From assembly GCF_023746535.1 (NCBI RefSeq), contig NZ_CP098747.1, positions 2,626,501 to 2,690,500 of the forward strand: a stretch of DNA of 64,000 bases, in the 5' to 3' direction. The stretch's first letter is position 1, and each line of letters opens with the position of its first letter. The notes under the pieces are model-generated. The model was given only the letters and a program-made list of their open reading frames with translations, did no database searches and was not told the origin of the DNA. The stretch comes from Sneathiella marina (GTDB taxonomy: Bacteria; Pseudomonadota; Alphaproteobacteria; Sneathiellales; Sneathiellaceae). The position numbers were made by a program, and so were the translations under genes. Shown in pieces: positions 1-64,000 of this stretch.

Positions 1-370
1 AGTTCAGGACGTTGACAGTCAATTTCACGTTGGCTATGGTGCGACATACCGGACAGAAGATGTGAGCCGGATTGCCACAGTTTCGGTGGGCTACGCGGAC
101 GGATATTTTCGAGCGCTTGGCAATAAGGCAGAATGTGCGATAAAGAATAACAAGGTACCGGTCATAGGGCGCGTCTCAATGGATATAATTACAATCGATG
201 TCAGCAGCATCCCGCGTCATGAATGTGTCGCTGGAGGTTTCGTTGATCTGATTGGTGGCGCGGTACCATTGGATGAAGTGGCGGCACATGCCGAGACAAT
301 TCCATATGAAATACTCACCTCTCTCGGAAATCGCTTCTACCGGGAATATTTGGAACCGGCGGACAAGTAA
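1..370 (+). CDS. alr: Alanine racemase, C-terminal part (5' end outside window)
   Basis: Partial gene, open from the window edge in the frame of base 2. Alanine racemase is a PLP enzyme that interconverts L- and D-alanine for peptidoglycan. The visible part is the C-terminal beta domain. The segment VSVGYADGY holds the second catalytic tyrosine, which acts across the dimer interface; GRVSMD is the other typical block, and the protein ends in GNRFYREY, close to the usual Alr terminus. The PLP-lysine barrel lies upstream of the window. The stop is one base before the mlaE start, so the genes are probably co-transcribed. Recognition is firm; no start can be assigned. Confidence 0.93.
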   Translation, partial: VQDVDSQFHVGYGATYRTEDVSRIATVSVGYADGYFRALGNKAECAIKNNKVPVIGRVSMDIITIDVSSIPRHECVAGGFVDLIGGAVPLDEVAAHAETIPYEILTSLGNRFYREYLEPADK

Positions 371-371
371 T

Positions 372-1154
372 ATGGAATGGAATATTTTTGCGGCGATTGG
401 CCGTGTCTTTATCTCCTTTATGGCCGCCGTTGGCCGGATTACCAAATTTACGGTCGTAAGCCTGCGTCATTGCATCATCCCGCCTTTCTATTTGTCGCTA
501 TTTTTGCGGCAGCTTATGAATATCGGCTATTACTCTCTTCCGGTCGTCGGCATGACGGCCCTGTTCACCGGTATGGTTCTGGCGTTGCAGATTTACGATG
601 GCTCCTCCAGGTTTAATGCGGAAAGCGCCGTTCCGACGATTGTTGTCATCGGCCTCACCCGGGAACTCTCCCCGGTTCTCAGCGGCCTGATGGTTGCCGG
701 GCGGGTTGGTGCCGCGATTGCCGCGGAAATCGGGACCATGCGGGTGACCGAGCAAATTGACGCGCTCGCCACGTTATCAACGAACCCGTTCAAGTATCTG
801 GTGACACCCCGCATCCTCGCGGCGGTCATCACCCTGCCCTTTCTTGTTCTGCTGGGCGATATCATCGGCGTTGCCGGTGGCTTCCTGGTCGCGACGGAAT
901 CGCTGGGCTTCAACCCGGGCAATTACCTGACAAACACCTTCGAATTCCTGCAGGTGCGTGACGTCGTCTCCGGCTTGATCAAGGCAGCCGTCTTCGGCTT
1001 CATTGTCGCCTTGATGGGCTGCTATCACGGATTTCATTCCGTCGGCGGGGCGCAAGGCGTGGGCAAGGCGACAACAAATGCCGTCGTTTCCTCCTTTGTT
1101 CTGATCCTGATCAGCGACTATTTCCTCACAGTAATGCTTACCGTTCAACCATGA
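372..1154 (+). CDS. mlaE: Phospholipid transport ABC permease MlaE
   Basis: Inner-membrane permease of the Mla pathway, which moves phospholipids between the inner and outer membranes of Gram-negative bacteria. The 260-residue product has the family's length. It has several hydrophobic segments and the conserved stretch LTRELSPVLSGLMVAGRVGA, followed by EIGTMRVTEQIDAL, both diagnostic of the MlaE/YrbE family. The ATG at 372 is chosen because a longer reading frame would run back into alr, and this start gives the normal family N-terminus. Its stop overlaps the start of the ATPase gene by four bases (ATGA), indicating translational coupling. The MCE-domain partner MlaD is not in this window. 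Confidence 0.95.
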   Translation: MEWNIFAAIGRVFISFMAAVGRITKFTVVSLRHCIIPPFYLSLFLRQLMNIGYYSLPVVGMTALFTGMVLALQIYDGSSRFNAESAVPTIVVIGLTRELSPVLSGLMVAGRVGAAIAAEIGTMRVTEQIDALATLSTNPFKYLVTPRILAAVITLPFLVLLGDIIGVAGGFLVATESLGFNPGNYLTNTFEFLQVRDVVSGLIKAAVFGFIVALMGCYHGFHSVGGAQGVGKATTNAVVSSFVLILISDYFLTVMLTVQP

Positions 1155-1927
1155 CCGCCGCGCCGAAAATCGAACTGCGGAAAGTGTGCAAGGCGTTCGG
1201 CAGCAAAGTTATCCTCTCCGATCTCGATCTCAGTATCCAGGATGGGGAATCCCTGGTTGTGATCGGCGGATCCGGAACCGGCAAATCGGTCATGCTGAAA
1301 TGTATTCTGGGCCTGCTTGAGCCCGACAGCGGTGATATCCTGATCGACGGACAGTCGGTGGTTGGCCTGTCCTCCAAGGCGCGGGAAAAAGTTCTGCTGA
1401 AAACCGGCATGCTGTTTCAGTATGCGGCCCTGTTCGACAGCTTGCCTGTCTGGGAAAATGTCGCCTTTGGCCTGCTCCAGGCGCATGGAATACCGCGCAA
1501 GAAAGCCAGGGAAATAGCCATGGAGAAACTCAGCCTTGTGGGGCTCGGCCCGGACATGGCGGATCGCAATCCGGCGGAGATGTCCATTGGTATGCAAAAG
1601 CGGGTCGGCCTCGCCCGGGCCATCGCCGCGGACCCTGAAATCATCTTTTTCGATGAGCCGACCACAGGTCTTGATCCGATTATGGGGGATGTCATCGACA
1701 GCCTTATTCGCGACTGTACCCGGCGCCTGGGCGCCACAACATTGACCATATCCCATGATATGGATGGCGCGCAGGTTATTGGCGATACGATCGCATTGCT
1801 CTATAAAGGAAACGTCGTCTGGTCCGGACCTGCGGATACCATCAAGACCTGCGGTAACCCTTATGTCGAGCAATTCGTCCGGGGCGATATTGACGGCCCC
1901 ATAAAACTGGAAGTCTTGAAACCGTAA
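1151..1927 (+). CDS. mlaF: Phospholipid transport ABC ATPase MlaF
   Basis: Cytoplasmic ATPase of the Mla phospholipid transporter, 258 residues. Walker A is GGSGTGKSV near residues 37-45 and Walker B is IIFFDEPTTGLDP near 165, with the switch histidine in TISHD. The signature motif reads MSIGMQKR instead of the usual LSGGMQKR, so the first glycine of SGG is isoleucine; the rest of the helix (VGLARAIA) is standard. It overlaps mlaE by ATGA and precedes radA by about 60 bases. The family call is firm; whether the odd signature alters ATPase activity is unknown. Confidence 0.95.
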   Translation: MTAAPKIELRKVCKAFGSKVILSDLDLSIQDGESLVVIGGSGTGKSVMLKCILGLLEPDSGDILIDGQSVVGLSSKAREKVLLKTGMLFQYAALFDSLPVWENVAFGLLQAHGIPRKKAREIAMEKLSLVGLGPDMADRNPAEMSIGMQKRVGLARAIAADPEIIFFDEPTTGLDPIMGDVIDSLIRDCTRRLGATTLTISHDMDGAQVIGDTIALLYKGNVVWSGPADTIKTCGNPYVEQFVRGDIDGPIKLEVLKP

Positions 1928-1985
1928 CCTCACGGGACGGAATTTATTTTGGTTTCGGCCAAACCACGAATAACAGGAATAAGTC

Positions 1986-3365
1986 ATGGCGCGAACTGCC
2001 GAACAATTCACCTGCCAGTCCTGCGGCGAAATCCATCGCAAATGGCAAGGCCGTTGTGATTCCTGCGGAGAGTGGAACTCGCTCCAGGAAAGCGTGGTTG
2101 AAGCCGCCGTGCCAAGCGGCCTGTCCACCGGCAAGGGCCAGGCCATCACTTTTACCGCCCTGGATACGGATACCAGCGATCATGCCCGCACTTTGAGCGA
2201 GCTTGGGGAACTGGACCGGGTTCTTGGGGGCGGCTTCGTCCCCGGCTCCTCCATCCTGATTGGCGGCGATCCGGGTATCGGTAAATCGACGCTTCTGTTG
2301 CAAGCCGTCGGCCGCATGGCGTTGAAAGGCCAGCCCTGCACCTATATCTCCGGCGAGGAGGCAACCCAGCAGATATCCATGCGGGCCCGCCGGCTGGGGT
2401 TGTCGGACGCCCCCGTGCAACTGGCATCGGCCAATTCGCTTCGGGATATTATTACCAGCCTTGAAAAAGCCCCCACCCCGAAATTGCTGGTGATCGATTC
2501 CATCCAAACCGTGTTCGCCGACAATCTATCGAGCGCTCCCGGGACTGTCGCGCAAGTGCGGGCCTGCGCACAGGAGCTGATCCGCTATGCCAGAAAGTCC
2601 GGCTGCAGTGTTATCCTTGTGGGACATGTGACCAAAGATGGCCAGATTGCCGGCCCGCGGGTTCTGGAGCATATGGTCGATACGGTACTGTATTTCGAAG
2701 GGGATCGCGGCCATCAATTCAGGATCTTGCGGGCGGTCAAGAATCGCTTCGGCGCCACCGATGAAATCGGCGTGTTCGAGATGACGGATTCCGGCCTTCA
2801 GGAAGTCGCCAACCCCTCATCCCTTTTCCTGAGCAATCCGGACAAGGCCATCAGCGGCGCCTCGGTCTTCGCCGGGATGGAAGGTACCCGTCCCTTGCTG
2901 GTGGAAATTCAGGGACTGGTGGCAACCACGGCGCAAGCGACACCGCGCCGGGCTGTTGTTGGCTGGGATTCCAATCGGCTGGCCATGATATTAGCGGTTC
3001 TGGATGCGCGCTGCGGCTTGTCTTTTTCCGGCAGTGAAGTTTACCTCAACGTCGCCGGCGGCCTGCGTGTCAATGAACCGGCGGCGGATCTGGCGGTTAT
3101 TGCCGCCCTGGTATCCTCCATTTCCGACATTCCCGTGCCCGAAAGCAGCCTGTTTTTTGGCGAAATCGGCCTCTCCGGTGAAATTAGGGCTGTCGGTCAA
3201 GCCGATGCTCGGTTAAAAGAGGCGGCGAAACTCGGATTTACCACGGCCATTATTCCTGCTGGCAGCAAGATAAAAGACACGTCCATGAAAATTATTGAAG
3301 TGGAACATCTGCGGGAAATTGTTAGTCTGTTTACACAATCGCAACCGGTGACCCAGGTTGTTTAA
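1986..3365 (+). CDS. radA: DNA repair protein RadA
   Basis: RadA (Sms) is a RecA-like ATPase that drives branch migration during recombinational repair. The 459-residue protein has the full family layout. An N-terminal C4 zinc finger (CQSCG and CDSCGEW, residues 11-32) is followed by a RecA core with Walker A GDPGIGKST near residue 95, then the RadA-specific KNRFG motif near residue 255, and a C-terminal Lon-protease-like domain. The ATG at 1986 lies about eight bases after an AGGAATAAG ribosome-binding region. It sits between mlaF and cvpA on the same strand, a common alphaproteobacterial arrangement. Confidence 0.97.
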   Translation: MARTAEQFTCQSCGEIHRKWQGRCDSCGEWNSLQESVVEAAVPSGLSTGKGQAITFTALDTDTSDHARTLSELGELDRVLGGGFVPGSSILIGGDPGIGKSTLLLQAVGRMALKGQPCTYISGEEATQQISMRARRLGLSDAPVQLASANSLRDIITSLEKAPTPKLLVIDSIQTVFADNLSSAPGTVAQVRACAQELIRYARKSGCSVILVGHVTKDGQIAGPRVLEHMVDTVLYFEGDRGHQFRILRAVKNRFGATDEIGVFEMTDSGLQEVANPSSLFLSNPDKAISGASVFAGMEGTRPLLVEIQGLVATTAQATPRRAVVGWDSNRLAMILAVLDARCGLSFSGSEVYLNVAGGLRVNEPAADLAVIAALVSSISDIPVPESSLFFGEIGLSGEIRAVGQADARLKEAAKLGFTTAIIPAGSKIKDTSMKIIEVEHLREIVSLFTQSQPVTQVV

Positions 3366-3383
3366 AGGGGTATAGAGAGCTTT

Positions 3384-4079
3384 ATGGAAGACTTCCCCAT
3401 ACAAGGTGCCGATGCGGTTATCCTGGTGATTCTCCTGATTTCCGCAATTTTCGGTTTTGCCCGTGGCTTTGTGAAGGAAACCCTGGCCATCGCCGGCTGG
3501 GTCGGTGCCACCTTTATTACGCTTTACGCCTTTCCCCTGCTGCAGCCCATCGCCCGGGAATTTATCGTCAATCTGCTGATCGCGGATATCCTGACCGGTG
3601 CCGTCGTCTTTGTCCTGTCGCTGGTGATCCTGTCCTATTTCAGTCATGCCATCTCGGAAAAGGTGAAAGCCTCCAGTCTTGGGGCCCTTGACCGTTCACT
3701 GGGGATATTTTTTGGCATCGCACGGGGATTTCTGTTGCTGGGCATCGCCTGGCTGATCTTTGTACAGTTCATCCCCGAAGATGACCGGCCGGAATGGGTG
3801 TTAAACGCCAAGATGTTGCCAATCGTATCAGCCAGCGGCGCCTTCGTTGCCCGGCTGCTGCCGCCTGACATGCAGGAAAACCTGAATATCACCCGGGATT
3901 CAGATCAGGATGCCGTCAAAAAGCTTAAAGAAAAATATGATGAATTGCCTGATGCGGTAAAAGACGGCATAAAGACCAACGTCGATGATGCGGCAAAAAT
4001 TATCGACAAAGGCTATGATGATCGCGCGCGGCAGCAAATGGAAAACCTAACCAAAAGTACGCAGGAAAATCCAAAATGA
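3384..4079 (+). CDS. cvpA: CvpA family membrane protein
   Basis: CvpA is an inner-membrane protein named for its need in colicin V production in E. coli, where it lies upstream of purF, as here. Residues 8-130 form about four hydrophobic segments with the family stretch FGFARGFVKETLAIAGWVGA (near residues 25-44) and a later GIARGFLLL. The last 80 residues are charged and probably cytoplasmic. The biochemical role is not settled. The stop overlaps the purF start (ATGA), so the two are very likely translated together. Confidence 0.9.
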   Translation: MEDFPIQGADAVILVILLISAIFGFARGFVKETLAIAGWVGATFITLYAFPLLQPIAREFIVNLLIADILTGAVVFVLSLVILSYFSHAISEKVKASSLGALDRSLGIFFGIARGFLLLGIAWLIFVQFIPEDDRPEWVLNAKMLPIVSASGAFVARLLPPDMQENLNITRDSDQDAVKKLKEKYDELPDAVKDGIKTNVDDAAKIIDKGYDDRARQQMENLTKSTQENPK

Positions 4080-5548
4080 CGGACAGCCATATATTCGACG
4101 ATCTGTGTAATCCCTTCGATGATGACAAGCTTCATGAAGAATGCGGCGTATTTGGAATATATGGCCATGAAGAGGCCGCGGCCCTCGCCGCCCTCGGCTT
4201 ACATGCCCTCCAGCATCGCGGACAGGAAGCCGCCGGGATCGTCAGCCATGATGGCCGCCATTTCCACAGCCACAAGGCCATGGGCAAGGTGGGCGATAAT
4301 TTCTCCTCTGAAGAGATTATCGGCGGCCTGAAAGGCGAAGCAGCCCTCGGCCATAACCGTTATGCCACAACCGGCGGTTCCGTCCTTCGTAATATTCAGC
4401 CCATATTTGCCGATCTTGCCAATGGCGGGCTCGCCGTAGCCCATAACGGCAACCTGACCAATGCCTCGACATTGCGCAAGCAACTGGTGACCGAAGGCAG
4501 CATCTTTCAGTCCACCACGGATACGGAAGTGATTATCCATCTGGTGGCCAACAGCAAAAAAATGAAAATCGTCGATTGCATGATTGATTCCATGGCCAAG
4601 ATAATCGGCGCCTATTCCCTGGTGTCGCTGACCAGCAAGAAAATGATCGGTATGCGGGACCCCTTCGGCGTCCGGCCGCTGGTTTTGGGCAAACTGGATA
4701 ATGCCTATATCCTGACATCGGAAAGCTGCGCGCTCGATATCATTGGTGCGGACTTTATCCGCGACGTGGAGCCCGGCGAGGTGATCGTCGTCGATGATGG
4801 CGGCTTGACCTCCCTCTTCCCGTTCACGACGCCACCCAAGCGCTTCTGTATTTTCGAACATATCTATTTCGCCCGCCCGGACAGTGTTGTCGAGAAACGC
4901 TCGGTTTATGATGTGCGCAAAGATATTGGCCAGCAACTGGCTGTCGAACACCCGGTGGAGGCCGATCTGGTCATTCCCGTCCCCGATTCCGGGACACCCG
5001 CCGCCATCGGCTATGCCGAACAAAGCGGTATCCAGTTTGATCTGGGCATCATTCGGAACCATTATGTGGGACGCACCTTTATCGAGCCCACGGATCAAAT
5101 TCGTCATCTGGGCGTCAAGCTCAAGCTCAATGCCAACCGGGCCCTTATCAAGGGCAAGCGGGTTATTCTGGTGGATGATTCCATTGTCCGCGGCACCACC
5201 TCAACCAAGATCGTGCAAATGATGCGCGAAGCCGGCGCGACGGAAGTGCATATGCGCATTGCCAGCCCGCCAACGACCAATTCCTGCTTCTATGGTGTGG
5301 ACACGCCAAGCCGCAATAAATTGCTGGCGGCCCAATATGAAGTTGAGGAAATGTGCAAGTTTATCGGCGCCGACAGCCTCAGCTTTATATCCCTGAACGG
5401 CCTGTATGTGGCCATGGGAGAGCTTGAGCGAAATTCGGAACAGCCACAATATTGCGACGCCTGCTTTACCGGTGACTATCCCATTGAATTAACCGATCAG
5501 GAAAGCGGCATGGCGGCAGAGCTAACGCTTCTGACCGAGCATTCCTGA
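4076..5548 (+). CDS. purF: Amidophosphoribosyltransferase PurF
   Basis: First committed enzyme of purine synthesis: it makes 5-phosphoribosylamine from PRPP and glutamine. The 490-residue protein starts with a short propeptide; the sequence EECGVFG places the Ntn nucleophile at Cys23, which would be exposed after cleavage. GHNRYATTG and NGNLTN belong to the glutaminase domain. The phosphoribosyltransferase half carries PVPDSGTPAAIGYA and the PRPP loop VILVDDSIVRGTTS near residues 363-376. Start choice rests on the ATGA overlap with cvpA. Guanine nucleotide genes guaA and guaB lie further along the window on the other strand. Confidence 0.97.
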   Translation: MTDSHIFDDLCNPFDDDKLHEECGVFGIYGHEEAAALAALGLHALQHRGQEAAGIVSHDGRHFHSHKAMGKVGDNFSSEEIIGGLKGEAALGHNRYATTGGSVLRNIQPIFADLANGGLAVAHNGNLTNASTLRKQLVTEGSIFQSTTDTEVIIHLVANSKKMKIVDCMIDSMAKIIGAYSLVSLTSKKMIGMRDPFGVRPLVLGKLDNAYILTSESCALDIIGADFIRDVEPGEVIVVDDGGLTSLFPFTTPPKRFCIFEHIYFARPDSVVEKRSVYDVRKDIGQQLAVEHPVEADLVIPVPDSGTPAAIGYAEQSGIQFDLGIIRNHYVGRTFIEPTDQIRHLGVKLKLNANRALIKGKRVILVDDSIVRGTTSTKIVQMMREAGATEVHMRIASPPTTNSCFYGVDTPSRNKLLAAQYEVEEMCKFIGADSLSFISLNGLYVAMGELERNSEQPQYCDACFTGDYPIELTDQESGMAAELTLLTEHS

Positions 5549-5596
5549 GCTCGGCACCTTTTAACCAGTTAATCCTCCTTGATAACGGAACCTAGT

Positions 5597-6301
5597 ATGT
5601 CCGCTAAATTAAAAGATAAAGTCGCGCTGATTACAGGCGCCTCCCGCGGTATTGGCGCCGCCGTTGCGAAACGCTTCGCCGCGGAAGGAGCCCATGTCAT
5701 CCTCGTCGCCCGCTCCGTTGGCGGACTGGAAGAAGTTGACGATGCCATTCAGGCGGCGGGCGGCAGCGCCACCCTGGTGCCCCTGGATCTTCTTGATACC
5801 GTGGCCATTGACGGACTTGCCGCCCCGCTGCTCGAGCGTTGGGGTAAGCTGGATATTCTCATTGGCAATGCGGGTATGCTCGGTAAGCTGATGCCGATCC
5901 AGCAATATGCCCCGGCCCTGTGGGAAGATGTTTTTAAACTGAACGTCCATGCCAACTGGCGCCTGATCCGCGCCCTCGACCCGCTGTTGCGCCAGAGCGA
6001 GGCCGGGCGCGCGCTGTTTGTCACGGCCAGTGCTGCGCAGGATCATAAACAATTCTGGAGCGCCTATTCCGCCAGCAAGGCGGCGCTTGAGGCCCTGGTC
6101 GAAACCTATGCCGCCGAAACCACGAAGACAAATCTACGGGTCAATCTCATTGATCCCGGACCAACCCGCAGCAAATTACGCCTGATGGCCTATCCGGGTG
6201 AAGATGACAGTGTCTTGCCAGCCCCCGAAGATCACGCGGAGCTTTTCTTGCAGACGATCCTGCAAGGGCAGGATGTCCATGGAACGCGCATCGAAGGCTA
6301 G
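5597..6301 (+). CDS. Short-chain dehydrogenase/reductase
   Basis: Classical SDR oxidoreductase, 234 residues. It has the nucleotide-binding motif TGASRGIG near residue 15, NAG near residue 90, and the catalytic set Ser (VTASAAQ), Tyr and Lys (YSASKAA) near residues 150-165. The composition resembles the YciK-like branch; the substrate cannot be told. I prefer the ATG at 5597, preceded by GGAACC, over an upstream TTG at 5579 that would add six residues. It follows purF by under 50 bases on the same strand and may be the last gene of that transcript. It converges with the GFA gene downstream. Confidence 0.9.
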   Translation: MSAKLKDKVALITGASRGIGAAVAKRFAAEGAHVILVARSVGGLEEVDDAIQAAGGSATLVPLDLLDTVAIDGLAAPLLERWGKLDILIGNAGMLGKLMPIQQYAPALWEDVFKLNVHANWRLIRALDPLLRQSEAGRALFVTASAAQDHKQFWSAYSASKAALEALVETYAAETTKTNLRVNLIDPGPTRSKLRLMAYPGEDDSVLPAPEDHAELFLQTILQGQDVHGTRIEG

Positions 6302-6328
6302 GGTCAGGACCCGTCCATTGGCCCGGAG

Positions 6329-6757
6329 CTATGAGGTGTAGTCGCTCAGGTCTTCCGGCGCATGCAGCAGCGTACCGTCGTATTTCGGAAGATCATCCTC
6401 CAGTTGAAGCCAGGGTAGCTTGCTGTCATAATTTACGTGGAATGTCGGCTCGAATTCCTGCGGGTTTTCCAGGGAGGCCGCATAAAGATGCATCCCGCCG
6501 GCATAGTGATCTGCCTCAAATCCCATGGGGGACCCACAATCCTTGCAGAAATGCCGAAAGACGCCTTGTGAACTCTCCAGGGTTTTCGGCGCCTCTGCGA
6601 GCCATTTGAAGTTCTTGAGCGGCACACCGAGCCAGGCGACAACCGGCGCAGCGCAATTGCGGCGACAGTCATCACAATGACAGTAGCAGGCCCAGGTGAC
6701 CTCGCCGATATATTCCCACCTGGTTTTTTTGCACAGACAATGGCCGCGTGTCGTCAT
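6329..6757 (-). CDS. GFA family zinc-binding protein
   Basis: Member of the GFA (glutathione-dependent formaldehyde-activating enzyme-like, CENP-V) family, 142 residues. The zinc ligands are visible in order: GHCLCKKT (CxC), CYCHCDDCRR and FCKDCGSP. Most family members have no proven enzyme activity and are annotated only by this fold, so the substrate is unknown. It is the first of three GFA genes in the window; the others are the tandem pair near 42.2-43.2 kb. It lies convergent to the SDR gene, at the edge of an AT-rich accessory patch. Confidence 0.88.
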   Translation of the reverse strand: MTTRGHCLCKKTRWEYIGEVTWACYCHCDDCRRNCAAPVVAWLGVPLKNFKWLAEAPKTLESSQGVFRHFCKDCGSPMGFEADHYAGGMHLYAASLENPQEFEPTFHVNYDSKLPWLQLEDDLPKYDGTLLHAPEDLSDYTS

Positions 6758-6927
6758 TTGTTCTTCCCGGTTTTTGGTGCGTGAGCAACATGCCGATCAG
6801 GGCGTCGGCTTCCCTGTAGATGAGTTAAGTGGAATTTGAGGTCACAGACTAACGTACACCAGACTGATTGCCGCTCGAATGCGACACCAAGGAAATATTG
6901 GACGGTAGAGCACGAGGATGAAGATGT

Positions 6928-6957
6928 AAACAAGCCACCTGATCAGGCGGCTTGTTT
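6928..6957. repeat. Near-perfect 30-bp palindrome
   Basis: Two 15-base arms (AAACAAGCCACCTGA and TCAGGCGGCTTGTTT) are complementary at 14 of 15 positions with no spacer. It lies 32 bases before the start of the carbon-nitrogen hydrolase gene. It could be a terminator hairpin, an operator or the remnant of a mobile-element end. The T-rich tract on the plus side (GTTTACTTTTGAG) is weak. The remaining 230 bases between the GFA gene and the hydrolase hold no recognisable gene. Confidence 0.6.
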
Positions 6958-6989
6958 ACTTTTGAGCAATTCTCTCTATAAATTTTTGC

Positions 6990-7757
6990 ATGAACAATCT
7001 AAAGATAGCAACCAGCCAGTTTCCACTTTCGGGCAATATTACTCGTAATGCCCAGTATATAAAGCAGCATATGAAAAAAGCCGCGAAGGAGGCGTGCCAC
7101 ATTGTTCATTTTCCTGAAACGGCATTATCCGGCTATGCACGGGTCCATTTTGACTCTTTTCAAAACTATGATTGGGGGCTTTTGCAGCAATGTTTGGAAG
7201 ATATTATTGCTCTCTCAAAAGAACTGCGTATCTGGACAATATTGGGATCAACAAGAAAAAATACTGATAGTCAGCCATATAACTGCATTTATGTTATTTC
7301 TGACATGGGTCAGATAGAAGGCATTTACGATAAACAGAATCTTTATAGCAGAGAAAAAGAATTTTACACGCCAGGTGCTAAGCCGCTTTTCGCGACTATA
7401 TTCGGAGTAAAATGCGGATTTCTTATTTGTTATGATTCCTGTTTTCCAAATCTTTACACAACTTATCGAGATCAAGGTGTTCAGCTGTTGTTTCATTCAT
7501 ATTACAATGCCGCCAATACAGAAGGAAAAAGCAGTCTTGATGATCTTATTATTGCCCAATTAATAACGCGCGCTGCTGATAATCAAATGTGGATTTCAGC
7601 AAGCAATTCTTCAGAAAGACATTCACGTCTGGCCTCTTGTCTTGCCCGGCCTGATGGTTCTCTCGTCAAAGCTAAACGCCATGTAGCAGGGATTGTTACG
7701 ACAGTATTTTCACAAATCGGTCCTGGATGGACATACAACAATAGAACAGGATCATAA
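6990..7757 (+). CDS. Carbon-nitrogen hydrolase (nitrilase superfamily)
   Basis: Amidase/nitrilase-fold hydrolase of 255 residues. The catalytic triad is visible: Glu in HFPETALSGY (near residue 43), Lys in YDKQNLYSREKEFY (near residue 112) and Cys in LICYDSCFP (near residue 147). The substrate cannot be predicted; the family cleaves amides, nitriles and carbamoyl groups. The gene is clearly more AT-rich than its neighbours and is flanked by a palindrome and an IS30-type transposase tail, which suggests acquisition by transfer. Its last codons overlap the transposase remnant by a few bases, so its native C-terminus may have been altered by that insertion. Confidence 0.85.
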   Translation: MNNLKIATSQFPLSGNITRNAQYIKQHMKKAAKEACHIVHFPETALSGYARVHFDSFQNYDWGLLQQCLEDIIALSKELRIWTILGSTRKNTDSQPYNCIYVISDMGQIEGIYDKQNLYSREKEFYTPGAKPLFATIFGVKCGFLICYDSCFPNLYTTYRDQGVQLLFHSYYNAANTEGKSSLDDLIIAQLITRAADNQMWISASNSSERHSRLASCLARPDGSLVKAKRHVAGIVTTVFSQIGPGWTYNNRTGS

Positions 7758-7862
7758 ATGTTGCTCAAAAACTTCTTTGGGCGTTCTGTATTCAAGGCAT
7801 TTTCTGGGTGTGTTGTTTATTCGGTTAGCTATAGCAACAAGATTTTCGTTTGATATTTGCTC
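7752..7862 (-). pseudogene. IS30-family transposase, C-terminal remnant
   Basis: Reading the minus strand gives 36 codons and a stop, with an in-frame stop just upstream. The peptide includes ISNENLVAIANRINNTPRK followed by CLEYRTPKEVFEQHL. The N-x-R-P-R-K-type core and the Y-R-T-P-x-E-V-F ending are the characteristic C-terminus of IS30-type transposases. The rest of the transposase is absent, and upstream sequence to about 8080 shows no further match by eye. The stop codon falls inside the last codons of the hydrolase gene on the other strand. Confidence 0.78.
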
Positions 7863-8082
7863 TCAATTTCTATTGCGCGGTAAAAACCGCCTGATCCTGC
7901 TATTTGTATTCTCAACCGTGCCTTTCTGCCAAAGGGCGCAGGGATCGCAATAGTAGTTTTAAATGCCCAGTTGCTGTGGGAGCAGGGAATAGAATTAAAA
8001 CTCTGATCCACGGTAAAATGTCACGGTTCTCCTGACAGGCTGTGGCAACTTTGGCGGCTTTCAAATGACAGGGATCCGGGGC

Positions 8083-9420
8083 CTAGTCTTTGTCCACATA
8101 GGGGTTTTTACCGGTTCGGGTATAGAGCCGGATTGGAACGGCGGGCCAGTTGAAATCCTGCCGCAAGCCGTTGACCAGGTAGCGGATATAGGATTCCGGC
8201 AGCTCCCCGCGCGACGACATAAACAGCGAGAAGGTCGGGGGCCGTGCTTTTATCTGGGTCATATAGCGCACCTTGAGACGCCGGCCCTTGGCCATGGGCG
8301 GTGGATGCTGCTCCAGCATGACCTCAAGCCAGCGGTTCAGCTGTGAGGTCGAGACCCGCTTGTTCCACAACTCATAGACGTCAAGCACGGTCGGCAACAG
8401 TTTTTCCACACCGCGCCCCGTCAGCGCCGACAAGGTTACCACGGGGATTCCCTTTACCTGCGGCAGCGAGATGGACAGGCGATCCCGGATCAGCTTCATG
8501 GTGCCGGGGCGATCCTTGACCGCGTCCCATTTATTGACCGCCAGAACCAGTGCCCGCCCTTCCTCAATCACATGCGAGGCGATGGTCAGGTCCTGTTTTT
8601 CAAAGGTTTCTTCGGCGTCGACCAGCAGGACGACGATTTCCGCCATCTTGATCACCCGCAGGCTATCGGCAACGGACAGTTTTTCCAGCTTCTTCTGCAC
8701 GCGGGCGCGGCGGCGCAGCCCGGCGGTGTCGACCAGCTTGATCGGCTGGCCGTCAAATTCCCATTCGACGGCAATGGCATCCCGTGTCACACCGGCTTCG
8801 GGGCCGGTCAGCATTCGGTCTTCGCCGATCAGATGGTTGACCAGCGTGGATTTCCCCGCATTGGGGCGGCCGACGATGGCCAGTTGCAAGGGACGCGGTT
8901 CTTCATCGTCCGGATTGTTCTCATCGGTTTTTTCAAAGGGCAGCAGGGCGTCAAACAGCTCTCCCATCCCCTCCCCGTGCTCGGCTGAAAGCTGAATGGG
9001 CTCCCCGAGCCCCAGAGCGAAACTCTCATACAGGCCGGGCTCACCGCTTTTACCCTCGCATTTATTGGCCAGCAGAATGACCGGAATCTTGATTTTGCGC
9101 AGCCAGTTGGCGAAATGCTTGTCCAGCGGTGTGACACCGGCCCGGGCATCGATGAGCATCAAGGCGACATCGGCCTCATCCAGGGCGATTTCCGTCTGCC
9201 GGCGCATGCGCCCTTCCAGACTGTCATCGAAGCTTTCCTCAAGGCCTGCCGTATCGATTATCTTGAATTTGAGCGAGCCGATGCGGGCGTCGCCTTCGCG
9301 GCGGTCGCGGGTCACCCCCGGCGTGTCATCGACAAGCGCCAGCTTCTTGCCAACCAGTCGGTTGAACAGGGTCGATTTGCCGACATTCGGACGGCCGATT
9401 ATTGCAACAGTAAACGACAT
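8083..9420 (-). CDS. der: GTPase Der (EngA), ribosome assembly
   Basis: Essential GTPase with two tandem G domains, required for 50S subunit assembly. In the 445-residue protein, domain 1 has GRPNVGKST near residue 9, DTAGLEE and NKCE. Domain 2 has GRPNAGKST near residue 183, [11 protein letters not shown] and NKWD. The C-terminal KH-like domain contains [18 protein letters not shown] in place of NKxD in the first domain is the only deviation seen. The gene follows bamB by five bases and forms the end of a YfgM-like, bamB, der operon, as in many proteobacteria. Confidence 0.97.
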
Positions 9421-9425
9421 TTTTC

Positions 9426-10769
9426 TTAGCGTAATGCCACAAGTTCGGCATCATCCGTTAATACATAAATAGTGCCCCCGGCGACAACCGGCGGAATGCT
9501 TGCTTTATCTGAAAGCTCAATCTGCCCCAGGATTTTCCCATCATACGGCGAGACCGCCACGGCTATACCGTAGTTGGACACTAAAATCAAACGATCACTG
9601 GCAAGAATGGGGCCGGACCAGATAATCAGGTCCTTTTTATCCTCCGGGTCATCATATTTGCCCAAGGGGCTCACCCAGCGGATCAATCCGTTGCGCCGCG
9701 ACAGGCAGACAAGCTCCCCGTCCGTGGAGACGACAAAAATGAAGTCCCCGGCAATCCACGGGGTTTGCAAAGTCGAAATATCCTGATCCCACAACCGGTT
9801 CCCGGTCCGCAAATCGACGGCAATCATCCTCCCTGAATAGCTGGCCGCATAAACGATGCCGCGGTCGATGACCGGAAAGGCATTGATATCTGTCAGCGAT
9901 GTCAGGGAGCTATAGGATCGACGGCGCACCAGACGTTCATTCCATGCCTGCTGGCCATTGCCCGCCCGCAGTGCAAAAACCTCTCCGCTGGCAAACGGCA
10001 CAACGACGGTGCCGTTACTATACGCGGGGCTGGCCGCCCCCAGCAGGCCCGTGGTTTCGACGCCGCCTTCAAAATCCCAGTTAATCTCTCCGGTTTCCGC
10101 ATCCAGCGCATACATGCGGCTATCGAAGGTCAGAACAAAAACCTGTCCCCCCGCGATAGTGGGCGCCGCCCTGAGCGGGACCCCCAGGTTGGTATCCCAT
10201 ATTCTCTCGCCGGTTTGCGGATCGAGCGCGACCACATCACCAAAGGAGGTGGTCGCAAATACCCGGCCATACTCAAAGGAAACGCCGCCGCCGATATTAC
10301 CTTCATCCTCATCTTCCGGGGTCAGGTCCGTCGTCCAGATCTCATCGCCATTTTCAGCTTCATAGGCGCGGACGCTGGCTTCGGAATCCATGGTGAATAC
10401 CCGGCCGTCTGCGATCACCGGTGAGGAGAACATCCGGTTTTCATCATCCGATCCCTCCCCGATGGAGACCCGCCAGACCTCTTCCAGATCCTCTCCCAGT
10501 GCCAGATGATGCAGCGCATGGGAGGGTATGCCACCGGCTTGTGGCCAGTTCACATTCTCAAATGGCGGGGGCAGGCGAACTTCCAGATCCGCAAGACCGG
10601 CATCCGCCTCCAATGTCTGTTCCAGCGCCAATATGGAAATACGATCTCCCGGTAACGGGGGTGGCCCCTCGTTCTCAAAAATCGAGCACCCGGCCAGGCT
10701 TACGGCCAGCACCCCAAGAGACAGCTTTTGTATCACAGACGCCTTGATCATCATTTTATTGAAACTCAT
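9426..10769 (-). CDS. bamB: Outer-membrane assembly lipoprotein BamB
   Basis: Beta-propeller lipoprotein of the BAM complex, which inserts beta-barrel proteins into the outer membrane. The 447-residue product starts with a lipoprotein signal peptide ending in VSLAGC (Cys near residue 28). Repeated PQQ-type blades follow, such as [20 protein letters not shown] and [14 protein letters not shown]-like segments. The length is slightly above E. coli BamB (392 residues). The position between a YfgM-like gene and der is the conserved context and makes BamB more likely than a PQQ dehydrogenase. The first residues contain three possible ATG starts; the longest is given. Confidence 0.92.
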
Positions 10770-10802
10770 CTGTAACCAATACTCAGACCAATTGAAAAAC
10801 CG

Positions 10803-11450
10803 TTATTCGCCGCCAAGAGCCGCCAGAAGCTGTTCCACACGGGCCTTGATATCCGAGGGAACGGCCGCATCATTTTTGAGCTGTGTCAGCAGTTCAACCG
10901 CTTTCACACTCTCCCCCTCCTGAAGATAGGACAGGGCAATCAGCTCATTGGCAGACGCACTCCAGATGGAGCCGGCCTCCGCCACAGACGCGACTTTCAT
11001 GCGCACTTCTTGTGACGTGCCATTATCCAGCAGGTAATATCCCGCCAGCAAATTCGCCAGCGAGGAAAACTCCTTATCCACCGAACTATCCGCCGCCAGC
11101 TGGTCATAAATGGCCAATGCCTCACTGCCCTTGCCGGTTTCAACCAGAAGGCCTGCTTCGCGTAAGCGCGCCAGCGCCCGATATCCGGCATTGCCGTCTT
11201 CTGCCAGCGTGCCGAAAGACGCCGCGCCGGCATCCAGTTTATTTTCCGCGACCAGCGCTGACGCCGCCTGGAAAGCCGCCCCCTGACTTTCAGACTGGCT
11301 GAGGGTATAATTTTGCCATCCCACATAGGACGCGGTTCCGACCACAATCAGGACAGCCGCCCCGATAACGTAATTGCCGTACTTTTTCCACAGTGCCAGC
11401 GATTTGTCTTTGCGGACGTCTTCATCCACTTCACTAAAAATATCGGCCAC
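10803..11450 (-). CDS. YfgM-like tetratricopeptide membrane protein
   Basis: Membrane-anchored tetratricopeptide protein of the YfgM/DUF2133 (PF09976) type. After a charged start (VADIFSEVDEDVRKDK in the reading frame) comes one hydrophobic helix (YVIGAAVLIVVGTASYVGW), then alanine-rich TPR helices facing the periplasm. In E. coli YfgM associates with the SecYEG translocon and periplasmic chaperones. I chose the GTG at 11450, giving 215 residues, because a GGAG box stands six bases upstream; a TTG twelve bases earlier would contain that box. It is first in the operon with bamB and der. Confidence 0.87.
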   Translation of the reverse strand: MADIFSEVDEDVRKDKSLALWKKYGNYVIGAAVLIVVGTASYVGWQNYTLSQSESQGAAFQAASALVAENKLDAGAASFGTLAEDGNAGYRALARLREAGLLVETGKGSEALAIYDQLAADSSVDKEFSSLANLLAGYYLLDNGTSQEVRMKVASVAEAGSIWSASANELIALSYLQEGESVKAVELLTQLKNDAAVPSDIKARVEQLLAALGGE

Positions 11451-11639
11451 ACAAAACTCCAATAAATCTCAAATTTCGATGCCAAATTAGACTGCTCCGC
11501 CTGCTTAAGCAAATGATGTCTTATCATTTTGACCAAAAACAGGCGCAGATTTCATATATTTTGCCACTTTTAACTTACCCGGTCACCGATTACATCTTAA
11601 ATTACAGAATAACCATACTCACCGGATAAGGAAAAACAT

Positions 11640-11813
11640 ATGGCCGAAGGACAGATTTTACAACTGGTCGCGCTTGTAATGGTGCTCGGCCTGATCCTCC
11701 CGGGCTTTATATATTATTCAAAACGCCTGACAAAAGGGGCGATTTTACGAAATATTGCCATCTGGCTGGCCCTGATCTTCGCCGCGGCCGTCTTATACCG
11801 TGTCTTCGGGTAG
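11640..11813 (+). CDS. Small two-helix membrane protein, 57 aa
   Basis: A short gene with an ATG eight bases after an AAGGA box. The 57-residue product has two hydrophobic segments: residues 6-27 (ILQLVALVMVLGLILPGFIY) and 39-53 (IAIWLALIFAAAVLY). They are joined by a basic loop, SKRLTKGAILRN. The pattern resembles the membrane-anchor part of the TIGR02281-type aspartic proteases of alphaproteobacteria, without the protease domain. It is divergent from the YfgM-like gene. The function is unknown; the ribosome-binding site and protein-like sequence support it as real. Confidence 0.7.
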   Translation: MAEGQILQLVALVMVLGLILPGFIYYSKRLTKGAILRNIAIWLALIFAAAVLYRVFG

Positions 11814-12495
11814 GCGATCCGCCCCAGCTCCTTCGCCTGGGGACTTCATATGCGTTCTTTCGAGTGCCCCGGCCAGCTCGTTACGACCCTCGGTCCATTG
11901 CGGCTTCTGGCAAGCACAGATCGGGCAAGACCAACGGCGTTGATCCCGCAATTTTCTAATCCTAAATTTTCGCGACAAATTTCGTCCGAGGCATCCCGCC
12001 TGGGCGTCACCAAGATTTTATACGGAATATCGACTGTCTATGTTTGCCGGGATACCGGCTTGTCGATCCATGTTAATCTTTACGATGATACTTAACTTAA
12101 AAATTAGCCGGGCCAGGATACCCTAATTATTCGCAAGGCGCTTATTATCTATGAGCGTCCCTTAAAATTCGTCCTCATTACCGGCGGCGCGTTCCGTGAA
12201 ATCCCTTCACCTGGAGGCGTCAATAACATCGTTATGCATCCGGGAAATTCATATTTTTCTGAATCCCTTTTGACATTTTATATATAGCACATCTTTATCA
12301 AATATGCAAGTCTTCTAATGTCAAAAAAGAGCTTTTTGTAACCGGACCCGCAGACCCGCGTGGAATTCCCCGAACACAAACCAATTTTGGTTGAAATGCC
12401 ATAAAATATGGTCAACTAATGACTGCAGTTGCGTGCCTGACCTATCTTCGCCCCGCCCCCGGAAATATTTATCTGTCCGTCCTGGAGGAACATAA
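11814..12495. other. Gene-poor stretch, no confident feature
   Basis: About 680 bases without a supportable gene. Near its left end there is a hairpin (CCCCAG/CTGGGG arms, 11822-11842) that may end transcription of the small membrane protein gene, though no T-run follows. Overlapping frames of 60-80 codons exist on both strands around 11800-12095, but none has a convincing start or a family I recognise. The right half is AT-rich and contains a TTGACA at about 12270. A strong GGAGG box at the end belongs to the next gene. Confidence 0.5.
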
Positions 12496-12963
12496 ATGGT
12501 GAGTGGAATTTTGACTGGAGCCCCGTTGTGGGTATGGCCGTTGCTGGGGGTCCTGTTGTATTTGGGGTTCAGGGCGACGAAGCCGCGCCAGGCCCCTGTA
12601 TTTTTATTCTATTGCCTGCCCCTGCTCGGAGTGATCTCCCTCAACACGGTGAGTTCACTCCCCCACCAGGCGGTCGTTTGGGGATGCTTTGGGGCCGGAT
12701 ACCTGATTGGCGTAATCTCGGCTTACCCGCTGCAGGGAAAATGGCTTGTTGGAAAGCAGGGCACAACAGTGTCGCTGACAGGGGAGTGGTTCACGATGCT
12801 GACACTGATGATCATCTTCTGGATGAATTTTGCCGGTGGCGTGACGCAGGCCATAAGTCCGCAGATTTATTCCGGCATGGTTTTTATGGTGGTTTTTACA
12901 CTTGTAACCGGATGGGCGTCCGGCTGTTTTCTCGGAAGAGCCCTTAAAGTCATTCAAAGCTGA
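12496..12963 (+). CDS. Predicted multi-pass membrane protein
   Basis: A 155-residue hydrophobic protein with about four to five membrane segments: residues 8-25, 36-55, 60-78, 99-120 and 127-150. An ideal GGAGG box sits seven bases before the ATG. The overall pattern resembles the DUF6622-type small membrane proteins, but I cannot confirm that by eye. There are no catalytic motifs. It stands alone on the plus strand after a long gene-poor region, so it probably has its own promoter. Function unknown. Confidence 0.72.
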   Translation: MVSGILTGAPLWVWPLLGVLLYLGFRATKPRQAPVFLFYCLPLLGVISLNTVSSLPHQAVVWGCFGAGYLIGVISAYPLQGKWLVGKQGTTVSLTGEWFTMLTLMIIFWMNFAGGVTQAISPQIYSGMVFMVVFTLVTGWASGCFLGRALKVIQS

Positions 12964-13130
12964 CCCGGTTGCAAAAATACAATGCTTTTCCTTTTCTGGC
13001 ATGAATAATCCCAACAACGGTCTTTTTTCAGGCCGTAATACCGCTGAAATCCTTTACCATTATTTCACCATTAGACGCTAAGATGTTCCGATATAAAGCG
13101 TTCTGTGTTTTTGGACCGGAGTAAGAGTAC

Positions 13131-13313
13131 ATGGCCAATACGTCGTTAGATAAAGAAAAGCAGGCGATCGTGAAAAACCTGATCGATACTTGCGGCCTTC
13201 AACAAGCCTTGCATGCGGCGACACAATTTGGCTGGCATGACATCGCGACCGAGATCAGCCAGGAAATCGATCGCACGAAACATGATAGACGCAAGGCACC
13301 AACCCGCCACTAG
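13131..13313 (+). CDS. Small hypothetical protein, 60 aa
   Basis: Short gene with a GGAGTAAGAG ribosome-binding region just before the ATG. The 60-residue product is soluble and helical, with charged residues evenly spread (for example SLDKEKQAIVKNLIDTCG) and a basic tail KHDRRKAPTRH. No family is recognised. It converges with the DUF2306 gene, with only eight bases between the stops. The protein-like composition and good ribosome-binding site favour a real gene, but its size leaves doubt. Confidence 0.55.
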   Translation: MANTSLDKEKQAIVKNLIDTCGLQQALHAATQFGWHDIATEISQEIDRTKHDRRKAPTRH

Positions 13314-13321
13314 AGTACACC

Positions 13322-13714
13322 TTACGGTGTGGCGTAGTTCAGCACCTCGCTGATAAAGCGCCCCGGTAAGATTGCGAATAACCCGGCCATGGCAACGCCA
13401 ATCAGGGTTCCCATCATAAAGGCCGCATGCCGCCGGACATTGCCCTTTCGAATACTCCATACCGCCATAAACAGACAGAATAATACCCAGACGCTCAGGC
13501 CGTGGATCCAGCTGAAGCTGCCGTTCTCCAAAGACCGCATCCAGAAGCTGGGGATCGTCACAATCAGCATCAGGACAATCCAGCCCCGCCCCAATGCCTT
13601 ATGGGTGGCGTCCCCTTTGGGGTTTCGCAAGAGCTGGAAAATACCGAGACCCAAAGCAATCAGCGCTGCGATCAAATGAGCCCAGGTGAGATAAAGGGCG
13701 ATGTACTCTGTCAT
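13322..13714 (-). CDS. DUF2306 membrane protein
   Basis: A 130-residue membrane protein with four hydrophobic segments near residues 7-27, 45-63, 72-88 and 98-118. It keeps the DUF2306 (PF10067) landmarks: a His/Arg pair in HKALGRGWI, FSWIH between helices two and three, and RRHAAFM before the last helix. The conserved histidines suggest heme or metal binding in the family, but no function is established. A monocistronic unit on the minus strand, convergent with the small 13.1 kb gene. Confidence 0.8.
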   Translation of the reverse strand: MTEYIALYLTWAHLIAALIALGLGIFQLLRNPKGDATHKALGRGWIVLMLIVTIPSFWMRSLENGSFSWIHGLSVWVLFCLFMAVWSIRKGNVRRHAAFMMGTLIGVAMAGLFAILPGRFISEVLNYATP

Positions 13715-13770
13715 GGCGTTTCCGAAATAACCGGGGTGGAGAGATTAGCCTACCGGCAAAAAGTAAAGGA

Positions 13771-14640
13771 CTAGTCAATCACCAACGGTAAATCAGGGTC
13801 GGCCGACCATTCGAGCAGCGATCCATCATAGAGGGAAAGGTTTTCATATCCCAGCAGCCGCAAGGCGACAAAGGTGGTGCTGGCGGCAATGCCGCCGCCG
13901 CAATAGGTGATCAGCTGATCGGATTTCGAGACACCGGTTTCGCCCAGCGCACGCGCGATTTCATCTACAGATCGAAAGGCACCGCTATCCGGTTGCATCA
14001 TGGCTGCCGCCGGAAGGCTGAGACTTTTTGGAATGCGGCCCGGACGACCAAAGGGCTGCCCCCGGCCCGCATGCTGCTCGGCGGACAGGGCATTGAGGGC
14101 CGTGGTATCCGGATCTGTCATGCTGGCGATAACATCGGCTTTGCTCGCCACCCATTCGGTGCGCGGTGTTGCGTCAAAAGTCACCGCCTCAAAACTCTCT
14201 GCGCCAGAAGCAAGCGGACGGCCCTCGGCCACCCAATTGGCAAAAGTGGCATTGAGCAGCCTGACATCGGCCCCCGCCACCGCCAGCACCCACCAGCAGC
14301 GATGCGTTGCGAAATGAATATGATTGCCATAGAGCACGATTGTATCACTGCTTCTGATCCCAAGATCCCCCAGCCGCTGCCAGATCACCTCGGGCGACGG
14401 GAGGGCGAAAGGAAAGGCACCGTCAGGGTCCGACAGATCCTCAACCATATGCAGATAACCGGCGCCCGGAATATGGGAAGCAAGATAGTCCGGATATAAC
14501 GATACATAATCGGACGGTCCGGGGGGCTGCGGAACGATGGTCACGCGCGTATCAATAACGCGGACGGTCGGATCCTCCAGCCGGGCTTCAAGCCAATCGG
14601 CATCAACAAGCAGGTCGGACATGATCTCCCCGTCGCTCAT
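13771..14640 (-). CDS. Sulfurtransferase with two rhodanese domains
   Basis: Thiosulfate- or 3-mercaptopyruvate-type sulfurtransferase, 289 residues, with two rhodanese domains. The first (residues 1-140, with DYVSLYPDYLASHIPGAGY and IVLYGN) is the inactive half. The second carries the active-site loop ITYCGGGIAAS near residue 246, where the cysteine takes the sulfur. The C-G-G-G-I loop differs from both classic types (CRKGVT and CGSGVT), so I give no symbol. The start overlaps the stop of the MAPEG gene (ATGA); an internal ATG at 14622 after GGGGAG is an alternative. Confidence 0.88.
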   Translation of the reverse strand: MSDGEIMSDLLVDADWLEARLEDPTVRVIDTRVTIVPQPPGPSDYVSLYPDYLASHIPGAGYLHMVEDLSDPDGAFPFALPSPEVIWQRLGDLGIRSSDTIVLYGNHIHFATHRCWWVLAVAGADVRLLNATFANWVAEGRPLASGAESFEAVTFDATPRTEWVASKADVIASMTDPDTTALNALSAEQHAGRGQPFGRPGRIPKSLSLPAAAMMQPDSGAFRSVDEIARALGETGVSKSDQLITYCGGGIAASTTFVALRLLGYENLSLYDGSLLEWSADPDLPLVID

Positions 14641-15023
14641 AGATACGTATAAAGCAAGCCGAGACTACCAAGGATCAGGACAGCAAAGGTCATATACATA
14701 CCGGTTTTCCGGAAATTGTAATTTTCCCTGGGGTTGCTGATGCCATAAGCATGAATGCAGCGGCCGAGTAACAACAGGCCACAGAGACCAATCATGACGT
14801 AACTGCCGACGGCCCGCATCTCCAGGAAGGTCAGGACCAGTAAGGCGATCGGCACATACTCAATGAAATTGGCATGGGCCCGCTGCGCCCGTTGCAGTTC
14901 AACATTGCCACCATCCCCCACAGCGACCTTGGCTTTGCGTCGCTTCAGGATTGTCCTGACACTCAAGCAAACAAATATCAGGGCGAGAAGCGCGGCGAAT
15001 ACGGGGGTAACAGTGACATGCAT
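14637..15023 (-). CDS. MAPEG family membrane protein
   Basis: A 128-residue protein with four membrane helices. It belongs to the MAPEG family (membrane-associated proteins in eicosanoid and glutathione metabolism), close to the bacterial YecN branch. The conserved block RAQRAHANFIEYVPIALL near residues 46-63 contains the glutathione-binding Arg/Asn pattern, followed by GRCIHAYG. The bacterial substrate is unknown. It lies 12 bases after guaA and overlaps the sulfurtransferase start, so the three are probably one transcript. Confidence 0.87.
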   Translation of the reverse strand: MHVTVTPVFAALLALIFVCLSVRTILKRRKAKVAVGDGGNVELQRAQRAHANFIEYVPIALLVLTFLEMRAVGSYVMIGLCGLLLLGRCIHAYGISNPRENYNFRKTGMYMTFAVLILGSLGLLYTYL

Positions 15024-15035
15024 ATGCTTATTCCT

Positions 15036-16583
15036 TTATTCCCATTCAATGGTTCCGGGCGGTTTCGAGGTGGTGTCATAGACAACACGATTGATACCGA
15101 TCACTTCGTTGATAATGCGGGTCGAGACGCGGCCGAGAAATTCATGGCTGAACGGATAGTAATCCGCCGTCATGCCATCGGTTGATGTGACCGCCCGAAG
15201 TGCGCAAACATAATCATAGGTTCGGTTATCGCCCATGACGCCGACGGTTCGCACCGGCAATAAAACGGCAAAGGCTTGCCAGATTTCGTCGTAAAGCCCG
15301 GCTTTACGAATTTCATCGAGATAAATCACATCGGCTTTTCGCAGGATTTCCAGTCGTTCACGGCTGATGGCGCCGGGCACCCGGATCGCCAGACCCGGCC
15401 CCGGGAAAGGATGACGGTCGACCAGCTCGGACGCCATGCCCAGCTCGCGGCCCAGATCCCTCACCTCGTCTTTAAACAACTCGCGCAAAGGCTCCACCAG
15501 TTTCAGGTTCATGCGGTCGGGCAAGCCGCCCACATTATGATGGGACTTGATGGTCACACTGGGACCCCCGGCAAAGGAGACACTTTCGATGACATCAGGG
15601 TACAAGGTGCCTTGGGCCAGAAACTCCGCGCCCCCGACCTTGCCGGCTTCCGCATCGAAGACCTCGATAAAGATCCGGCCGATAATCTTGCGTTTGGTTT
15701 CCGGATCATCCACACCCTCCAGCTCCCCGAGGAACTGTTCCGACGCATCCGCATGAATAAGCGGAATATTATACTTGTCGCGAAAGACCCGGACCACCTG
15801 CTCCGATTCTCCGGTCCGCATCAAGCCGTTATCCACATAGACGCAGGTCAGCTGGTCGCCAATGGCCTCATGGATCAGCACGGCTACAACAGAGCTATCC
15901 ACACCGCCGGAAAGACCGCAAATTACCTTGCCATCGCCCACCTGTTTGCGGATTGCCGCGATGGCCTGGTCCTTAAAGGCCGCCATGGTCCAGTCGCCCG
16001 CAAGGCCGCAGATTTTATGCACGAAGTTCGATAATAGAGCCGCGCCGCGCGGTGTATGGACCACTTCCGGATGGAACTGGACCCCGTAAAAATGCCGGCT
16101 TTCATCGGCAATTCCGGCAAAGGGTGCGCCGTCCGACGTTATGACAACAGAGAAGCCGTCGGGAATATCCACAACCCGGTCGCCATGGCTCATCCAGACT
16201 TCGTCCCGGCTTCCCTTTTCCCAGACACCCTCGAATAAATCGCAGTCATCGGCGATATCAATGGGAGCCCGGCCGAATTCCCGATGATCCGGGGCTTCGA
16301 CTTTACCGCCCAGTTGCGCGCACATGGTTTGCTGCCCGTAGCAGATTCCCAAAACCGGAACCCCCATGGTAAACACCTCATCCGGAGCCCGCGGTGTTTC
16401 ATCGCCAATGACGGAGGCGGGACCGCCGGACAGGATAATACCGCTCGGATCGAAATCCTTGAGCTTTTCTGCCGCTGAATTGAAGGGAATGATTTCGCTA
16501 TAAACCCCAGCTTCCCGGACGCGCCGCGCGATCAGCTGAGTGACCTGACTGCCAAAGTCAATGATCAGAATACTGTTTTTCAT
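15036..16583 (-). CDS. guaA: GMP synthase (glutamine-hydrolysing)
   Basis: Converts XMP to GMP using glutamine and ATP. The 515-residue protein has the class I glutaminase domain first, with the nucleophile in GICYGQQ near residue 82 and the His/Glu pair in QFHPEVVHT near residue 170. The ATP pyrophosphatase domain follows, with P-loop [10 protein letters not shown] near residue 225. The C-terminal dimerisation domain ends with the usual KPPGTIEWE. It works directly after IMP dehydrogenase (guaB, 3.5 kb upstream on the same strand). Length and all motifs are normal. Confidence 0.98.
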
Positions 16584-16652
16584 CGACGGGTTTTAGACAT
16601 TCTGAAACGGTCTGTCTAGCCTGTTTGTGGCACCGGACAGCAGAAACAACAA

Positions 16653-16672
16653 CGGGCGCCTACACGCGCCCG
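16653..16672 (-). terminator. Rho-independent terminator after TPR gene
   Basis: On the minus strand, a perfect seven-base-pair GC stem (CGGGCGC/GCGCCCG) with a six-base loop is followed by TTGTTGTTT. It lies 32 bases beyond the stop of the TPR protein gene and ahead of guaA, so guaA probably has its own promoter. Confidence 0.7.
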
Positions 16673-16704
16673 CTTAATTGTCCTGCCGATGCCTGTGTGA
16701 GAGA

Positions 16705-17184
16705 TCAGGATCTGGCTTTATATTCCTCAACAGCGCGCTTCAGCATGGTGTATTCCGCGCATCCGAAAAAGCAGACGTCATCCAGTTTCGCCAGATGCTT
16801 CTCTGCCATATCCAGGTTATTCGTCTGCAGGTAAGCCTCTCCGATATACTCATTGGCGCCGCGATGATCCGGATTAATTTCCAGCGCAATATTGTAATTT
16901 TTAAAGGCCTCGTCGTAATTTTTCATCTGCCGGTTGGCATAGCCCAGATAGTTGAAGGCATCTGCATTTTTCGGGTCCGCCGCCGTCACTTTCGAAAAGG
17001 AGGCGATGGCCACAGCCCATTGCTGCTGATCAATTGCTGTCTTTCCGGCTATAAAATCAGGGCTGTCAGGAACGGCTGCCTCCGTCGGACTGCTGCTCCC
17101 CCCGGCTGCATATACTATTTGCGCGGTCAGAACATGGGCTGCCACCAAAGTAAAAAGTGCTATTGTCAGTTTGCGGAATGCCAT
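16705..17184 (-). CDS. Secreted tetratricopeptide repeat protein
   Basis: Periplasmic TPR protein of 159 residues. The ATG at 17184 gives a clean signal peptide (AFRKLTIALFTLVAAHVLTA, then IVYAA), with an AGGGG box nine bases upstream. A longer frame to 17307 lacks a ribosome-binding site. After a Gly/Ser/Pro linker come about three TPR units, such as ADAFNYLGYANRQMKNYDEA and GANEYIGEAYLQTNNLDMA. The C-terminus has two cysteines in CFFGCAEY. The partner is unknown. A terminator follows it. Confidence 0.82.
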   Translation of the reverse strand: MAFRKLTIALFTLVAAHVLTAQIVYAAGGSSSPTEAAVPDSPDFIAGKTAIDQQQWAVAIASFSKVTAADPKNADAFNYLGYANRQMKNYDEAFKNYNIALEINPDHRGANEYIGEAYLQTNNLDMAEKHLAKLDDVCFFGCAEYTMLKRAVEEYKARS

Positions 17185-17393
17185 ACTACGAACCCCTTTT
17201 TCATATCTAGTTTGCCTGTTAAGACTCATACGATGCGGTTGTATAATCAGACCATACCCGACATCATATTTAAAGCCACATCTGATCACGAGGCAGTGAG
17301 CAGACAATAATAGGTGTTTATGTTGGAACAGGGGCCGTGAATTGCAAGGTAAGAATCACAACCGCAACGATCCAGCTGAATTGAGACGGAAAA

Positions 17394-18704
17394 TCACGCG
17401 CCGTTCATGCTTTTTTCAAGAATTGCTGTAAAGAAACCGTCACTGCCAAAATCCAGCGGCGTCAGTTTCAGGAATGCCCCCTCATAGGTTCCCTCAAGGC
17501 CGACCTCTGGCCAGAGCTGTGATACAGGCATAATTTTATAGTCCGGGTGATGCGCAAGAAAGCTGTCAATCTGCCTTTCATTCTCCGCTTCGAAAATCGA
17601 ACAAGTCGCATACACAAGCCGGCCACCCGGAGCAACAAGCCGGCTTGCCCTTTCGAGTATGCCCTGCTGAAGGGCGGCAAATTCGCCCAGGCGCTCTGCC
17701 GATAAGTTCCATTTCTGATCCGGTTGACGGCGCCAGGTTCCGGAACCGGAGCATGGGGCATCAACGAACACCCGCGGCATTTGCGCGGTCAGGGGCTGGA
17801 GCAGGTCGCTGTCGCTGTCATCGCCTGAAATAACCAGTGGCTCAATGATATCCGTGGTTGCGCGGCGGCTGCGGCTCTTGATATCGCGCATCCGCCGGGC
17901 GTTAACGTCGAACGCGTGAATTTTTCCCTGGCTCTGCATCAGCGCGGCCAAGGCAAGGCTTTTCCCGCCGCCGCCGGCACAATAATCAACGACCTGCATT
18001 CCGGGCCTGACATCGGCCAGCCGCGCAGATATCTGCGCCGCTTCGTCCTGTAGTTCCAACAGACCCTGATCCAGTAACGGGTGGCGGCTGATATTTCGGC
18101 GGGAGTTCAGGGTCAAGCCGTCCGGCGAGACCGATGTTGGCGTGACCTCGATACCGTCTGCGACAAGCAGCCTTCGGGCTTCCTCGCGGTCGGTTTTCAA
18201 TCGGTTGACGCGCAGGGTAACCGGCGCCCGTTGCTGATAGGCCGCCATCAGGGGGCCCGCATTCTCGCCCTGTTCCGACTGCAGCAGATCGCTGATCCAT
18301 TCCGGGAAGTTCGCGGCGGCATAAGGCGGCATCGATGCCGTATCAAGCGATGAGGCCCCGGCCAATGCCTGTTCTTCCGCACCGTCAAGCTCAGCCAGTC
18401 CATGGGACCCCCCGAAATAGTTTTCCGCGATGTCGCGGGGCTCAACCTGATCGAATAACACAAGACTGAGCAGCCCGGCGTTTCGACTTGTCTTATCCAG
18501 GCCCAGCGCTTCCAGGGACCAGTCCAGCTCTCCTTTACGGCGCAAACAGCGATAGACGAATTCGCTGATCCACCGGCGGTCCTTTGATCCCGCATAGCGA
18601 CGGACCCGAAAATAGGCTGTGACTTGTTGATCCGCCGGGGTGGCGGCAGCCTCAATGAAGCCGAGCAGCTCAACAGCTGCGGCGAACCGCGCAGAAGGGG
18701 TCAT
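17394..18704 (-). CDS. rsmB: 16S rRNA (cytosine-C5) methyltransferase, RsmB-type
   Basis: SAM-dependent RNA m5C methyltransferase of the Fmu/Sun family, 436 residues. The N-terminal part resembles the NusB-like RNA-binding domain of RsmB. The catalytic domain has the SAM motif VVDYCAGGGGKSLALAALM near residue 238, DAPCSGSGTWRR (cysteine 1) near residue 315 and the nucleophile in ATCSIFEAENE near residue 368. These two cysteines define the family. It follows guaB by six bases. RsmB is the best match; a paralogue with another target base cannot be excluded. Confidence 0.88.
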   Translation of the reverse strand: MTPSARFAAAVELLGFIEAAATPADQQVTAYFRVRRYAGSKDRRWISEFVYRCLRRKGELDWSLEALGLDKTSRNAGLLSLVLFDQVEPRDIAENYFGGSHGLAELDGAEEQALAGASSLDTASMPPYAAANFPEWISDLLQSEQGENAGPLMAAYQQRAPVTLRVNRLKTDREEARRLLVADGIEVTPTSVSPDGLTLNSRRNISRHPLLDQGLLELQDEAAQISARLADVRPGMQVVDYCAGGGGKSLALAALMQSQGKIHAFDVNARRMRDIKSRSRRATTDIIEPLVISGDDSDSDLLQPLTAQMPRVFVDAPCSGSGTWRRQPDQKWNLSAERLGEFAALQQGILERASRLVAPGGRLVYATCSIFEAENERQIDSFLAHHPDYKIMPVSQLWPEVGLEGTYEGAFLKLTPLDFGSDGFFTAILEKSMNGA

Positions 18705-18710
18705 GATATA

Positions 18711-20201
<1,491 letters not shown>

Positions 20202-20355
20202 TCATATACTTAACTTTCGAAATTCATAGACCCAAATACGACAAGATGTACTTTTTTTTCACCGGCCCCTGCTGCTGCCCGTCAACGCCTGTTTTCCGCC
20301 GGTTTTTCGACCACAGCCCTCAGATCGGGGCTAACAGAAACAACTTCGGTGACCT

Positions 20356-21093
20356 CTAGTCCTCGTTGTCGTGGCTCTCCCCGCGAAAACCGGTCGCAAC
20401 CACATAGGCTTCCCGCGAATCCGGCCTGCTCGCCTCGGGCTTCGCATGATACACAGAGGTGAAATTCTTTTTCATCCGGGCCAGCAACTCATTTTCCGTC
20501 CCGCCTTTAAGAACCTTCGCGATGAACACGCCGCCCGGCGCCAAGACATCAATGGCAAACTGCAAGGCAAGATCACACATATAAACAATTCGAAGGTGAT
20601 CGGTTTGCCGATGGCCGGTCGTTGGCGCCGCCATATCGGATATGACAGCATTGACTGGCCCGCCGAGCATATTCTTCACCTTGATATCCGCATCATCTTC
20701 CGTGAAATCCAGCATCATGATCTCGGCCCCCTGCATGGGCTCCATCCCGAGAATATCAACAGCCAAGACCCGCCCCTTGCCTTTCAGGGCGCCGACCCGG
20801 TCGACGGCGACCTGGGTCCAGCCCCCCGGCGCCGCACCAAGATCAACAACTGAATCGCCTGGTTTAAGCAACTTGTAGCGATCATCGATTTGCATCAGCT
20901 TAAAGGCCGCGCGCGATCTCAGGCCGCGTGTCTTGGCCTCCGCCACATAGGGGTCATTAAGCTGCCGCTCCAGCCAGAGTGTGGACGAGTTCTTGCGTCC
21001 CCGCGCGGATTTGACTTTCGTATGCAACAACCGCCCGGTCATACCGGTTGAATTCTGGGTGCTGCCTGGTCTTTTTCGGCCACCTTTACTCAT
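20356..21093 (-). CDS. rlmE: 23S rRNA (uridine-2'-O) methyltransferase RlmE
   Basis: FtsJ/RrmJ-type methyltransferase for U2552 of 23S rRNA, 245 residues. After a basic N-terminus ([19 protein letters not shown]) the catalytic core starts with [18 protein letters not shown], holding the first lysine of the K-D-K-E tetrad. The SAM motif [15 protein letters not shown] is near residue 90, ISDMAAP carries the aspartate near 155, and [10 protein letters not shown] the second lysine near 200. It overlaps the 3' end of the ppx-like gene by four bases, so the two are coupled. Confidence 0.95.
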
Positions 21094-22169
21094 GACGTTG
21101 CTTCCTTTGATTTGCGCGGCTCATTATCGGCAACCCGCATCATGCCATGCAAAAGCCCTTCCCGAAGTCCGCGATCGGCTACCCGTAATTTTTTGACGGG
21201 CCAGACATCATGCATGGCTTCAACGATTGCACAGCCCGAAACAACAAGGTCTGCCCGCTCATGGCCAATACATGGCTCTGATACCCGCGTTTCATAGTCG
21301 CTTTGTGCCAGTCGTTTGCAAACATCCCGCATGGACTTGGCATTTAACCAGGATCCGTCGACTTTGCGGCGGTTATATCGCGGCAGGCCCAAATGTACGC
21401 CGGCTAACGTTGTAACAGTGCCGGATGTCCCCAGCATCTGGACATTTCCGCCGCGGATATTCGCGGCTATGTCATGCTCGCTTTCAAACATGTCAATATG
21501 CTCGGATACATCAGAAATCATACTGGCATAGGCATGTTCGGAAATGGACCGGCCACCATGGCGCTCGGTCAAGGTCACCACACCGCAAGGAATGGACATC
21601 CAGCCCAACACTTCACTGCGTCGTTTTTCATTCAAGCCGAGCCAGATAAGTTCCGTGCTGCCGCCGCCAATATCAAAGACCAGCGCATTTTTATTTCGAT
21701 AATCCAACAACGGTGCACAGCCATCCGCCGCCAGCGCAGCTTCCTCACCTGTTGTGATGATATCAAGCTCGATCCCGCACTCGTCTTTAACGCGCGTCAG
21801 AAATGCCTCGCTATTCAGCGCTTTGCGACAGACTTCCGTCGCGACGCACCGCATTCTGGTAACCCCGCACCGGCGCATCTTGTCCGAGCATATTGCTAAC
21901 GCCTCAAGGGTTCTCTCCATGGCCTCATCGGAAAGCATTCCGGTAAGGCTGACGCCTTCTCCAAGTCGAACGATCCGCGAGAAACTATCAATGACACGAA
22001 AACTACTCCCTTGAGGTTTTGCAACCAAAAGGCGACAGTTGTTGGTCCCTAAATCGATCGCGCCATAAATATGATGCCATCGCCCAGATCCATTTCTGTG
22101 TCTATTTCGATACCGCCTCTGTTCGCCCTTCCCCCGTCGCGGGTTATTTCGTGTTGCCACCCAGGACAT
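21090..22169 (-). CDS. Ppx/GppA family phosphatase
   Basis: Exopolyphosphatase or pppGpp phosphatase of the actin-like ASKHA fold, 359 residues. The phosphate loops are present: [15 protein letters not shown] near residue 37 and [13 protein letters not shown] near residue 165. The length fits the short two-domain form common in alphaproteobacteria, without the HD-like C-terminal part of E. coli Ppx. Polyphosphate and pppGpp activity cannot be told apart by sequence here. The N-terminal 30 residues are basic and poorly conserved, so the start may be later. It is translated ahead of rlmE with an ATGA overlap. Confidence 0.88.
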
Positions 22170-22273
22170 ACCTCCAGGTCAATTTTACAGGCTTTCAAGC
22201 CATTGAGCTAAGAGTAACAGCTTTCTGGAGATTGGTTCACAAATATTTTTGTCGAACAGCATTTTCTGTATCA

Positions 22274-22302
22274 TTGACAAGCGATCGGGGAGTTGCTAGT
22301 AG
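22274..22302 (+). promoter_or_regulatory. Predicted sigma-70-type promoter for tRNA-Gln
   Basis: TTGACA at 22274-22279 and TAGTAG at 22297-22302 are separated by 17 bases. The expected start point is about 35 bases before the mature tRNA-Gln. The -35 box is perfect; the -10 box is only fair. Confidence 0.5.
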
Positions 22303-22343
22303 AGCCGCCTACCCGCCCAACATGGGCCAGCCATCAATCCGGA

Positions 22344-22417
22344 TGGGGAATCGTCTAATGGTAGGACAGCGGACTCTGACTCCGTCAATCCTGGTTCGAG
22401 TCCAGGTTCCCCAGCCA
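22344..22417 (+). tRNA. tRNA-Gln (anticodon CUG)
   Basis: A 74-base cloverleaf. The acceptor arms TGGGGAA and TTCCCCA pair fully. The anticodon stem GCGGA/TCCGT encloses the loop CTCTGAC, giving anticodon CUG for glutamine codon CAG. The T arm contains GGTTCGAGTCC. The discriminator G and the CCA end are encoded in the DNA. Confidence 0.95.
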
Positions 22418-22468
22418 TATCAGTTCACGGATATGGATTATTATTCTTGCTGCAAACCCCTGGCGAAG

Positions 22469-23179
22469 TCACGAAACCCGCTTTGTCGATCCCCGGGATT
22501 GTCCAACGCGGTTTAGGCGGCTGCCCATATCGACGATTTCAGGCTCCCGGTTTTCGTTTTTCGCTTTTGGGAGAGGATCAGCCTCGAGCGTATCGGGAAT
22601 TGGTTTGAGAACTTCTGCTTTTGGTGTTGCTGCTGTCGGTAAGCTTAGGCGCGATGGGAAGCTTGGTTTTTTAAACCGCGGGAGATCCGGAAGTTCTTTC
22701 GGCAGAAACGACCAGGCCAGGAATGACAGGACGATCGAGAACGGCGTCAATATCAAGCTGAGCATGGCCCAGGTAATGAGTGCGGCAGAAAGACCCGTAA
22801 TGGTAACGGACCCGGTAAGCTGTGAATATAATATAACCAACGTTATGAAGGCCTGCGGAAGATACAGACCCACCCATAATACATCTATCGCCCTTTTCTC
22901 CTGATATCGCGACAAAAGCAGCTCAACCAACGGGGATGTTATCCAGGTTATCCCGGCAAAGAAGACAGCGAGAATACTGAAGACACGAAAACAGTCCAAA
23001 ATGATCTGATTGGTTGGCGCTTCAAAAAGAAAGACATTCAAGCTGATGGCCACAGCAGTAAACAAGGCCGCAACGGCAAAAGGCGCCAAAGCTTCAATTC
23101 GTTGCGCTTTGCTTGACTGGCGAATGCCCTGCAGCAGCCGGCTTATAATCAACCGCGCCTTGTCTTTAAGAAAATCCAT
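22469..23179 (-). CDS. Predicted membrane protein with cytoplasmic tail
   Basis: A 236-residue protein of unknown family. Residues 28-170 contain four hydrophobic segments (LAPFAVAALFTAVAISLNVF, FSILAVFFAGITWI, YLPQAFITLVILYS and WAMLSLILTPFSIVLSFLAW). The last 65 residues are polar, proline-rich and charged, ending with STKRVS, and probably lie in the cytoplasm. The N-terminus is basic. It stands between tRNA-Gln and a small unknown gene. No catalytic motif is visible. Codon use matches its neighbours, so it is probably a real resident gene. Confidence 0.75.
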   Translation of the reverse strand: MDFLKDKARLIISRLLQGIRQSSKAQRIEALAPFAVAALFTAVAISLNVFLFEAPTNQIILDCFRVFSILAVFFAGITWITSPLVELLLSRYQEKRAIDVLWVGLYLPQAFITLVILYSQLTGSVTITGLSAALITWAMLSLILTPFSIVLSFLAWSFLPKELPDLPRFKKPSFPSRLSLPTAATPKAEVLKPIPDTLEADPLPKAKNENREPEIVDMGSRLNRVGQSRGSTKRVS

Positions 23180-23329
23180 TGCCCCACTTTCGGTCTACCG
23201 AAAATTCAAGCACCGGAAAAACCGAGTTGTTCCGGTGCCATTCAAAAGGCGGTCATACGCTAGCCTACTGTGGATGACAACATCCTTTGTGACCCACGCA
23301 CAATATTACCTCGGAAAAGCCACAAATAC

Positions 23330-23587
23330 CTAGTCAGTCCGGCAACTTAAGTCATCAATTACCTGGGTCATTTCACGCACTTCCCGGGAAAGGTCACGCA
23401 AAGTTTGTGCTTCCGCCAACATGGTTTTCTTGCCCGAAGAAAGATCGGTTCCCTCTATCAGCATATCAAGCGCCGCCAGATTTGCTGCATTGGCACGTTC
23501 ACCTACGGTTGCTTTGTCCGGACTTCCGACAGCCAGAATTTCCGATTTCAGATCGCTAACGATAGTGGCATGTTCAGCCTGTCGCAT
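23330..23587 (-). CDS. Small soluble hypothetical protein, 85 aa
   Basis: An 85-residue helical protein. The ATG at 23587 is chosen because AGGAG stands seven bases before it; longer starts lack this. The sequence is rich in Ala, Glu, Arg and Leu (ATVGERANAANLAALDMLIE, SREVREMTQVIDDLS), typical of a small coiled or bundle protein. No family is recognised. It is divergent from a PilZ-domain gene and might share control with it, though nothing else links them. Confidence 0.65.
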   Translation of the reverse strand: MRQAEHATIVSDLKSEILAVGSPDKATVGERANAANLAALDMLIEGTDLSSGKKTMLAEAQTLRDLSREVREMTQVIDDLSCRTD

Positions 23588-23798
23588 AGGGATGCTCCTC
23601 ATCACTTTTTCCCAATTTTGGGATGCAGCGTAAAGTTTAAGGCCGCAGGGTAAATTATTAATTAACAATCTAGCTTGTCGCTAATCCGCAAATAATCGGT
23701 ATTTACAACTTCTTATTAATTATTTTCCGGCATCATAAAATTTGACATTCGGTAGCCGGGATTACCCCTCTGGCTCGAGCAGGCAATTTGGAGCTATC

Positions 23799-24134
23799 AT
23801 GCCAGACCTTCACACAATAAATAGACGCGCTCATCGGCGGGTTCTCGTTTCAAATATGACGACTGTTTCGCATGAAGGGGATCAATATCAGGCTAAAGTT
23901 CTGAACATTTCTGCAGGTGGTGCCGGCATCAGTCTGGATGTGCGCCTTGCGGACCAGAGCCGGATATCCGTTAATGTCGAGAATTTTGGTATCATCCCCG
24001 CCCGTGTTGTGCGGCAAATGCGGGATGGGATTGGCGTAAAATTCGAGATGTCAGAGGAAAAAGAACAGGCTTTTATCAGGCAGGTGACAAAAATTGTCTC
24101 GAAAAAGCGGTTGGAACAAGCAACAGCCAACTGA
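23799..24134 (+). CDS. PilZ domain protein, predicted c-di-GMP receptor
   Basis: A single-domain PilZ protein of 111 residues. The c-di-GMP-binding motifs are both present: RRAHRR near residue 9 fits RxxxR, and NISAGG near residue 40 fits (D/N)xSxxG. There is no second domain, so it is probably an adaptor acting on motility, polysaccharide synthesis or another target when c-di-GMP rises. The ATG at 23799 follows GGAG by five bases; a frame extension to 23742 lacks such a site. It converges with a small gene at 24.2 kb. Confidence 0.83.
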   Translation: MPDLHTINRRAHRRVLVSNMTTVSHEGDQYQAKVLNISAGGAGISLDVRLADQSRISVNVENFGIIPARVVRQMRDGIGVKFEMSEEKEQAFIRQVTKIVSKKRLEQATAN

Positions 24135-24149
24135 CAGGTCAGCGTTAAA

Positions 24150-24407
24150 CTATCCTCCCTGACGGCCTGCATTCAGCATGGTGCGTGCGTCTTTATGGAA
24201 CATTTCCGCGAGCTCAAGTTCTTCTTTGAGTTTGAAAATTGATTTCTGCAAATCCTCGGATTTCAATCCACCATCAATGGCATAATCCACCAATTGCGTC
24301 GCACCGGCTTTTGCGGCCAGGTGAAATCCCATCCGGACATAGGCCTCTTTGCGGTTTTCAACCCAAGTTTCAAGAGCGTCAACTTGAGCCTGCGTAATCG
24401 TAAACAT
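24150..24407 (-). CDS. Small soluble hypothetical protein, 85 aa
   Basis: An 85-residue protein with helix-forming, charged sequence, for example QVDALETWVENRKEAYVRMG and LQKSIFKLKEELELAEMFHK. The second half could form a short coiled coil. No known domain. It converges on the PilZ gene, with 15 bases between the stops. A GGGGAAATGAAAAG tract precedes the ATG. The sequence looks genuinely coding, but the role is unknown. Confidence 0.65.
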   Translation of the reverse strand: MFTITQAQVDALETWVENRKEAYVRMGFHLAAKAGATQLVDYAIDGGLKSEDLQKSIFKLKEELELAEMFHKDARTMLNAGRQGG

Positions 24408-24573
24408 CTTTTCATTTCCCCGGTTGCTTTACTCTACTGGCATTTGTTAGAGCGCAAACTTCAACTAACTGTTAACCTTGTTTATCTATAGTTACATCGC
24501 TGAGTAAATATTACTAAAGTATCTGATTAATTCGTTAATCTAGTCTTACTTCCTTGAATTAGACTGGAAGACG

Positions 24574-25863
24574 ATGGAGAAAGCTGAAATGACGTCGATG
24601 ACGCCACAGGACATAATGGATATGTTGGCCGAGCATGCAAAGTGGTTGCAAAACCCGAAAAAGGGGGCCAAAGCCCACTTCAAGCATGAAGATTTTACAG
24701 GGGCCAATTTTGAAGGTGCGAAGATGCAGAAATCCTGCTTGTCCGGTTGCAAGCTGTCCCGCTCCATTTTCAGAAACGCCAATTTAATTTCCGCTGATTT
24801 ATATGCTGCAGATCTGACCAAGGCGGACTTGACCAACAGCCTGCTCATTCGCGCCGATTTACGAGGCGCCGAATTAAAAGGAGCGCGGCTAAACGGGGCC
24901 AATTTACAGGAAGCGGATTTCAGAGGCGGATCCCTCATCCTCTCTGGCGGCGAAACAATTACATTTCCCTCTTCGGACTTGAGTGATTCTGAGATGTCAG
25001 GCGTGATCGCTGAAAAAGCCAATTTAAATGGTGCCAATCTTTCCGGCGCAACTCTCAGTAATGCCAATTTTTCCTATTCGCAGCTGCGCGGGGCTGATCT
25101 CAGCAATTCAGTCCTGACAAATGCCGGCTTAACCGGCTCGGATATGGCTGGATGCAATTTGGAAAATTCGGATTTGTCTGGTGCAAACCTGAGCAATGCG
25201 GATTTAAGCGGCGCAAATGTAGATGGATGTAACTTTGAAAACACTGATTTGACGGGCGCAAAAGTTGAAGGGGTGGATTTCTCCAAATCCAGCGCTGCTG
25301 AAGTCTCTGCTCCTCAGAAAATAGACGCGACGCCTCTCCCGCCGAATCTACAATCCCTGTTGAAAACACATTTTTTATGGGTCGAGACGAATGGCTTGAA
25401 AGGCGAACGTGCCGATTTGTCTGGAATGGATCTGTCCAATATGGATTTAAGCGGGAGTGCGCTCAGCGGTGCAACGATCCGCGGTGCCAACCTCAGTGGT
25501 ACCAATTTAAGCGGCACGCAGACCGTCATGACCGACATGTCGCAATGCCTCATGGAGAATGCCGATTTATCGGGCGCCGTTATGGAAGGCGTCAATCTTT
25601 CACGCTCAAACTTGAAAAACGCAAATCTTGCGGGAGCCAAACTGACGGCTGTTGACCTCAAGGGCCCACGCGGGGAGCCGCTGGACAAAAAATGGCCCGC
25701 AAACCTTTCAGCGGCAGATCTGTCCGGAGCGACCCTGACGGCCACGGACATGAGTGATGCAAACCTGATCGATGCGAATTTTGTTGGCGCGGATATTTCA
25801 GATGCGATTTTTGAGAACGCAGATATGGAAGATGCGAAGTTCGACCAGAAAGTCAGTGCGTAA
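24574..25863 (+). CDS. Pentapeptide-repeat protein with two modules
   Basis: A 429-residue protein made mostly of A(D/N)LXX pentapeptide repeats, which fold into a right-handed square beta-helix. Two arrays, residues 40-240 and 280-425, each follow a similar header: LAEHAKWLQNPKKGAKA at residues 18-34 and LKTHFLWVETNGLKGERA at 263-280. This points to duplication of a header-plus-array unit. No signal peptide or membrane segment is seen, so it is probably cytoplasmic. Some pentapeptide proteins mimic DNA and protect gyrase; nothing here proves that role. It stands alone on the plus strand. Confidence 0.9.
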   Translation: MEKAEMTSMTPQDIMDMLAEHAKWLQNPKKGAKAHFKHEDFTGANFEGAKMQKSCLSGCKLSRSIFRNANLISADLYAADLTKADLTNSLLIRADLRGAELKGARLNGANLQEADFRGGSLILSGGETITFPSSDLSDSEMSGVIAEKANLNGANLSGATLSNANFSYSQLRGADLSNSVLTNAGLTGSDMAGCNLENSDLSGANLSNADLSGANVDGCNFENTDLTGAKVEGVDFSKSSAAEVSAPQKIDATPLPPNLQSLLKTHFLWVETNGLKGERADLSGMDLSNMDLSGSALSGATIRGANLSGTNLSGTQTVMTDMSQCLMENADLSGAVMEGVNLSRSNLKNANLAGAKLTAVDLKGPRGEPLDKKWPANLSAADLSGATLTATDMSDANLIDANFVGADISDAIFENADMEDAKFDQKVSA

Positions 25864-25891
25864 CTGCTCAGCCTGCTTCCAGCAACGACAG

Positions 25892-27517
25892 TCAGCCAGC
25901 GCCATTATCCTCCAATATCATCTCGGCTGCCTTTTCGGCGATCATGATCACCGGTGAATTTGTGTTCCCGGAGGTAATCGTCGGCATGATGGATGCATCA
26001 ACGACACGCAGCCCTTTCAATCCATGAACACGCAGTCGTTTGTCGACTACGGCCATATTATCCTCTCCCATTTTACAGGTCCCAACGGGGTGGAAAATTG
26101 TTGTCGCAATATTGCCTGCTTCGCGCACCAGATCCTCCTCCGACTGGATATGAGGCCCCGGCAAAAGCTCCTCGGGCTGATATTTTTGCACGGCGGGTGC
26201 CGCCAGCAATTGTCGTGTCAACTGAATGGATTTAGCGGCAATTTTCTGATCCATGGATGTGGACAGGTAATTTGGCTGGATGGAAGGTTGCACCGCCATA
26301 TCCGCCGAAGCGATATGAATACTTCCGCGACTTTCCGGGCGTAAATTGCAAACTGATGCCGTGACGGCCGGATAGGAATGCAGCGGTTCTCCCAGTTTAT
26401 CGGTACTAAGGGGCTGAACATGGTACTCAAGGTCCGGAGTTTCCAGTCGGGGGTCGCTTTTTGCAAAAATTCCAAGCTGGCTTGGCGCCATGGACAAAGG
26501 CCCGGACCGAAACATCAAATATTCCAGCCCCATTTTAGCCTTCCCGATCAAGCTATTGGCTTTCTGGTTTAACGTCTCTGCATTGCTGACCTGAAAGATC
26601 GTCCGAATTTGCAAATGATCTTGTAAGTTCTCGCCAACACCCGACATAGCATGGCGGGTTTCAATGCCGAATTTTGAGAGGACCTCCGGTCGTCCAATTC
26701 CGGACAGCTCAAGAATTTTTGGCGAATTGACAGCCCCGGCGGCAAGCAATACCTCCCTTTTTACCGTCGCCTTCGACCGTATGCCCTTATGGGTGAAGGC
26801 AATCCCTGTCACCTCTTTCCCTTCCAACATAAGAGATTCGGTTTCCGCTTTCGTCAAAACATGTAGATTTGGACGATGACCAGCGGGTTTCAAAAAAGCC
26901 TTTGCCGTATTCCACCGAATTCCTTTTCGCTGGTTTACTTCAAAATACCCGGACCCCTCATTTGTGCCGGTATTAAAATCATTGGTTTTCGGAATTCCGA
27001 TTTCCTCGGCGGCCTCTTGAAAGGCATCCAGAATCTCCCATGAAATACGCTGTTTTTCAACGCGCCATTCACCGCCGGCGCCATGGGTGTCCGACGCACC
27101 GGCATGATAGTCCTCAGAGCGCATAAAATACGGCAGGACGTCGTCCCAACTCCAACCATCATTTCCCAGCTGTCGCCACTGATCGTAGTCCCGCGCCTGC
27201 CCCCGCATATAGATCATGCCATTAATCGAAGAACAACCTCCTAGAACTTTACCTCTGGGATAGCTGAGCTGACGCCCATTCAGGCCCTTGTCTGCCTCCG
27301 TCTTCATCATCCAGTCAGTACGGGGATTCCCCATGCAGTACAAATAGCCGATGGGGATATGGATCCAGTGGTAATTGTCGTTGTCACCTGCCTCAAGCAG
27401 GAGAACCTTATGAGCTGGATTGGCGGAGAGCCGGTTGGCAAGGACGCATCCGGCAGAGCCCGCCCCAACAATGATGTAATCGAACAGTCCCAGATCTTTT
27501 CGATCTTTTGTTTCCAT
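25892..27517 (-). CDS. GMC family FAD-dependent oxidoreductase (choline dehydrogenase-like)
   Basis: Flavoenzyme of the glucose-methanol-choline family, 541 residues. The FAD-binding motif DYIIVGAGSAGCVLANRL starts near residue 13, with GGCSSINGMIYMRG near residue 95 and the second GMC signature in LLAAGAVNSPKILELSGIG near residue 255. The catalytic histidine lies in FHPVGTCKMG near residue 483 and the closing NTNSPVIMIAEKAA is typical. The best general match is BetA-like alcohol dehydrogenase. No betaine aldehyde dehydrogenase is nearby, so choline is not assured as the substrate. Confidence 0.9.
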   Translation of the reverse strand: METKDRKDLGLFDYIIVGAGSAGCVLANRLSANPAHKVLLLEAGDNDNYHWIHIPIGYLYCMGNPRTDWMMKTEADKGLNGRQLSYPRGKVLGGCSSINGMIYMRGQARDYDQWRQLGNDGWSWDDVLPYFMRSEDYHAGASDTHGAGGEWRVEKQRISWEILDAFQEAAEEIGIPKTNDFNTGTNEGSGYFEVNQRKGIRWNTAKAFLKPAGHRPNLHVLTKAETESLMLEGKEVTGIAFTHKGIRSKATVKREVLLAAGAVNSPKILELSGIGRPEVLSKFGIETRHAMSGVGENLQDHLQIRTIFQVSNAETLNQKANSLIGKAKMGLEYLMFRSGPLSMAPSQLGIFAKSDPRLETPDLEYHVQPLSTDKLGEPLHSYPAVTASVCNLRPESRGSIHIASADMAVQPSIQPNYLSTSMDQKIAAKSIQLTRQLLAAPAVQKYQPEELLPGPHIQSEEDLVREAGNIATTIFHPVGTCKMGEDNMAVVDKRLRVHGLKGLRVVDASIMPTITSGNTNSPVIMIAEKAAEMILEDNGAG

Positions 27518-27621
27518 GGATTGATCCTGCTTTACTGAAATTATTTAACAGCCTAAGCGGTCCAATATGCGATAGACATCTGTTCGAGACAAGTATTCCC
27601 TGTTGAAAGACACTGCCGTTA

Positions 27622-27924
27622 TTAATTGATCTTTTGGTCGCGAAGCCCCGGTTCTGTCTCATACACATGCACGAAGTAACCTGCCATGGGATTTCTCGTC
27701 AAATATTCCTTGAGGTAATCCCGGCACGCGTCGCTGGCATCATGGATAATATACTGCCACAAAGGCTCCATGGGGCCGGTTTTCGTATCCATATGAGGCA
27801 CACTGATTGATCCACCCCATTTCACATCAAATCCATTGAGATAATTTTCGGCGTAGTGGCGAAAAACATCGTCTTCATCGATATTTACACCCGCTTTATG
27901 TTCAAAACACAGACGTAGATCCAT
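27622..27924 (-). CDS. Hypothetical protein, 100 aa
   Basis: A 100-residue soluble protein of no recognised family. It has a mix of aromatic and charged residues, for example FRHYAENYLNGFDVKWGG and WQYIIHDASDACRDYLKEYL, and ends with YFVHVYETEPGLRDQKIN. The ATG at 27924, after a GGTAGGA region, is preferred to a start 29 codons earlier that would run toward the tRNA-Glu gene. It lies about 100 bases upstream of the GMC oxidoreductase on the same strand and may be co-transcribed with it. Confidence 0.65.
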   Translation of the reverse strand: MDLRLCFEHKAGVNIDEDDVFRHYAENYLNGFDVKWGGSISVPHMDTKTGPMEPLWQYIIHDASDACRDYLKEYLTRNPMAGYFVHVYETEPGLRDQKIN

Positions 27925-28033
27925 AATCGATATCCTACCTTTTGAATTACCGGGCCGTTCTAAACAGCCTGCTTTATATAGATATAGGCGTGAAAGCGAC
28001 AAATGTCTCAATTATACGTACTGAATTGAGAGA

Positions 28034-28108
28034 TGGTATCCCCTAGGAGAATCGAACTCCTCTTTCCAGGATGAAAACCTGGCGTCCTAACCGATAGACG
28101 AAGGGGAC
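28034..28108 (-). tRNA. tRNA-Glu (anticodon UUC)
   Basis: A 75-base cloverleaf on the minus strand. The acceptor GTCCCCT pairs with AGGGGAT (one G-U at the end). The anticodon stem CCAGG/CCTGG holds the loop TTTTCAT, giving UUC for glutamate. The T arm has GTTCGATTC. Discriminator A and CCA are encoded. Confidence 0.95.
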
Positions 28109-28129
28109 ACAAGATGTCGCTGGAGGCAG

Positions 28130-28158
28130 GATTTACCGATCTTCTCGCGATATATCAA
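28130..28158 (-). promoter_or_regulatory. Predicted promoter for tRNA-Glu
   Basis: On the minus strand, TTGATA (28158-28153) and TAAATC (28135-28130) are separated by 17 bases, about 20 bases before the mature tRNA. Both boxes are near consensus. Confidence 0.5.
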
Positions 28159-28214
28159 GTAAAAAATCCGCGCATTTGGATTTTTTTGTTTTTTCGGGCG
28201 CTACAAGGGATTTT

Positions 28215-29996
28215 TCAAGAGAGCCGAACCGCATCCTCGATCATCAATTGCGCCGTTGTGGAACCTCGCCAGGTGTTTTTGCGTAAATGCCCTGCGATGT
28301 GAAAACTGGCGCCTTGATGGGCCAGCAGCGTATCCCCAAGCGGTGTTTCAAGGGACCGAAAGCTGATGCCCGCAAGACGCCCCTGACCGCCTCGACCAGT
28401 CATGATACAGCGAACGTGATTCTCACCGACAATACTGGCCTGGACCAGCCGCACATTGGTCAATGCGAATCTTGGCTCCGGATTACCGGCACCATACGGG
28501 CCGGCCTGTTCCAGCAACGTGATCAGATCTGTCGTCGCCCCTTCTACAGATAAAGCACCATCCAGGCCCAGGCTCGCTGTTTTCGAGGCTTCGGTGACAT
28601 CACCGGCTAATCGATTGATCAGAAAATCTCGAAAACCCTCAATTCTGTCGCGATCAATCGTCAAACCGGCAGCCATGGCATGTCCACCTCCGGCAACAAT
28701 CAGCTCAGAATGGCGGGCGGCACCAATTGCGGCTCCCATATCCACTCCCGGAATGGATCTTCCGGATCCCTTGCCTTCGTTGTTATCAAGGGCGATGACA
28801 ACAGCCGGACGCTGATAAGCATCCTTTATGCGACTGGCAACAATTCCGATGACGCCTGGATGCCAACCTTCTCCCGCCACGATAATAACCGAATCATTCC
28901 CAAGCCCGCTTTTTTCCACCAGGTCCATGGCTTCCTGCTGGACCTGCGCTTCAATGGATTTTCGTTCCTGATTGTAACCGTCCAAATGGCGCGCCAATGT
29001 CCGGCACTGGTCCGGGTCGTCACTGGAGAGTAATTGCGGACCATATTCCGGCTTGCCGACGCGACCGCCGGCATTCACCCGTGGTCCCAGAAGAAACCCC
29101 GCATGATACGTCCCTGGTGCCTCATCCAAGCCGGACACATCTGCAAGGGCGGATAATCCGGGGTTGCCACGGCGCGCCATGACTTTCAAACCCTGCGCCA
29201 CGAAGGCACGGTTAAGGCCCTTTAACGGAACGACGTCACAGACAGTACCCAGAGCAACCAGATCCAGCCAATGACGCGGGTCCGGTTCAGGGCGCTGATC
29301 AGAATACCAACCCGCCTGTCGCAGGGTACGATTTACAGCAATGATTAATAGAAATGTTACCCCGACCGCTGCCAAATAGGTAAATTCCTGACTTTCATCA
29401 TGTCGTTTCGGATTAACCACGGCGACGGCATCCGGTAGCCGTGTTTCCGCTTGATGGTGATCGACAACAATAACCTCAAGCCCGATCTCCCTGGCGTGGG
29501 CCAGAACCTCGAAGGAGACGATACCGCAGTCAACTGTGACAACGAGTTCTATCCCCTTTTTCTTCAAACTATTCATGGCCTCAAGATTAGGCCCGTACCC
29601 TTCCTTAATGCGATCGGGAATATAAATCTCGAGCGGATGATGAAGGGCGTTGAAAAAACGCTTCAGCAACCCTGAAGACGTCGCGCCATCAACATCATAA
29701 TCTCCGAATACAGCCACTTTCTCGCCTGATTGCACCGCCGTCGCAATCCGTGACGCCGCAATATCCATATCGCAAAATATAGACGGATCGGGAAGCAACT
29801 GCCGCAATGTCGGGGACAGGTACTGCTCGGCATCTTCCAGTGATACCTCCCGTCCTGCCATGACCCGCCCGACGATCTCGGGGACGTCGAGCCGTTGCGC
29901 GATGGCAAGGCCCAGTCTTTCATTTTCCGACCGCAGGCGCCAACGCCTGTCTTTCAGGGATTTTTCAACGTTCAAAAAGGCAGGCGATTCCGTCAT
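28215..29996 (-). CDS. recJ: Single-stranded-DNA exonuclease RecJ
   Basis: 5'-3' single-strand DNA exonuclease used in recombination and mismatch repair, 593 residues. The DHH phosphoesterase motifs are present: VAVFGDYDVDGATSS near residue 94, VVTVDCGI near 133, VVDHHQ near 158 and AVVNPKR near 170. The DHHA1 domain follows, with GSGRSIPGVDM and GGGHAMAAGLT, then the OB fold in the last 130 residues. Length and motif order are normal. It lies directly after glpX on the same strand and before tRNA-Glu, a common alphaproteobacterial order. Confidence 0.96.
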   Translation of the reverse strand: MTESPAFLNVEKSLKDRRWRLRSENERLGLAIAQRLDVPEIVGRVMAGREVSLEDAEQYLSPTLRQLLPDPSIFCDMDIAASRIATAVQSGEKVAVFGDYDVDGATSSGLLKRFFNALHHPLEIYIPDRIKEGYGPNLEAMNSLKKKGIELVVTVDCGIVSFEVLAHAREIGLEVIVVDHHQAETRLPDAVAVVNPKRHDESQEFTYLAAVGVTFLLIIAVNRTLRQAGWYSDQRPEPDPRHWLDLVALGTVCDVVPLKGLNRAFVAQGLKVMARRGNPGLSALADVSGLDEAPGTYHAGFLLGPRVNAGGRVGKPEYGPQLLSSDDPDQCRTLARHLDGYNQERKSIEAQVQQEAMDLVEKSGLGNDSVIIVAGEGWHPGVIGIVASRIKDAYQRPAVVIALDNNEGKGSGRSIPGVDMGAAIGAARHSELIVAGGGHAMAAGLTIDRDRIEGFRDFLINRLAGDVTEASKTASLGLDGALSVEGATTDLITLLEQAGPYGAGNPEPRFALTNVRLVQASIVGENHVRCIMTGRGGQGRLAGISFRSLETPLGDTLLAHQGASFHIAGHLRKNTWRGSTTAQLMIEDAVRLS

Positions 29997-30008
29997 TTCT
30001 AAAAGATA

Positions 30009-30968
30009 CTAGCGGACCGCATGATCGCCTTGAATATTCCGAACTGTTCCTGAATAGGAGCGCATGACCAGTGTCTCGGTATAAACCCGGTCCCCCCGCT
30101 GGCGAACGCCCCGCAACATGGATCCGTCCGTTACCCCGGTTGCCGCAAAAATCACATTGCCAGCCGCCAGTTCCTCCAAATTATAAGTACGGTGAAGGTC
30201 TTCGATACCCCATTTGGCTGCCCGGGCACGCTCGTCATCATTTCGAAATACAAGACGACCCTGCATTTGCCCGCCAATACAACGAAGCGCCGCCGCTGCG
30301 AGAACACCTTCCGGCGCCCCGCCGGTCCCAACATACATGTCAATTCCCGTATCCGGGTTTGCAGTTGCCATCACGCCAGCCACATCACCATCGGAAATCA
30401 GCTGAATACGAGCCCCGGTTTTGCGAATTTCCGAAATAATTTCGCCGTGCCGTGGCCGGTCAAGGACACAGGCCATGGTCTGGTTAACCGGCACTCCCTT
30501 GGCGTCGGCGATTGCCCGCAAATTATCACCAGCAGATTTATCAAGGTCAATAATGCCCTCCGGATAGCCGCCACCCACAGCTATTTTTTCCATATATGTA
30601 TCTGGCGCGTTCAGGAAATTACCTGATTCAGCAAAGGCAATAACAGCCAACGCATTTGGCCCTCCTTTGGCGGTCAATGTCGTTCCTTCCAACGGATCCA
30701 GGGCGATATCAATTTTCGGTCCTTTTCCGGTCCCGACTTTTTCACCGATATACAACATGGGCGCTTCATCGCGTTCGCCTTCACCGATAACGATCGTGCC
30801 ATCAATATCCAGTTTATTGAGTGCGGAACGCATGGCATCCACTGCTGCCTGATCCGCCGCTTTTTCATCTCCCATGCCAACAAGATTGCAGGCGGCTCTT
30901 GCTGCAGCTTCTGTCACACGCACGACTTCCAGCGTTAAATTTCTATCTGTTGAAGGTCCTTTAGTCAT
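30009..30968 (-). CDS. glpX: Class II fructose-1,6-bisphosphatase GlpX
   Basis: Metal-dependent phosphatase of gluconeogenesis (fructose-1,6-bisphosphate to fructose 6-phosphate), 319 residues. Diagnostic stretches are GEGERDEAPMLYIGE near residue 61, which contains the metal-binding acidic residues, DIALDPLEGTTL near residue 86, and MDVPYGTGGAPEG-like text (MYVGTGGAPEGVLAAAAL) near residue 190. In some lineages the same fold also acts on sedoheptulose-1,7-bisphosphate. It sits between hom and recJ on the minus strand, as in many alphaproteobacteria. Confidence 0.95.
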   Translation of the reverse strand: MTKGPSTDRNLTLEVVRVTEAAARAACNLVGMGDEKAADQAAVDAMRSALNKLDIDGTIVIGEGERDEAPMLYIGEKVGTGKGPKIDIALDPLEGTTLTAKGGPNALAVIAFAESGNFLNAPDTYMEKIAVGGGYPEGIIDLDKSAGDNLRAIADAKGVPVNQTMACVLDRPRHGEIISEIRKTGARIQLISDGDVAGVMATANPDTGIDMYVGTGGAPEGVLAAAALRCIGGQMQGRLVFRNDDERARAAKWGIEDLHRTYNLEELAAGNVIFAATGVTDGSMLRGVRQRGDRVYTETLVMRSYSGTVRNIQGDHAVR

Positions 30969-31019
30969 ATTTTCTCTTTCATAACATTAAGATCATATCT
31001 CGATATCGAGACACGAAAT

Positions 31020-32312
31020 TTAAAGCGATACAATTCTGATCATGCGCGGTGTTGCTACACTATGCGCAAATTTTTCTATTTTAGACAAGGCCCGGACAAC
31101 CGACGCCTCCTGCGCCTCATGGGTAACGAGAATAACGGAAACCGCTTCGCTCTCTGATCGACCACGCTGCAGCAAACTTTCAATGGAAATATTTTCATCC
31201 CTGAAAACCGCAGAGACATCAGCTATTACACCCGGTCTGTCATAAACGGTGAGACAGACGTAATAACAGCCAACATGGCTCTCGATGGAAGCCATGGGCA
31301 GAGGGGACATTTCCTCGACTGGTATACCGAACGTGGCGCTATGGCGGCCAATGGCAATATCAACGATGTCCGCAACAACGGCCGAGGCAGTTGGCCCCTC
31401 GCCGGCGCCTCGCCCCACATACACGGTGCTATCGACAAAATCGCCATCGGCAACCACGGCATTGAAAACGCCAGAAACATTTGCAATCGCTGTATCCGTC
31501 CGAACCATGCATGGATGTACACGTTGCTCGATGCCTTTGTCAGTCCGCCGCGAAACACCAAGAAGTTTAATGCGATACCCAAACTCCTGAGCTGCGGCAA
31601 TATCAGCTGCCGTCACATCCCGAATACCTTCTATATAGACACTATTGAAATCCACGGGTGTGCCAAATGCAAGGCTCGTTAAAATTGCCAGCTTATGGGC
31701 GGTATCAACGCCATCAACATCGAAACTGGGGTCCGCCTCCGCATAGCCAAGCTTTTGTGCATCTTGCAGGATATTGTCAAACTCGCCGCCGGTCTCTTCC
31801 ATTTCCGTCAAAATGTAATTGCAGGTGCCGTTAAGAATACCGTACACGCGGCTAATGGCGTTTCCGGCCAGTCCTTCACGCAACGCCTTGACGATTGGGA
31901 TACCGCCAGCCACCGCAGCTTCATAGGCCAAAGATACGCCATGTTTTTCCGCGAGTTCTGCAAGCTCGGTCCCGTGGATCGCTAAAAGGGCTTTGTTTGC
32001 CGTAACAACATGCTTTCCTAAAGTTAGGGCGGAAACACACAGATCCTTTGCGACGCCGTCGCTCCCGCCAATCAACTCCAAAACCACATCAACATCCGGA
32101 TCTTTTGCCATATCCGCTGCGTTGTCATACCAGGCCAGACCTTCAATCGGCACACCGCGGTCTTTGTTACGATCACGGCCGGAAACCGCCGTAACTTCCA
32201 GCCGTGTTCCTGTTCGTGCCTGAAGTAATTCACCATGTGCATTGATAATTTTCAATACACCCGCACCAACGGTCCCAAGGCCCGCTACACCGATTTTAAT
32301 TTTATTCGTCAC
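31020..32312 (-). CDS. hom: Homoserine dehydrogenase with ACT domain
   Basis: Reduces aspartate semialdehyde to homoserine on the way to threonine and methionine; 430 residues. The NAD(P) motif GVAGLGTVGAGV is near residue 8. The catalytic part has GTCNYILTEMEETGGEF near residue 172 and GYAEADPSFDVDGVDTAHK near residue 195, with the proton-donor lysine. The last 80 residues form an ACT domain (CLTVYDRPGVIADVSAVF), usually the threonine feedback site. It follows the aminotransferase gene by two bases. metY, elsewhere in this window, uses an activated form of the product. Confidence 0.97.
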   Translation of the reverse strand: MTNKIKIGVAGLGTVGAGVLKIINAHGELLQARTGTRLEVTAVSGRDRNKDRGVPIEGLAWYDNAADMAKDPDVDVVLELIGGSDGVAKDLCVSALTLGKHVVTANKALLAIHGTELAELAEKHGVSLAYEAAVAGGIPIVKALREGLAGNAISRVYGILNGTCNYILTEMEETGGEFDNILQDAQKLGYAEADPSFDVDGVDTAHKLAILTSLAFGTPVDFNSVYIEGIRDVTAADIAAAQEFGYRIKLLGVSRRTDKGIEQRVHPCMVRTDTAIANVSGVFNAVVADGDFVDSTVYVGRGAGEGPTASAVVADIVDIAIGRHSATFGIPVEEMSPLPMASIESHVGCYYVCLTVYDRPGVIADVSAVFRDENISIESLLQRGRSESEAVSVILVTHEAQEASVVRALSKIEKFAHSVATPRMIRIVSL

Positions 32313-32314
32313 TT

Positions 32315-33532
32315 TCAGGATGCCTTACGTTGGGCCAGCAGCGCGTCCGCATTGGCCATGAATTTCTTTACATTGCGGCTTGCCTGCCGAATGCGCTGTT
32401 CGTTTTCCACCATCGCCACCCGCACGAAGCCATCCCCATGCTCGCCAAAACCAAGACCTGGCGCAACAGCAACTTGTGCCTCTTGCAACAGTAACTTGGA
32501 AAATTCCAGGCTCCCAAGTTCCTTGAAGGGCTCGGGAATGGGCGCCCAGGCAAACATCGTTGCATCCGGCGATGGAATATCCCAGCCCGCGGCGGCAAAT
32601 CCGGAAATAAGAATATCACGTCGATGCCGATACAAATTTCGGGCTTCTTCAACACAATCCTGAGGACCGTTCAAGGCGGCTGTTGCCGCCACTTGGATGG
32701 GTGTAAAGGCCCCATAATCCAGGTAGGATTTAATGCGCGCCAGCGCGCCTACAAGGCGGCTGTTGCCCGTTGCAAAGCCCATCCGCCATCCCGGCATGGA
32801 GTATGTTTTACTGAGCGATGTGAACTCGACAGCAATATCTCGGGCGCCGTCAACTTGCAGGATGGAGGGTGGCTTAATGTCGCCAAAATAGATTTCTGCA
32901 TAGGCAAGATCCGACAGGATATACATGCCATGTTTTTTTGCGAAGGCGACAACTTCCACATAAAAGTCGAGATCCACCGTGATGGCAGTCGGATTGGACG
33001 GAAAATTGAGGATCAGGCAAGTCGGCGACGGAATACAATGTTTGACGGCGCGTTCCAGGGCGGCAAAAAAATCTATTCCAGGACCTATTTCAAAATGACG
33101 AACCACGGCCCCCGCAATGATAAATCCATAGGGATGGATCGGATAACTGGGGTTTGGCGATAGTATGACATCACCCGGTGTCGTGATTGCCATGGCAAGG
33201 TTTGCCAGTCCTTCTTTTGAACCCAGGGTAGCGATCGTTTCCGTTTCAGGATCAATCTCCACGTCAAATCGGCGTTTATAATAAGCCGCATTCGCGCGGC
33301 GCAACCCGGGGATGCCTCGACTGGTGGAATATCTGTGAGTCCGGCCGTCCTGGACGGTTTCAATGAGTTTATCAACAATATGTTGGGGCGTTGGCGAATC
33401 AGGATTTCCCATTCCAAGATCAATGATATCCTCACCTGCCGCGCGCGCCTGTGCCTTCATTCGATTTACTTCTTCGAAAACATAAGGTGGTAAGCGTTTT
33501 ATGCGGTGGAATTCTGGATCCATCTGCCTCAT
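32315..33532 (-). CDS. PLP aminotransferase, AlaC-like
   Basis: Fold-type I aminotransferase of class I/II, about 405 residues. It has the AlaC-type opening FHRIKRLPPYVFEEVN, GMGNPDSPTP near residue 45, NFPSNPTA near residue 180 and the PLP lysine in SLSKTYSMPGWRMGFA near residue 235. It is adjacent to hom, the usual place for an alanine or LL-diaminopimelate-type aminotransferase in alphaproteobacteria, so glutamate-pyruvate transamination is the best guess. The start is uncertain: 33532 and 33523 are ATG candidates, and a TTG at 33568 overlaps a GGAGG box. Confidence 0.88.
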   Translation of the reverse strand: MRQMDPEFHRIKRLPPYVFEEVNRMKAQARAAGEDIIDLGMGNPDSPTPQHIVDKLIETVQDGRTHRYSTSRGIPGLRRANAAYYKRRFDVEIDPETETIATLGSKEGLANLAMAITTPGDVILSPNPSYPIHPYGFIIAGAVVRHFEIGPGIDFFAALERAVKHCIPSPTCLILNFPSNPTAITVDLDFYVEVVAFAKKHGMYILSDLAYAEIYFGDIKPPSILQVDGARDIAVEFTSLSKTYSMPGWRMGFATGNSRLVGALARIKSYLDYGAFTPIQVAATAALNGPQDCVEEARNLYRHRRDILISGFAAAGWDIPSPDATMFAWAPIPEPFKELGSLEFSKLLLQEAQVAVAPGLGFGEHGDGFVRVAMVENEQRIRQASRNVKKFMANADALLAQRKAS

Positions 33533-33624
33533 CCTGTGTAATTCTATGCCCGTACGGTTTACCTCCAATGCGGAGCTAAAACATATATCGGGCTTTCCTA
33601 AGCGGCTATTTAAACGATGTTGGG

Positions 33625-34782
33625 TTAATTTAGAAGAAAGATTTCAACTCTACGGTTTTTTGCCTCTTCGCTCGGCATTGCTTCGACCGATAAAGGAACC
33701 GAGTCACTGACGGATTCAACAATCATATTATCCCCGGCAACACCAAGATCCAGGAATGTCTGGGCAACGGCTGTTGCACGTCGCTGGGACGCATTCAAAT
33801 TTACGAGCATATGCTCATCCAAGGGTAACTCTCTGGTTCTGCTGGAGGCATGTCCAACAACCTTGAGCACACCGCCTGATCGCAGTTGCGTTTCGGCAAT
33901 TTTTCTAAGCTTTTGTTTGTCATTACGCCCGATCCGATTTGAACCTTGCTGGAAGAAAATAATTTCAACCGGCGTCGTACCATCAGAGGCCGCATAATTG
34001 GTGATTGTCCGGCCCCCATCTTCCACAGGATTTTGCAATGCGACAGCGGACGACTCAGACGAGGATTGATCTGCGGTAGAGGCATTGTCGAACTTTGAAT
34101 TTTCAGCCCCGACGACGGATGTTGCGGAAGACGCGGCCAGTTGCTCCTCAAATACCCGTTCAACACCCTGACTGCTTACGATAGTGGTCGCCACAGGAGA
34201 CGGTGTTTGAGATGTCGCAACGACCGCGGGTTCGGAGTTTTCCGCGCTCGAGACAGGTGTTGTTTCTTCGTCAGAACTTTCCGACGTGCTGGCGACAGTG
34301 GCTGCTGTCGCGGCTGTGGCAGCGATAGCCGCCCCCTCTGCGGTGGGCTCTTCCGTCACAGTCGTCACTGTTTCCGTCACCGTGGTTGTTTCTTGCGGTG
34401 CGACGACTTCTATCTTTGTCTCTTCAACTGCGACATCGACTTCTTCCTTTGGTTCAGGTGTCTGCAAAGGGGTTCCCAGCGACGTATCTGCCCGCAAGGC
34501 TTCATCAGTATACCGAGCATTTTCGCGATCTGCCCGTAACCCTTCTTGAATTTCCTGTGCTTCCGCGACCGCTGTTGCCGCCCCTGAATCACTTGGAACG
34601 GTGCTTAGAGTTGGATATTCCGCAGATTCTTCCTCGCCATCGGTTGAACACCCCGCAACAGTTAAAAAGCTGGCCACAAAAAGAAGTCCGGCAGCCCTCT
34701 TCAGAAATCTGGAATTAGGTTTCACCGGTATCGTAACAAGTTCGTCCATCTCAACGCCCGCTGTAAGATATTCTGTAATCAC
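33625..34782 (-). CDS. OmpA-family lipoprotein with long low-complexity linker
   Basis: A 385-residue envelope protein. It has a lipoprotein signal (LLFVASFLTVAGC, cysteine near residue 45), then about 190 residues rich in Thr, Val, Ala, Glu and Ser (VTETVTTVTEEPTAEGA, ATAATAATVAST). The C-terminal 115 residues form an OmpA-like peptidoglycan-binding domain (VVGHASSRTRE, NLNASQRRATAVAQ, KNRRVEIFLLN). It probably bridges the outer membrane and cell wall. A GTG start at 34782 has an AGGGA box; an ATG at 34749 is an alternative. It is divergent from phaC. Confidence 0.83.
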   Translation of the reverse strand: MITEYLTAGVEMDELVTIPVKPNSRFLKRAAGLLFVASFLTVAGCSTDGEEESAEYPTLSTVPSDSGAATAVAEAQEIQEGLRADRENARYTDEALRADTSLGTPLQTPEPKEEVDVAVEETKIEVVAPQETTTVTETVTTVTEEPTAEGAAIAATAATAATVASTSESSDEETTPVSSAENSEPAVVATSQTPSPVATTIVSSQGVERVFEEQLAASSATSVVGAENSKFDNASTADQSSSESSAVALQNPVEDGGRTITNYAASDGTTPVEIIFFQQGSNRIGRNDKQKLRKIAETQLRSGGVLKVVGHASSRTRELPLDEHMLVNLNASQRRATAVAQTFLDLGVAGDNMIVESVSDSVPLSVEAMPSEEAKNRRVEIFLLN

Positions 34783-34993
34783 ATAGTCCCTATTTTGAAA
34801 TAGACAACTTTTTGATTTAACTTAAGTAAATTCAAAGATATCATAAAGCATATGAAGGGCAAATTCGCAATGATTTCTCGTAAGAACAACAACCGTAAGC
34901 GAAGAGCTGGCTTCTTTTAGATCCAGCTACGCGAATTCGAACTGGAAAACCGGCAACGGCCTTTCGACCACGAGTAACAGAACAGGTGCCATT

Positions 34994-36820
34994 GTGCAGA
35001 AAAATGACCCGCAGGAAAACAACCAGGAAATTCTCGAAGATTCCAAAGAGTTTGCGGAGAATTTCGCCAAGATCGCGGTGCAGAGCCAGGAAATTGTTAC
35101 TGAATTCCTGAATAGCCAGAAAACAAAGGATGTCGATCCGGACCCTTTAAATATAGGTAAAGCCTTCATGGACATGACCGCCAAAATGATGGCGGATCCA
35201 GCGAAGATACTGGAGGCGCAAACAACCCTCTGGAAAAACTATCTTGATCTTTGGCAGAACGCGGCGATGCGGGCCAGCGGTCAGGAAGCGGATCCAATGA
35301 TCACACCGGAAGCCGGGGATAAGCGCTTCAAGTCTGATGAATGGAACAAAAACCAGATATTCGACTATATCAAACAATCCTATCTTCTCACCTCTAACTG
35401 GGTGCAGGACACGGTTGCAGATGTTGAAGGCCTGGATGACCACACAAAGAAAAAGGTCGATTTTTACACCAAGGTTTATACGGATGCCCTGTCCCCGACC
35501 AATTTCTTCTGGTCTAACCCGGATGTCTTGAAAAAGACCGTGGAAACCAAGGGCGACAATCTCGTGCATGGTCTGGAAAACATGCTGGATGACCTGAAAA
35601 GAGGCAAAGGGCAAATCAGCCCGAAAATGACAGATGACAGCGCCTTTGAGGTCGGTAAAAACATTGCCGTCAGTCCGGGCAAGGTCGTCTTCGAAAACGA
35701 CTTGATGCAATTACTGCAGTTTTCACCGGCAACTGCAAAAGTCTATAAAAAGCCGCTTCTTATAACACCGCCCTGGATCAATAAATTCTACATTCTCGAC
35801 CTGAAGCAGGAAAATTCCTTTATCAAATGGTGTGTCGAAAAAGGGTACACGGTTTTTGTTATCTCCTGGGTCAATCCGGATGAACGTCACACTGACAAGA
35901 CGTTCGAAAGCTATATGTCCGAAGGAATTCTGGCCGCACTGGATGCCATTGAGGCAACCCTTGGTGAAAAGGAAGTGACGGCAATCGGCTATTGCATCGG
36001 CGGGACGTTAATGGCCACAACCCTGTCCTATCTTGCTGCCGTAGGTGAAACCCGGATAACGGCTTGTACTTTTTTCGCGACCCAGCTCGATTTTGAAGAC
36101 GCGGGTGACCTTCTTGTCTTTACCGATGAAGAACAAATCCAGATGATCGAACGCAAAATGGAGGAAGCCGGATTTCTCGAAGGCAAGGACATGGCTTCTA
36201 CTTTCAATATGCTCCGTTCCAATGACCTTATCTGGTCTTTTGTGATTAACAATTACATGCTTGGTAAGTCACCTTTCCCGTTTGATCTTTTGTATTGGAA
36301 TTCTGATACAACGAATATGCCGCCGAAAATGCACAGTTTTTACCTGCGTAATATGTACCAGAAAAATTTGCTGCAAAAACCGGGCGCCCTAACTCTCGGC
36401 GGTCACCCGGTTGATTTAACCAAGGTAACAATTCCGATTTTCGTTCAGGCCAGCAAGGAAGATCATATTGCGCCCTTTAAGTCGGTGTTCAAGGACACCA
36501 AGCTATTTGGCGGCCCGGCGGAATTCATGCTGGCAGGATCTGGTCATATTGCCGGGGTAATCAATCACCCTGATGCCAAGAAGTACAACCATTGGACCAA
36601 CACCAAGAAGAAAAATTATGAAACGGGTGAAGAATGGCTGGCTGATGCCGAAGAGCATCCGGGGTCCTGGTGGCCTTATTGGGACAAATGGCTAAGCAAG
36701 AAATCAGGCCCTAAAGTAGCAGCTCGAGATCCATCCAAGGGTAAGCTGAAAGCCATAGAGGATGCGCCTGGAAGTTACGTCAAGGTTCGCGCAAAAGAAG
36801 GTAAGCATAAAGAGAGCTGA
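34994..36820 (+). CDS. phaC: Class I poly(3-hydroxyalkanoate) synthase
   Basis: Polymerises hydroxyacyl-CoA into storage polyester granules. The 608-residue product has the PhaC N-terminal domain and an alpha/beta-hydrolase core. The modified lipase box GYCIGGT near residue 334 carries the catalytic cysteine, the aspartate lies in SKEDHIAPF near residue 492, and the histidine in SGHIAGVINHP near residue 520. TPPWINKFYILDL is a family signature. The start is a GTG at 34994. phaA and phaB are not nearby. It converges exactly with the P460-family gene, with no bases between the stops. Confidence 0.95.
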   Translation: MQKNDPQENNQEILEDSKEFAENFAKIAVQSQEIVTEFLNSQKTKDVDPDPLNIGKAFMDMTAKMMADPAKILEAQTTLWKNYLDLWQNAAMRASGQEADPMITPEAGDKRFKSDEWNKNQIFDYIKQSYLLTSNWVQDTVADVEGLDDHTKKKVDFYTKVYTDALSPTNFFWSNPDVLKKTVETKGDNLVHGLENMLDDLKRGKGQISPKMTDDSAFEVGKNIAVSPGKVVFENDLMQLLQFSPATAKVYKKPLLITPPWINKFYILDLKQENSFIKWCVEKGYTVFVISWVNPDERHTDKTFESYMSEGILAALDAIEATLGEKEVTAIGYCIGGTLMATTLSYLAAVGETRITACTFFATQLDFEDAGDLLVFTDEEQIQMIERKMEEAGFLEGKDMASTFNMLRSNDLIWSFVINNYMLGKSPFPFDLLYWNSDTTNMPPKMHSFYLRNMYQKNLLQKPGALTLGGHPVDLTKVTIPIFVQASKEDHIAPFKSVFKDTKLFGGPAEFMLAGSGHIAGVINHPDAKKYNHWTNTKKKNYETGEEWLADAEEHPGSWWPYWDKWLSKKSGPKVAARDPSKGKLKAIEDAPGSYVKVRAKEGKHKES

Positions 36821-37462
36821 TCACGGGTCCTTGCCATAGCCTTTTGGAACGAAGAAAATGTGGTCAAGCGCTGCTTTTGCAGCGTGGCATCCTATACAAA
36901 ACTCAACATTTTCGCTGTTTTCCCCATTTGTCGTGCCAAAAACACTGCCATCGGGCAGCACCATTGTATATTTCCAATTGCCGCTGGGTTTGTTAAACCC
37001 TTCGCCCATTTTCTCCATCAGAAACAATGCCCCCGGGAAAATACTTCTATCTGACGTCACTGAAAAACTATCTTTCGCCAGTATGGAGCCAATAGGATAG
37101 GTTTCGCCCGGCTTGAGCTGCCCATAATCCTTCGCTATTTCATTGGCATAATTATCCACATATCGGGCCCCGTGGGTCGCAGATATGTACGGCGCATTAT
37201 TGTAGCGTTTCCAACTGGTATATTTAGCTGCGGTACCAATATCCGACATGGCAAAGATGGCTTTGATGTCGGGAAGGACAGAAAGGTAGATTTGTTCTGC
37301 CTGTTGCTTGGTCAGATCCGCCGGATTGGAAAGTTCAATATGTCCAATTGGTTTTATGTCAGTATCTTGTTGAGCATATACGGGGAAAACAACCAGGATA
37401 CCGGCAGTAACGATAATAGAAGCTGTTATTTTTTTCAGTGAAATTCGAGCAGACGCGTACAT
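36821..37462 (-). CDS. Cytochrome P460-family c-type heme protein
   Basis: Exported heme protein of 213 residues. The signal peptide (ITASIIVTAGILVVFPVYA) ends near residue 30. The domain matches the cytochrome P460 pattern: YTSWKRYN near residue 81, SATHGARYVDNY near 95, GSILAKDSF near 125, LMEKMGEGF near 148, NWKYTMVLPDG near 162 and the heme site CIGCH at residues 189-193. Lys130 in LAKDSF aligns by eye with the lysine that cross-links to heme in Nitrosomonas P460. That enzyme oxidises hydroxylamine; whether this one does is unknown. It follows the Cys-repeat gene by 80 bases. Confidence 0.8.
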   Translation of the reverse strand: MYASARISLKKITASIIVTAGILVVFPVYAQQDTDIKPIGHIELSNPADLTKQQAEQIYLSVLPDIKAIFAMSDIGTAAKYTSWKRYNNAPYISATHGARYVDNYANEIAKDYGQLKPGETYPIGSILAKDSFSVTSDRSIFPGALFLMEKMGEGFNKPSGNWKYTMVLPDGSVFGTTNGENSENVEFCIGCHAAKAALDHIFFVPKGYGKDP

Positions 37463-37504
37463 GATTATCCTTTCAGATAAAACGGCACCCCTCGATTAAA
37501 ATAG

Positions 37505-37531
37505 ACTGACGCCAAGTTAAACGGCGTCAGT
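37505..37531 (-). terminator. Intrinsic terminator between the two P460 genes
   Basis: On the minus strand a perfect nine-base-pair stem (ACTGACGCC/GGCGTCAGT) with a nine-base loop is followed by CTATTTTAA. It lies 11 bases beyond the stop of the Cys-repeat gene and ahead of the second P460 gene. It would end or reduce read-through between the two. Confidence 0.65.
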
Positions 37532-37542
37532 CATCGTATGTT

Positions 37543-38712
37543 CTAATTAATGCGAACTTCTTCCGGCAGGAAGAAAAGACTGTCCGTATCTTCTGCTGCC
37601 ATATGGCATTCGTAGCAGAACTTGACAGCACCGCTGCCCTGCCCATTCGTGGTTCCCACCGTCTGACCATTCGGCAGAATAAGCGTGTATTTCCAGTTGC
37701 CACTGGCCTCATTAAACCCAGCCGCCATTTTCTCCATCATGAACAAGGGGCCGACAACCGCCCGTCCATCGGTCTGGACAGCGAAACTATCTTTGGCCAG
37801 TACCGACCCCACCGGCATCTTCCCGCCTTCTTCGTAGAGGGCATAGGCTTCCTCGGCCACGGCATTACCATAGTTGCTGACGTGACGGCCACCATGCGTT
37901 CCAGAGGCGTATGGCGCGGTAGAGAAAATCTTCCAATCCATATAATAACCCGCATCTTTTACACCTGATTTCGCATATGAGTTTTTCATATCTGCTTTCA
38001 AGCAATCATATGCTGAGTTGGCTTCTGCTGGTTCCAATTCAACATCTGCAACGGCTGCGGCGCCGCAAGGGCCACAAGGATTACAGGGGTTGCAAGGATT
38101 ACAGGCATTTGCTGCGCATGGATTTTTTGCAGCACATGGGTTGCAGGGATTACAGGCTTTTTTCGCGGCACAAGGATTACAAGCACCACAAGCTTTCTTC
38201 GCCGCACATGGATTACAGGCGCCACATGCCTTCTTTGCCGCACATGGGTTACAGGCGCCACATGCCTTCTTTGCCGCGCATGGGTTGCAGGCGCCACATG
38301 CGCTTTTTGCACCGCACGGATTACAAGCGCCACAGGGTTTTTTAGCGGCGCAAGGATTACAGGCCGCCGCTTTTTGCACTGAAGGAACGATACAATTGGA
38401 ACTGCTCTTCTTCGCCGCACAAGGGTTGCAGGCATTTGCAGCACAAGGATTCTTGGCAGCACATGGGTTGCAGGCGCCACAAGCTTTTTTGGCAGCACAG
38501 GGGTTACAGGCACCACAGGCCTTTTTCGCCGCACAGGGATTGCAAGCATTCTTTGGTTTTTTTGCTGCGCAAGGATTACATGATGCGGCGGCTGGTTTTA
38601 AAGTCATCATTGATACTGGGACGGCAATCGTCGTCACAGCGAAAATTCCACCAACGCCCATAAGCGCCGGGATAATGGTCGTGGATAATAGTTTTCCATT
38701 AAGTGCCGACAT
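37543..38712 (-). CDS. CNPC-repeat protein fused to a cytochrome P460-type domain
   Basis: A 389-residue exported protein with three parts. Residues 12-38 are hydrophobic (signal or anchor). Residues 45-216 hold 40 cysteines in tandem units of the form [12 protein letters not shown], with variants [12 protein letters not shown] and [14 protein letters not shown], and a [13 protein letters not shown] end. Residues 235-389 are a P460-type heme domain: [32 protein letters not shown] (Lys307), [11 protein letters not shown] and the heme site CYECH (366-370). GGGAGAGAG precedes the ATG by five bases. No histidine lies in the repeat part. The heme site implies a periplasmic location. Metal binding or thiol redox by the repeats is inference. 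Confidence 0.82.
38065..38580 (-). repeat. In-frame 36-bp tandem repeats encoding CNPC units
   Basis: The DNA for residues 45-216 of the Cys-rich protein is a degenerate tandem array with a basic period of 36 bases (12 codons), interrupted near the middle by a non-repeat segment ([15 protein letters not shown]). Neighbouring copies differ mostly at third codon positions, so selection appears to hold the protein sequence rather than the DNA. Copy number may vary between strains. Confidence 0.85.
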
Positions 38713-38948
38713 GTAATCTCTCTCCCATAGTTAAGTATTTCCTACTTACTTTGCTTCATGGGAAAAGTTACGCCTAGATCACGCAACAATCCTTTCAACT
38801 CTCTTCACGATAGGGTGAAAGGAAGCTTAAATGGAACGCTCTATTTGTTGAAATATGTGAATATTAAATGATTGCACGGTAACAAATGACGATCTTTACA
38901 TTAATCCCGGAGACATATTCAATAACCGACAGATGAAACCTTACGATT

Positions 38949-39476
38949 TTACCGGGAAAGCTCGTCGATATAAACTTGCGCCAAGCCGGCATAATGCTCT
39001 GCTCCGCCCGTAAGGCTCTCTTTCTCCTGGTCAGATAGTGGTCGAATGAATTTAGCGGGTGCCCCACCCCATAATTCACCCGCTGCGATCCGCTTGTTTG
39101 GTGTCACCAATGCGCCGGCCGCTACCATTCCACCGGTTTCCACTACGGCCCCATCCATGACCGTTGCCCCCATTCCGACGAAACTTCCGGTTTCCAGGGT
39201 ACATCCATGGATCATACAATTATGGCCGACAAGGACATCGTCACCTATTATGGTCGGATGAGTACCGTTTGAGACATGTATGACTGTTCCATCCTGAATA
39301 TTGCTGCGCTCCCCAATACGAATATAGGAAACGTCACCACGTAAAACGCAATTGAACCAAACACTTGATCCCTTACCGATGACAACATCCCCAATGACAT
39401 TCGCCGACGGTGCGATAAACGCATCCTTCGCCACTGTGGGAAGAATGCCTTTAAAGGGAAAAAGCTGATTGGTCAT
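38949..39476 (-). CDS. Gamma-carbonic-anhydrase-like hexapeptide protein
   Basis: Left-handed beta-helix protein of the gamma carbonic anhydrase/PaaY/YrdA group, 175 residues. The three metal-binding histidines are visible in VIHVS near residue 86 and GHNCMIHGC near residue 110. The hexapeptide repeat pattern runs from FIAPSANVIGDVVIGKGSSV to GGMVAAGALV, and WGGAPAKFIRPL is the usual C-terminal landmark. Family members bind zinc or iron; only some show carbonic anhydrase activity. The ATG at 39476 follows AAAGGA. It lies 23 bases after argC on the same strand. Confidence 0.9.
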   Translation of the reverse strand: MTNQLFPFKGILPTVAKDAFIAPSANVIGDVVIGKGSSVWFNCVLRGDVSYIRIGERSNIQDGTVIHVSNGTHPTIIGDDVLVGHNCMIHGCTLETGSFVGMGATVMDGAVVETGGMVAAGALVTPNKRIAAGELWGGAPAKFIRPLSDQEKESLTGGAEHYAGLAQVYIDELSR

Positions 39477-39499
39477 AGGCAAAATATCCTTTTTTTGTT

Positions 39500-40561
39500 T
39501 TAGGGGAAAAGCGGCGCTTGTTCCAACGCGGTTGTTTCTTCAAGACCAAACATCACATTCATATTCTGAACAGCCTGGCCACTCGACCCTTTAACCAGAT
39601 TATCAATTGCCGCGATAATCGTCGCCCGTCCGGGAATGCGGTCTTCGAAAACATTAAGGACGCAATTATTCGAGCCCCGAACCATCTGGGTTTGCGGTAC
39701 TGCACCTTTAGGTAACAATCTTACAAATGGTTCGTCACCATAAACACTGGCATATTCCGCCCGCAAATCGTCGACGCTTTTTCCCGAAGATAGCCGGACA
39801 TGGCCGGTAATCAGCTCTCCCCGGCTCATGGGCACCAGGTGCGGGACAAAATTTACACGAATGTCAGCCGCCGGCACCCGTAACGATTTGGCAATCTCTT
39901 GTTCTATTTCCGGCGCATGTCGATGGGAGGCGATACTGTAGGGACTCAGGCCTTCGCCCGCTTCACTAAAAAGCGTTATTTGCTTCAAGCCTCTACCAGC
40001 GCCGGTCGTCCCGGATTTTGCGTCGATTACGAGGTCGTTGGAGTCTATGAGGCCAGCAGACGTCAACGGCATCAACGCCAAAAGAACAGCCGTCGGATAA
40101 CAGCCAGGGCACGCGACAAGTCTGGCATTTCCGATTTCATCACGATTGATTTCCGTAAGTCCATAGACGGCTTCCGATTGGAGATCCGGAGCAAAATGCT
40201 CATGCCCATACCATTCTTCGTAAGTTGCCGGATCCTCGATACGAAAATCAGCCGACAAATCTATAACTTTAAGCGTCTTCGGCAAGCTTGCGATAATTTC
40301 CTGTGTCGTGCCGTGAGGCAGGCCGCAAAACACTACATCCACGTCATCCCATGGCGCAGTATCGACAGAAATCATGTCCGGCAATCCATATCCACCCAAA
40401 TGCGGGTACACATCATGGACAGGTTGGCCAGCTTTCCGATCCGCGGTTAAAAAGCAAATTTCCGTATTAGGGTGCCGTAGCAATAACCGCATGGCTTCCG
40501 CGCCCGTATAACCGCTGGCACCTAGGATACCAGCTCTAATTTTTTGAGTAGACTTCATCAT
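39500..40561 (-). CDS. argC: N-acetyl-gamma-glutamyl-phosphate reductase
   Basis: Third enzyme of arginine synthesis: it reduces N-acetylglutamyl phosphate to the semialdehyde. About 353 residues, of the long (type 1) class. It has the NADP motif GILGASGYTGAEAMRLL near residue 11, LSADFRI near residue 95, the active-site cysteine in VACPGCYPTAVLLA near residue 147, and the histidine in SHRHAPEIEQE. ATG codons at 40561 and 40558 are both possible. In many alphaproteobacteria argC follows rpsI; here 7.4 kb of other genes separate them. Confidence 0.96.
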   Translation of the reverse strand: MMKSTQKIRAGILGASGYTGAEAMRLLLRHPNTEICFLTADRKAGQPVHDVYPHLGGYGLPDMISVDTAPWDDVDVVFCGLPHGTTQEIIASLPKTLKVIDLSADFRIEDPATYEEWYGHEHFAPDLQSEAVYGLTEINRDEIGNARLVACPGCYPTAVLLALMPLTSAGLIDSNDLVIDAKSGTTGAGRGLKQITLFSEAGEGLSPYSIASHRHAPEIEQEIAKSLRVPAADIRVNFVPHLVPMSRGELITGHVRLSSGKSVDDLRAEYASVYGDEPFVRLLPKGAVPQTQMVRGSNNCVLNVFEDRIPGRATIIAAIDNLVKGSSGQAVQNMNVMFGLEETTALEQAPLFP

Positions 40562-40604
40562 ACTTATCAGACTCTCTTGCACGAGGTCCGATCCTTCTTC
40601 GCAA

Positions 40605-40937
40605 TTAGGTAACCAAATATTGCTGGTGCTGGCCTTTCAGCGCTTTATCTGCAAACCAGATCAATATGTTTAAATCAAATCCTTCACGGCTTTCATCATC
40701 CAGTCGGAGACGGCCTTTTTTCAGGCCCGCGAGAATATCCTTGTTTGCCTTTCGAAGAAGTGCATTACGTACTGAGCCTCGAACATCTAGTTGATCTTTC
40801 ATTTCTACGATCAACTCGTCCCCTTTGAGCGTATGGACATAATCCTTGATCTGAATTGAAAACGCCTCCTCGGCATCCAGGGAAATACCCAGATCTTCAA
40901 TTTTCAAGTCATCCCCATTTTTAATTGGGTAGTCCAT
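40605..40937 (-). CDS. Hypothetical protein, 110 aa
   Basis: A 110-residue soluble acidic protein of no recognised family. Segments such as LDAEEAFSIQIKDYVHTLKG and MKDQLDVRGSVRNALLRKAN look like a compact alpha/beta domain, and LNILIWFADKALKG is hydrophobic near the end. It lies upstream of argC on the same strand with 43 bases between them and could be co-transcribed. The ribosome-binding region is weak. It is first in the set of genes that separate argC from rpsI. Confidence 0.65.
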   Translation of the reverse strand: MDYPIKNGDDLKIEDLGISLDAEEAFSIQIKDYVHTLKGDELIVEMKDQLDVRGSVRNALLRKANKDILAGLKKGRLRLDDESREGFDLNILIWFADKALKGQHQQYLVT

Positions 40938-41041
40938 AGCCGTATATTCCTTGCATGCTAAAATCGATTTTCAACATGTTTTTACATCAAATAGTGAAGT
41001 TGGCAATGCCTGGTCCCGCAGCGAAACAGCTCAGGCAATAA

Positions 41042-41065
41042 AAAAGGCGGCTCTCGCCGCCTTTT
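41042..41065 (-). terminator. Intrinsic terminator after cold-shock gene
   Basis: On the minus strand the stem AAAAGGCGGC/GCCGCCTTTT with a four-base loop (GAGA) is followed by TTTTATT. It lies 20 bases past the cold-shock gene stop. The run of A/T on both sides could let it work in both directions. Confidence 0.85.
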
Positions 41066-41084
41066 CATTAATTCCGAACATATT

Positions 41085-41294
41085 TTAGTCCAGCAGCACG
41101 AGCTCTTCAGCAGATGACTTGCCGTTTCGACCTTCAACCAGTTCAAATTGAACTTTAGCGTTTTCTTGAAGGGTCTTTAATCCGGCCCTTTCAACAGCTG
41201 AAATATGCACAAAAGCGTCTGACCCGCCACTTTCTGGCTCGATAAATCCAAATCCCTTAGTCGGGTTAAACCACTTTACTGTACCAATTGCCAT
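41085..41294 (-). CDS. Cold-shock protein (CspA family)
   Basis: A 69-residue single-strand nucleic-acid-binding OB-fold protein. RNP1 is KGFGFIEP near residue 14 and RNP2 is DAFVHISAV near residue 27; the protein opens with the usual [14 protein letters not shown]. The ATG at 41294 follows GGAG by seven bases; an upstream reading frame of 42 codons lies in the long untranslated leader typical of cold-shock mRNAs. Several Csp paralogues usually exist, so I give no letter. It ends in a strong terminator, so it is probably monocistronic. Confidence 0.95.
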
Positions 41295-41578
41295 TTTTTG
41301 TCTCCTGGACACTAATTCTATAGATCCGCACAAAGTCGCTGACAAAGTGCCCAATTGCAGCGAACAATGAACGTAAGAGCATTGTGTTACATTTGTATGT
41401 AAGAATATACAATACCCCAACGTCTCGGGTAATAGATATGTTTCCAGATTGCAAGTAAGATTTTTGTCAATTGAATTTATTGTGATCTACATCACCAGAA
41501 AAACAACAGTATACCTTTATTCAGCATGGCACTAATCCGGATTGATGGTAAGTTACAAACCAATTACGGAGATGCCTT

Positions 41579-42226
41579 ATGTTACCCGATTCCGCGCTTA
41601 TCGTTTCCTTTATATTCAGCGCCCTGCTTCTTACCTTAGCACCCGGCCCCGATATCGTTTATGTTGCCATGAGAGGCCTATCACAGGGCTGGCGGGCTGG
41701 ATTGGTCGCAGCTTTTGGCCTCATCACAGGGATATTTGTCCATATAACGCTTGCGGGTCTTGGGCTTTCAGTCATTCTGGCGTCGTCTCCCATCCTCTTC
41801 ACTGTCATAAAATACGCCGGCGCCCTCTATATAATTTATATCGGATGGCAAATTGCCCGCTCGGGCCCTCTCAACCTTGATGAAGATGCACATAGCTTGT
41901 CCCTCGGGCAGATATATCGCCAGACGATTCTGATGAATATCCTTAATCCAAAGGTCGCCTTGTTCTTTCTGGCGTTTTTGCCACAGTTTGTTGATACGAG
42001 TTCAGGGCATACGACAGCTCAATTTGTATTTTTTGGCTTCTTATTTCAGGCTTGTGCCTTTCTGGTAATGGGCGGAATGGGCATATTTGCCGGAGCTATA
42101 GCGTCGGCTTTGAGACAAAACAAGGCTGTGAGTTTATACATTAACCGTGTCAGTGGTTCTATCGTTATGCTGCTGGGAATATTCATCCCTGTAAAAGATA
42201 TTTGGGATTATGTTTTCGAAAACTAG
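41579..42226 (+). CDS. LysE/RhtB family amino-acid exporter
   Basis: Inner-membrane exporter of the LysE/RhtB superfamily, 215 residues with six predicted helices. The family mark APGPDIVYVAMRGLSQGWRAG lies near residue 20 and LNPKVALFFLAFLPQF near residue 125. The family exports amino acids such as homoserine, threonine or lysine; the substrate here cannot be told. GGAG stands seven bases before the ATG. It is first in a plus-strand run with two GFA genes and a CAT-like gene, with tight or overlapping spacing. Confidence 0.92.
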   Translation: MLPDSALIVSFIFSALLLTLAPGPDIVYVAMRGLSQGWRAGLVAAFGLITGIFVHITLAGLGLSVILASSPILFTVIKYAGALYIIYIGWQIARSGPLNLDEDAHSLSLGQIYRQTILMNILNPKVALFFLAFLPQFVDTSSGHTTAQFVFFGFLFQACAFLVMGGMGIFAGAIASALRQNKAVSLYINRVSGSIVMLLGIFIPVKDIWDYVFEN

Positions 42227-42237
42227 GAGGCCTTGTC

Positions 42238-42660
42238 GTGACCGAAAAGACAACGAAACTCAAAGGCGGATGTCTGTGTGGTGCCGTCACATTCGAAGTA
42301 GAACCACCTTTACGTGACATCATTTCCTGCCACTGCACCCAATGCCAGAAATCCAGCGGGCATTATTTTGCAGCCACCGCCGCCTCCAATGACGCGCTAC
42401 ATCTCATACAAGATCGCGGCCTTAAATGGTTTAAATCATCTGACTGGGCGGAACGCGGGTTTTGTTCAGAATGCGGTGCCAACATGTTCTGGCGTATGCC
42501 AAATCGAAACATGACTAGCATTCTCGCCGGCAGTCTGGATGGGAATATCGACTTGAAAACAGTTCGGCATATTTTTGTTGCAGACAAGAAGGACTATTAC
42601 AATATCGCCGACGGACTGCCACAATTCGAGAGTTATCCCGAAGAAATGAAAAATCAATAG
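42238..42660 (+). CDS. GFA family zinc-binding protein
   Basis: Second GFA-family protein of the window, 140 residues. Zinc-ligand clusters are GGCLCGAVTFEV, SCHCTQCQKSSGHYF and GFCSECGANMFWR. I set the start at the GTG at 42238 because AGGAGG (overlapping the lysE-type stop) stands seven bases before it; a longer frame would overlap the exporter gene. The activity is unknown. It is followed 10 bases later by another GFA gene, so the pair is probably co-translated. Confidence 0.88.
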   Translation: MTEKTTKLKGGCLCGAVTFEVEPPLRDIISCHCTQCQKSSGHYFAATAASNDALHLIQDRGLKWFKSSDWAERGFCSECGANMFWRMPNRNMTSILAGSLDGNIDLKTVRHIFVADKKDYYNIADGLPQFESYPEEMKNQ

Positions 42661-42670
42661 AGGCTACAAT

Positions 42671-43168
42671 ATGCTGTTAAAAGGCTCCTGCCACTGCAAA
42701 GCCATTACCTTTTCCGTGGAATCTGATCAGCCTTGCCCGTTCAATCTTTGCTTTTGCAGTATCTGCCGAAAGACACAGGGCGGTGGTGGATATGCCATAA
42801 ACCTGGGTGGTAACGCCAACAGTTTAAAGGTTGAGGGCACCGAACATATTTCCATCTATCAGGCGTCAATTGATATGGCGGAAGGCGGAAAACAAATCAG
42901 CAACGCAAAACGCCATTTCTGCGCAAAGTGCGGAAGTGGACTTTGGCTCTATGATAGCCGCTGGCCCGATCTCATTCATCCGTTCGCGTCTGCGATAGAC
43001 ACAGAATTGCCTATGGCGCCTAATCGAACCTATATGATGACGGGGTCGAAAAGCAGCTGGATTCCCATTGATAGTGGTATGTATGACAATGTGTTTGAAT
43101 CATATCCGGATGAATCCCTTGCTGATTGGCATCTCAGACATGGCATTGGTAAAGGCTCTTCGAAATGA
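42671..43168 (+). CDS. GFA family zinc-binding protein
   Basis: Third GFA-family protein, 165 residues. Its ligands are GSCHCKAITFSV, CFCSICRKTQGGGG and HFCAKCGSGLWL. It is longer than its neighbour, with an extra C-terminal segment (SWIPIDSGMYDNVFESYPDE). The two tandem GFA proteins are clearly diverged and are probably not a recent duplication. The stop overlaps the start of the CAT-like gene (ATGA), indicating coupling. Substrate unknown. Confidence 0.87.
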   Translation: MLLKGSCHCKAITFSVESDQPCPFNLCFCSICRKTQGGGGYAINLGGNANSLKVEGTEHISIYQASIDMAEGGKQISNAKRHFCAKCGSGLWLYDSRWPDLIHPFASAIDTELPMAPNRTYMMTGSKSSWIPIDSGMYDNVFESYPDESLADWHLRHGIGKGSSK

Positions 43169-43788
43169 AGAAAATTCGTCTTGAAACCTGGAAACGCCAG
43201 CGGCAATTTGAGCTATTTAAAGGGTTTGACTTCCCCCATATGAGCATAACAGCATCCGTGGAGATCACTGAGTTCATGCGTCACGCGCGATCTCGGAATT
43301 TTTCGGTGTTTAATGCTATCCTTTTCTCGATCATGAAAACAGCTAATAGCATTGATGAGTTTCGCACCCGTTTTAGTAATGGGGAAATATACGTACATGA
43401 TACAGTTCACCCCTCTTTCACTGTGCCAATCGCTGATGACCAATTCGCTTTTTGTAAAGTTGCCTTTAGTGAGGATAGGAAGACCTTTGATGAGGCATGT
43501 CGGCTGGCTAAATCTGAGGCCGAACAACAGACAGAATTGAAAGAAAATACATCTACAGAGGATCATTGGATTTATCTTAGCTGCACTCCGTGGTTGGATT
43601 TTACTGCGGGACATCATCCAGTTGCAAACGCAGCGGATTGCATTCCGCGCATTGCATGGGGGAAAATTACGAATACTGATGATTGTTGGACGATGCCCGT
43701 AAATTTGCAGGTGCACCATTCATTAGTCGACGGACTTCATATTGCGAAATTTTACGAAATACTGAAAGAAAACCTAAAAGATATCTAG
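43165..43788 (+). CDS. Chloramphenicol acetyltransferase-like protein
   Basis: A 207-residue member of the CAT (type A) acyltransferase family. The catalytic histidine is in the motif VHHSLVDGLHIAKF near residue 188, which fits HHxxxDG. The opening LETWKRQRQFELFKGFDFPH resembles the CAT N-terminus, and SCTPWLDFTAGHHP is also family-like. Many environmental members do not confer chloramphenicol resistance, so resistance should not be assumed. It is last in the exporter-GFA-GFA run and converges with the PAS gene, with a four-base overlap of the ends. Confidence 0.85.
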   Translation: MKKIRLETWKRQRQFELFKGFDFPHMSITASVEITEFMRHARSRNFSVFNAILFSIMKTANSIDEFRTRFSNGEIYVHDTVHPSFTVPIADDQFAFCKVAFSEDRKTFDEACRLAKSEAEQQTELKENTSTEDHWIYLSCTPWLDFTAGHHPVANAADCIPRIAWGKITNTDDCWTMPVNLQVHHSLVDGLHIAKFYEILKENLKDI

Positions 43789-44336
43789 CTACCTGCGGTC
43801 GCCTTGAAATCTATATCAATAAACGTACTCCGCTCGACGCCGAGATATTCAATTTGATCCGTCCGCGCATCGCGAGCGCCATTTTCTTCATATACTATGG
43901 TATAAAAAACCAAACGATTGCAATTACCACACTCATCAAGCAGCGGAAAACCGACCGCAACCGTCTTGACAATTTGCCCGCTTTTCGCTGTCCCGTTCAG
44001 ATTTGTGATAATCCCGCAAGGCCGCCTGGTCAGTTCCATCATAATTTGACCAGCCTCCGCCCGGGTTTCCTCCGGATAAAAATCCAGCAGATTGCGCCCT
44101 GTAAGTTCCGTTCCTATTTGCTCGACAAGATAAGTTCCTGCAAGGCGCGAGATAATTTCGGTTTCCGAAATTGTTTCATATATTTGAATGCCCGGCAAAA
44201 GCGAAACTATTTTCGTTGGGTCAAAATTACTCCGCCGCGGCACCAGCTGATCTCGACCAATTCCACGCCAGTATAATGCAAATTGTTTGGATTCTTCAGT
44301 AATCCAGTCGATCTCATCAAAAGCTTTCATAGACAT
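43785..44336 (-). CDS. PAS_5 domain protein
   Basis: A 183-residue protein of the PAS_5 (PF07310, formerly DUF1457) family, common in alphaproteobacteria. Landmarks are YWRGIGRDQLVPRRSNFDPT near residues 22-41, SRLAGTYLVEQIGTELTGRN near residue 63 and a basic-to-aromatic C-terminal half. It has no output domain, so it may be a small sensory or adaptor protein. The start ATG falls inside the first copy of a 22-base tandem duplication, so upstream control sequence is repeated. It converges with the CAT-like gene. Confidence 0.85.
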   Translation of the reverse strand: MSMKAFDEIDWITEESKQFALYWRGIGRDQLVPRRSNFDPTKIVSLLPGIQIYETISETEIISRLAGTYLVEQIGTELTGRNLLDFYPEETRAEAGQIMMELTRRPCGIITNLNGTAKSGQIVKTVAVGFPLLDECGNCNRLVFYTIVYEENGARDARTDQIEYLGVERSTFIDIDFKATAGS

Positions 44337-44367
44337 AAATATACGCTTTCATAGACATAAATATACG
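44324..44367. repeat. Perfect 22-bp tandem duplication over a start codon
   Basis: The 22 bases at 44324-44345 recur exactly at 44346-44367. On the minus strand each copy holds CGTATATTTATGTCTATGAA, so the start region of the PAS_5 gene is duplicated with its ATG codons. The unit is not a multiple of three, so the upstream copy is out of frame and would yield only a short peptide. Confidence 0.95.
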
Positions 44368-44537
44368 CCCTATCCCACCTAGTACAAAAACCCGTTTTTT
44401 TCTGACTAGCAAACCCTGAATATTTTTGTTTTTAATTCACCTGCTTTATATACATACTTTCTTATTATGCAACCCTAGTTTGACTAACACAGATTTTTAC
44501 ACTTAGTCGGCGATCTTTACCCAGAACTTCATTATGA

Positions 44538-45314
44538 CTACTTATTGTAACTTACTGCCAAACCAGCCCGAGCATCATTTTGAATTCCGTACTGTGGAAT
44601 TGGATACCGCAGTCCATTGGAAGAAAGCTTTGCCAGCCCTTCCACCACTTTTGGAAGATATGCCGGTGGAATCGCCATCAGTAACTCATCTTCCAATACA
44701 CCTCCGTAGCGTCGCTCTGCGAAGCAAGGAAGTGACAGGCTCGGCTCACCCGTCGATAACGCTCGTCCCCAGGAATCAGCACAGGAAGATTCACCAACAA
44801 CGCTAAAATCCAGTTTTTTATAACCCGCCCACTGTAAACCGTTAATAAACAAGATCATTTGTGCAGGTGTCATATAAATCAAGCAAATATCCGGCGGATT
44901 CAATCGACCCGATGACAACGGAGATACCGCCATAGCCGTGTATGTTCCCGCGGGAACAACTTGCATTGCCGACTGGTGATCGGTGGCATCTTCCGTGGTT
45001 TCATACCAAACACCGGCATAGTTCTCGCCTTTTTTCCAGGCGTCGTCTTGCGGGCGCAACCCAAGTACTGCACCACATTGCGCACCAACAAAATCATCAG
45101 CCGTGGCGCCAACGGTCCAGCCCAATCGACATGCCTGTGCGACAATTTGATCCGCTGTATGAATAAACTGCGGACGGCGAATACGGTCAATCGCTTCCAT
45201 TTCCTCAACAGTTTCAAATAATTTCATACCGATTGGCGTAGCCCGTAGCCGAAGATATTTGTTCAGCCCGCCCAGAAGATCATCCCAGTTATAAAAATCT
45301 TCCATTTTTTTCAT
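44538..45314 (-). CDS. DUF169 family protein
   Basis: A 258-residue protein of the DUF169 (PF02596) family. Typical stretches are LRLRATPIGMKLFE near residue 22, ACRLGWTVGATADDFVGAQC near residue 60 and a Cys-bearing GESSCADSWGRAL near residue 175, followed by LSLPCFAERRYGG. The family is widespread in anaerobes and proteobacteria and its function is not established; conserved cysteines suggest a metal or redox site. The ATG at 45314 follows GGGAG by seven bases. It is divergent from the MFS transporter gene. Confidence 0.87.
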   Translation of the reverse strand: MKKMEDFYNWDDLLGGLNKYLRLRATPIGMKLFETVEEMEAIDRIRRPQFIHTADQIVAQACRLGWTVGATADDFVGAQCGAVLGLRPQDDAWKKGENYAGVWYETTEDATDHQSAMQVVPAGTYTAMAVSPLSSGRLNPPDICLIYMTPAQMILFINGLQWAGYKKLDFSVVGESSCADSWGRALSTGEPSLSLPCFAERRYGGVLEDELLMAIPPAYLPKVVEGLAKLSSNGLRYPIPQYGIQNDARAGLAVSYNK

Positions 45315-45452
45315 TTTTATCTCCCTTTTTTTGTAACAGATTGGCATGGTCGCAAATGAATGTCACCTGGTTAGACAGCATGTATATCGTTTTACACAGC
45401 CAACCTATCCGCTTAACGTAAATATTGAAATACGCGAGGGAGTTCCAATTAG

Positions 45453-46820
45453 ATGGTCCGAATTACAGATGAAAATCGAAAATGGTGGATTCTTGCTGCA
45501 ATGGGTGGGACGCTAGCCCTCATTGTGCTTGATGAAACGGTCGTCGGTGTCGCTCTTCCGACCATCCAAAAACAGCTTGGCATGACGCAGGTTGGCAGCC
45601 ATTGGATCATCAATGCCTATTTTCTTATATTCACCATTCTCGCTGCAGCCGGGGGGAAAATGGGCGACATATTCGGGTACCGACGAATGTTTTTAGGGGC
45701 CCTTACTATTTTTGGCGTGTCCTCGATAGCCTGCGGTTTTGCCCAGAACGGCACCTGGATCATCGTTGCGCGCGGTTTCCAAGGGCTTGGCGCTGCCGTG
45801 GTCTTTCCCTTTTCCATAGCCATGGTTACAGCTGTTTTCGAGCCGGAACAACGCGGGCGGGCGTTCGGTATTCAAACAGCCGTTGGGGGTACCTTCATCT
45901 CTCTCGGCCCACTGGTTGGGGGTTTTTTTACAGAAGTGCTCAGTTGGCGGTGGATTTTCTGGATTAATTTGCCTTTGGTCCTAATTATTGCGACTGTGAT
46001 TTTACTAGCTTGGCGTGAACCACAAAAACCTGAAACCACGAATGCATCAGGGCTACAGCAAATTGATTTCAAGGGATTGGGGTTAATGGTTTTAGCCCTG
46101 TGTTCTTTTGTCGTTGCTGCGATGGTAGGGCCGGATTACGGTTGGGACAATCCCTTTATCATAACAGGTTTCGCAGTTGGCCTAGCGACAACAATTGTCT
46201 TCGTCATGGTGGAAACACGCCTTAAAAACCCATTGATCGAGCTCAAGCTATTTTCCATACGAACCTTTTCCGTCATGAATGCCATAGTGTTTATGGGTGA
46301 GTTTGGTAAAATGGCATTAATAATTTTCGGCGCCCTTTTACTTCAAAAGAATTTCGACATGAACCCTTTGATTGCAGGCATCGCCTTGTTACCCGCAGTC
46401 GTCCCTTCCTTGTTTTCCTCATTGGTAGCCGGATCTCTCTCTGACAGATTTGACGCCCGCAAAATATCGCTTATCGGGTTGCTATTAAATTGCAGTGCAA
46501 TGATCTGGATGGCGGTAACCGTTACATTGGATAATTATTACTATCTCATTCCAGCTTTCATCGCCTGGGGTTGCTCCTTGCCCTTCCATTTTGTCTCAAC
46601 CCGGCGCGCAGCTGTAAATTCCGTACCTGCTGATAAACTCGGGCAGAGCAGTGGATTGACCATGACCGCCCAGCTATTAGGCGGAACCGTTGGTATGGCG
46701 ACATGCAGTGCCCTTTATGCCAGTACCGGGTATTTCACATCCGTATATCTTGTAACAGCGGCCGTCATGGGAATTGTTGCCCTTGTTGGTTTCTTCAAGA
46801 TACGCAGCGAATTCGCGTAA
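45453..46820 (+). CDS. MFS drug-efflux-type transporter (DHA2-like)
   Basis: A 455-residue major facilitator protein with about 12-14 membrane helices. The sequence LDETVVGVALPTIQKQLG near residue 25 is motif D1 of the drug:H+ antiporter group. GGKMGDIFGYRRMFLGAL near residue 70 is motif A, and GFQGLGAAVVFPFSIAMV near 105 is motif B-like. DHA2 members export drugs, dyes and bile-salt-like compounds; the substrate is unknown. No partner membrane-fusion gene is adjacent. The SD region lies slightly far from the ATG, so the start is only likely. Confidence 0.88.
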   Translation: MVRITDENRKWWILAAMGGTLALIVLDETVVGVALPTIQKQLGMTQVGSHWIINAYFLIFTILAAAGGKMGDIFGYRRMFLGALTIFGVSSIACGFAQNGTWIIVARGFQGLGAAVVFPFSIAMVTAVFEPEQRGRAFGIQTAVGGTFISLGPLVGGFFTEVLSWRWIFWINLPLVLIIATVILLAWREPQKPETTNASGLQQIDFKGLGLMVLALCSFVVAAMVGPDYGWDNPFIITGFAVGLATTIVFVMVETRLKNPLIELKLFSIRTFSVMNAIVFMGEFGKMALIIFGALLLQKNFDMNPLIAGIALLPAVVPSLFSSLVAGSLSDRFDARKISLIGLLLNCSAMIWMAVTVTLDNYYYLIPAFIAWGCSLPFHFVSTRRAAVNSVPADKLGQSSGLTMTAQLLGGTVGMATCSALYASTGYFTSVYLVTAAVMGIVALVGFFKIRSEFA

Positions 46821-46849
46821 ATAGAGGCCGCTAAATGGCGGATGAATAC

Positions 46850-47137
46850 TCAGTCGAGAAGAAAATTCAGCCGGTCATCAGTTTTTGACGGCGTAATCTC
46901 AAGAATTTCAGCGCTTACGACATTTTCTGCGACAAATGGGTCTTCGTTCACTCTATCCTGAAGCTCCGCTTGCGACAGATTAAACGCCATTATCCCTCCG
47001 CCCAGGTTTGGCTGGAGACTTCCGGTCAACAAAAATACGCCGTCACGCAAACCGCGTTCAACCCACTCCTTGTGGCCTTCCATGTATTGGCTGGCTTGGT
47101 CTTTATTACTGGAAAACTTAAGTAATATGATGAACAT
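46850..47137 (-). CDS. YciI family protein
   Basis: A 95-residue small alpha/beta dimeric-barrel protein of the YciI (PF03795) family. It opens with a beta strand (FIILLKFSSNK), then HKEWVERGLRDGVFLLTGSL with the conserved histidine, and ends with FVAENVVSAEILEITPS. Family members resemble muconolactone isomerase folds, but the activity is mostly unknown. It lies 72 bases downstream of the tetR-type gene on the same strand, so it is the likely controlled partner of that regulator. Confidence 0.87.
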   Translation of the reverse strand: MFIILLKFSSNKDQASQYMEGHKEWVERGLRDGVFLLTGSLQPNLGGGIMAFNLSQAELQDRVNEDPFVAENVVSAEILEITPSKTDDRLNFLLD

Positions 47138-47209
47138 ATGATTTGCCCTTCTATAAATATAATATGAATGAACAAGGCACCCAACTTTGCCACCCTGTTG
47201 TGAATTGCG

Positions 47210-47815
47210 CTAATCTGTTCTGCTCTGGTGACATTCACTATACCCAGTACTTGTCGTGCACAACTTCAACCAGTCGCCCATCAGCGCTACTTCCTGTTCA
47301 ATGAATTGCTCATCGTGAAAAGCATTGGCCAGCGTGGCGACCCCCTGACTGCGGGCGAGTAAGTGCATTGCCAAAGCATCAGACTCTGCTTCGTGGCCGA
47401 GCAGTGTAAACTGCCTGCGCAACCATGTTCGAAACAGTGTGAACAGCTTGTTCGCATTAGCTTGCGAGTCATGGTCCAATTTCGCAAGCTCGGTGTTTAA
47501 TGTTCCGACCGGACAGCCATATAGCATGATCTTGGCCCGGTTTGCGATCAACAGGTGGATAAAACTGAGGATGCGATCCTGCGGTTCCTTCCCTTCCATC
47601 TCCCATTGATCCAGCATCTCTACGGTTTCAGCTCCGCGCAGATCGATCACGGCATCCAAAATTTCATCCTTGGATTCGAAATGATAGTAAAAATTACCGC
47701 GCGAGATCTGTACGGCCTCCGCAATATGTGAAAACGAAGTATGTTCGTAGCCTTGCTGATAGAACAATTGATCGGCAGCCTCAACAATGAGATCACGCGT
47801 TGTCTTGTCATTCAT
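47210..47815 (-). CDS. TetR family transcriptional regulator
   Basis: A one-component repressor of 201 residues. The helix-turn-helix lies in residues 22-45: FSHIAEAVQISRGNFYYHFE is the standard TetR recognition pattern. The C-terminal ligand domain has a cysteine in YGCPVGTLNTELAKLD, similar in placement to regulators that sense electrophiles (NemR-like groups), but that is only a hint. The ATG at 47815 follows AAAGG. A sigma-70-type promoter carrying two inverted copies of a 16-base operator lies 76-125 bases upstream, pointing to autoregulation and control of the YciI gene. Confidence 0.9.
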   Translation of the reverse strand: MNDKTTRDLIVEAADQLFYQQGYEHTSFSHIAEAVQISRGNFYYHFESKDEILDAVIDLRGAETVEMLDQWEMEGKEPQDRILSFIHLLIANRAKIMLYGCPVGTLNTELAKLDHDSQANANKLFTLFRTWLRRQFTLLGHEAESDALAMHLLARSQGVATLANAFHDEQFIEQEVALMGDWLKLCTTSTGYSECHQSRTD

Positions 47816-47890
47816 AAAGGTACCTTTCCAGCTCAACGGATCCTCTAGGGCCAAGCTGTCAAAGTCGACGGCCCTTTGCCTGTTCGAATC

Positions 47891-47940
47891 TAGGACAAAC
47901 GTCCTAAATCAGATATAGGACGTTTGTCCTAGGCTGTCAA
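47891..47940 (-). promoter_or_regulatory. TetR-gene promoter with two operators
   Basis: On the minus strand TTGACA (47940-47935) and TATATC (47917-47912) are 17 bases apart. One 16-base operator, TAGGACAAACGTCCTA on the minus strand, overlaps the spacer and the edge of the -10 box at 47931-47916. The same 16 bases stand inverted at 47906-47891, near the start point. The operator centres are 25 bases apart. Each has GGAC-N4-GTCC symmetry. Confidence 0.82.
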
Positions 47941-47960
47941 GAGCCCAACAACGCACAAAA

Positions 47961-47986
47961 AAGGGCCCGCCAGATGGCGAGCCCTT
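47961..47986 (-). terminator. Intrinsic terminator after rpsI
   Basis: On the minus strand, AAGGGCTCGCC and GGCGGGCCCTT form a stem (one G-T pair) with a four-base loop, followed by TTTTTTG. It lies about 25 bases past the rpsI stop and separates the ribosomal operon from the TetR promoter. Confidence 0.85.
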
Positions 47987-48011
47987 TTCGTAATAACTTG
48001 TAAGCTTCGAC

Positions 48012-48560
48012 TTAACGCTTGGAGAACTGGAAGCTCCGGCGTGCTTTCGCCCGACCGTATTTTTTCCGTTCCACAACCCGACTGTCGCGTGTCAGGAAGC
48101 CTTCAGCTTTCAAAGGAGGCCGCAATGCAGGCTCATAATATGTCAGGGCTTTGGAAACACCGTGACGTACAGCACCAGCCTGTCCGGATAAACCGCCCCC
48201 TTTAACCGTACAAATGACATCAAACTGGCCAACGCGATCGGTAACTTCAAACGGCTGCAACAAAAGCATCCGTAGAACCGGGCGGGCAAAATAGTTTTCC
48301 TGATCCCGACCGTTTACGGTTACCTTACCAGTACCTGGCTTGATCCAGACGCGGGCAATAGCATTTTTCCGCTTACCAGTGGCATAGGAACGGCCTTGCT
48401 CGTCGATTTTTGGATCCGGCAGGACAACATCAATGACTTCAACCGCTTCAATGACTTCTGCACCGGCTTCCACACCAGCGTCTGCGGCAGGCGCATCAGC
48501 TGCGGCAGCGCCGCTCGTCAGGTTTTTCAGATCCTCAAGGGAGTTTGCTTCATCAGCCAT
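48012..48560 (-). CDS. rpsI: 30S ribosomal protein S9
   Basis: Ribosomal protein S9, 182 residues. The core begins at [20 protein letters not shown] near residue 58 and ends with the conserved [17 protein letters not shown] tail that reaches the P-site tRNA. The first 55 residues are an acidic, Ala/Val-rich extension absent from the short E. coli form (130 residues) and seen in several alphaproteobacteria. It is two bases after rplM, with which it forms the usual operon, and is followed by a terminator. Confidence 0.97.
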
Positions 48561-48562
48561 AC

Positions 48563-49027
48563 TTAGGCTCTCCTTACGTTCTTGGAATTCATGGAAGCTA
48601 CGTCCAGAACTTCGGGGTTTTGTGCTTCATGAGGATGTTCCGCTCCGGGATAAACACGGAGGTTACTAAATTGTTCACGGCCCAAAGCACCGCGTGGGAT
48701 CATCCGCTGAACAGCTTTCATAATCATGCGTTCAGGGTTATCGCCACCCAGGATCTTCTCCGCTGTACGGCTTTTGATGCCGCCAGGATATCCTGTGTGC
48801 CAATAGAAAACTTTGTCGGTCAGTTTTTTGCCCGTCAATGCAACTTTTTCAGCATTGATGACAACAACATGATCACCGCAGTTGATGTTCGGCGTGAACA
48901 TGGGCTTATGCTTGCCGCGCAAGCGGTTCGCAATAATCGAGGCAAGACGACCAAGAACGAGGCCTTCAGCATCGATCAGCAGCCATTTTGATTCCACCTC
49001 GGAGGGTTTCGCAGAATAGGTTTTCAT
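48563..49027 (-). CDS. rplM: 50S ribosomal protein L13
   Basis: Ribosomal protein L13, 154 residues, with the conserved opening [39 protein letters not shown] near residue 52 and [10 protein letters not shown]-like text ([19 protein letters not shown]) near residue 110. The ATG at 49027 gives the standard N-terminus; a 12-codon extension upstream has no family support. It leads the rplM-rpsI operon, and a good promoter stands 70-100 bases upstream. Confidence 0.97.
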
Positions 49028-49098
49028 TTTAAACTCAGCCTTCGCTGTAGCGTGCCATAACAAAACAAGGGGAGCACGTCGCTCCCCGGTATTGCGCG

Positions 49099-49127
49099 GA
49101 TATAATCTCTGTTGATGTTCATGTCAA
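49099..49127 (-). promoter_or_regulatory. Predicted promoter of rplM-rpsI
   Basis: On the minus strand TTGACA (49127-49122) and TATATC (49104-49099) have a 17-base spacer. The boxes are close to consensus, as expected for a ribosomal protein operon. The predicted leader is about 65 bases. Confidence 0.6.
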
Positions 49128-49178
49128 ACGAAATAACGTAATTATTTCACTGATTTATGAATACGGTATTATATTACC

Positions 49179-49622
49179 CTATAAATTCTGTTTTTTGGGC
49201 GGAATGGCATATGTCAAGGTTACATGGGCGACCGGATCTTCAATTCCAATGGAATAAATGGATATTTCTCCGGTGGCAAGAGTCTTACCCAGTTTCAATA
49301 TATTTCCCCTGGCGACGATGTCACCGGGCGCCGGCTTGCGCAAAAAATTAATGTTCAGATTTGTCGTTACGGCAAGTGCCACCGGCCCAATTTGAGCAAG
49401 CAATAAAAGATACATCCCGGCATCTGCCAACGCCATCATAGTCGGACCGGATACCGTGCCGCCCGGACGCAGATGTTGCTCGGTTACCGACATTCGAATG
49501 GTAATAGTCTTGTCGTCCACATGCTCAACCCGCATATTCATGTGGTCTACCTGCGGGAAATGCTCACGATTGAAGTCTTCAAGCATTTTGGCTGTCATCA
49601 GGGGCACTATCGATTTCTCCAT
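49179..49622 (-). CDS. PaaI-type hotdog thioesterase
   Basis: A 147-residue hotdog-fold protein of the PaaI/YbgC-type acyl-CoA thioesterase group. The pattern LRPGGTVSGPTMMALADAGM near residue 52 covers the central hotdog helix, and LNINFLRKPAPGDIVARGNI near residue 95 the following strands. Substrate unknown. It stands just upstream of rplM on the same strand and is divergent from an enoyl-CoA hydratase-type gene, which fits an acyl-CoA theme. Confidence 0.87.
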   Translation of the reverse strand: MEKSIVPLMTAKMLEDFNREHFPQVDHMNMRVEHVDDKTITIRMSVTEQHLRPGGTVSGPTMMALADAGMYLLLLAQIGPVALAVTTNLNINFLRKPAPGDIVARGNILKLGKTLATGEISIYSIGIEDPVAHVTLTYAIPPKKQNL

Positions 49623-49793
49623 TTTTTTTAAATTATTCGTGAAACCATAAGCAGCGCCCTTATAGAAGGCAACAGTTTCCCTTTATAAGAACCATGTTGC
49701 AAAGATCATCCAGTCATTGATCCCCTGCCATAATAAGCTATGTTATGATCAACAATATAAAACAAGTTCGCTGCGCAAGGAACGGGAGGGACC

Positions 49794-50600
49794 ATGTCTG
49801 AAAGAATCAAAGAAGAAATGTTAGACGAAGACGCGGTCGTCCTGACTATTTCTAATAAAATAGCGACAATACAGCTAAACAATCCGGCAGCTCGAAACGC
49901 GCTCTCTACCGGCGTCATGGCGAGCATTCAGGAAATTCTAGACCGCCTTCATGATTCCAAGGATGCCCATGTGGTCATACTGGAAGCCGTCGGACCGGTA
50001 TTTTGCTCAGGGCATAATCTGAAAGAAATTGTCGGGATTGATCGTGAAGCGGCGATGCTGGCGCTATTTGAGCAATGCAGCAATATGATGCAGAGTATTG
50101 TCAACCTACCGAAGCCAGTGATCGCCAAGGTTAATGGTATGGCAACGGCAGCCGGGACGCAATTGGTCGCCTCCTGTGACCTCGCTTTTGCCTCCTCAAC
50201 ATCAAAATTTGCAACGCCGGGTGTTAATCTGGGTTTGTTCTGTTCGACACCGATGGTCGCCTTAAGTCGCAATGTGTCCCCGAAACACGCCATGGAGATG
50301 CTGTTGGGCGGAGAATTTGCGGACGCGGAGCAAGCGGCCCGAATTGGATTAATTAATCATGCCGTCGCGGAAGAAGATCTAGACCGAACCGTTCAGGATT
50401 TTGCAACCCGCATCGCGTCAAAATCGCCCCTCACCGTGAGAACCGGAAAGGCAGCTTTTTATAATCAGCTGACAATGCCGTTAGATGACGCCTATGCATA
50501 TACCTCTCGTGTCATGTCTGAAAACATGCAGACATTAGATGCTCAGGAAGGCATAAACGCCTTTTTGGAAAAACGTGACCCTAAATGGCGCGGTGAATAA
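49794..50600 (+). CDS. Enoyl-CoA hydratase/isomerase family protein
   Basis: Crotonase-fold protein of 268 residues. The oxyanion-hole segments are present: NPAARNALSTGVMASIQ near residue 30, FCSGHNLKEIVG near residue 70 and GMATAAGTQLVASCDLAFAS near residue 110. The typical catalytic Glu pair is not clear; the region around residue 130 reads KFATPGVNLGLFCSTP. That pattern is seen in ECHDC3-like members whose reaction is unknown. GGGAGG stands just before the ATG. The CoA-binding protein gene follows five bases later. Confidence 0.88.
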   Translation: MSERIKEEMLDEDAVVLTISNKIATIQLNNPAARNALSTGVMASIQEILDRLHDSKDAHVVILEAVGPVFCSGHNLKEIVGIDREAAMLALFEQCSNMMQSIVNLPKPVIAKVNGMATAAGTQLVASCDLAFASSTSKFATPGVNLGLFCSTPMVALSRNVSPKHAMEMLLGGEFADAEQAARIGLINHAVAEEDLDRTVQDFATRIASKSPLTVRTGKAAFYNQLTMPLDDAYAYTSRVMSENMQTLDAQEGINAFLEKRDPKWRGE

Positions 50601-50605
50601 TCCTT

Positions 50606-51097
50606 ATGGATCATGACAATTATGATGACGCTTATATCGGCGATATACTGAATTCTGTCGAAACGATCGCTGTTGTCGGCGCCAGCGACAATCCGGCCCG
50701 TCCCAGCTATTATGTAATGAAATATATGAAGCGTAAGGGGTTTCGCCAGATTCCGGTCAATCCCGGCAAAGCTGGCAGCGAAATTATTGGGGAAACCGTC
50801 TACGCAACTTTACGCGATATTCCCGAACCAGTAGATATGGTCGATTGCTTTCGCGCCAGCGAAGCTATTCCGGGCATTGTTGATGAGGCGATTGAAATCG
50901 GGGCGAAAGTGATCTGGATGCAACTTGGTGTCCGTCATGATGAAGCCGCAGCCAAGGCTGAAGCAGCCGGCCTAAAAGTTGTCATGAATAAATGCCCGAA
51001 AATAGAATTCGGCCGATTGTCCGGTGAAATAGCCTTTATGGGCGGGCGATCCGGCGTAATTTCCGCAAAACGTCAAAAACTTGTCAGAAAGAAATGA
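50606..51097 (+). CDS. CoA-binding domain protein
   Basis: A 163-residue protein formed of one CoA-binding Rossmann domain (PF13380). It has IAVVGASDNPARPSYYVMKY near residue 20, GFRQIPVNPGKAGSEIIGE near residue 43 and VIWMQLGVRHDEAAAKAEAA near residue 105, with a conserved cysteine in NKCPKIEFGRL. The family resembles the N-terminal part of succinyl-CoA synthetase-like enzymes and is found beside metY in many alphaproteobacteria. Its role there is unknown. Its stop lies one base before the metY ATG. Confidence 0.9.
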   Translation: MDHDNYDDAYIGDILNSVETIAVVGASDNPARPSYYVMKYMKRKGFRQIPVNPGKAGSEIIGETVYATLRDIPEPVDMVDCFRASEAIPGIVDEAIEIGAKVIWMQLGVRHDEAAAKAEAAGLKVVMNKCPKIEFGRLSGEIAFMGGRSGVISAKRQKLVRKK

Positions 51098-51098
51098 A

Positions 51099-52388
51099 AT
51101 GAGCGATCCCAAATTTGAAACCTTATCCATTCATGCCGGAGCAACACCGGATCCGACCACTGGTGCCCGTGTAACCCCTATTTATCAGACGGCATCCTAT
51201 GTTTTTGACGATGTGGATCATGCCGCAGAGTTATTTAATCTCCAGGCTTTCGGCAATATTTATAGCCGGCTTACCAATCCGACCAATGCCGTTCTTGAAG
51301 AACGGGTTGCTACGCTTGAAGGCGGTGCAACAGGCCTTGCCGTCGCATCAGGTCATGCTGCACAACTGGTGACGTTTCATACATTGATGGAGCCGGGTGA
51401 TGAATTCCTGGCGTCAACAAGATTATACGGCGGATCGATTACCCAATTCGGCCAGGCTTTCAAGAAATTTGACTGGAATGCCATTTTCGTCGATCCAAAA
51501 GACCCTGAAGATTTCCGCAAAGCTCTGACACCAAAATGCAAGGCCATCTTTATCGAGAGCCTCGCCAATCCCGGCGGTGTCATGACCGATATTCAAGCCA
51601 TTGCCGACATTGCCCATGAAGCGAATATCCCTCTTATCGTTGATAATACGCTGGCCACACCGTTTCACTGCCGCCCCATAGAATGGGGTGCTGATATTGT
51701 TTTACATTCCGCCACAAAGTTTCTTGGCGGGCATGGAAACTCCGTCGGCGGCATTATTGTCGATAGCGGAAAATTTGACTGGCGAGGCTCCGGGAAATTC
51801 CCAACAATGAGTGAGCCACACCCCTCCTATCACGGTTTGAAATTCCATGAGACTTTCGGCGAGCTGGGCTTTGGTATTGCATGCCGCGCCTTGGGCCTTC
51901 GTGATTTGGGGCCGGCATTGTCCCCTTTCAACGCCTTCTTGATCCTGACGGGCATTGAAACCCTGCCCCTTCGCATGGAGCGTCATAGTCAAAATGCCCT
52001 TGCCGTTGCCAACTATCTCAAGGATCATGATAAGGTTTCCTGGGTTTCCTACGCGGGACTGCCCAGCGACCCTTATTACGAACTGGGGCAAAAATACCTC
52101 AATGATGGTGCCGGCGCGGTTTTGACATTCGGCATCAAAGGCGGTTATCTCGCCGGCATTCAAATGGTCGAGAACATGGAGTTATTCTCACATCTGGCCA
52201 ATATCGGCGATACCCGCAGCTTAATCATCCATCCAAGTTCGACCACCCATCGCCAACTTGAGGAAGAGCAGCAAGTGGCCGCCGGTGCGGGGCCGGATGT
52301 TATCCGGTTATCCATTGGTATCGAGAATATTGACGATATTATCGCCGATCTGGAACAATCGCTCTCCAAGGTTACCGTAACCGACTAA
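51099..52388 (+). CDS. metY: O-acetylhomoserine sulfhydrylase
   Basis: PLP enzyme of the Cys/Met metabolism family, 429 residues. It makes homocysteine from O-acetylhomoserine and sulfide. Diagnostic stretches are FETLSIHAGATPDPTTGAR at the start, YQTASYVFDD near residue 28, YSRLTNPTNAVLEERVATLE near residue 55, and the PLP lysine in LHSATKFLGGHGN near residue 207. Length and the PKFETLSIHAG opening match MetY better than MetB/MetZ. The ATG at 51099 directly follows the stop of the CoA-binding gene. Confidence 0.93.
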   Translation: MSDPKFETLSIHAGATPDPTTGARVTPIYQTASYVFDDVDHAAELFNLQAFGNIYSRLTNPTNAVLEERVATLEGGATGLAVASGHAAQLVTFHTLMEPGDEFLASTRLYGGSITQFGQAFKKFDWNAIFVDPKDPEDFRKALTPKCKAIFIESLANPGGVMTDIQAIADIAHEANIPLIVDNTLATPFHCRPIEWGADIVLHSATKFLGGHGNSVGGIIVDSGKFDWRGSGKFPTMSEPHPSYHGLKFHETFGELGFGIACRALGLRDLGPALSPFNAFLILTGIETLPLRMERHSQNALAVANYLKDHDKVSWVSYAGLPSDPYYELGQKYLNDGAGAVLTFGIKGGYLAGIQMVENMELFSHLANIGDTRSLIIHPSSTTHRQLEEEQQVAAGAGPDVIRLSIGIENIDDIIADLEQSLSKVTVTD

Positions 52389-52765
52389 CGATCATAGGTC
52401 GCAAGTTCGATTAAGTTGAGATCCGGGTCCCGCACGTAAATGGATGTGATGGGCCCGGTTGCTCCGGTACGGCTAACAGGCCCCTGTAGTATGGGAATTG
52501 ATGCTGCTTTTAACCTGCTCTGTATAGCGGCAAGACTTCCTGAGAGGATAAAACAAAGATCGGCGGTTCCCGGCTTCGCAAGATATGCCCTTGGCTCCAG
52601 TTCTTTTCCTTGAATATGCAGATTGATTTTTGAACGCCCGAACGTCAGCGCTTGCCGCCCTTCTCCAAATACTTCAAATCCCATTTCCAGAACATCGCAA
52701 TAAAATGCTTTGGTCTCGTCAAGATTTGCGACGGTTAATACGAGATGGTCTAACCGGTCAATCAT
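52385..52765 (-). CDS. VOC family (glyoxalase-fold) protein
   Basis: A 126-residue protein of the vicinal-oxygen-chelate fold. It has the two paired beta-alpha-beta units: IDRLDHLVLTVANLDETKAF at the start, with a metal-position histidine in DHLVL, and YVRDPDLNLIELATYD at the end, with a glutamate. This is the common metal-site pattern of single-module glyoxalase/dioxygenase-like proteins. The reaction is unknown. The ATG at 52765 is after GGAAG. Its 5' end overlaps the 3' end of the heme A synthase gene by eight bases, so the two are coupled. Confidence 0.87.
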   Translation of the reverse strand: MIDRLDHLVLTVANLDETKAFYCDVLEMGFEVFGEGRQALTFGRSKINLHIQGKELEPRAYLAKPGTADLCFILSGSLAAIQSRLKAASIPILQGPVSRTGATGPITSIYVRDPDLNLIELATYDR

Positions 52766-53840
52766 AAGAACGTCTTCCATACAATTCGTGAACCACAAAC
52801 AGGCTGAAAGTTAGGACAATAATACCTCCGGCCTGATGCAATGCCCCCAGTGAAACAGGAACGACGTAAAGCAAGGTGAGGATGCCAATAAAAATTTGAA
52901 GAAAGACGACAATCAATAAATAGGATATTGAGGATCGGACGGACAGAGCAATATTCTGGTCCCGGCTTATCAGGTATAGAAGAACGCTTATTACGGCAAT
53001 AACATAGGCAACCATCCGATGGGAAAACTGGATAGCAGCCGGATTTTCCAGAAAATTCACGTACCAGGGCTGCATATACAAAAATTCTTCCGGCACAAAC
53101 TGACCCGCCATGAGCGGCCAGTCATTAAAGACAAAACCGGCATTCAATCCGGCGACAAATCCGCCAATCAGTATTTGTAGGGAAATGAGGATAAGCAGGG
53201 TCATGGACCAGAACCGTACCGACCTGTCATCCCGACTAGCACGGCTCTTTTCCGGGCGCAAAAGATCAAAAACTGTCCACAAGATCACTGAGTAGATCAA
53301 ACTGGCAAGCGCCAGATGCGCTGTTAAACGGTAATGGCTGACATCCGGATCATCAACGAGGCCGCTCTTGACCATGAACCAGCCCATGCCTCCTTGTAAG
53401 CCGCCCAAGATAAGAAGAATGGCCAATCGTGGTACCAATTTCCCACGGATTCTACCAAAAACAAGAAACAGGACAAACGGGATAAAGAAAGCCAGCCCAA
53501 TGATCCGGCCAAGGACACGATGGGCAAACTCAAAGGCATAGATCCCCTTGAATTCAGATAACGACATTCCCTTGTTCACTTGTTGATATTCGGGAAAGGC
53601 TTTGTATCTTTCAAACTCCGCCGTCCATGCTTGATCACTGAGTGGTGGCAACCAACCTGTAACAGGTTTCCAGTCAGTCATGGACAATCCTGAATTTGTC
53701 AGCCGGGTAACACCGCCCAGGACGATCATCACAAATACCAGTATTGCCACCAGAATCAGCCAGGAAACGATCAGTTTCCGATTAGTCGGAAGGACGTCAG
53801 AAGGCGATTTGATTTGCTCATTTTCCATGGTTGGCAACAT
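52758..53840 (-). CDS. ctaA: Heme A synthase (COX15/CtaA)
   Basis: Eight-helix membrane enzyme that oxidises the heme O methyl group to give heme A for cytochrome c oxidase; 360 residues, the length of the COX15-type (class II) enzyme. The four helix-bound histidines are visible in FEFAHRVLGRIIG-like text (EFAHRVLGR), HYRLTAHLALASL, FSHRMVAYVI and GALHQAGGI. NSGLSMTDWKPVTGWLPPL near residue 50 is a strong family mark. Alternative ATG starts lie four codons apart; the first is given. Confidence 0.96.
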   Translation of the reverse strand: MLPTMENEQIKSPSDVLPTNRKLIVSWLILVAILVFVMIVLGGVTRLTNSGLSMTDWKPVTGWLPPLSDQAWTAEFERYKAFPEYQQVNKGMSLSEFKGIYAFEFAHRVLGRIIGLAFFIPFVLFLVFGRIRGKLVPRLAILLILGGLQGGMGWFMVKSGLVDDPDVSHYRLTAHLALASLIYSVILWTVFDLLRPEKSRASRDDRSVRFWSMTLLILISLQILIGGFVAGLNAGFVFNDWPLMAGQFVPEEFLYMQPWYVNFLENPAAIQFSHRMVAYVIAVISVLLYLISRDQNIALSVRSSISYLLIVVFLQIFIGILTLLYVVPVSLGALHQAGGIIVLTFSLFVVHELYGRRSYD

Positions 53841-53888
53841 ACCGGACTACCGACAGAAAGCAATGCCTTGCGACTATCCGTCGCAGAT

Positions 53889-54704
53889 CTATGACGCCTC
53901 CCTGACATTCAGACGGCCGGTCAAATCCGCTTGCTTAATCGTATAGAGCTGATCCAGAAAATGGGGCAGGAAGCTCCCTGGTCCCTGTGATTTTCTTGCC
54001 GCCATTTCCCCTGCGATACTCACCAGAGAAACCGCATTTCGCGCCGCTGTATAGGGAGTTTCACTAACCGCAGAAAATGCGCCGGTAATTGCCGTCAGGA
54101 TACAACCCATTCCCGTAATAGCCGGCATCATGCAGGAACCATTTGCATGAATCGTACAGGTTGTTGCATCAACCACGACATCTTCCGGACCGCTAATTGC
54201 AATTGCCTCAACATCAAATTCAGATATCAAGGATTGTGCGGCGGGGATTGCATCAGAGGGGTCATACAGGCTATCCACCCCTTTTGACTGGATTTGTTGG
54301 TTGGCAAGCGCCAGAATTTCGCCGCCATTTCCTTTAACGATTGAACGATGTGCGTTTTTAATCAGTGCAAGCGCCGTTTCAGTTCGCAAAGCACTCGCTC
54401 CGGCACCCACGGGATCGATCACAATCGGGATTTTCTTCTCGTTGGCGAAACCCACAGCAAGCTTCATACTGTCGATCTGTTGAATATCCAGCGTCCCTAT
54501 ATTGATCACCAGGGCATTGGATATGCCGATAATTTCTTCCAGCTCCTCTGGCGCATGGGACATAAGAGGAGAGGCACCCAGTGCCAACAGCGCATTTGCC
54601 GAAAAATTGGTGACAACAAGATTGGTGATATTGTGAACCAATGGCCGGGATTCACAAATCATTTCATAGTCTGACCAGATTGACTCAATAATTGACTGTT
54701 GCAT
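53889..54704 (-). CDS. thiM: Hydroxyethylthiazole kinase ThiM
   Basis: Thiamin salvage kinase that phosphorylates 4-methyl-5-(2-hydroxyethyl)thiazole, 271 residues. Markers are PLVHNITNLVVTNFSANALL near residue 20, SHAPEELEEI near residue 48, VIDPVGAGASALRTE near residue 95, VKGNGGEILAL near residue 120 and GMGCILTAITGAFSAV near residue 198. A TPP riboswitch lies directly upstream. No thiD or thiE is adjacent, so it acts alone in this locus, linked to salvage. It is followed on the same strand by ctaA after a short gap. Confidence 0.95.
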   Translation of the reverse strand: MQQSIIESIWSDYEMICESRPLVHNITNLVVTNFSANALLALGASPLMSHAPEELEEIIGISNALVINIGTLDIQQIDSMKLAVGFANEKKIPIVIDPVGAGASALRTETALALIKNAHRSIVKGNGGEILALANQQIQSKGVDSLYDPSDAIPAAQSLISEFDVEAIAISGPEDVVVDATTCTIHANGSCMMPAITGMGCILTAITGAFSAVSETPYTAARNAVSLVSIAGEMAARKSQGPGSFLPHFLDQLYTIKQADLTGRLNVREAS

Positions 54705-54771
54705 GTTCTTGCTTCCATTTATGTAGTTGCAGGAAACGTGACATCAACAAGCGACCAAAGGATCGTTATCT

Positions 54772-54866
54772 GACAACGGCACACTCCCTACGCTGGTTTT
54801 AACCAGATCAGGTTCAAAGGGACTGGCAAACTTGCCATCTCAGCAATGGCGCCCCCGGGGTTGTAA
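54772..54866 (-). ncRNA. TPP riboswitch (THI element)
   Basis: On the minus strand the conserved parts of the THI box occur in order: GGGGGCGCC, GCTGAGA (plus-strand tctcagc around 54838), CCCTTTGAACCTGATCTGG and CCAGCGTAGGGA. The element ends about 70 bases before the thiM start. In Gram-negative bacteria it usually blocks translation or causes termination when TPP is bound. The exact edges of the aptamer are approximate. Confidence 0.93.
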
Positions 54867-55060
54867 CAGCAGCACTCTACTGTTTATATTCGTGCGCTGT
54901 CTAGTTGATTTACTCAAATTACATTGTCCGGCAATCAGAAGCGAATGATCTACCGGAAGGCAGCTCTCCAGCCGCTGGCCAGAACCATTACTCCGTATCC
55001 TGACCGTTATGTACTACTGAGCACTGGATTAGAAATGGGATTTGATCCTGAATACAAAAA

Positions 55061-55092
55061 AAGCCCGGAGATCCGTAGAAATCCGGGCTTTT
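55061..55092 (-). terminator. Intrinsic terminator after tRNA-Pro
   Basis: On the minus strand AAGCCCGGA and TCCGGGCTT form a nine-base-pair stem with a loop of 12-14 bases, followed by TTTTTTTG. It begins five bases after the tRNA-Pro 3' end. Confidence 0.85.
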
Positions 55093-55096
55093 CTAT

Positions 55097-55173
55097 TGGT
55101 CGGGCAGGCGAGATTCGAACTCACGACCCCTTCACCCCCAGTGAAGTGCGCTACCAGGCTGCGCTACTGCCCG
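55097..55173 (-). tRNA. tRNA-Pro (anticodon GGG)
   Basis: A 77-base cloverleaf on the minus strand. Acceptor CGGGCAG pairs with CTGCCCG. The anticodon stem CTTCA/TGAAG holds the loop CTGGGGG, giving anticodon GGG for proline codon CCC. The T arm has GTTCGAATC, and discriminator A plus CCA are encoded. Confidence 0.95.
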
Positions 55174-55202
55174 ACAAGGTAACATCTGGCTTTCGGAGGC
55201 GC

Positions 55203-55231
55203 ACTATACTGATCTGCCTCCGCAATGGCAA
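55203..55231 (-). promoter_or_regulatory. Predicted promoter for tRNA-Pro
   Basis: On the minus strand TTGCCA (55231-55226) and TATAGT (55208-55203) are separated by 17 bases, about 30 bases ahead of the mature tRNA. Confidence 0.55.
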
Positions 55232-55289
55232 CGCCCGTTATAGCGCTCTCTTCACTTTTTTGATCTCGAAAAAGGATCTATTTGCCGGA

Positions 55290-55751
55290 TCAGCCGAGCA
55301 TCTTCTTCATGTCTTGAAGATCCCCAAGAAGTGAGCGAAGTTTTTCCCGGCTTTCGTCCGGCAAACCGCCACCTGAATCGGAAATTGTTTCGGCCGCCCG
55401 GGCCAGTGCCGGGTTACTATCCTGGCGCGCTGCAGAAACCATGGCATCAACGTTCCCGCCAGATGTCATCTTGCCGCCCTGCTCTTTCAGCAATTTTTGC
55501 GCGCCTTTGATCGTATACCCGTGTTTATACAGAAGATCCCGAATTCCGCGAATTAACTCCACGTCAGCTGGTCGATAATATCGTCTGCCGCCGCCTCTTT
55601 TTAAAGGTTTAACGATTTTGAACTTGGTTTCCCAGAACCGCAGCACATGTTGCGGTACATCAAGCTCGGCAGAGACCTCGCTGATTGTACGAAAAGCGTC
55701 AGGTGATTTTTGCACCTTTTTAGCGCTAGAATGTCCCTGCCCTGCGGCCAT
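55290..55751 (-). CDS. MerR family transcriptional regulator
   Basis: A 153-residue regulator with one MerR winged helix-turn-helix: [20 protein letters not shown] near residues 20-39, then [20 protein letters not shown] with the conserved arginine-tyrosine wing. No metal-binding cysteines or ligand domain are seen. The C-terminus is a short polar tail. Genes of this type regularly follow ihfA in alphaproteobacteria; the regulon is unknown. It is five bases after ihfA. Confidence 0.92.
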
Positions 55752-55756
55752 ATTTA

Positions 55757-56062
55757 TCAGCCCTCGCGGTTGCCGTTATTAATCTTGTCTTTCAGAACAT
55801 GTGAGGCCCTGAAGACGAGAACCCGGCGCGGATTTATGGGCACCTCTTCCCCGGTCTTCGGATTGCGTCCGATCCGGCCGTTCTTCTGACGAACCTGGAG
55901 ACTACCGAAAGACGAAATTTTGACGGTTTCTCCGTCCACCAATCGATTAGAGATTTCTGCGAGTACGGCTTCTACGTGATCGGAGGACTCGTTTCGCGAA
56001 AGTCCAACTTGCTGATACACAGCTTCTGCCAAATTTGCTCTGGTCAATGTATTTTTTGTCAT
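55757..56062 (-). CDS. ihfA: Integration host factor subunit alpha
   Basis: DNA-bending subunit of IHF, 101 residues. It starts with [20 protein letters not shown] and has the DNA-binding arm [20 protein letters not shown] near residues 50-69 with the intercalating proline in [12 protein letters not shown]. That combination and the neighbours fabH and merR favour IhfA over IhfB or HU. IHF works in transcription, recombination and phage integration. Together with the MerR gene it forms a two-gene unit. Confidence 0.95.
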
Positions 56063-56245
56063 GATACCACCCTGTTACTCCCAATTAAGAATTAACACAG
56101 GATGTTCATGCGTCAATAATAAAGGCGTAAATACTATCAGTTGTGGGCATAAAATGCGGTTTTCTGCAATAAAACGCTGTAACCAATTGAAATCGAAAAG
56201 GCTTTCAGCCGCCGAATCCTATAAGACTGGAAAGAGATTCGCGTT

Positions 56246-57217
56246 TTACCAGCGAACCAGTGCGGAGCCCCAAGTAAATCCGCCCCCCATAGCTTCCAAC
56301 AAGAGGATTTGTCCCCGTTGCACCCGACCATCCCGGACAGCTTCATCCAGGGCCAGAGGAACAGAAGCGGCTGAAGTATTTCCATGTTTATCGACAGTTA
56401 GGACAACTTTCTCAGAGGGAAGTTTAAGTTTTCGTCCCGTCCCGTCTATGATCCGCTTATTTGCCTGATGGGGAATAAGCCAATCAATATCATCAGCCGA
56501 CAAACCGGTCGCAGCCAGCGCTTCCACGACAACGCTGGCCAGATTTGTGACAGCATGGCGGAATACTTCCTTCCCTTCCATGCGAAGGAAACCTGTTGAT
56601 TGGGTTGAAGAAGGCCCACCGTCAACATACAGGAGATCATGCTTTTCACCGTCTGAATGAAGATGGCTGGTCAGGATGCCCCGGTCATCCGACGTCCCTT
56701 CCCCTTCTTCCGCTTCCAGAATTATCGCACCGGCCCCATCCGCGAAAAGCACGCAGGTTGTCCGGTCCGTCCAATCAATGATCCTGGAAAAGGTTTCCGC
56801 CCCAATGACCAAAGCGCGATTTGCCTGGCCTGACTTCACAAAATTATCGGCCGTCGCCAAAGCATACAGAAAGCCGGTGCAAACCGCCTGAATATCAAAC
56901 GCAAAACCGCCGGTCATGCCAAGATTTTTTTGCACCACTGTCGCCGTCGCCGGAAAAGTTTCATCTGGGGTTGCGGTCGCAAGAACAATCAGATCAATAT
57001 CATCCGCCGTCAGACCAGCCATATCCAAAGCAGCCCGTGCGGCATGAGTTGCAAGATCAGAGGTAAGTTCGCCCTCTGCCGCGATATGCCGTTGCTTGAT
57101 TCCTGAGCGTGCAACAATCCATTCGTCAGTCGTATCGACCATTTCCGATAATTCGGCATTGGTCAGAATACGTTTTGGTAGATAAGAACCTGTCGCGGTA
57201 ATCACTGAGCGGCGCAT
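56246..57217 (-). CDS. fabH: 3-oxoacyl-ACP synthase III (FabH)
   Basis: Condensing enzyme that starts fatty acid synthesis from acetyl-CoA and malonyl-ACP; 323 residues. The triad is clear: Cys in [15 protein letters not shown] near residue 112, His in [12 protein letters not shown] near residue 250 and Asn in [14 protein letters not shown] near residue 280. It opens with [17 protein letters not shown]. The start abuts the plsX stop with no spacer, so they are one transcript. The order plsX-fabH-ihfA is standard for the class. Confidence 0.97.
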
Positions 57218-58378
57218 TTAATTCCTATTCTGTCCGGCATCTTCAAGTGTGCCAGCGGATTTTTCCACTTTCGGATCAGCCGGAGAGGCTGCGCCGTTAT
57301 TAATTGTTTCAGCATCGGCTTCATCGTCCGATGCCGCCGCATTGTTACTCATTTGCGCGGCCATATCAAATTTTTCAAAATGATCTTTCATTTTGACGAT
57401 CATATCATCTGATACCATTTCAATGGCAACGCCGATAGCGTTTGCAAATCCGGTTTCATCTGTACCCCCATGGCTTTTCACGCAAATACCGTTCAAGCCG
57501 AGAAGCACACCCCCATTATACGCACGCGGATCTAAACGTTCTTTCAGGATATTAAGGCCACCACGGGAAAGCAGGTAGCCAATTTTTGCCATAAGCGAGC
57601 TGGCAAACCCGGCGCGGAGAAAATCCGAGAACATACGAACCACGCCCTCTGCCGTCTTCAGCGCCACATTTCCAGTAAAACCATCCGTTACAATTACATC
57701 AACGGTGCCTTGCGTTATGACATCCCCTTCGACAAATCCTTCATAGACGAAAGGAGGATTTTCGATAGCTTTTAGACGATCACCGGCTTCCTTTACGGTA
57801 TCATTGCCCTTGAGCTCCTCAATACCGACATTAAGAAGGCCAATGCGCGGTGGTACACGTCCAAGCACGGCTCTGGCGAAATCAGCGCCCATAAAAGCAA
57901 ACTGAACCAGATTATCGGCATCGCACTCAACATTTGCGCCAAGATCAAGCATGACCGTTTCGCCTTTTGGTGACGGAAACACCGAGGCAATTGCGGGCCG
58001 GTCAATTCCCTGCATCATCCGAAGCGAGAATTTTGCCATTGCCATTAGGGCGCCAGTATTGCCAGCAGATACAATTGCACCCGCTTCCCCGTCCCGAACA
58101 GAGTCAATGGCAAGCCGCATACTGCTCTTGCGCCCCTTGCGGAGCGCCTGGCTTGGCTTGTCTTCCGATTTGATCGCTTGATCCGTATGCCGTAGCTCGC
58201 AAATATTGGCCACGCCTGGATACGCGGCCAGGAGCGGCGTAAGCCTCGCCTCATCACCGAAAAGCAAAAACCGGGCTTGTGGAAAGCGGATACGAATGAG
58301 ATCAACGCCTTTAACGACGATGTCGGGGGCATAATCCCCGCCCATCGCATCAAGGGCAATGACAATATTCTCACTCAT
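57218..58378 (-). CDS. plsX: Phosphate acyltransferase PlsX
   Basis: Makes acyl phosphate from acyl-ACP for phospholipid synthesis, 386 residues. Landmarks are IALDAMGGDYAPDIVVKGVD at the start, GAIVSAGNTGALMAMAKFSL near residue 95, VMLDLGANVECDADNLVQFA near residue 145, VDVIVTDGFTGNVALKTAEG near residue 230 and GLNGICVKSHGG near residue 300. The last 45 residues are an alanine- and acid-rich tail not needed by the family. It precedes fabH directly and follows rpmF by about 40 bases. Confidence 0.97.
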   Translation of the reverse strand: MSENIVIALDAMGGDYAPDIVVKGVDLIRIRFPQARFLLFGDEARLTPLLAAYPGVANICELRHTDQAIKSEDKPSQALRKGRKSSMRLAIDSVRDGEAGAIVSAGNTGALMAMAKFSLRMMQGIDRPAIASVFPSPKGETVMLDLGANVECDADNLVQFAFMGADFARAVLGRVPPRIGLLNVGIEELKGNDTVKEAGDRLKAIENPPFVYEGFVEGDVITQGTVDVIVTDGFTGNVALKTAEGVVRMFSDFLRAGFASSLMAKIGYLLSRGGLNILKERLDPRAYNGGVLLGLNGICVKSHGGTDETGFANAIGVAIEMVSDDMIVKMKDHFEKFDMAAQMSNNAAASDDEADAETINNGAASPADPKVEKSAGTLEDAGQNRN

Positions 58379-58422
58379 TTACACTTCCTGTTTCCTGCCA
58401 CGGAATATCAGCTAACTAATGA

Positions 58423-58608
58423 CTAAAGCGTGTCGCCGGCTTCGAGCACTTCCCGATCGCCATAATGACCACATTCGCTACAAATATGGTGTGAGCGTTT
58501 TAACTCTCCACAATTTTGACATTCCTGTGCTTGTGTGGATGCCAGCGAATCATGTGCACGACGCATGTTACGTTTCGATGGGGTGGTTTTTCTCTTTGGT
58601 ACAGCCAT
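58423..58608 (-). CDS. rpmF: 50S ribosomal protein L32
   Basis: Small ribosomal protein of 61 residues. [19 protein letters not shown] is the standard opening. Four cysteines at 30, 33, 43 and 46 form the zinc-binding type of L32. It follows the DUF177 gene and precedes plsX, the conserved order. Presence of all four cysteines suggests that no zinc-free paralogue is needed at this locus. Confidence 0.97.
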
Positions 58609-58689
58609 TTTCTTAGTCTCTCACTCAGTCAACCTCAATCGAGGTCAATATTAAATTTCGTAGAAATGATAAAATTTAGAACACTCATA

Positions 58690-59241
58690 TCATTTCTTGT
58701 TCATCAAGTCCTTTAAATTTGCAAAAGGTCTGTGAACCTCCTGCGCTATCTCTGTCTCTCCGGCGTTTTCTGCCATATTCACCGGAGCAATATTTTCTGC
58801 CCGCGGATACGGATCCAGGGCCAACGCGATTTGCTCAGCCACAATATCCATCATGTCAATTTGCCCATTGACAATCAGTTCGGGCAAATCCTCTTCATCC
58901 ATGCCAATGACATAATCAACTTCGTCGGACACCACATCTTCTTTGTCGAAGGTATAGTACACCATGAATTCTACATCAATAGTCTGCGACACTGGCTCAA
59001 GCGTCGCCACGCAAGCTTGCACCGCATGCGCTTTCAACGCCGCCGATACTTCTATTTTATCAGTCTTCTGCTGCCGTCTCAAAACGCCTGACATCATGAC
59101 GCCAGACAAACCGATGATCCCAAGGCCATCAGCCAATGATTTGCATTCGTCTTTCGTTGCCTGAATGTTGATTTTAATCGGGTCGCGTCCCAATCCTTCA
59201 ACATTAATCAACCGAGAGACCTCAGCCCCGGTCTTCGACAT
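58690..59241 (-). CDS. DUF177 (YceD-like) protein
   Basis: A 183-residue protein of the DUF177/YceD family, located upstream of rpmF as in E. coli. It has LINVEGLGRDPIKINIQATK at the start, a central VEFMVYYTFD-type strand, and the family mark LPELIVNGQIDMMDIVAEQIALALDPYPR (in parts) near residue 120. E. coli YceD is linked to 23S rRNA maturation; the exact role is unclear. The alphaproteobacterial version lacks the CxxC pattern. The ATG at 59241 follows AAGGG. Confidence 0.87.
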   Translation of the reverse strand: MSKTGAEVSRLINVEGLGRDPIKINIQATKDECKSLADGLGIIGLSGVMMSGVLRRQQKTDKIEVSAALKAHAVQACVATLEPVSQTIDVEFMVYYTFDKEDVVSDEVDYVIGMDEEDLPELIVNGQIDMMDIVAEQIALALDPYPRAENIAPVNMAENAGETEIAQEVHRPFANLKDLMNKK

Positions 59242-59424
59242 AGCAAGACACCCTTCTAACAATAAGACCGCATGCGATCTTTCCTGGTCCGGCACGCCGG
59301 CATACGATTCGAAGGCCGGAAAATACTGGTTTCAGGCGATCCGGTCAATTGATTTTTCCAGAAGCGCATTTCACTCATTTTACGAGACCAAACCGGCATC
59401 GTAAAATCGCCGCTGCAGGTCACA

Positions 59425-59967
59425 TTATTTCTCGTTAAGAACGCCGAAAACTACCTTTCCGGCCTTAAAATCCTCCTCACTTTGAGTTGCAAGCAAAGCA
59501 TCCGAAGACCGGATATAAGCCGCCATCCGGGTCACTGCTTCAGTCGTTACATCTTCGAAGGTACCGTAGTGGTTCCTCCGCAGCGCCTCTTCCAGCGTTT
59601 CCTCGCCACCGTCCAGGGCTTGTTCATATGCAACAACTCTGCCGTAAAAGACCTTAGCCATCTGCTTGATGCGTTTACCAACACTCAGGTCGCCAACCCC
59701 TATCTCCCGAAGGGATTGATCCATATCCGCGAACATATGATCGAACACTTTTTGTGAGAGCTTTTTCTCAAGGGCGCTCTTGCCTTTCAAATGCCGCATC
59801 ACCAAAAACGCATGCAAGGAGATCATCTCATATCGACCATCTATTGTATCCGGCACCGCTGCCGTCTGATAGAACGCCGGTTGACGGGCTTGCTTCACAA
59901 TTTCCGCATATAAATCACCCGCGGCTTGCTCGATAGGGTCGCGCCGAAATAAATTCCCAAAAACCAC
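59425..59967 (-). CDS. Ubiquinol-cytochrome c chaperone family protein
   Basis: A 180-residue protein of the ubiquinol-cytochrome c chaperone (PF03981, CBP3-like) family. It has LYAEIVKQARQPAFYQTAAV near residue 19, TIDGRYEMISLHAFLVMRHL near residue 41 and FDHMFADMDQSLREIGVGDL near residue 75. The mitochondrial homologue helps cytochrome bc1 assembly; in alphaproteobacteria the function is inferred. It is divergent from bamE and upstream of the DUF177 gene, the usual place. Confidence 0.9.
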   Translation of the reverse strand: MVFGNLFRRDPIEQAAGDLYAEIVKQARQPAFYQTAAVPDTIDGRYEMISLHAFLVMRHLKGKSALEKKLSQKVFDHMFADMDQSLREIGVGDLSVGKRIKQMAKVFYGRVVAYEQALDGGEETLEEALRRNHYGTFEDVTTEAVTRMAAYIRSSDALLATQSEEDFKAGKVVFGVLNEK

Positions 59968-60131
59968 TTTAGTACTCCCGGCTCACTTTGACGGCATCGG
60001 CAACTTTTGCCAAAATGCACGTGATTGCGAAGAAAAATTGACTTTTGCTGGATGACAAGCCATTTATGGGCCATGAATTAAGCATTAAGTTGGTGTTCGT
60101 CAACTCAAAGCCGCATTATGATAAAGGTACC

Positions 60132-60578
60132 ATGATTAAAATCAGAACAGGTCTTTGCATCGCGCTAACGGGGATTGCCCTTTCAGCTTGTTCGCCCATT
60201 GAAACGGATCAGGGCTACCGGGTGGATCCAGAACAGCTTGCCCTGATCGAGACGGGCATCACCAACAAGGATGGCGTAGAGCAACTGATGGGCTCCCCCT
60301 CAAGTATCGCGACCTTTCAAACCGAAGGGGATGCCTGGTATTATATCAGCAGCAAAACCGAGCATTTGGCCTTCCTGCCGAAGGAAGTCGTCTCCCGTGA
60401 TGTGATTATCGTCAAATTCGATATTAACGATGTGGTCGCCGAAATTGAAGATTATGGGAAAGAGCAAGGAACCGAAATTGAAATGGTCGAACGGACCACG
60501 CCTACCGGCGGCCGTAAGCTTGGCTTCTTCGAACAAATCTTCGGAAACCTCGGCCGTTTCAATACCGGGGAACAATAG
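60132..60578 (+). CDS. bamE: Outer-membrane assembly lipoprotein BamE
   Basis: Small BAM-complex lipoprotein, 148 residues. The signal peptide is TGLCIALTGIALSAC with the lipidated cysteine near residue 20. The BamE/SmpA fold shows in GITNKDGVEQLMGSPSSIAT near residue 52 and WYYISSKTEHLAFLPKEVVS near residue 74. The last 30 residues (KLGFFEQIFGNLGRFNTGEQ) are an alphaproteobacterial extension. The ATG at 60132 has AAGG four bases upstream; a longer frame lacks a signal peptide at its start. A bidirectional terminator follows. Confidence 0.92.
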   Translation: MIKIRTGLCIALTGIALSACSPIETDQGYRVDPEQLALIETGITNKDGVEQLMGSPSSIATFQTEGDAWYYISSKTEHLAFLPKEVVSRDVIIVKFDINDVVAEIEDYGKEQGTEIEMVERTTPTGGRKLGFFEQIFGNLGRFNTGEQ

Positions 60579-60591
60579 GATCTCAACAAAA

Positions 60592-60620
60592 AAAGCCCCC
60601 GAACAAGTCGGGGGCTTTCT
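60592..60620. terminator. Bidirectional terminator between bamE and hppA
   Basis: GCCCCCGA and TCGGGGGC form an eight-base-pair stem with a five-base loop. A-rich sequence stands on the left and T-rich sequence (TTTCTTTTT) on the right. It can end both the bamE transcript and the convergent hppA transcript. Confidence 0.92.
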
Positions 60621-60647
60621 TTTTACCTCTATTGAAAAGCGTCGTGC

Positions 60648-62753
60648 TTAGTGCGCCATAACCGCCAGCAGGAGCAATGCAATAATATTGGTGATCTTGA
60701 TCATCGGATTAACCGCTGGACCTGCTGTATCTTTGTATGGATCCCCGACGGTATCACCAGTAACCGCTGCGGCATGGGCATCTGTTCCCTTACCACCGTG
60801 ATTACCATCTTCGATGTATTTCTTGGCATTATCCCAGGCACCGCCGCCTGCTGTCATGGAAACAGCTACGAACAAACCTGTCACGATAACACCCAAGAGC
60901 ATCGCACCGACCGTCGCAAAGGCCGCTGACTTGCCGCCAATGAACATCATTACAAAGAAGACAACAATTGGTGCCAGCAAAGGCAGCAAGGATGGAATAA
61001 TCATTTCCTTGATCGCCGCTTTCGTCAGCAGGTCAACTGCCCGACCATAATCGGGTTTGCCGGTGCCTTCCATAATACCCGGAATTTCCTTGAACTGACG
61101 GCGCACTTCCCGCACCACCGAGCCCGCAGCCCGTCCAACAGCCATCATACCCATGGCACCGAACAGATACGGCAACAAGCCGCCCAGGATCAGACCAACC
61201 ACGATATACGGATTTTGCAAGCTGAAATCGAGGGTAACGCCCTGGAAGAAAGAAAACTGTGTTTCCGACGCATTCTTGATAAAGAACGCCAGATCTTCCG
61301 TATAGGCCGCGAACAGAACCAACGCGCCCAGTCCGGCGGAACCAATGGCATAGCCTTTGGTCACTGCTTTCGTTGTGTTCCCGACCGCATCAAGGGCATC
61401 TGTTGTCTTGCGGACTTCTTCATCCATTTCCGCCATTTCAGCAATACCGCCGGCATTATCCGTAACCGGGCCATAGGCATCAAGGGCAACGATCATTCCA
61501 GCCAGTGCCAGCATGGTTGTCACCGCAATGGCGATACCAAACAGGGCTGCCAGATTGTAGGAGACGATAATCCCCGCACAAATGATAATAGCAGGAACCG
61601 CCGTTGCTTCCATGGACACTGCCAGTCCCTGAATGACGTTCGTACCATGACCGGTTTCGGACGCCGCCGCGATGCTGCGCACCGGACGGTATTCAGTGGA
61701 CGTATAGTATTCGGTGATCCAGATCAGAAGACCGGTCACAACCAAACCGACAAGACCGCAAAGGAACAGGCTCATGCCGGTGAATTCCTTGGTGCCAATT
61801 GTGAAAACCGTATCCATGCCGATGGTCATGTCCGTTACGGGCCACAAGGCAAAAGCTGACAAGATTGTCGAGGCCAGGAAGCCTTTATACAAGGCGCCCA
61901 TGATATTGTTGCTAGAGCCCAGCTTGACGAAGAATGTTCCGATGATGGAGGTCAGGATACAGACCGCCCCGATCATCAGGGGATATCCCATCAGCACCGT
62001 GTCACCAGCGAAATAAATGGAGCCCAGAACCATGGTCGCAACAACTGTCACAGCATAGGTTTCAAACAGATCTGCGGCCATACCCGCACAATCGCCCACG
62101 TTATCCCCGACGTTATCGGCAATAACCGCCGGGTTGCGGGGATCATCTTCTGGAATACCGGCTTCAACCTTACCCACCAGATCGGCACCGACGTCGGCAC
62201 CTTTTGTGAAGATACCGCCACCAAGACGGGCGAAAATGGAAATCAGGGAGGCACCCAGGCTCAAGGCAACAAGGCTGTCTATCAACCCGCGACCTTCAAC
62301 ACCGGAGGAAACAAGGTAAGCATAATAGCCGGCAACTGCCAACAGGGCCAGGCCCACAACCAGAAGGCCGGTTACCGCACCCGCTTTAAAGGACACATCA
62401 AGGCCTTCTTTCAGGCTTTTGGATGCAGCCTGTGCAGTCCGGACATTTGCCCGAACGGAAACATGCATGCCAATAAAACCGGCGAGACCAGACAGCACAG
62501 CGCCGATCAGAAAACCAATGGCGACTTTTAGTCCCAAAAGAAGGAACAAAATTACAACGATTACAATGCCGACTATACCAATTGTCATATACTGACGGTT
62601 CAGGTAAGCGGTCGCCCCCTCTTGAATTGCGGCAGCGATTTCCTGCATTCGTGCCGTACCGGCATCACTTGATAGAACCGATCTTCCTGCATACGCACCA
62701 TAAGCCAAGGCTATGATTCCACAGACAATCGGCATCCATAATTCTACTGACAT
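60648..62753 (-). CDS. hppA: Membrane proton-translocating pyrophosphatase
   Basis: H+-pumping inorganic pyrophosphatase, 701 residues with about 16 membrane helices. Substrate motifs are visible: [20 protein letters not shown] near residue 185, [20 protein letters not shown] near residue 210, and [20 protein letters not shown] near the end. [10 protein letters not shown] near residue 455 carries lysine where potassium-dependent enzymes have alanine, so this is predicted to be a K+-independent proton pump. The ATG at 62753 is used because an 11-codon extension would run through a terminator-like hairpin. Confidence 0.97.
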
Positions 62754-63270
62754 TATTTCAACCCCATTAGTTTTAAAAAAGGCCACCGAACAGATGGCCT
62801 CGCTAATTTGTTGCAGTCCCTCTTTACGAAGTCCCCTCCTACATGCCTTTTTTATATTTAAAAGACTTTATCGCGGCGTAGAATGCCAGATAACCAACCG
62901 CTTCGCAAGCAATTGGACCGCAACAAACCCGCCCTTTCCGCAACTGCAGCCGAAACTTGGTGACCAAACGGACGTTCAATCGCGCCACTAAAGTATGGAA
63001 AATCCGGAAAGCTGTTTTTTCCAAATCAAAACAAATACTTGAAAATGAAATATATTTTACCGAAGTCGTCGCCTGAAATCGCGAATTCCATTTTTTTATA
63101 ATATAAATCAATTTAACTTCAGATATTTTCCCAATACTTCGCGAAATAAAGATCCAGATCTGCCGAAATTTCTCGAATTGCTGAAACTCTTCAGTTTTTT
63201 TTAATAGCTGTTGGCTTATTCCTCCGATCCATGCTATCCGAGCGCCAGAGAATTCCAGGAGAGAATGACA
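62754..63270. other. AT-rich divergent control region, hppA/ppa
   Basis: About 500 bases with no supportable gene between the divergent pyrophosphatase genes. Besides the hppA leader hairpin it holds a five-base-pair stem CTGAA/TTCAG followed by eight T at 63181-63202, 70 bases before ppa. A minus-strand frame of 90 codons at 62839-63111 has no family features. The region is markedly AT-rich; both promoters should lie here but are not clear by eye. Confidence 0.55.
62775..62800 (-). promoter_or_regulatory. Terminator-like hairpin in the hppA leader
   Basis: On the minus strand AGGCCA and TGGCCT pair (loop of nine bases) and are followed by TTTTT. It ends only 21 bases before the hppA ATG, so there is no room for a promoter in between. 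Any hppA transcript must pass it, which suggests attenuation or a leader element. Confidence 0.55.
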
Positions 63271-63804
63271 ATGAATTTAGACAAGATTTCAGCCGGCAAA
63301 GATATCCCATGGGACGTGAATGTCGTCATTGAAATTCCATTGGGTGGCGTGCCCGTCAAATATGAAGTCGACAAGGACAGCGGTGCCATGTTCGTTGACC
63401 GTTTCCTGCACACCGCCATGTTCTATCCGTGCAATTACGGGTTCATTCCCCATACATTGGCTGATGACGGCGATCCGACGGATATGCTGGTTGCCGGCCC
63501 GATCCCGGTCATACCCGGTGCCGTCATCCGCGCCCGCCCTGTCGGGGTCCTGATCATGGAAGACGAAGCAGGACAGGACGAAAAGATCCTGGGGGTCCCG
63601 GTCGATGCGCTGCATCCTTATTATTCCAATATTTCGAACTTTACGGACCTGCGCGACGTATTGCTGGACCAGATTTCCCATTTCTTCGAGCATTACAAAG
63701 ACCTGGAAGCTGACAAATGGGTCAAGATTGTCCGCTGGGGTGATGCAGACGAAGCCGCCGCAATGATCCAGAAATCCCTCGTAGACGGGGCAAAAATAGG
63801 CTAA
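63271..63804 (+). CDS. ppa: Soluble inorganic pyrophosphatase
   Basis: Family I cytoplasmic pyrophosphatase, 177 residues. The active site is visible in DVNVVIEIPLGGVPVKYEVD near residue 14, YPCNYGFIPHTLADDGDPTD near residue 52 (with the metal-binding aspartates) and KILGVPVDALHPYYSN near residue 107. ATG codons at 63265 and 63271 are both possible after AGGAG; the second gives the usual family start and better spacing. It is divergent from the membrane-bound hppA, so two pyrophosphatases are encoded side by side. Confidence 0.97.
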   Translation: MNLDKISAGKDIPWDVNVVIEIPLGGVPVKYEVDKDSGAMFVDRFLHTAMFYPCNYGFIPHTLADDGDPTDMLVAGPIPVIPGAVIRARPVGVLIMEDEAGQDEKILGVPVDALHPYYSNISNFTDLRDVLLDQISHFFEHYKDLEADKWVKIVRWGDADEAAAMIQKSLVDGAKIG

Positions 63805-63824
63805 AGCCGTGCGGCTGGTGGCGG

Positions 63825-64000
63825 TTACGCCACCGTCCGCATACGCCGGAACATGGGCATGTTCCACAGGGTCAGGATCATCACCAGTCCCAGAAGCGGC
63901 AAGGCGCCAAGATTGACAACCTCCCAGCCGAAATGCTCCTGCAATTGACCTGAGGCAAGGGATGCGGTTGCCACCGTCCCGAAAACCAGAAAATCGTTCA
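63825..64000 (-). CDS. MFS transporter, C-terminal fragment (5' end outside window)
   Basis: The last 57 codons of a minus-strand gene that runs off the window. The sequence NDFLVFGTVATASLASGQLQ near the edge and the following LPLLGLVMILTLWNMPMFRR match the last two helices of a major facilitator transporter of the type often seen beside housekeeping genes in alphaproteobacteria. It converges with ppa. The substrate class cannot be told from this fragment. Confidence 0.7.
   Translation of the reverse strand, partial: NDFLVFGTVATASLASGQLQEHFGWEVVNLGALPLLGLVMILTLWNMPMFRRMRTVA

Follow-up and report, generated by a model that had tools for sequence, protein, structure and literature searches.

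The gene of interest in the window (the whole stretch of 64,000 nucleotides of Sneathiella marina DNA that was analysed) lies on the minus strand. It encodes a protein in which an export-type N-terminal segment, a cysteine array and a cytochrome P460-type heme domain follow one another (Table 1). Downstream of the gene there is a terminator-like hairpin and then a P460 paralogue that carries no array. Export of the fusion protein is predicted from its hydrophobic N-terminus. Promoter-like and terminator-like sites are not above the level found in shuffled sequences, and there are no Rfam matches between positions 34000 and 42000. A perfect 22-base tandem repeat (2.1 copies) is present at positions 44323-44368.

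Table 1. Features of the fusion gene and its downstream neighbour (window coordinates)
Feature	Position	Strand	Basis and remarks
CNPC-array::cytochrome P460 fusion gene	37543..38712	-	389 aa; reading frame, Pfam, relatives
Export-type N-terminal segment, residues 1-44	38581..38712	-	Hydrophobic stretch judged by eye from the sequence
Cysteine array, residues 45-216, 40 Cys, two blocks	38065..38580	-	Sequence counts; model mostly pLDDT <50
Inter-block linker, about residues 100-120, CIVPSV at 107-112	38353..38415	-	Motif in relatives; model
Cytochrome P460 domain, residues 217-389	37546..38064	-	PF16694; model resembles P460 and c'-beta structures
Lys307 codon, heme cross-link position of P460	37792..37794	-	Alignments; invariant in relatives
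CYECH heme c motif, residues 366-370	37603..37617	-	Read from the sequence
Terminator-like hairpin, 11 pairs, 3' of the fusion gene	37504..37532	-	2 such sites against 2.5 expected in shuffles; weak
Paralogous P460 protein without array, 213 aa	36821..37462	-	PF16694; 46% identical over the domain

The cysteine array and its relatives

The array is 172 residues long and, besides its cysteines, contains 23 lysines but no histidine, methionine, aspartate, glutamate, arginine or aromatic residue. These counts agree with those of the earlier note, which had described 40 cysteines, lysines and no histidine. CNPC occurs 14 times and CGPC once in the whole protein. The repeats form ten registers of 12 residues, arranged in two blocks on either side of the non-repeat linker, a feature absent from the earlier note. 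The earlier note had the array consist mainly of a 12-residue unit, [12 protein letters not shown]. The registers are indeed of this length, but there are only five exact copies of the unit (starting at residues 57, 69, 142, 154 and 166), so 'mainly' is a little generous. Matches of the array to zf-CXXC and Tat-protein models were below cut-off or weak and are consistent with a composition rich in cysteine.

A genome scan returned 209 loci with relatives, the best 80 of which were retained. By title these belong to Alphaproteobacteria or to a broader group, and near-duplicates occur among them (L057/L084 and L088/L096). With the addition of L001 and L004 these gave 81 distinct fusions, of which 79 were measured; in the other two the limits of the array could not be set. 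The joining of a cysteine array to a P460-type domain is real, resting on the PF16694 match and on the 79 measured fusions, and such fusions are widespread. The number of array cysteines in the 79 fusions ranges from 14 to 108 (median 32), acidic residues make up less than 1% of array residues, and histidine is found within the array of eight. None of the 79 has CxxCH inside the array, and the identification as a multiheme cytochrome, which had already been discounted for the window protein on this ground, is rejected.

A linker motif, C-x-[VI]-P-[RSM]-[LMIV], is present in 70 of the 81 fusions. In the structure model the linker forms blocks with pLDDT of 77 and 87 and a helix at residues 110-118, and the rest of the array is mostly below 50. 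The array is thus predicted to be mostly disordered and, as this holds for the array alone, a metal-free structure would be uninformative. The suggestion that the CxPC spacing might reflect a thioredoxin-type disulfide relay is not supported, since no fold is predicted for the array, there is one CGPC against 14 CNPC and Pfam gives no thioredoxin match.

A tree built from P460 domains places the window protein among the Sneathiella rows. The paralogues that lack an array, eight in number, group together (support 95/83), which is compatible with the fusion having arisen once; one row scored as unfused, L095, does carry an NPC array. Within the genus, 19 of the 23 genomes searched have a match to the fusion or to a small array. 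Searches of the plasmid collection for the fusion and of the phage collection for the window P460 domain gave no match.

Small stand-alone arrays occur in 27 of the best 80 of the 209 loci, and also in L003. These are small exported proteins sharing the kind of unit found in the fused array. Another such gene is present in the S. marina genome at about 416 kb, after genes for a VTT-domain protein and a pyridine nucleotide-disulfide oxidoreductase. The export segments of fusions and small arrays have in common a recurring K-LLST/LLSS...P...G motif (for example in L042, L050, L063 and L077), which is possibly a special export or sorting signal.

The cysteine array is under selection at the protein level. 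Its 11 copies of CNPCAAK[KN] are encoded by 11 different DNA sequences, although these copies were picked by protein motif and their low pN is there by construction. Ten registers chosen by position gave pS of 0.845 and pN of 0.103. In comparisons with seven relatives, pN/pS was 0.033-0.127 for the array and 0.113-0.230 for the P460 domain and was lower for the array in all seven pairs, a contrast that is an upper estimate because repeat-aware alignment favours low pN in arrays. Synonymous sites in the array are near saturation, and array length changes between relatives by gaps. The earlier note had taken random variation of the repeats, or a lack of conserved cysteines in homologues, as the finding that would speak against a functional array; in the seven relatives 181 of 188 aligned array cysteines are kept and seven are replaced.

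The heme domain

PF16694 matches residues 257-380 (E 3.4e-10; 40.8 bits against a cut-off of 27) and CYECH falls within this match, in agreement with the placing of a heme domain with this motif after the array. The modelled domain resembles Thermus cytochrome c'-beta 7ead (Z 11.0, rmsd 3.1, 124 residues aligned) and Methylococcus cytochrome P460 9hrk (Z 10.8, rmsd 3.2, 131 aligned) almost equally. The fold alone therefore cannot separate P460 from c'-beta, but the sequence does. Lys307, invariant in 46 and in 30 aligned rows, aligns with Lys70 of Nitrosomonas P460 (NeP460), Met79 of NeCP-beta and Phe61 of McCP-beta, residues that are named in a P460 review (PMC11928373). The window protein thus shares a fold with cytochrome c'-beta but has Lys307 in place of Phe61 or Met79, and a c'-beta identity is rejected because this lysine is invariant in the 46 rows, at a position where c'-beta has a non-lysine residue.

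The protein is like cytochrome P460 in its Pfam match above cut-off, its CxxCH and its lysine at the cross-link position. It differs in its N-terminal array and in having no acidic residue at the position aligned with the distal carboxylate: the aligned counterpart of Glu96 in NeP460 is Phe324 or Gly332, according to which of two alignments is used. A nearby glutamate, Glu327, is more than 90% conserved. Since the residue at the position of the proton-accepting carboxylate is non-acidic, oxidation of hydroxylamine is not predicted. By its sequence the domain is likely to be a P460-type and possibly non-oxidising heme, with a putative cross-link to lysine. P460 and c'-beta domains are described in the consulted part of the same review (PMC11928373) as oxidising hydroxylamine or binding NO and other gases.

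Genes that accompany the arrays

Neighbouring genes were counted within 5 kb on each side of the best 80 of the 209 loci, using BLAST clusters with one Pfam-scanned representative each. The genes came from a simple caller that got some frames wrong, as with 'P460only' in L061, and the count for the FGE-like protein is accordingly a lower bound. Among these best 80 loci DUF6969 (PF22308) is present in 40, an FGE-like protein in at least 30, the sulfur transporter YedE (PF04143) in 15 and SNase also in 15. An exported protein without family assignment is found in 11, MsrB (by its sequence a repair enzyme, named by eye) in eight and a cupredoxin-family protein in five. Gene order and orientation differ between groups of loci, and inherited order alone therefore does not explain the association. 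Neither YedE nor rhodanese lies beside the window gene.

The link with DUF6969 is also seen across whole genomes. Within 192 genomes of the class, DUF6969 is present in 26 of 28 array genomes and in 20 of 164 others (p 2e-17, a value inflated, like all p-values here, by relatedness between genomes); the corresponding figures for the FGE subfamily are 13 of 28 and one of 164. For this strict count eight of the 36 matching genomes were set aside (four P460-only and four doubtful); with all 36 included, DUF6969 is found in 28 of 36 against 18 of 156. In the 26 genomes with both, array and DUF6969 are no more than 5 kb apart in 19, 6.6 kb apart in one, far apart on one contig in two and on different contigs in four. 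S. marina is one of the two with a large separation: its DUF6969 gene is adjacent to its FGE-like gene at about 3255 kb, beside a cytochrome c gene and 0.59 Mb from the fusion. DUF6969 is missing from two of the 28 array genomes and from all 21 f153 genomes with array matches, so it is not obligatory. The spread of the fusion, the conserved linker and the system of DUF6969, FGE and YedE genes were not visible from the window alone; what is new here is that the array belongs to a gene system with DUF6969, the FGE-like protein, small arrays and YedE.

DUF6969 has 42 residues invariant in 31 sequences, including His55, 73, 75, 84, 86 and 118, Glu52, Glu81, Asp60 and Asp63, and has no evident export signal. 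From these residues it may be a metal-dependent enzyme. Its model is confident (mean pLDDT 87.8) and the best PDB match reaches Z 4.4 among 653 compared chains, which does not show that the fold is new.

The FGE-like protein of S. marina, which its N-terminus predicts, by eye, to be exported, resembles the formylglycine-generating enzyme family in its PF03781 domain (E 5.9e-43); the nearest PDB sequence to the profile is 7spq (E 2.3e-37). It has a CGxC that is invariant in 28 of 28 sequences and may correspond to the two copper-binding cysteines of FGE; across this stretch the PDB alignments are not to true FGE. CxPxR is the target motif of FGE, and most array regions are without it: it occurs in six of the 81 fusions (absent in 75), in none of 30 small arrays and not in the window fusion. 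By this motif the array is not predicted to be a substrate of FGE. True FGE enzymes use copper (PMC4505483, PMC12123546).

DUF6969 is also found, though not in every case, near cysteine-rich genes where the fusion is lacking or weakly matched. We read 20 DUF6969 loci, 18 from genomes without a fusion match and two with weak matches (G134 and G220); five are cut short by contig ends (L128, L129, L133, L136 and L137). In eight of the 20 (L120, L121, L122, L128, L130, L136, L138 and L139) there is a cysteine-rich repeat gene within about 2.5 kb of DUF6969, with units that differ from locus to locus, and none was visible by eye in the other 12. An automated repeat detector picked up six of the 20, L122 and L128 having been recognised by eye instead, and none of 20 control regions drawn from 16 of these genomes. 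What these repeats of unlike sequence share is mainly cysteine. One very different cysteine repeat, EGCCAAEGC, is found in an acidic, lipoprotein-like protein adjoining DUF6969 (L130:6182-6520). In L121 an RND efflux pump and ChrB lie near the cysteine-rich protein and DUF6969, but tblastn places an MNIO gene about 2.2 kb from the cysteine-rich gene, which weakens this locus as a DUF6969 case because the protein may be an MNIO client.

Further examples come from plasmids and smaller arrays. On a Burkholderia glumae plasmid (NZ_CP100267.1; L202:5592-6684) an exported KCAPKC protein adjoins DUF6969 inside an arsenosugar biosynthesis cluster, near which thioredoxin and CcdA genes were also observed. 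On a Skermanella plasmid an NPCAAK protein adjoins DUF6969, DUF302, a sigma factor and NrsF; two Azospirillum plasmids have no cysteine-rich repeat near DUF6969. Small arrays precede DUF6969 in L191, L192 and L194, and YedE and rhodanese were identified with Pfam beside array and DUF6969 in L122 and L191.

Outside the class, NPC-type arrays are fused to SoxA/TsdA cytochrome c (PF21342; E 3e-12 in L181 and 6e-10 in L193), and in L193 the fusion adjoins DUF6969. By eye, another nine of the loci L180-L190 (11 in all) resemble fusions of this kind. A multiheme cytochrome-like gene lies near nine of the 11, usually after the fusion (that of L180 was tested), and the arrays are rich in methionine and histidine as well as cysteine. 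Like the window protein, the SoxA/TsdA proteins of L181 and L193 combine an NPC-type array and a c-type heme in one chain. They differ from it in heme fold and, in some lineages, in lacking DUF6969 and in having methionine and histidine in the array. Two neighbours in L184 resemble ArsS and ArsM by eye.

Possible cargo and function of the arrays

Taken together, the fusion and the array system suggest a novel kind of sponge or carrier built on thiols, whose load would be metals or sulfur, and the neighbours in related loci fit soft metals, arsenic or sulfur. Our preferred reading, which we hold tentatively and at somewhat less than even confidence, is that the window protein, a polythiol joined to a P460-type heme, is exported and buffers soft metals or metalloids, in the manner of a bufferin or metallothionein but with other partners. 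The protein would be a largely unfolded polythiol chain whose closely spaced CNPC thiols capture thiophilic species in the periplasm, array length determining how much can be held. They would most probably take up Cu(I) or else a different soft metal or a metalloid, As(III) for instance, and the terminal heme would be a redox or ligand-binding partner that acts on the cargo or is protected by the chain. The array proteins would probably be clients of DUF6969 and, in this branch, of the exported FGE-like protein.

In favour of a soft-metal buffer are the tighter constraint on the array than on the P460 domain, the co-occurrence with DUF6969 and FGE, the range of 14 to 108 cysteines and the low acidic content. 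We also count for it the methionine and histidine beside cysteine in arrays outside the class and a metal or metalloid context at single loci: the arsenosugar genes of B. glumae, the RND pump and ChrB of L121, and the cupredoxin-family protein in five of the best 80 of the 209 loci. Against it, there is no recurrent recognised metal-resistance gene in the best 80 of the 209 loci, YedE is as prominent among those 80 as the hints of copper, and the window array has neither methionine nor histidine. Additionally, the DUF6969 and FGE genes of S. marina are 0.59 Mb from the fusion and DUF6969 is missing from two array genomes and all 21 f153 genomes.

The closest known comparison is with bufferins and oxazolins, which PMC12452194 describes as MNIO-modified, cysteine-rich, exported metallophores; bufferins are periplasmic copper chelators, and some are reported as fused to Cytochrom_C and FGE domains. 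The fusion is like them in its export-type N-terminus, its richness in cysteine and, for some members, in repeats and in Cytochrom_C or FGE partners. It differs in having DUF6969 as its partner and in matching no DUF2282 or bufferin family model in Pfam or NCBIfam. In tblastn searches with the MNIO of S. marina, which a distant MNIO could escape, there was none in the best 80 of the 209 loci and one in 92 other loci, that of L121. The only MNIO of S. marina (PF05114) lies at about 1283 kb (L113) in a row with DUF2282, DUF2063 and DoxX, which is a Buf1-type bufferin cluster. A standard bufferin is rejected because tblastn shows no MNIO in the 80 fusion loci, no family model matches and the MNIO of S. 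marina has a cluster of its own. Metallothioneins are likewise rich in cysteine and, like them, the window array has no aromatic residues, but the window protein has no metallothionein match in Pfam, is predicted to be exported and is fused to heme c.

It is possible, although we consider it on the unlikely side, that polycysteine carriers which are made on the ribosome and exported form an undescribed class, and that DUF6969 serves them as maturase or dedicated chaperone. DUF6969 would recognise or chemically modify cysteines in unlike arrays (CNPCAAK, CSPC, NPCAAG, CGGS, EGCCAAEGC and KCAPKC), and the matured chain, joined to a c-type heme that is P460 in the window and SoxA/TsdA elsewhere, would couple capture of cargo to redox chemistry. 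By analogy, such maturation would parallel the MNIO-bufferin system and not derive from it.

The main rival to the metal buffer is a carrier of sulfane sulfur or thiosulfate, in which the attached c-type heme would help to load persulfide, polysulfide or thiosulfonate onto the array cysteines, for unloading towards YedE and rhodanese. We regard this as doubtful, with the following points in its favour. SoxXA loads SoxY, similar arrays are fused to SoxA/TsdA cytochrome c outside the class, YedE is in 15 of the best 80 of the 209 loci and, together with rhodanese, it stands beside array and DUF6969 in L122 and L191 and, by annotation, in the Sinorhizobium meliloti region described below. However, a SoxY-type carrier has one cysteine and needs no arrays of cysteine pairs, and the window gene has no adjoining YedE or rhodanese. 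Additionally, the heme of the window protein is of the P460 type, known members of which act on hydroxylamine or bind gases according to the consulted text of PMC11928373.

A redox or nitrosative sink, with thiols that scavenge NO, nitrosative species or oxidants in the vicinity of the P460 heme and an array that protects the heme or feeds it electrons, is improbable. The binding of NO or oxidation of hydroxylamine by P460 and c'-beta domains (PMC11928373, in the part consulted) and the MsrB named by eye in eight of the best 80 of the 209 loci are consistent with it, but heme-free stand-alone arrays recur (27 of the same 80 loci, and L003), the non-acidic carboxylate position does not predict hydroxylamine oxidation and a disordered array is no known relay fold. 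Less probable still is a low-complexity tether or spacer that gives length and flexibility to the heme domain or anchors it, its cysteines forming plain disulfides: the several-fold variation of array length among relatives, by gaps, and the predicted disorder would suit it, but cysteines are among the most conserved residues (seven of 188 lost), the unit also occurs as separate small exported proteins and the unlike repeats near DUF6969 share mainly cysteine.

Searches of open-licence PubMed Central found nothing on the CNPC/CxPC repeat, DUF6969 or this fusion, and no paper with 'cytochrome P460' together with 'cysteine-rich'. The word 'fusion' is absent from the searched text of the P460 review (PMC11928373), as are 'P460' and 'CNPC' from that of PMC12452194. 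If the metal buffer and its maturation by DUF6969 are correct, a Pfam family without known function would acquire a client and a role open to experiment, and there would be a hypothesis for a polythiol-heme protein that is widespread in Alphaproteobacteria. S. meliloti offers a tractable model, with DUF6969 next to YeeE/YedE and a sulfurtransferase, and because DUF6969 is present there the metal, arsenic and sulfur readings should be separable by ordinary gene deletions. In S. meliloti CP050512.1 an unannotated, proline-rich reading frame with four cysteines (L203:5629-5996; beginning MTTRNTLLFG) lies between YeeE/YedE and DUF6969, with a sulfurtransferase/rhodanese annotated nearby, and the same reading frame is present in strain SM11 (L204).
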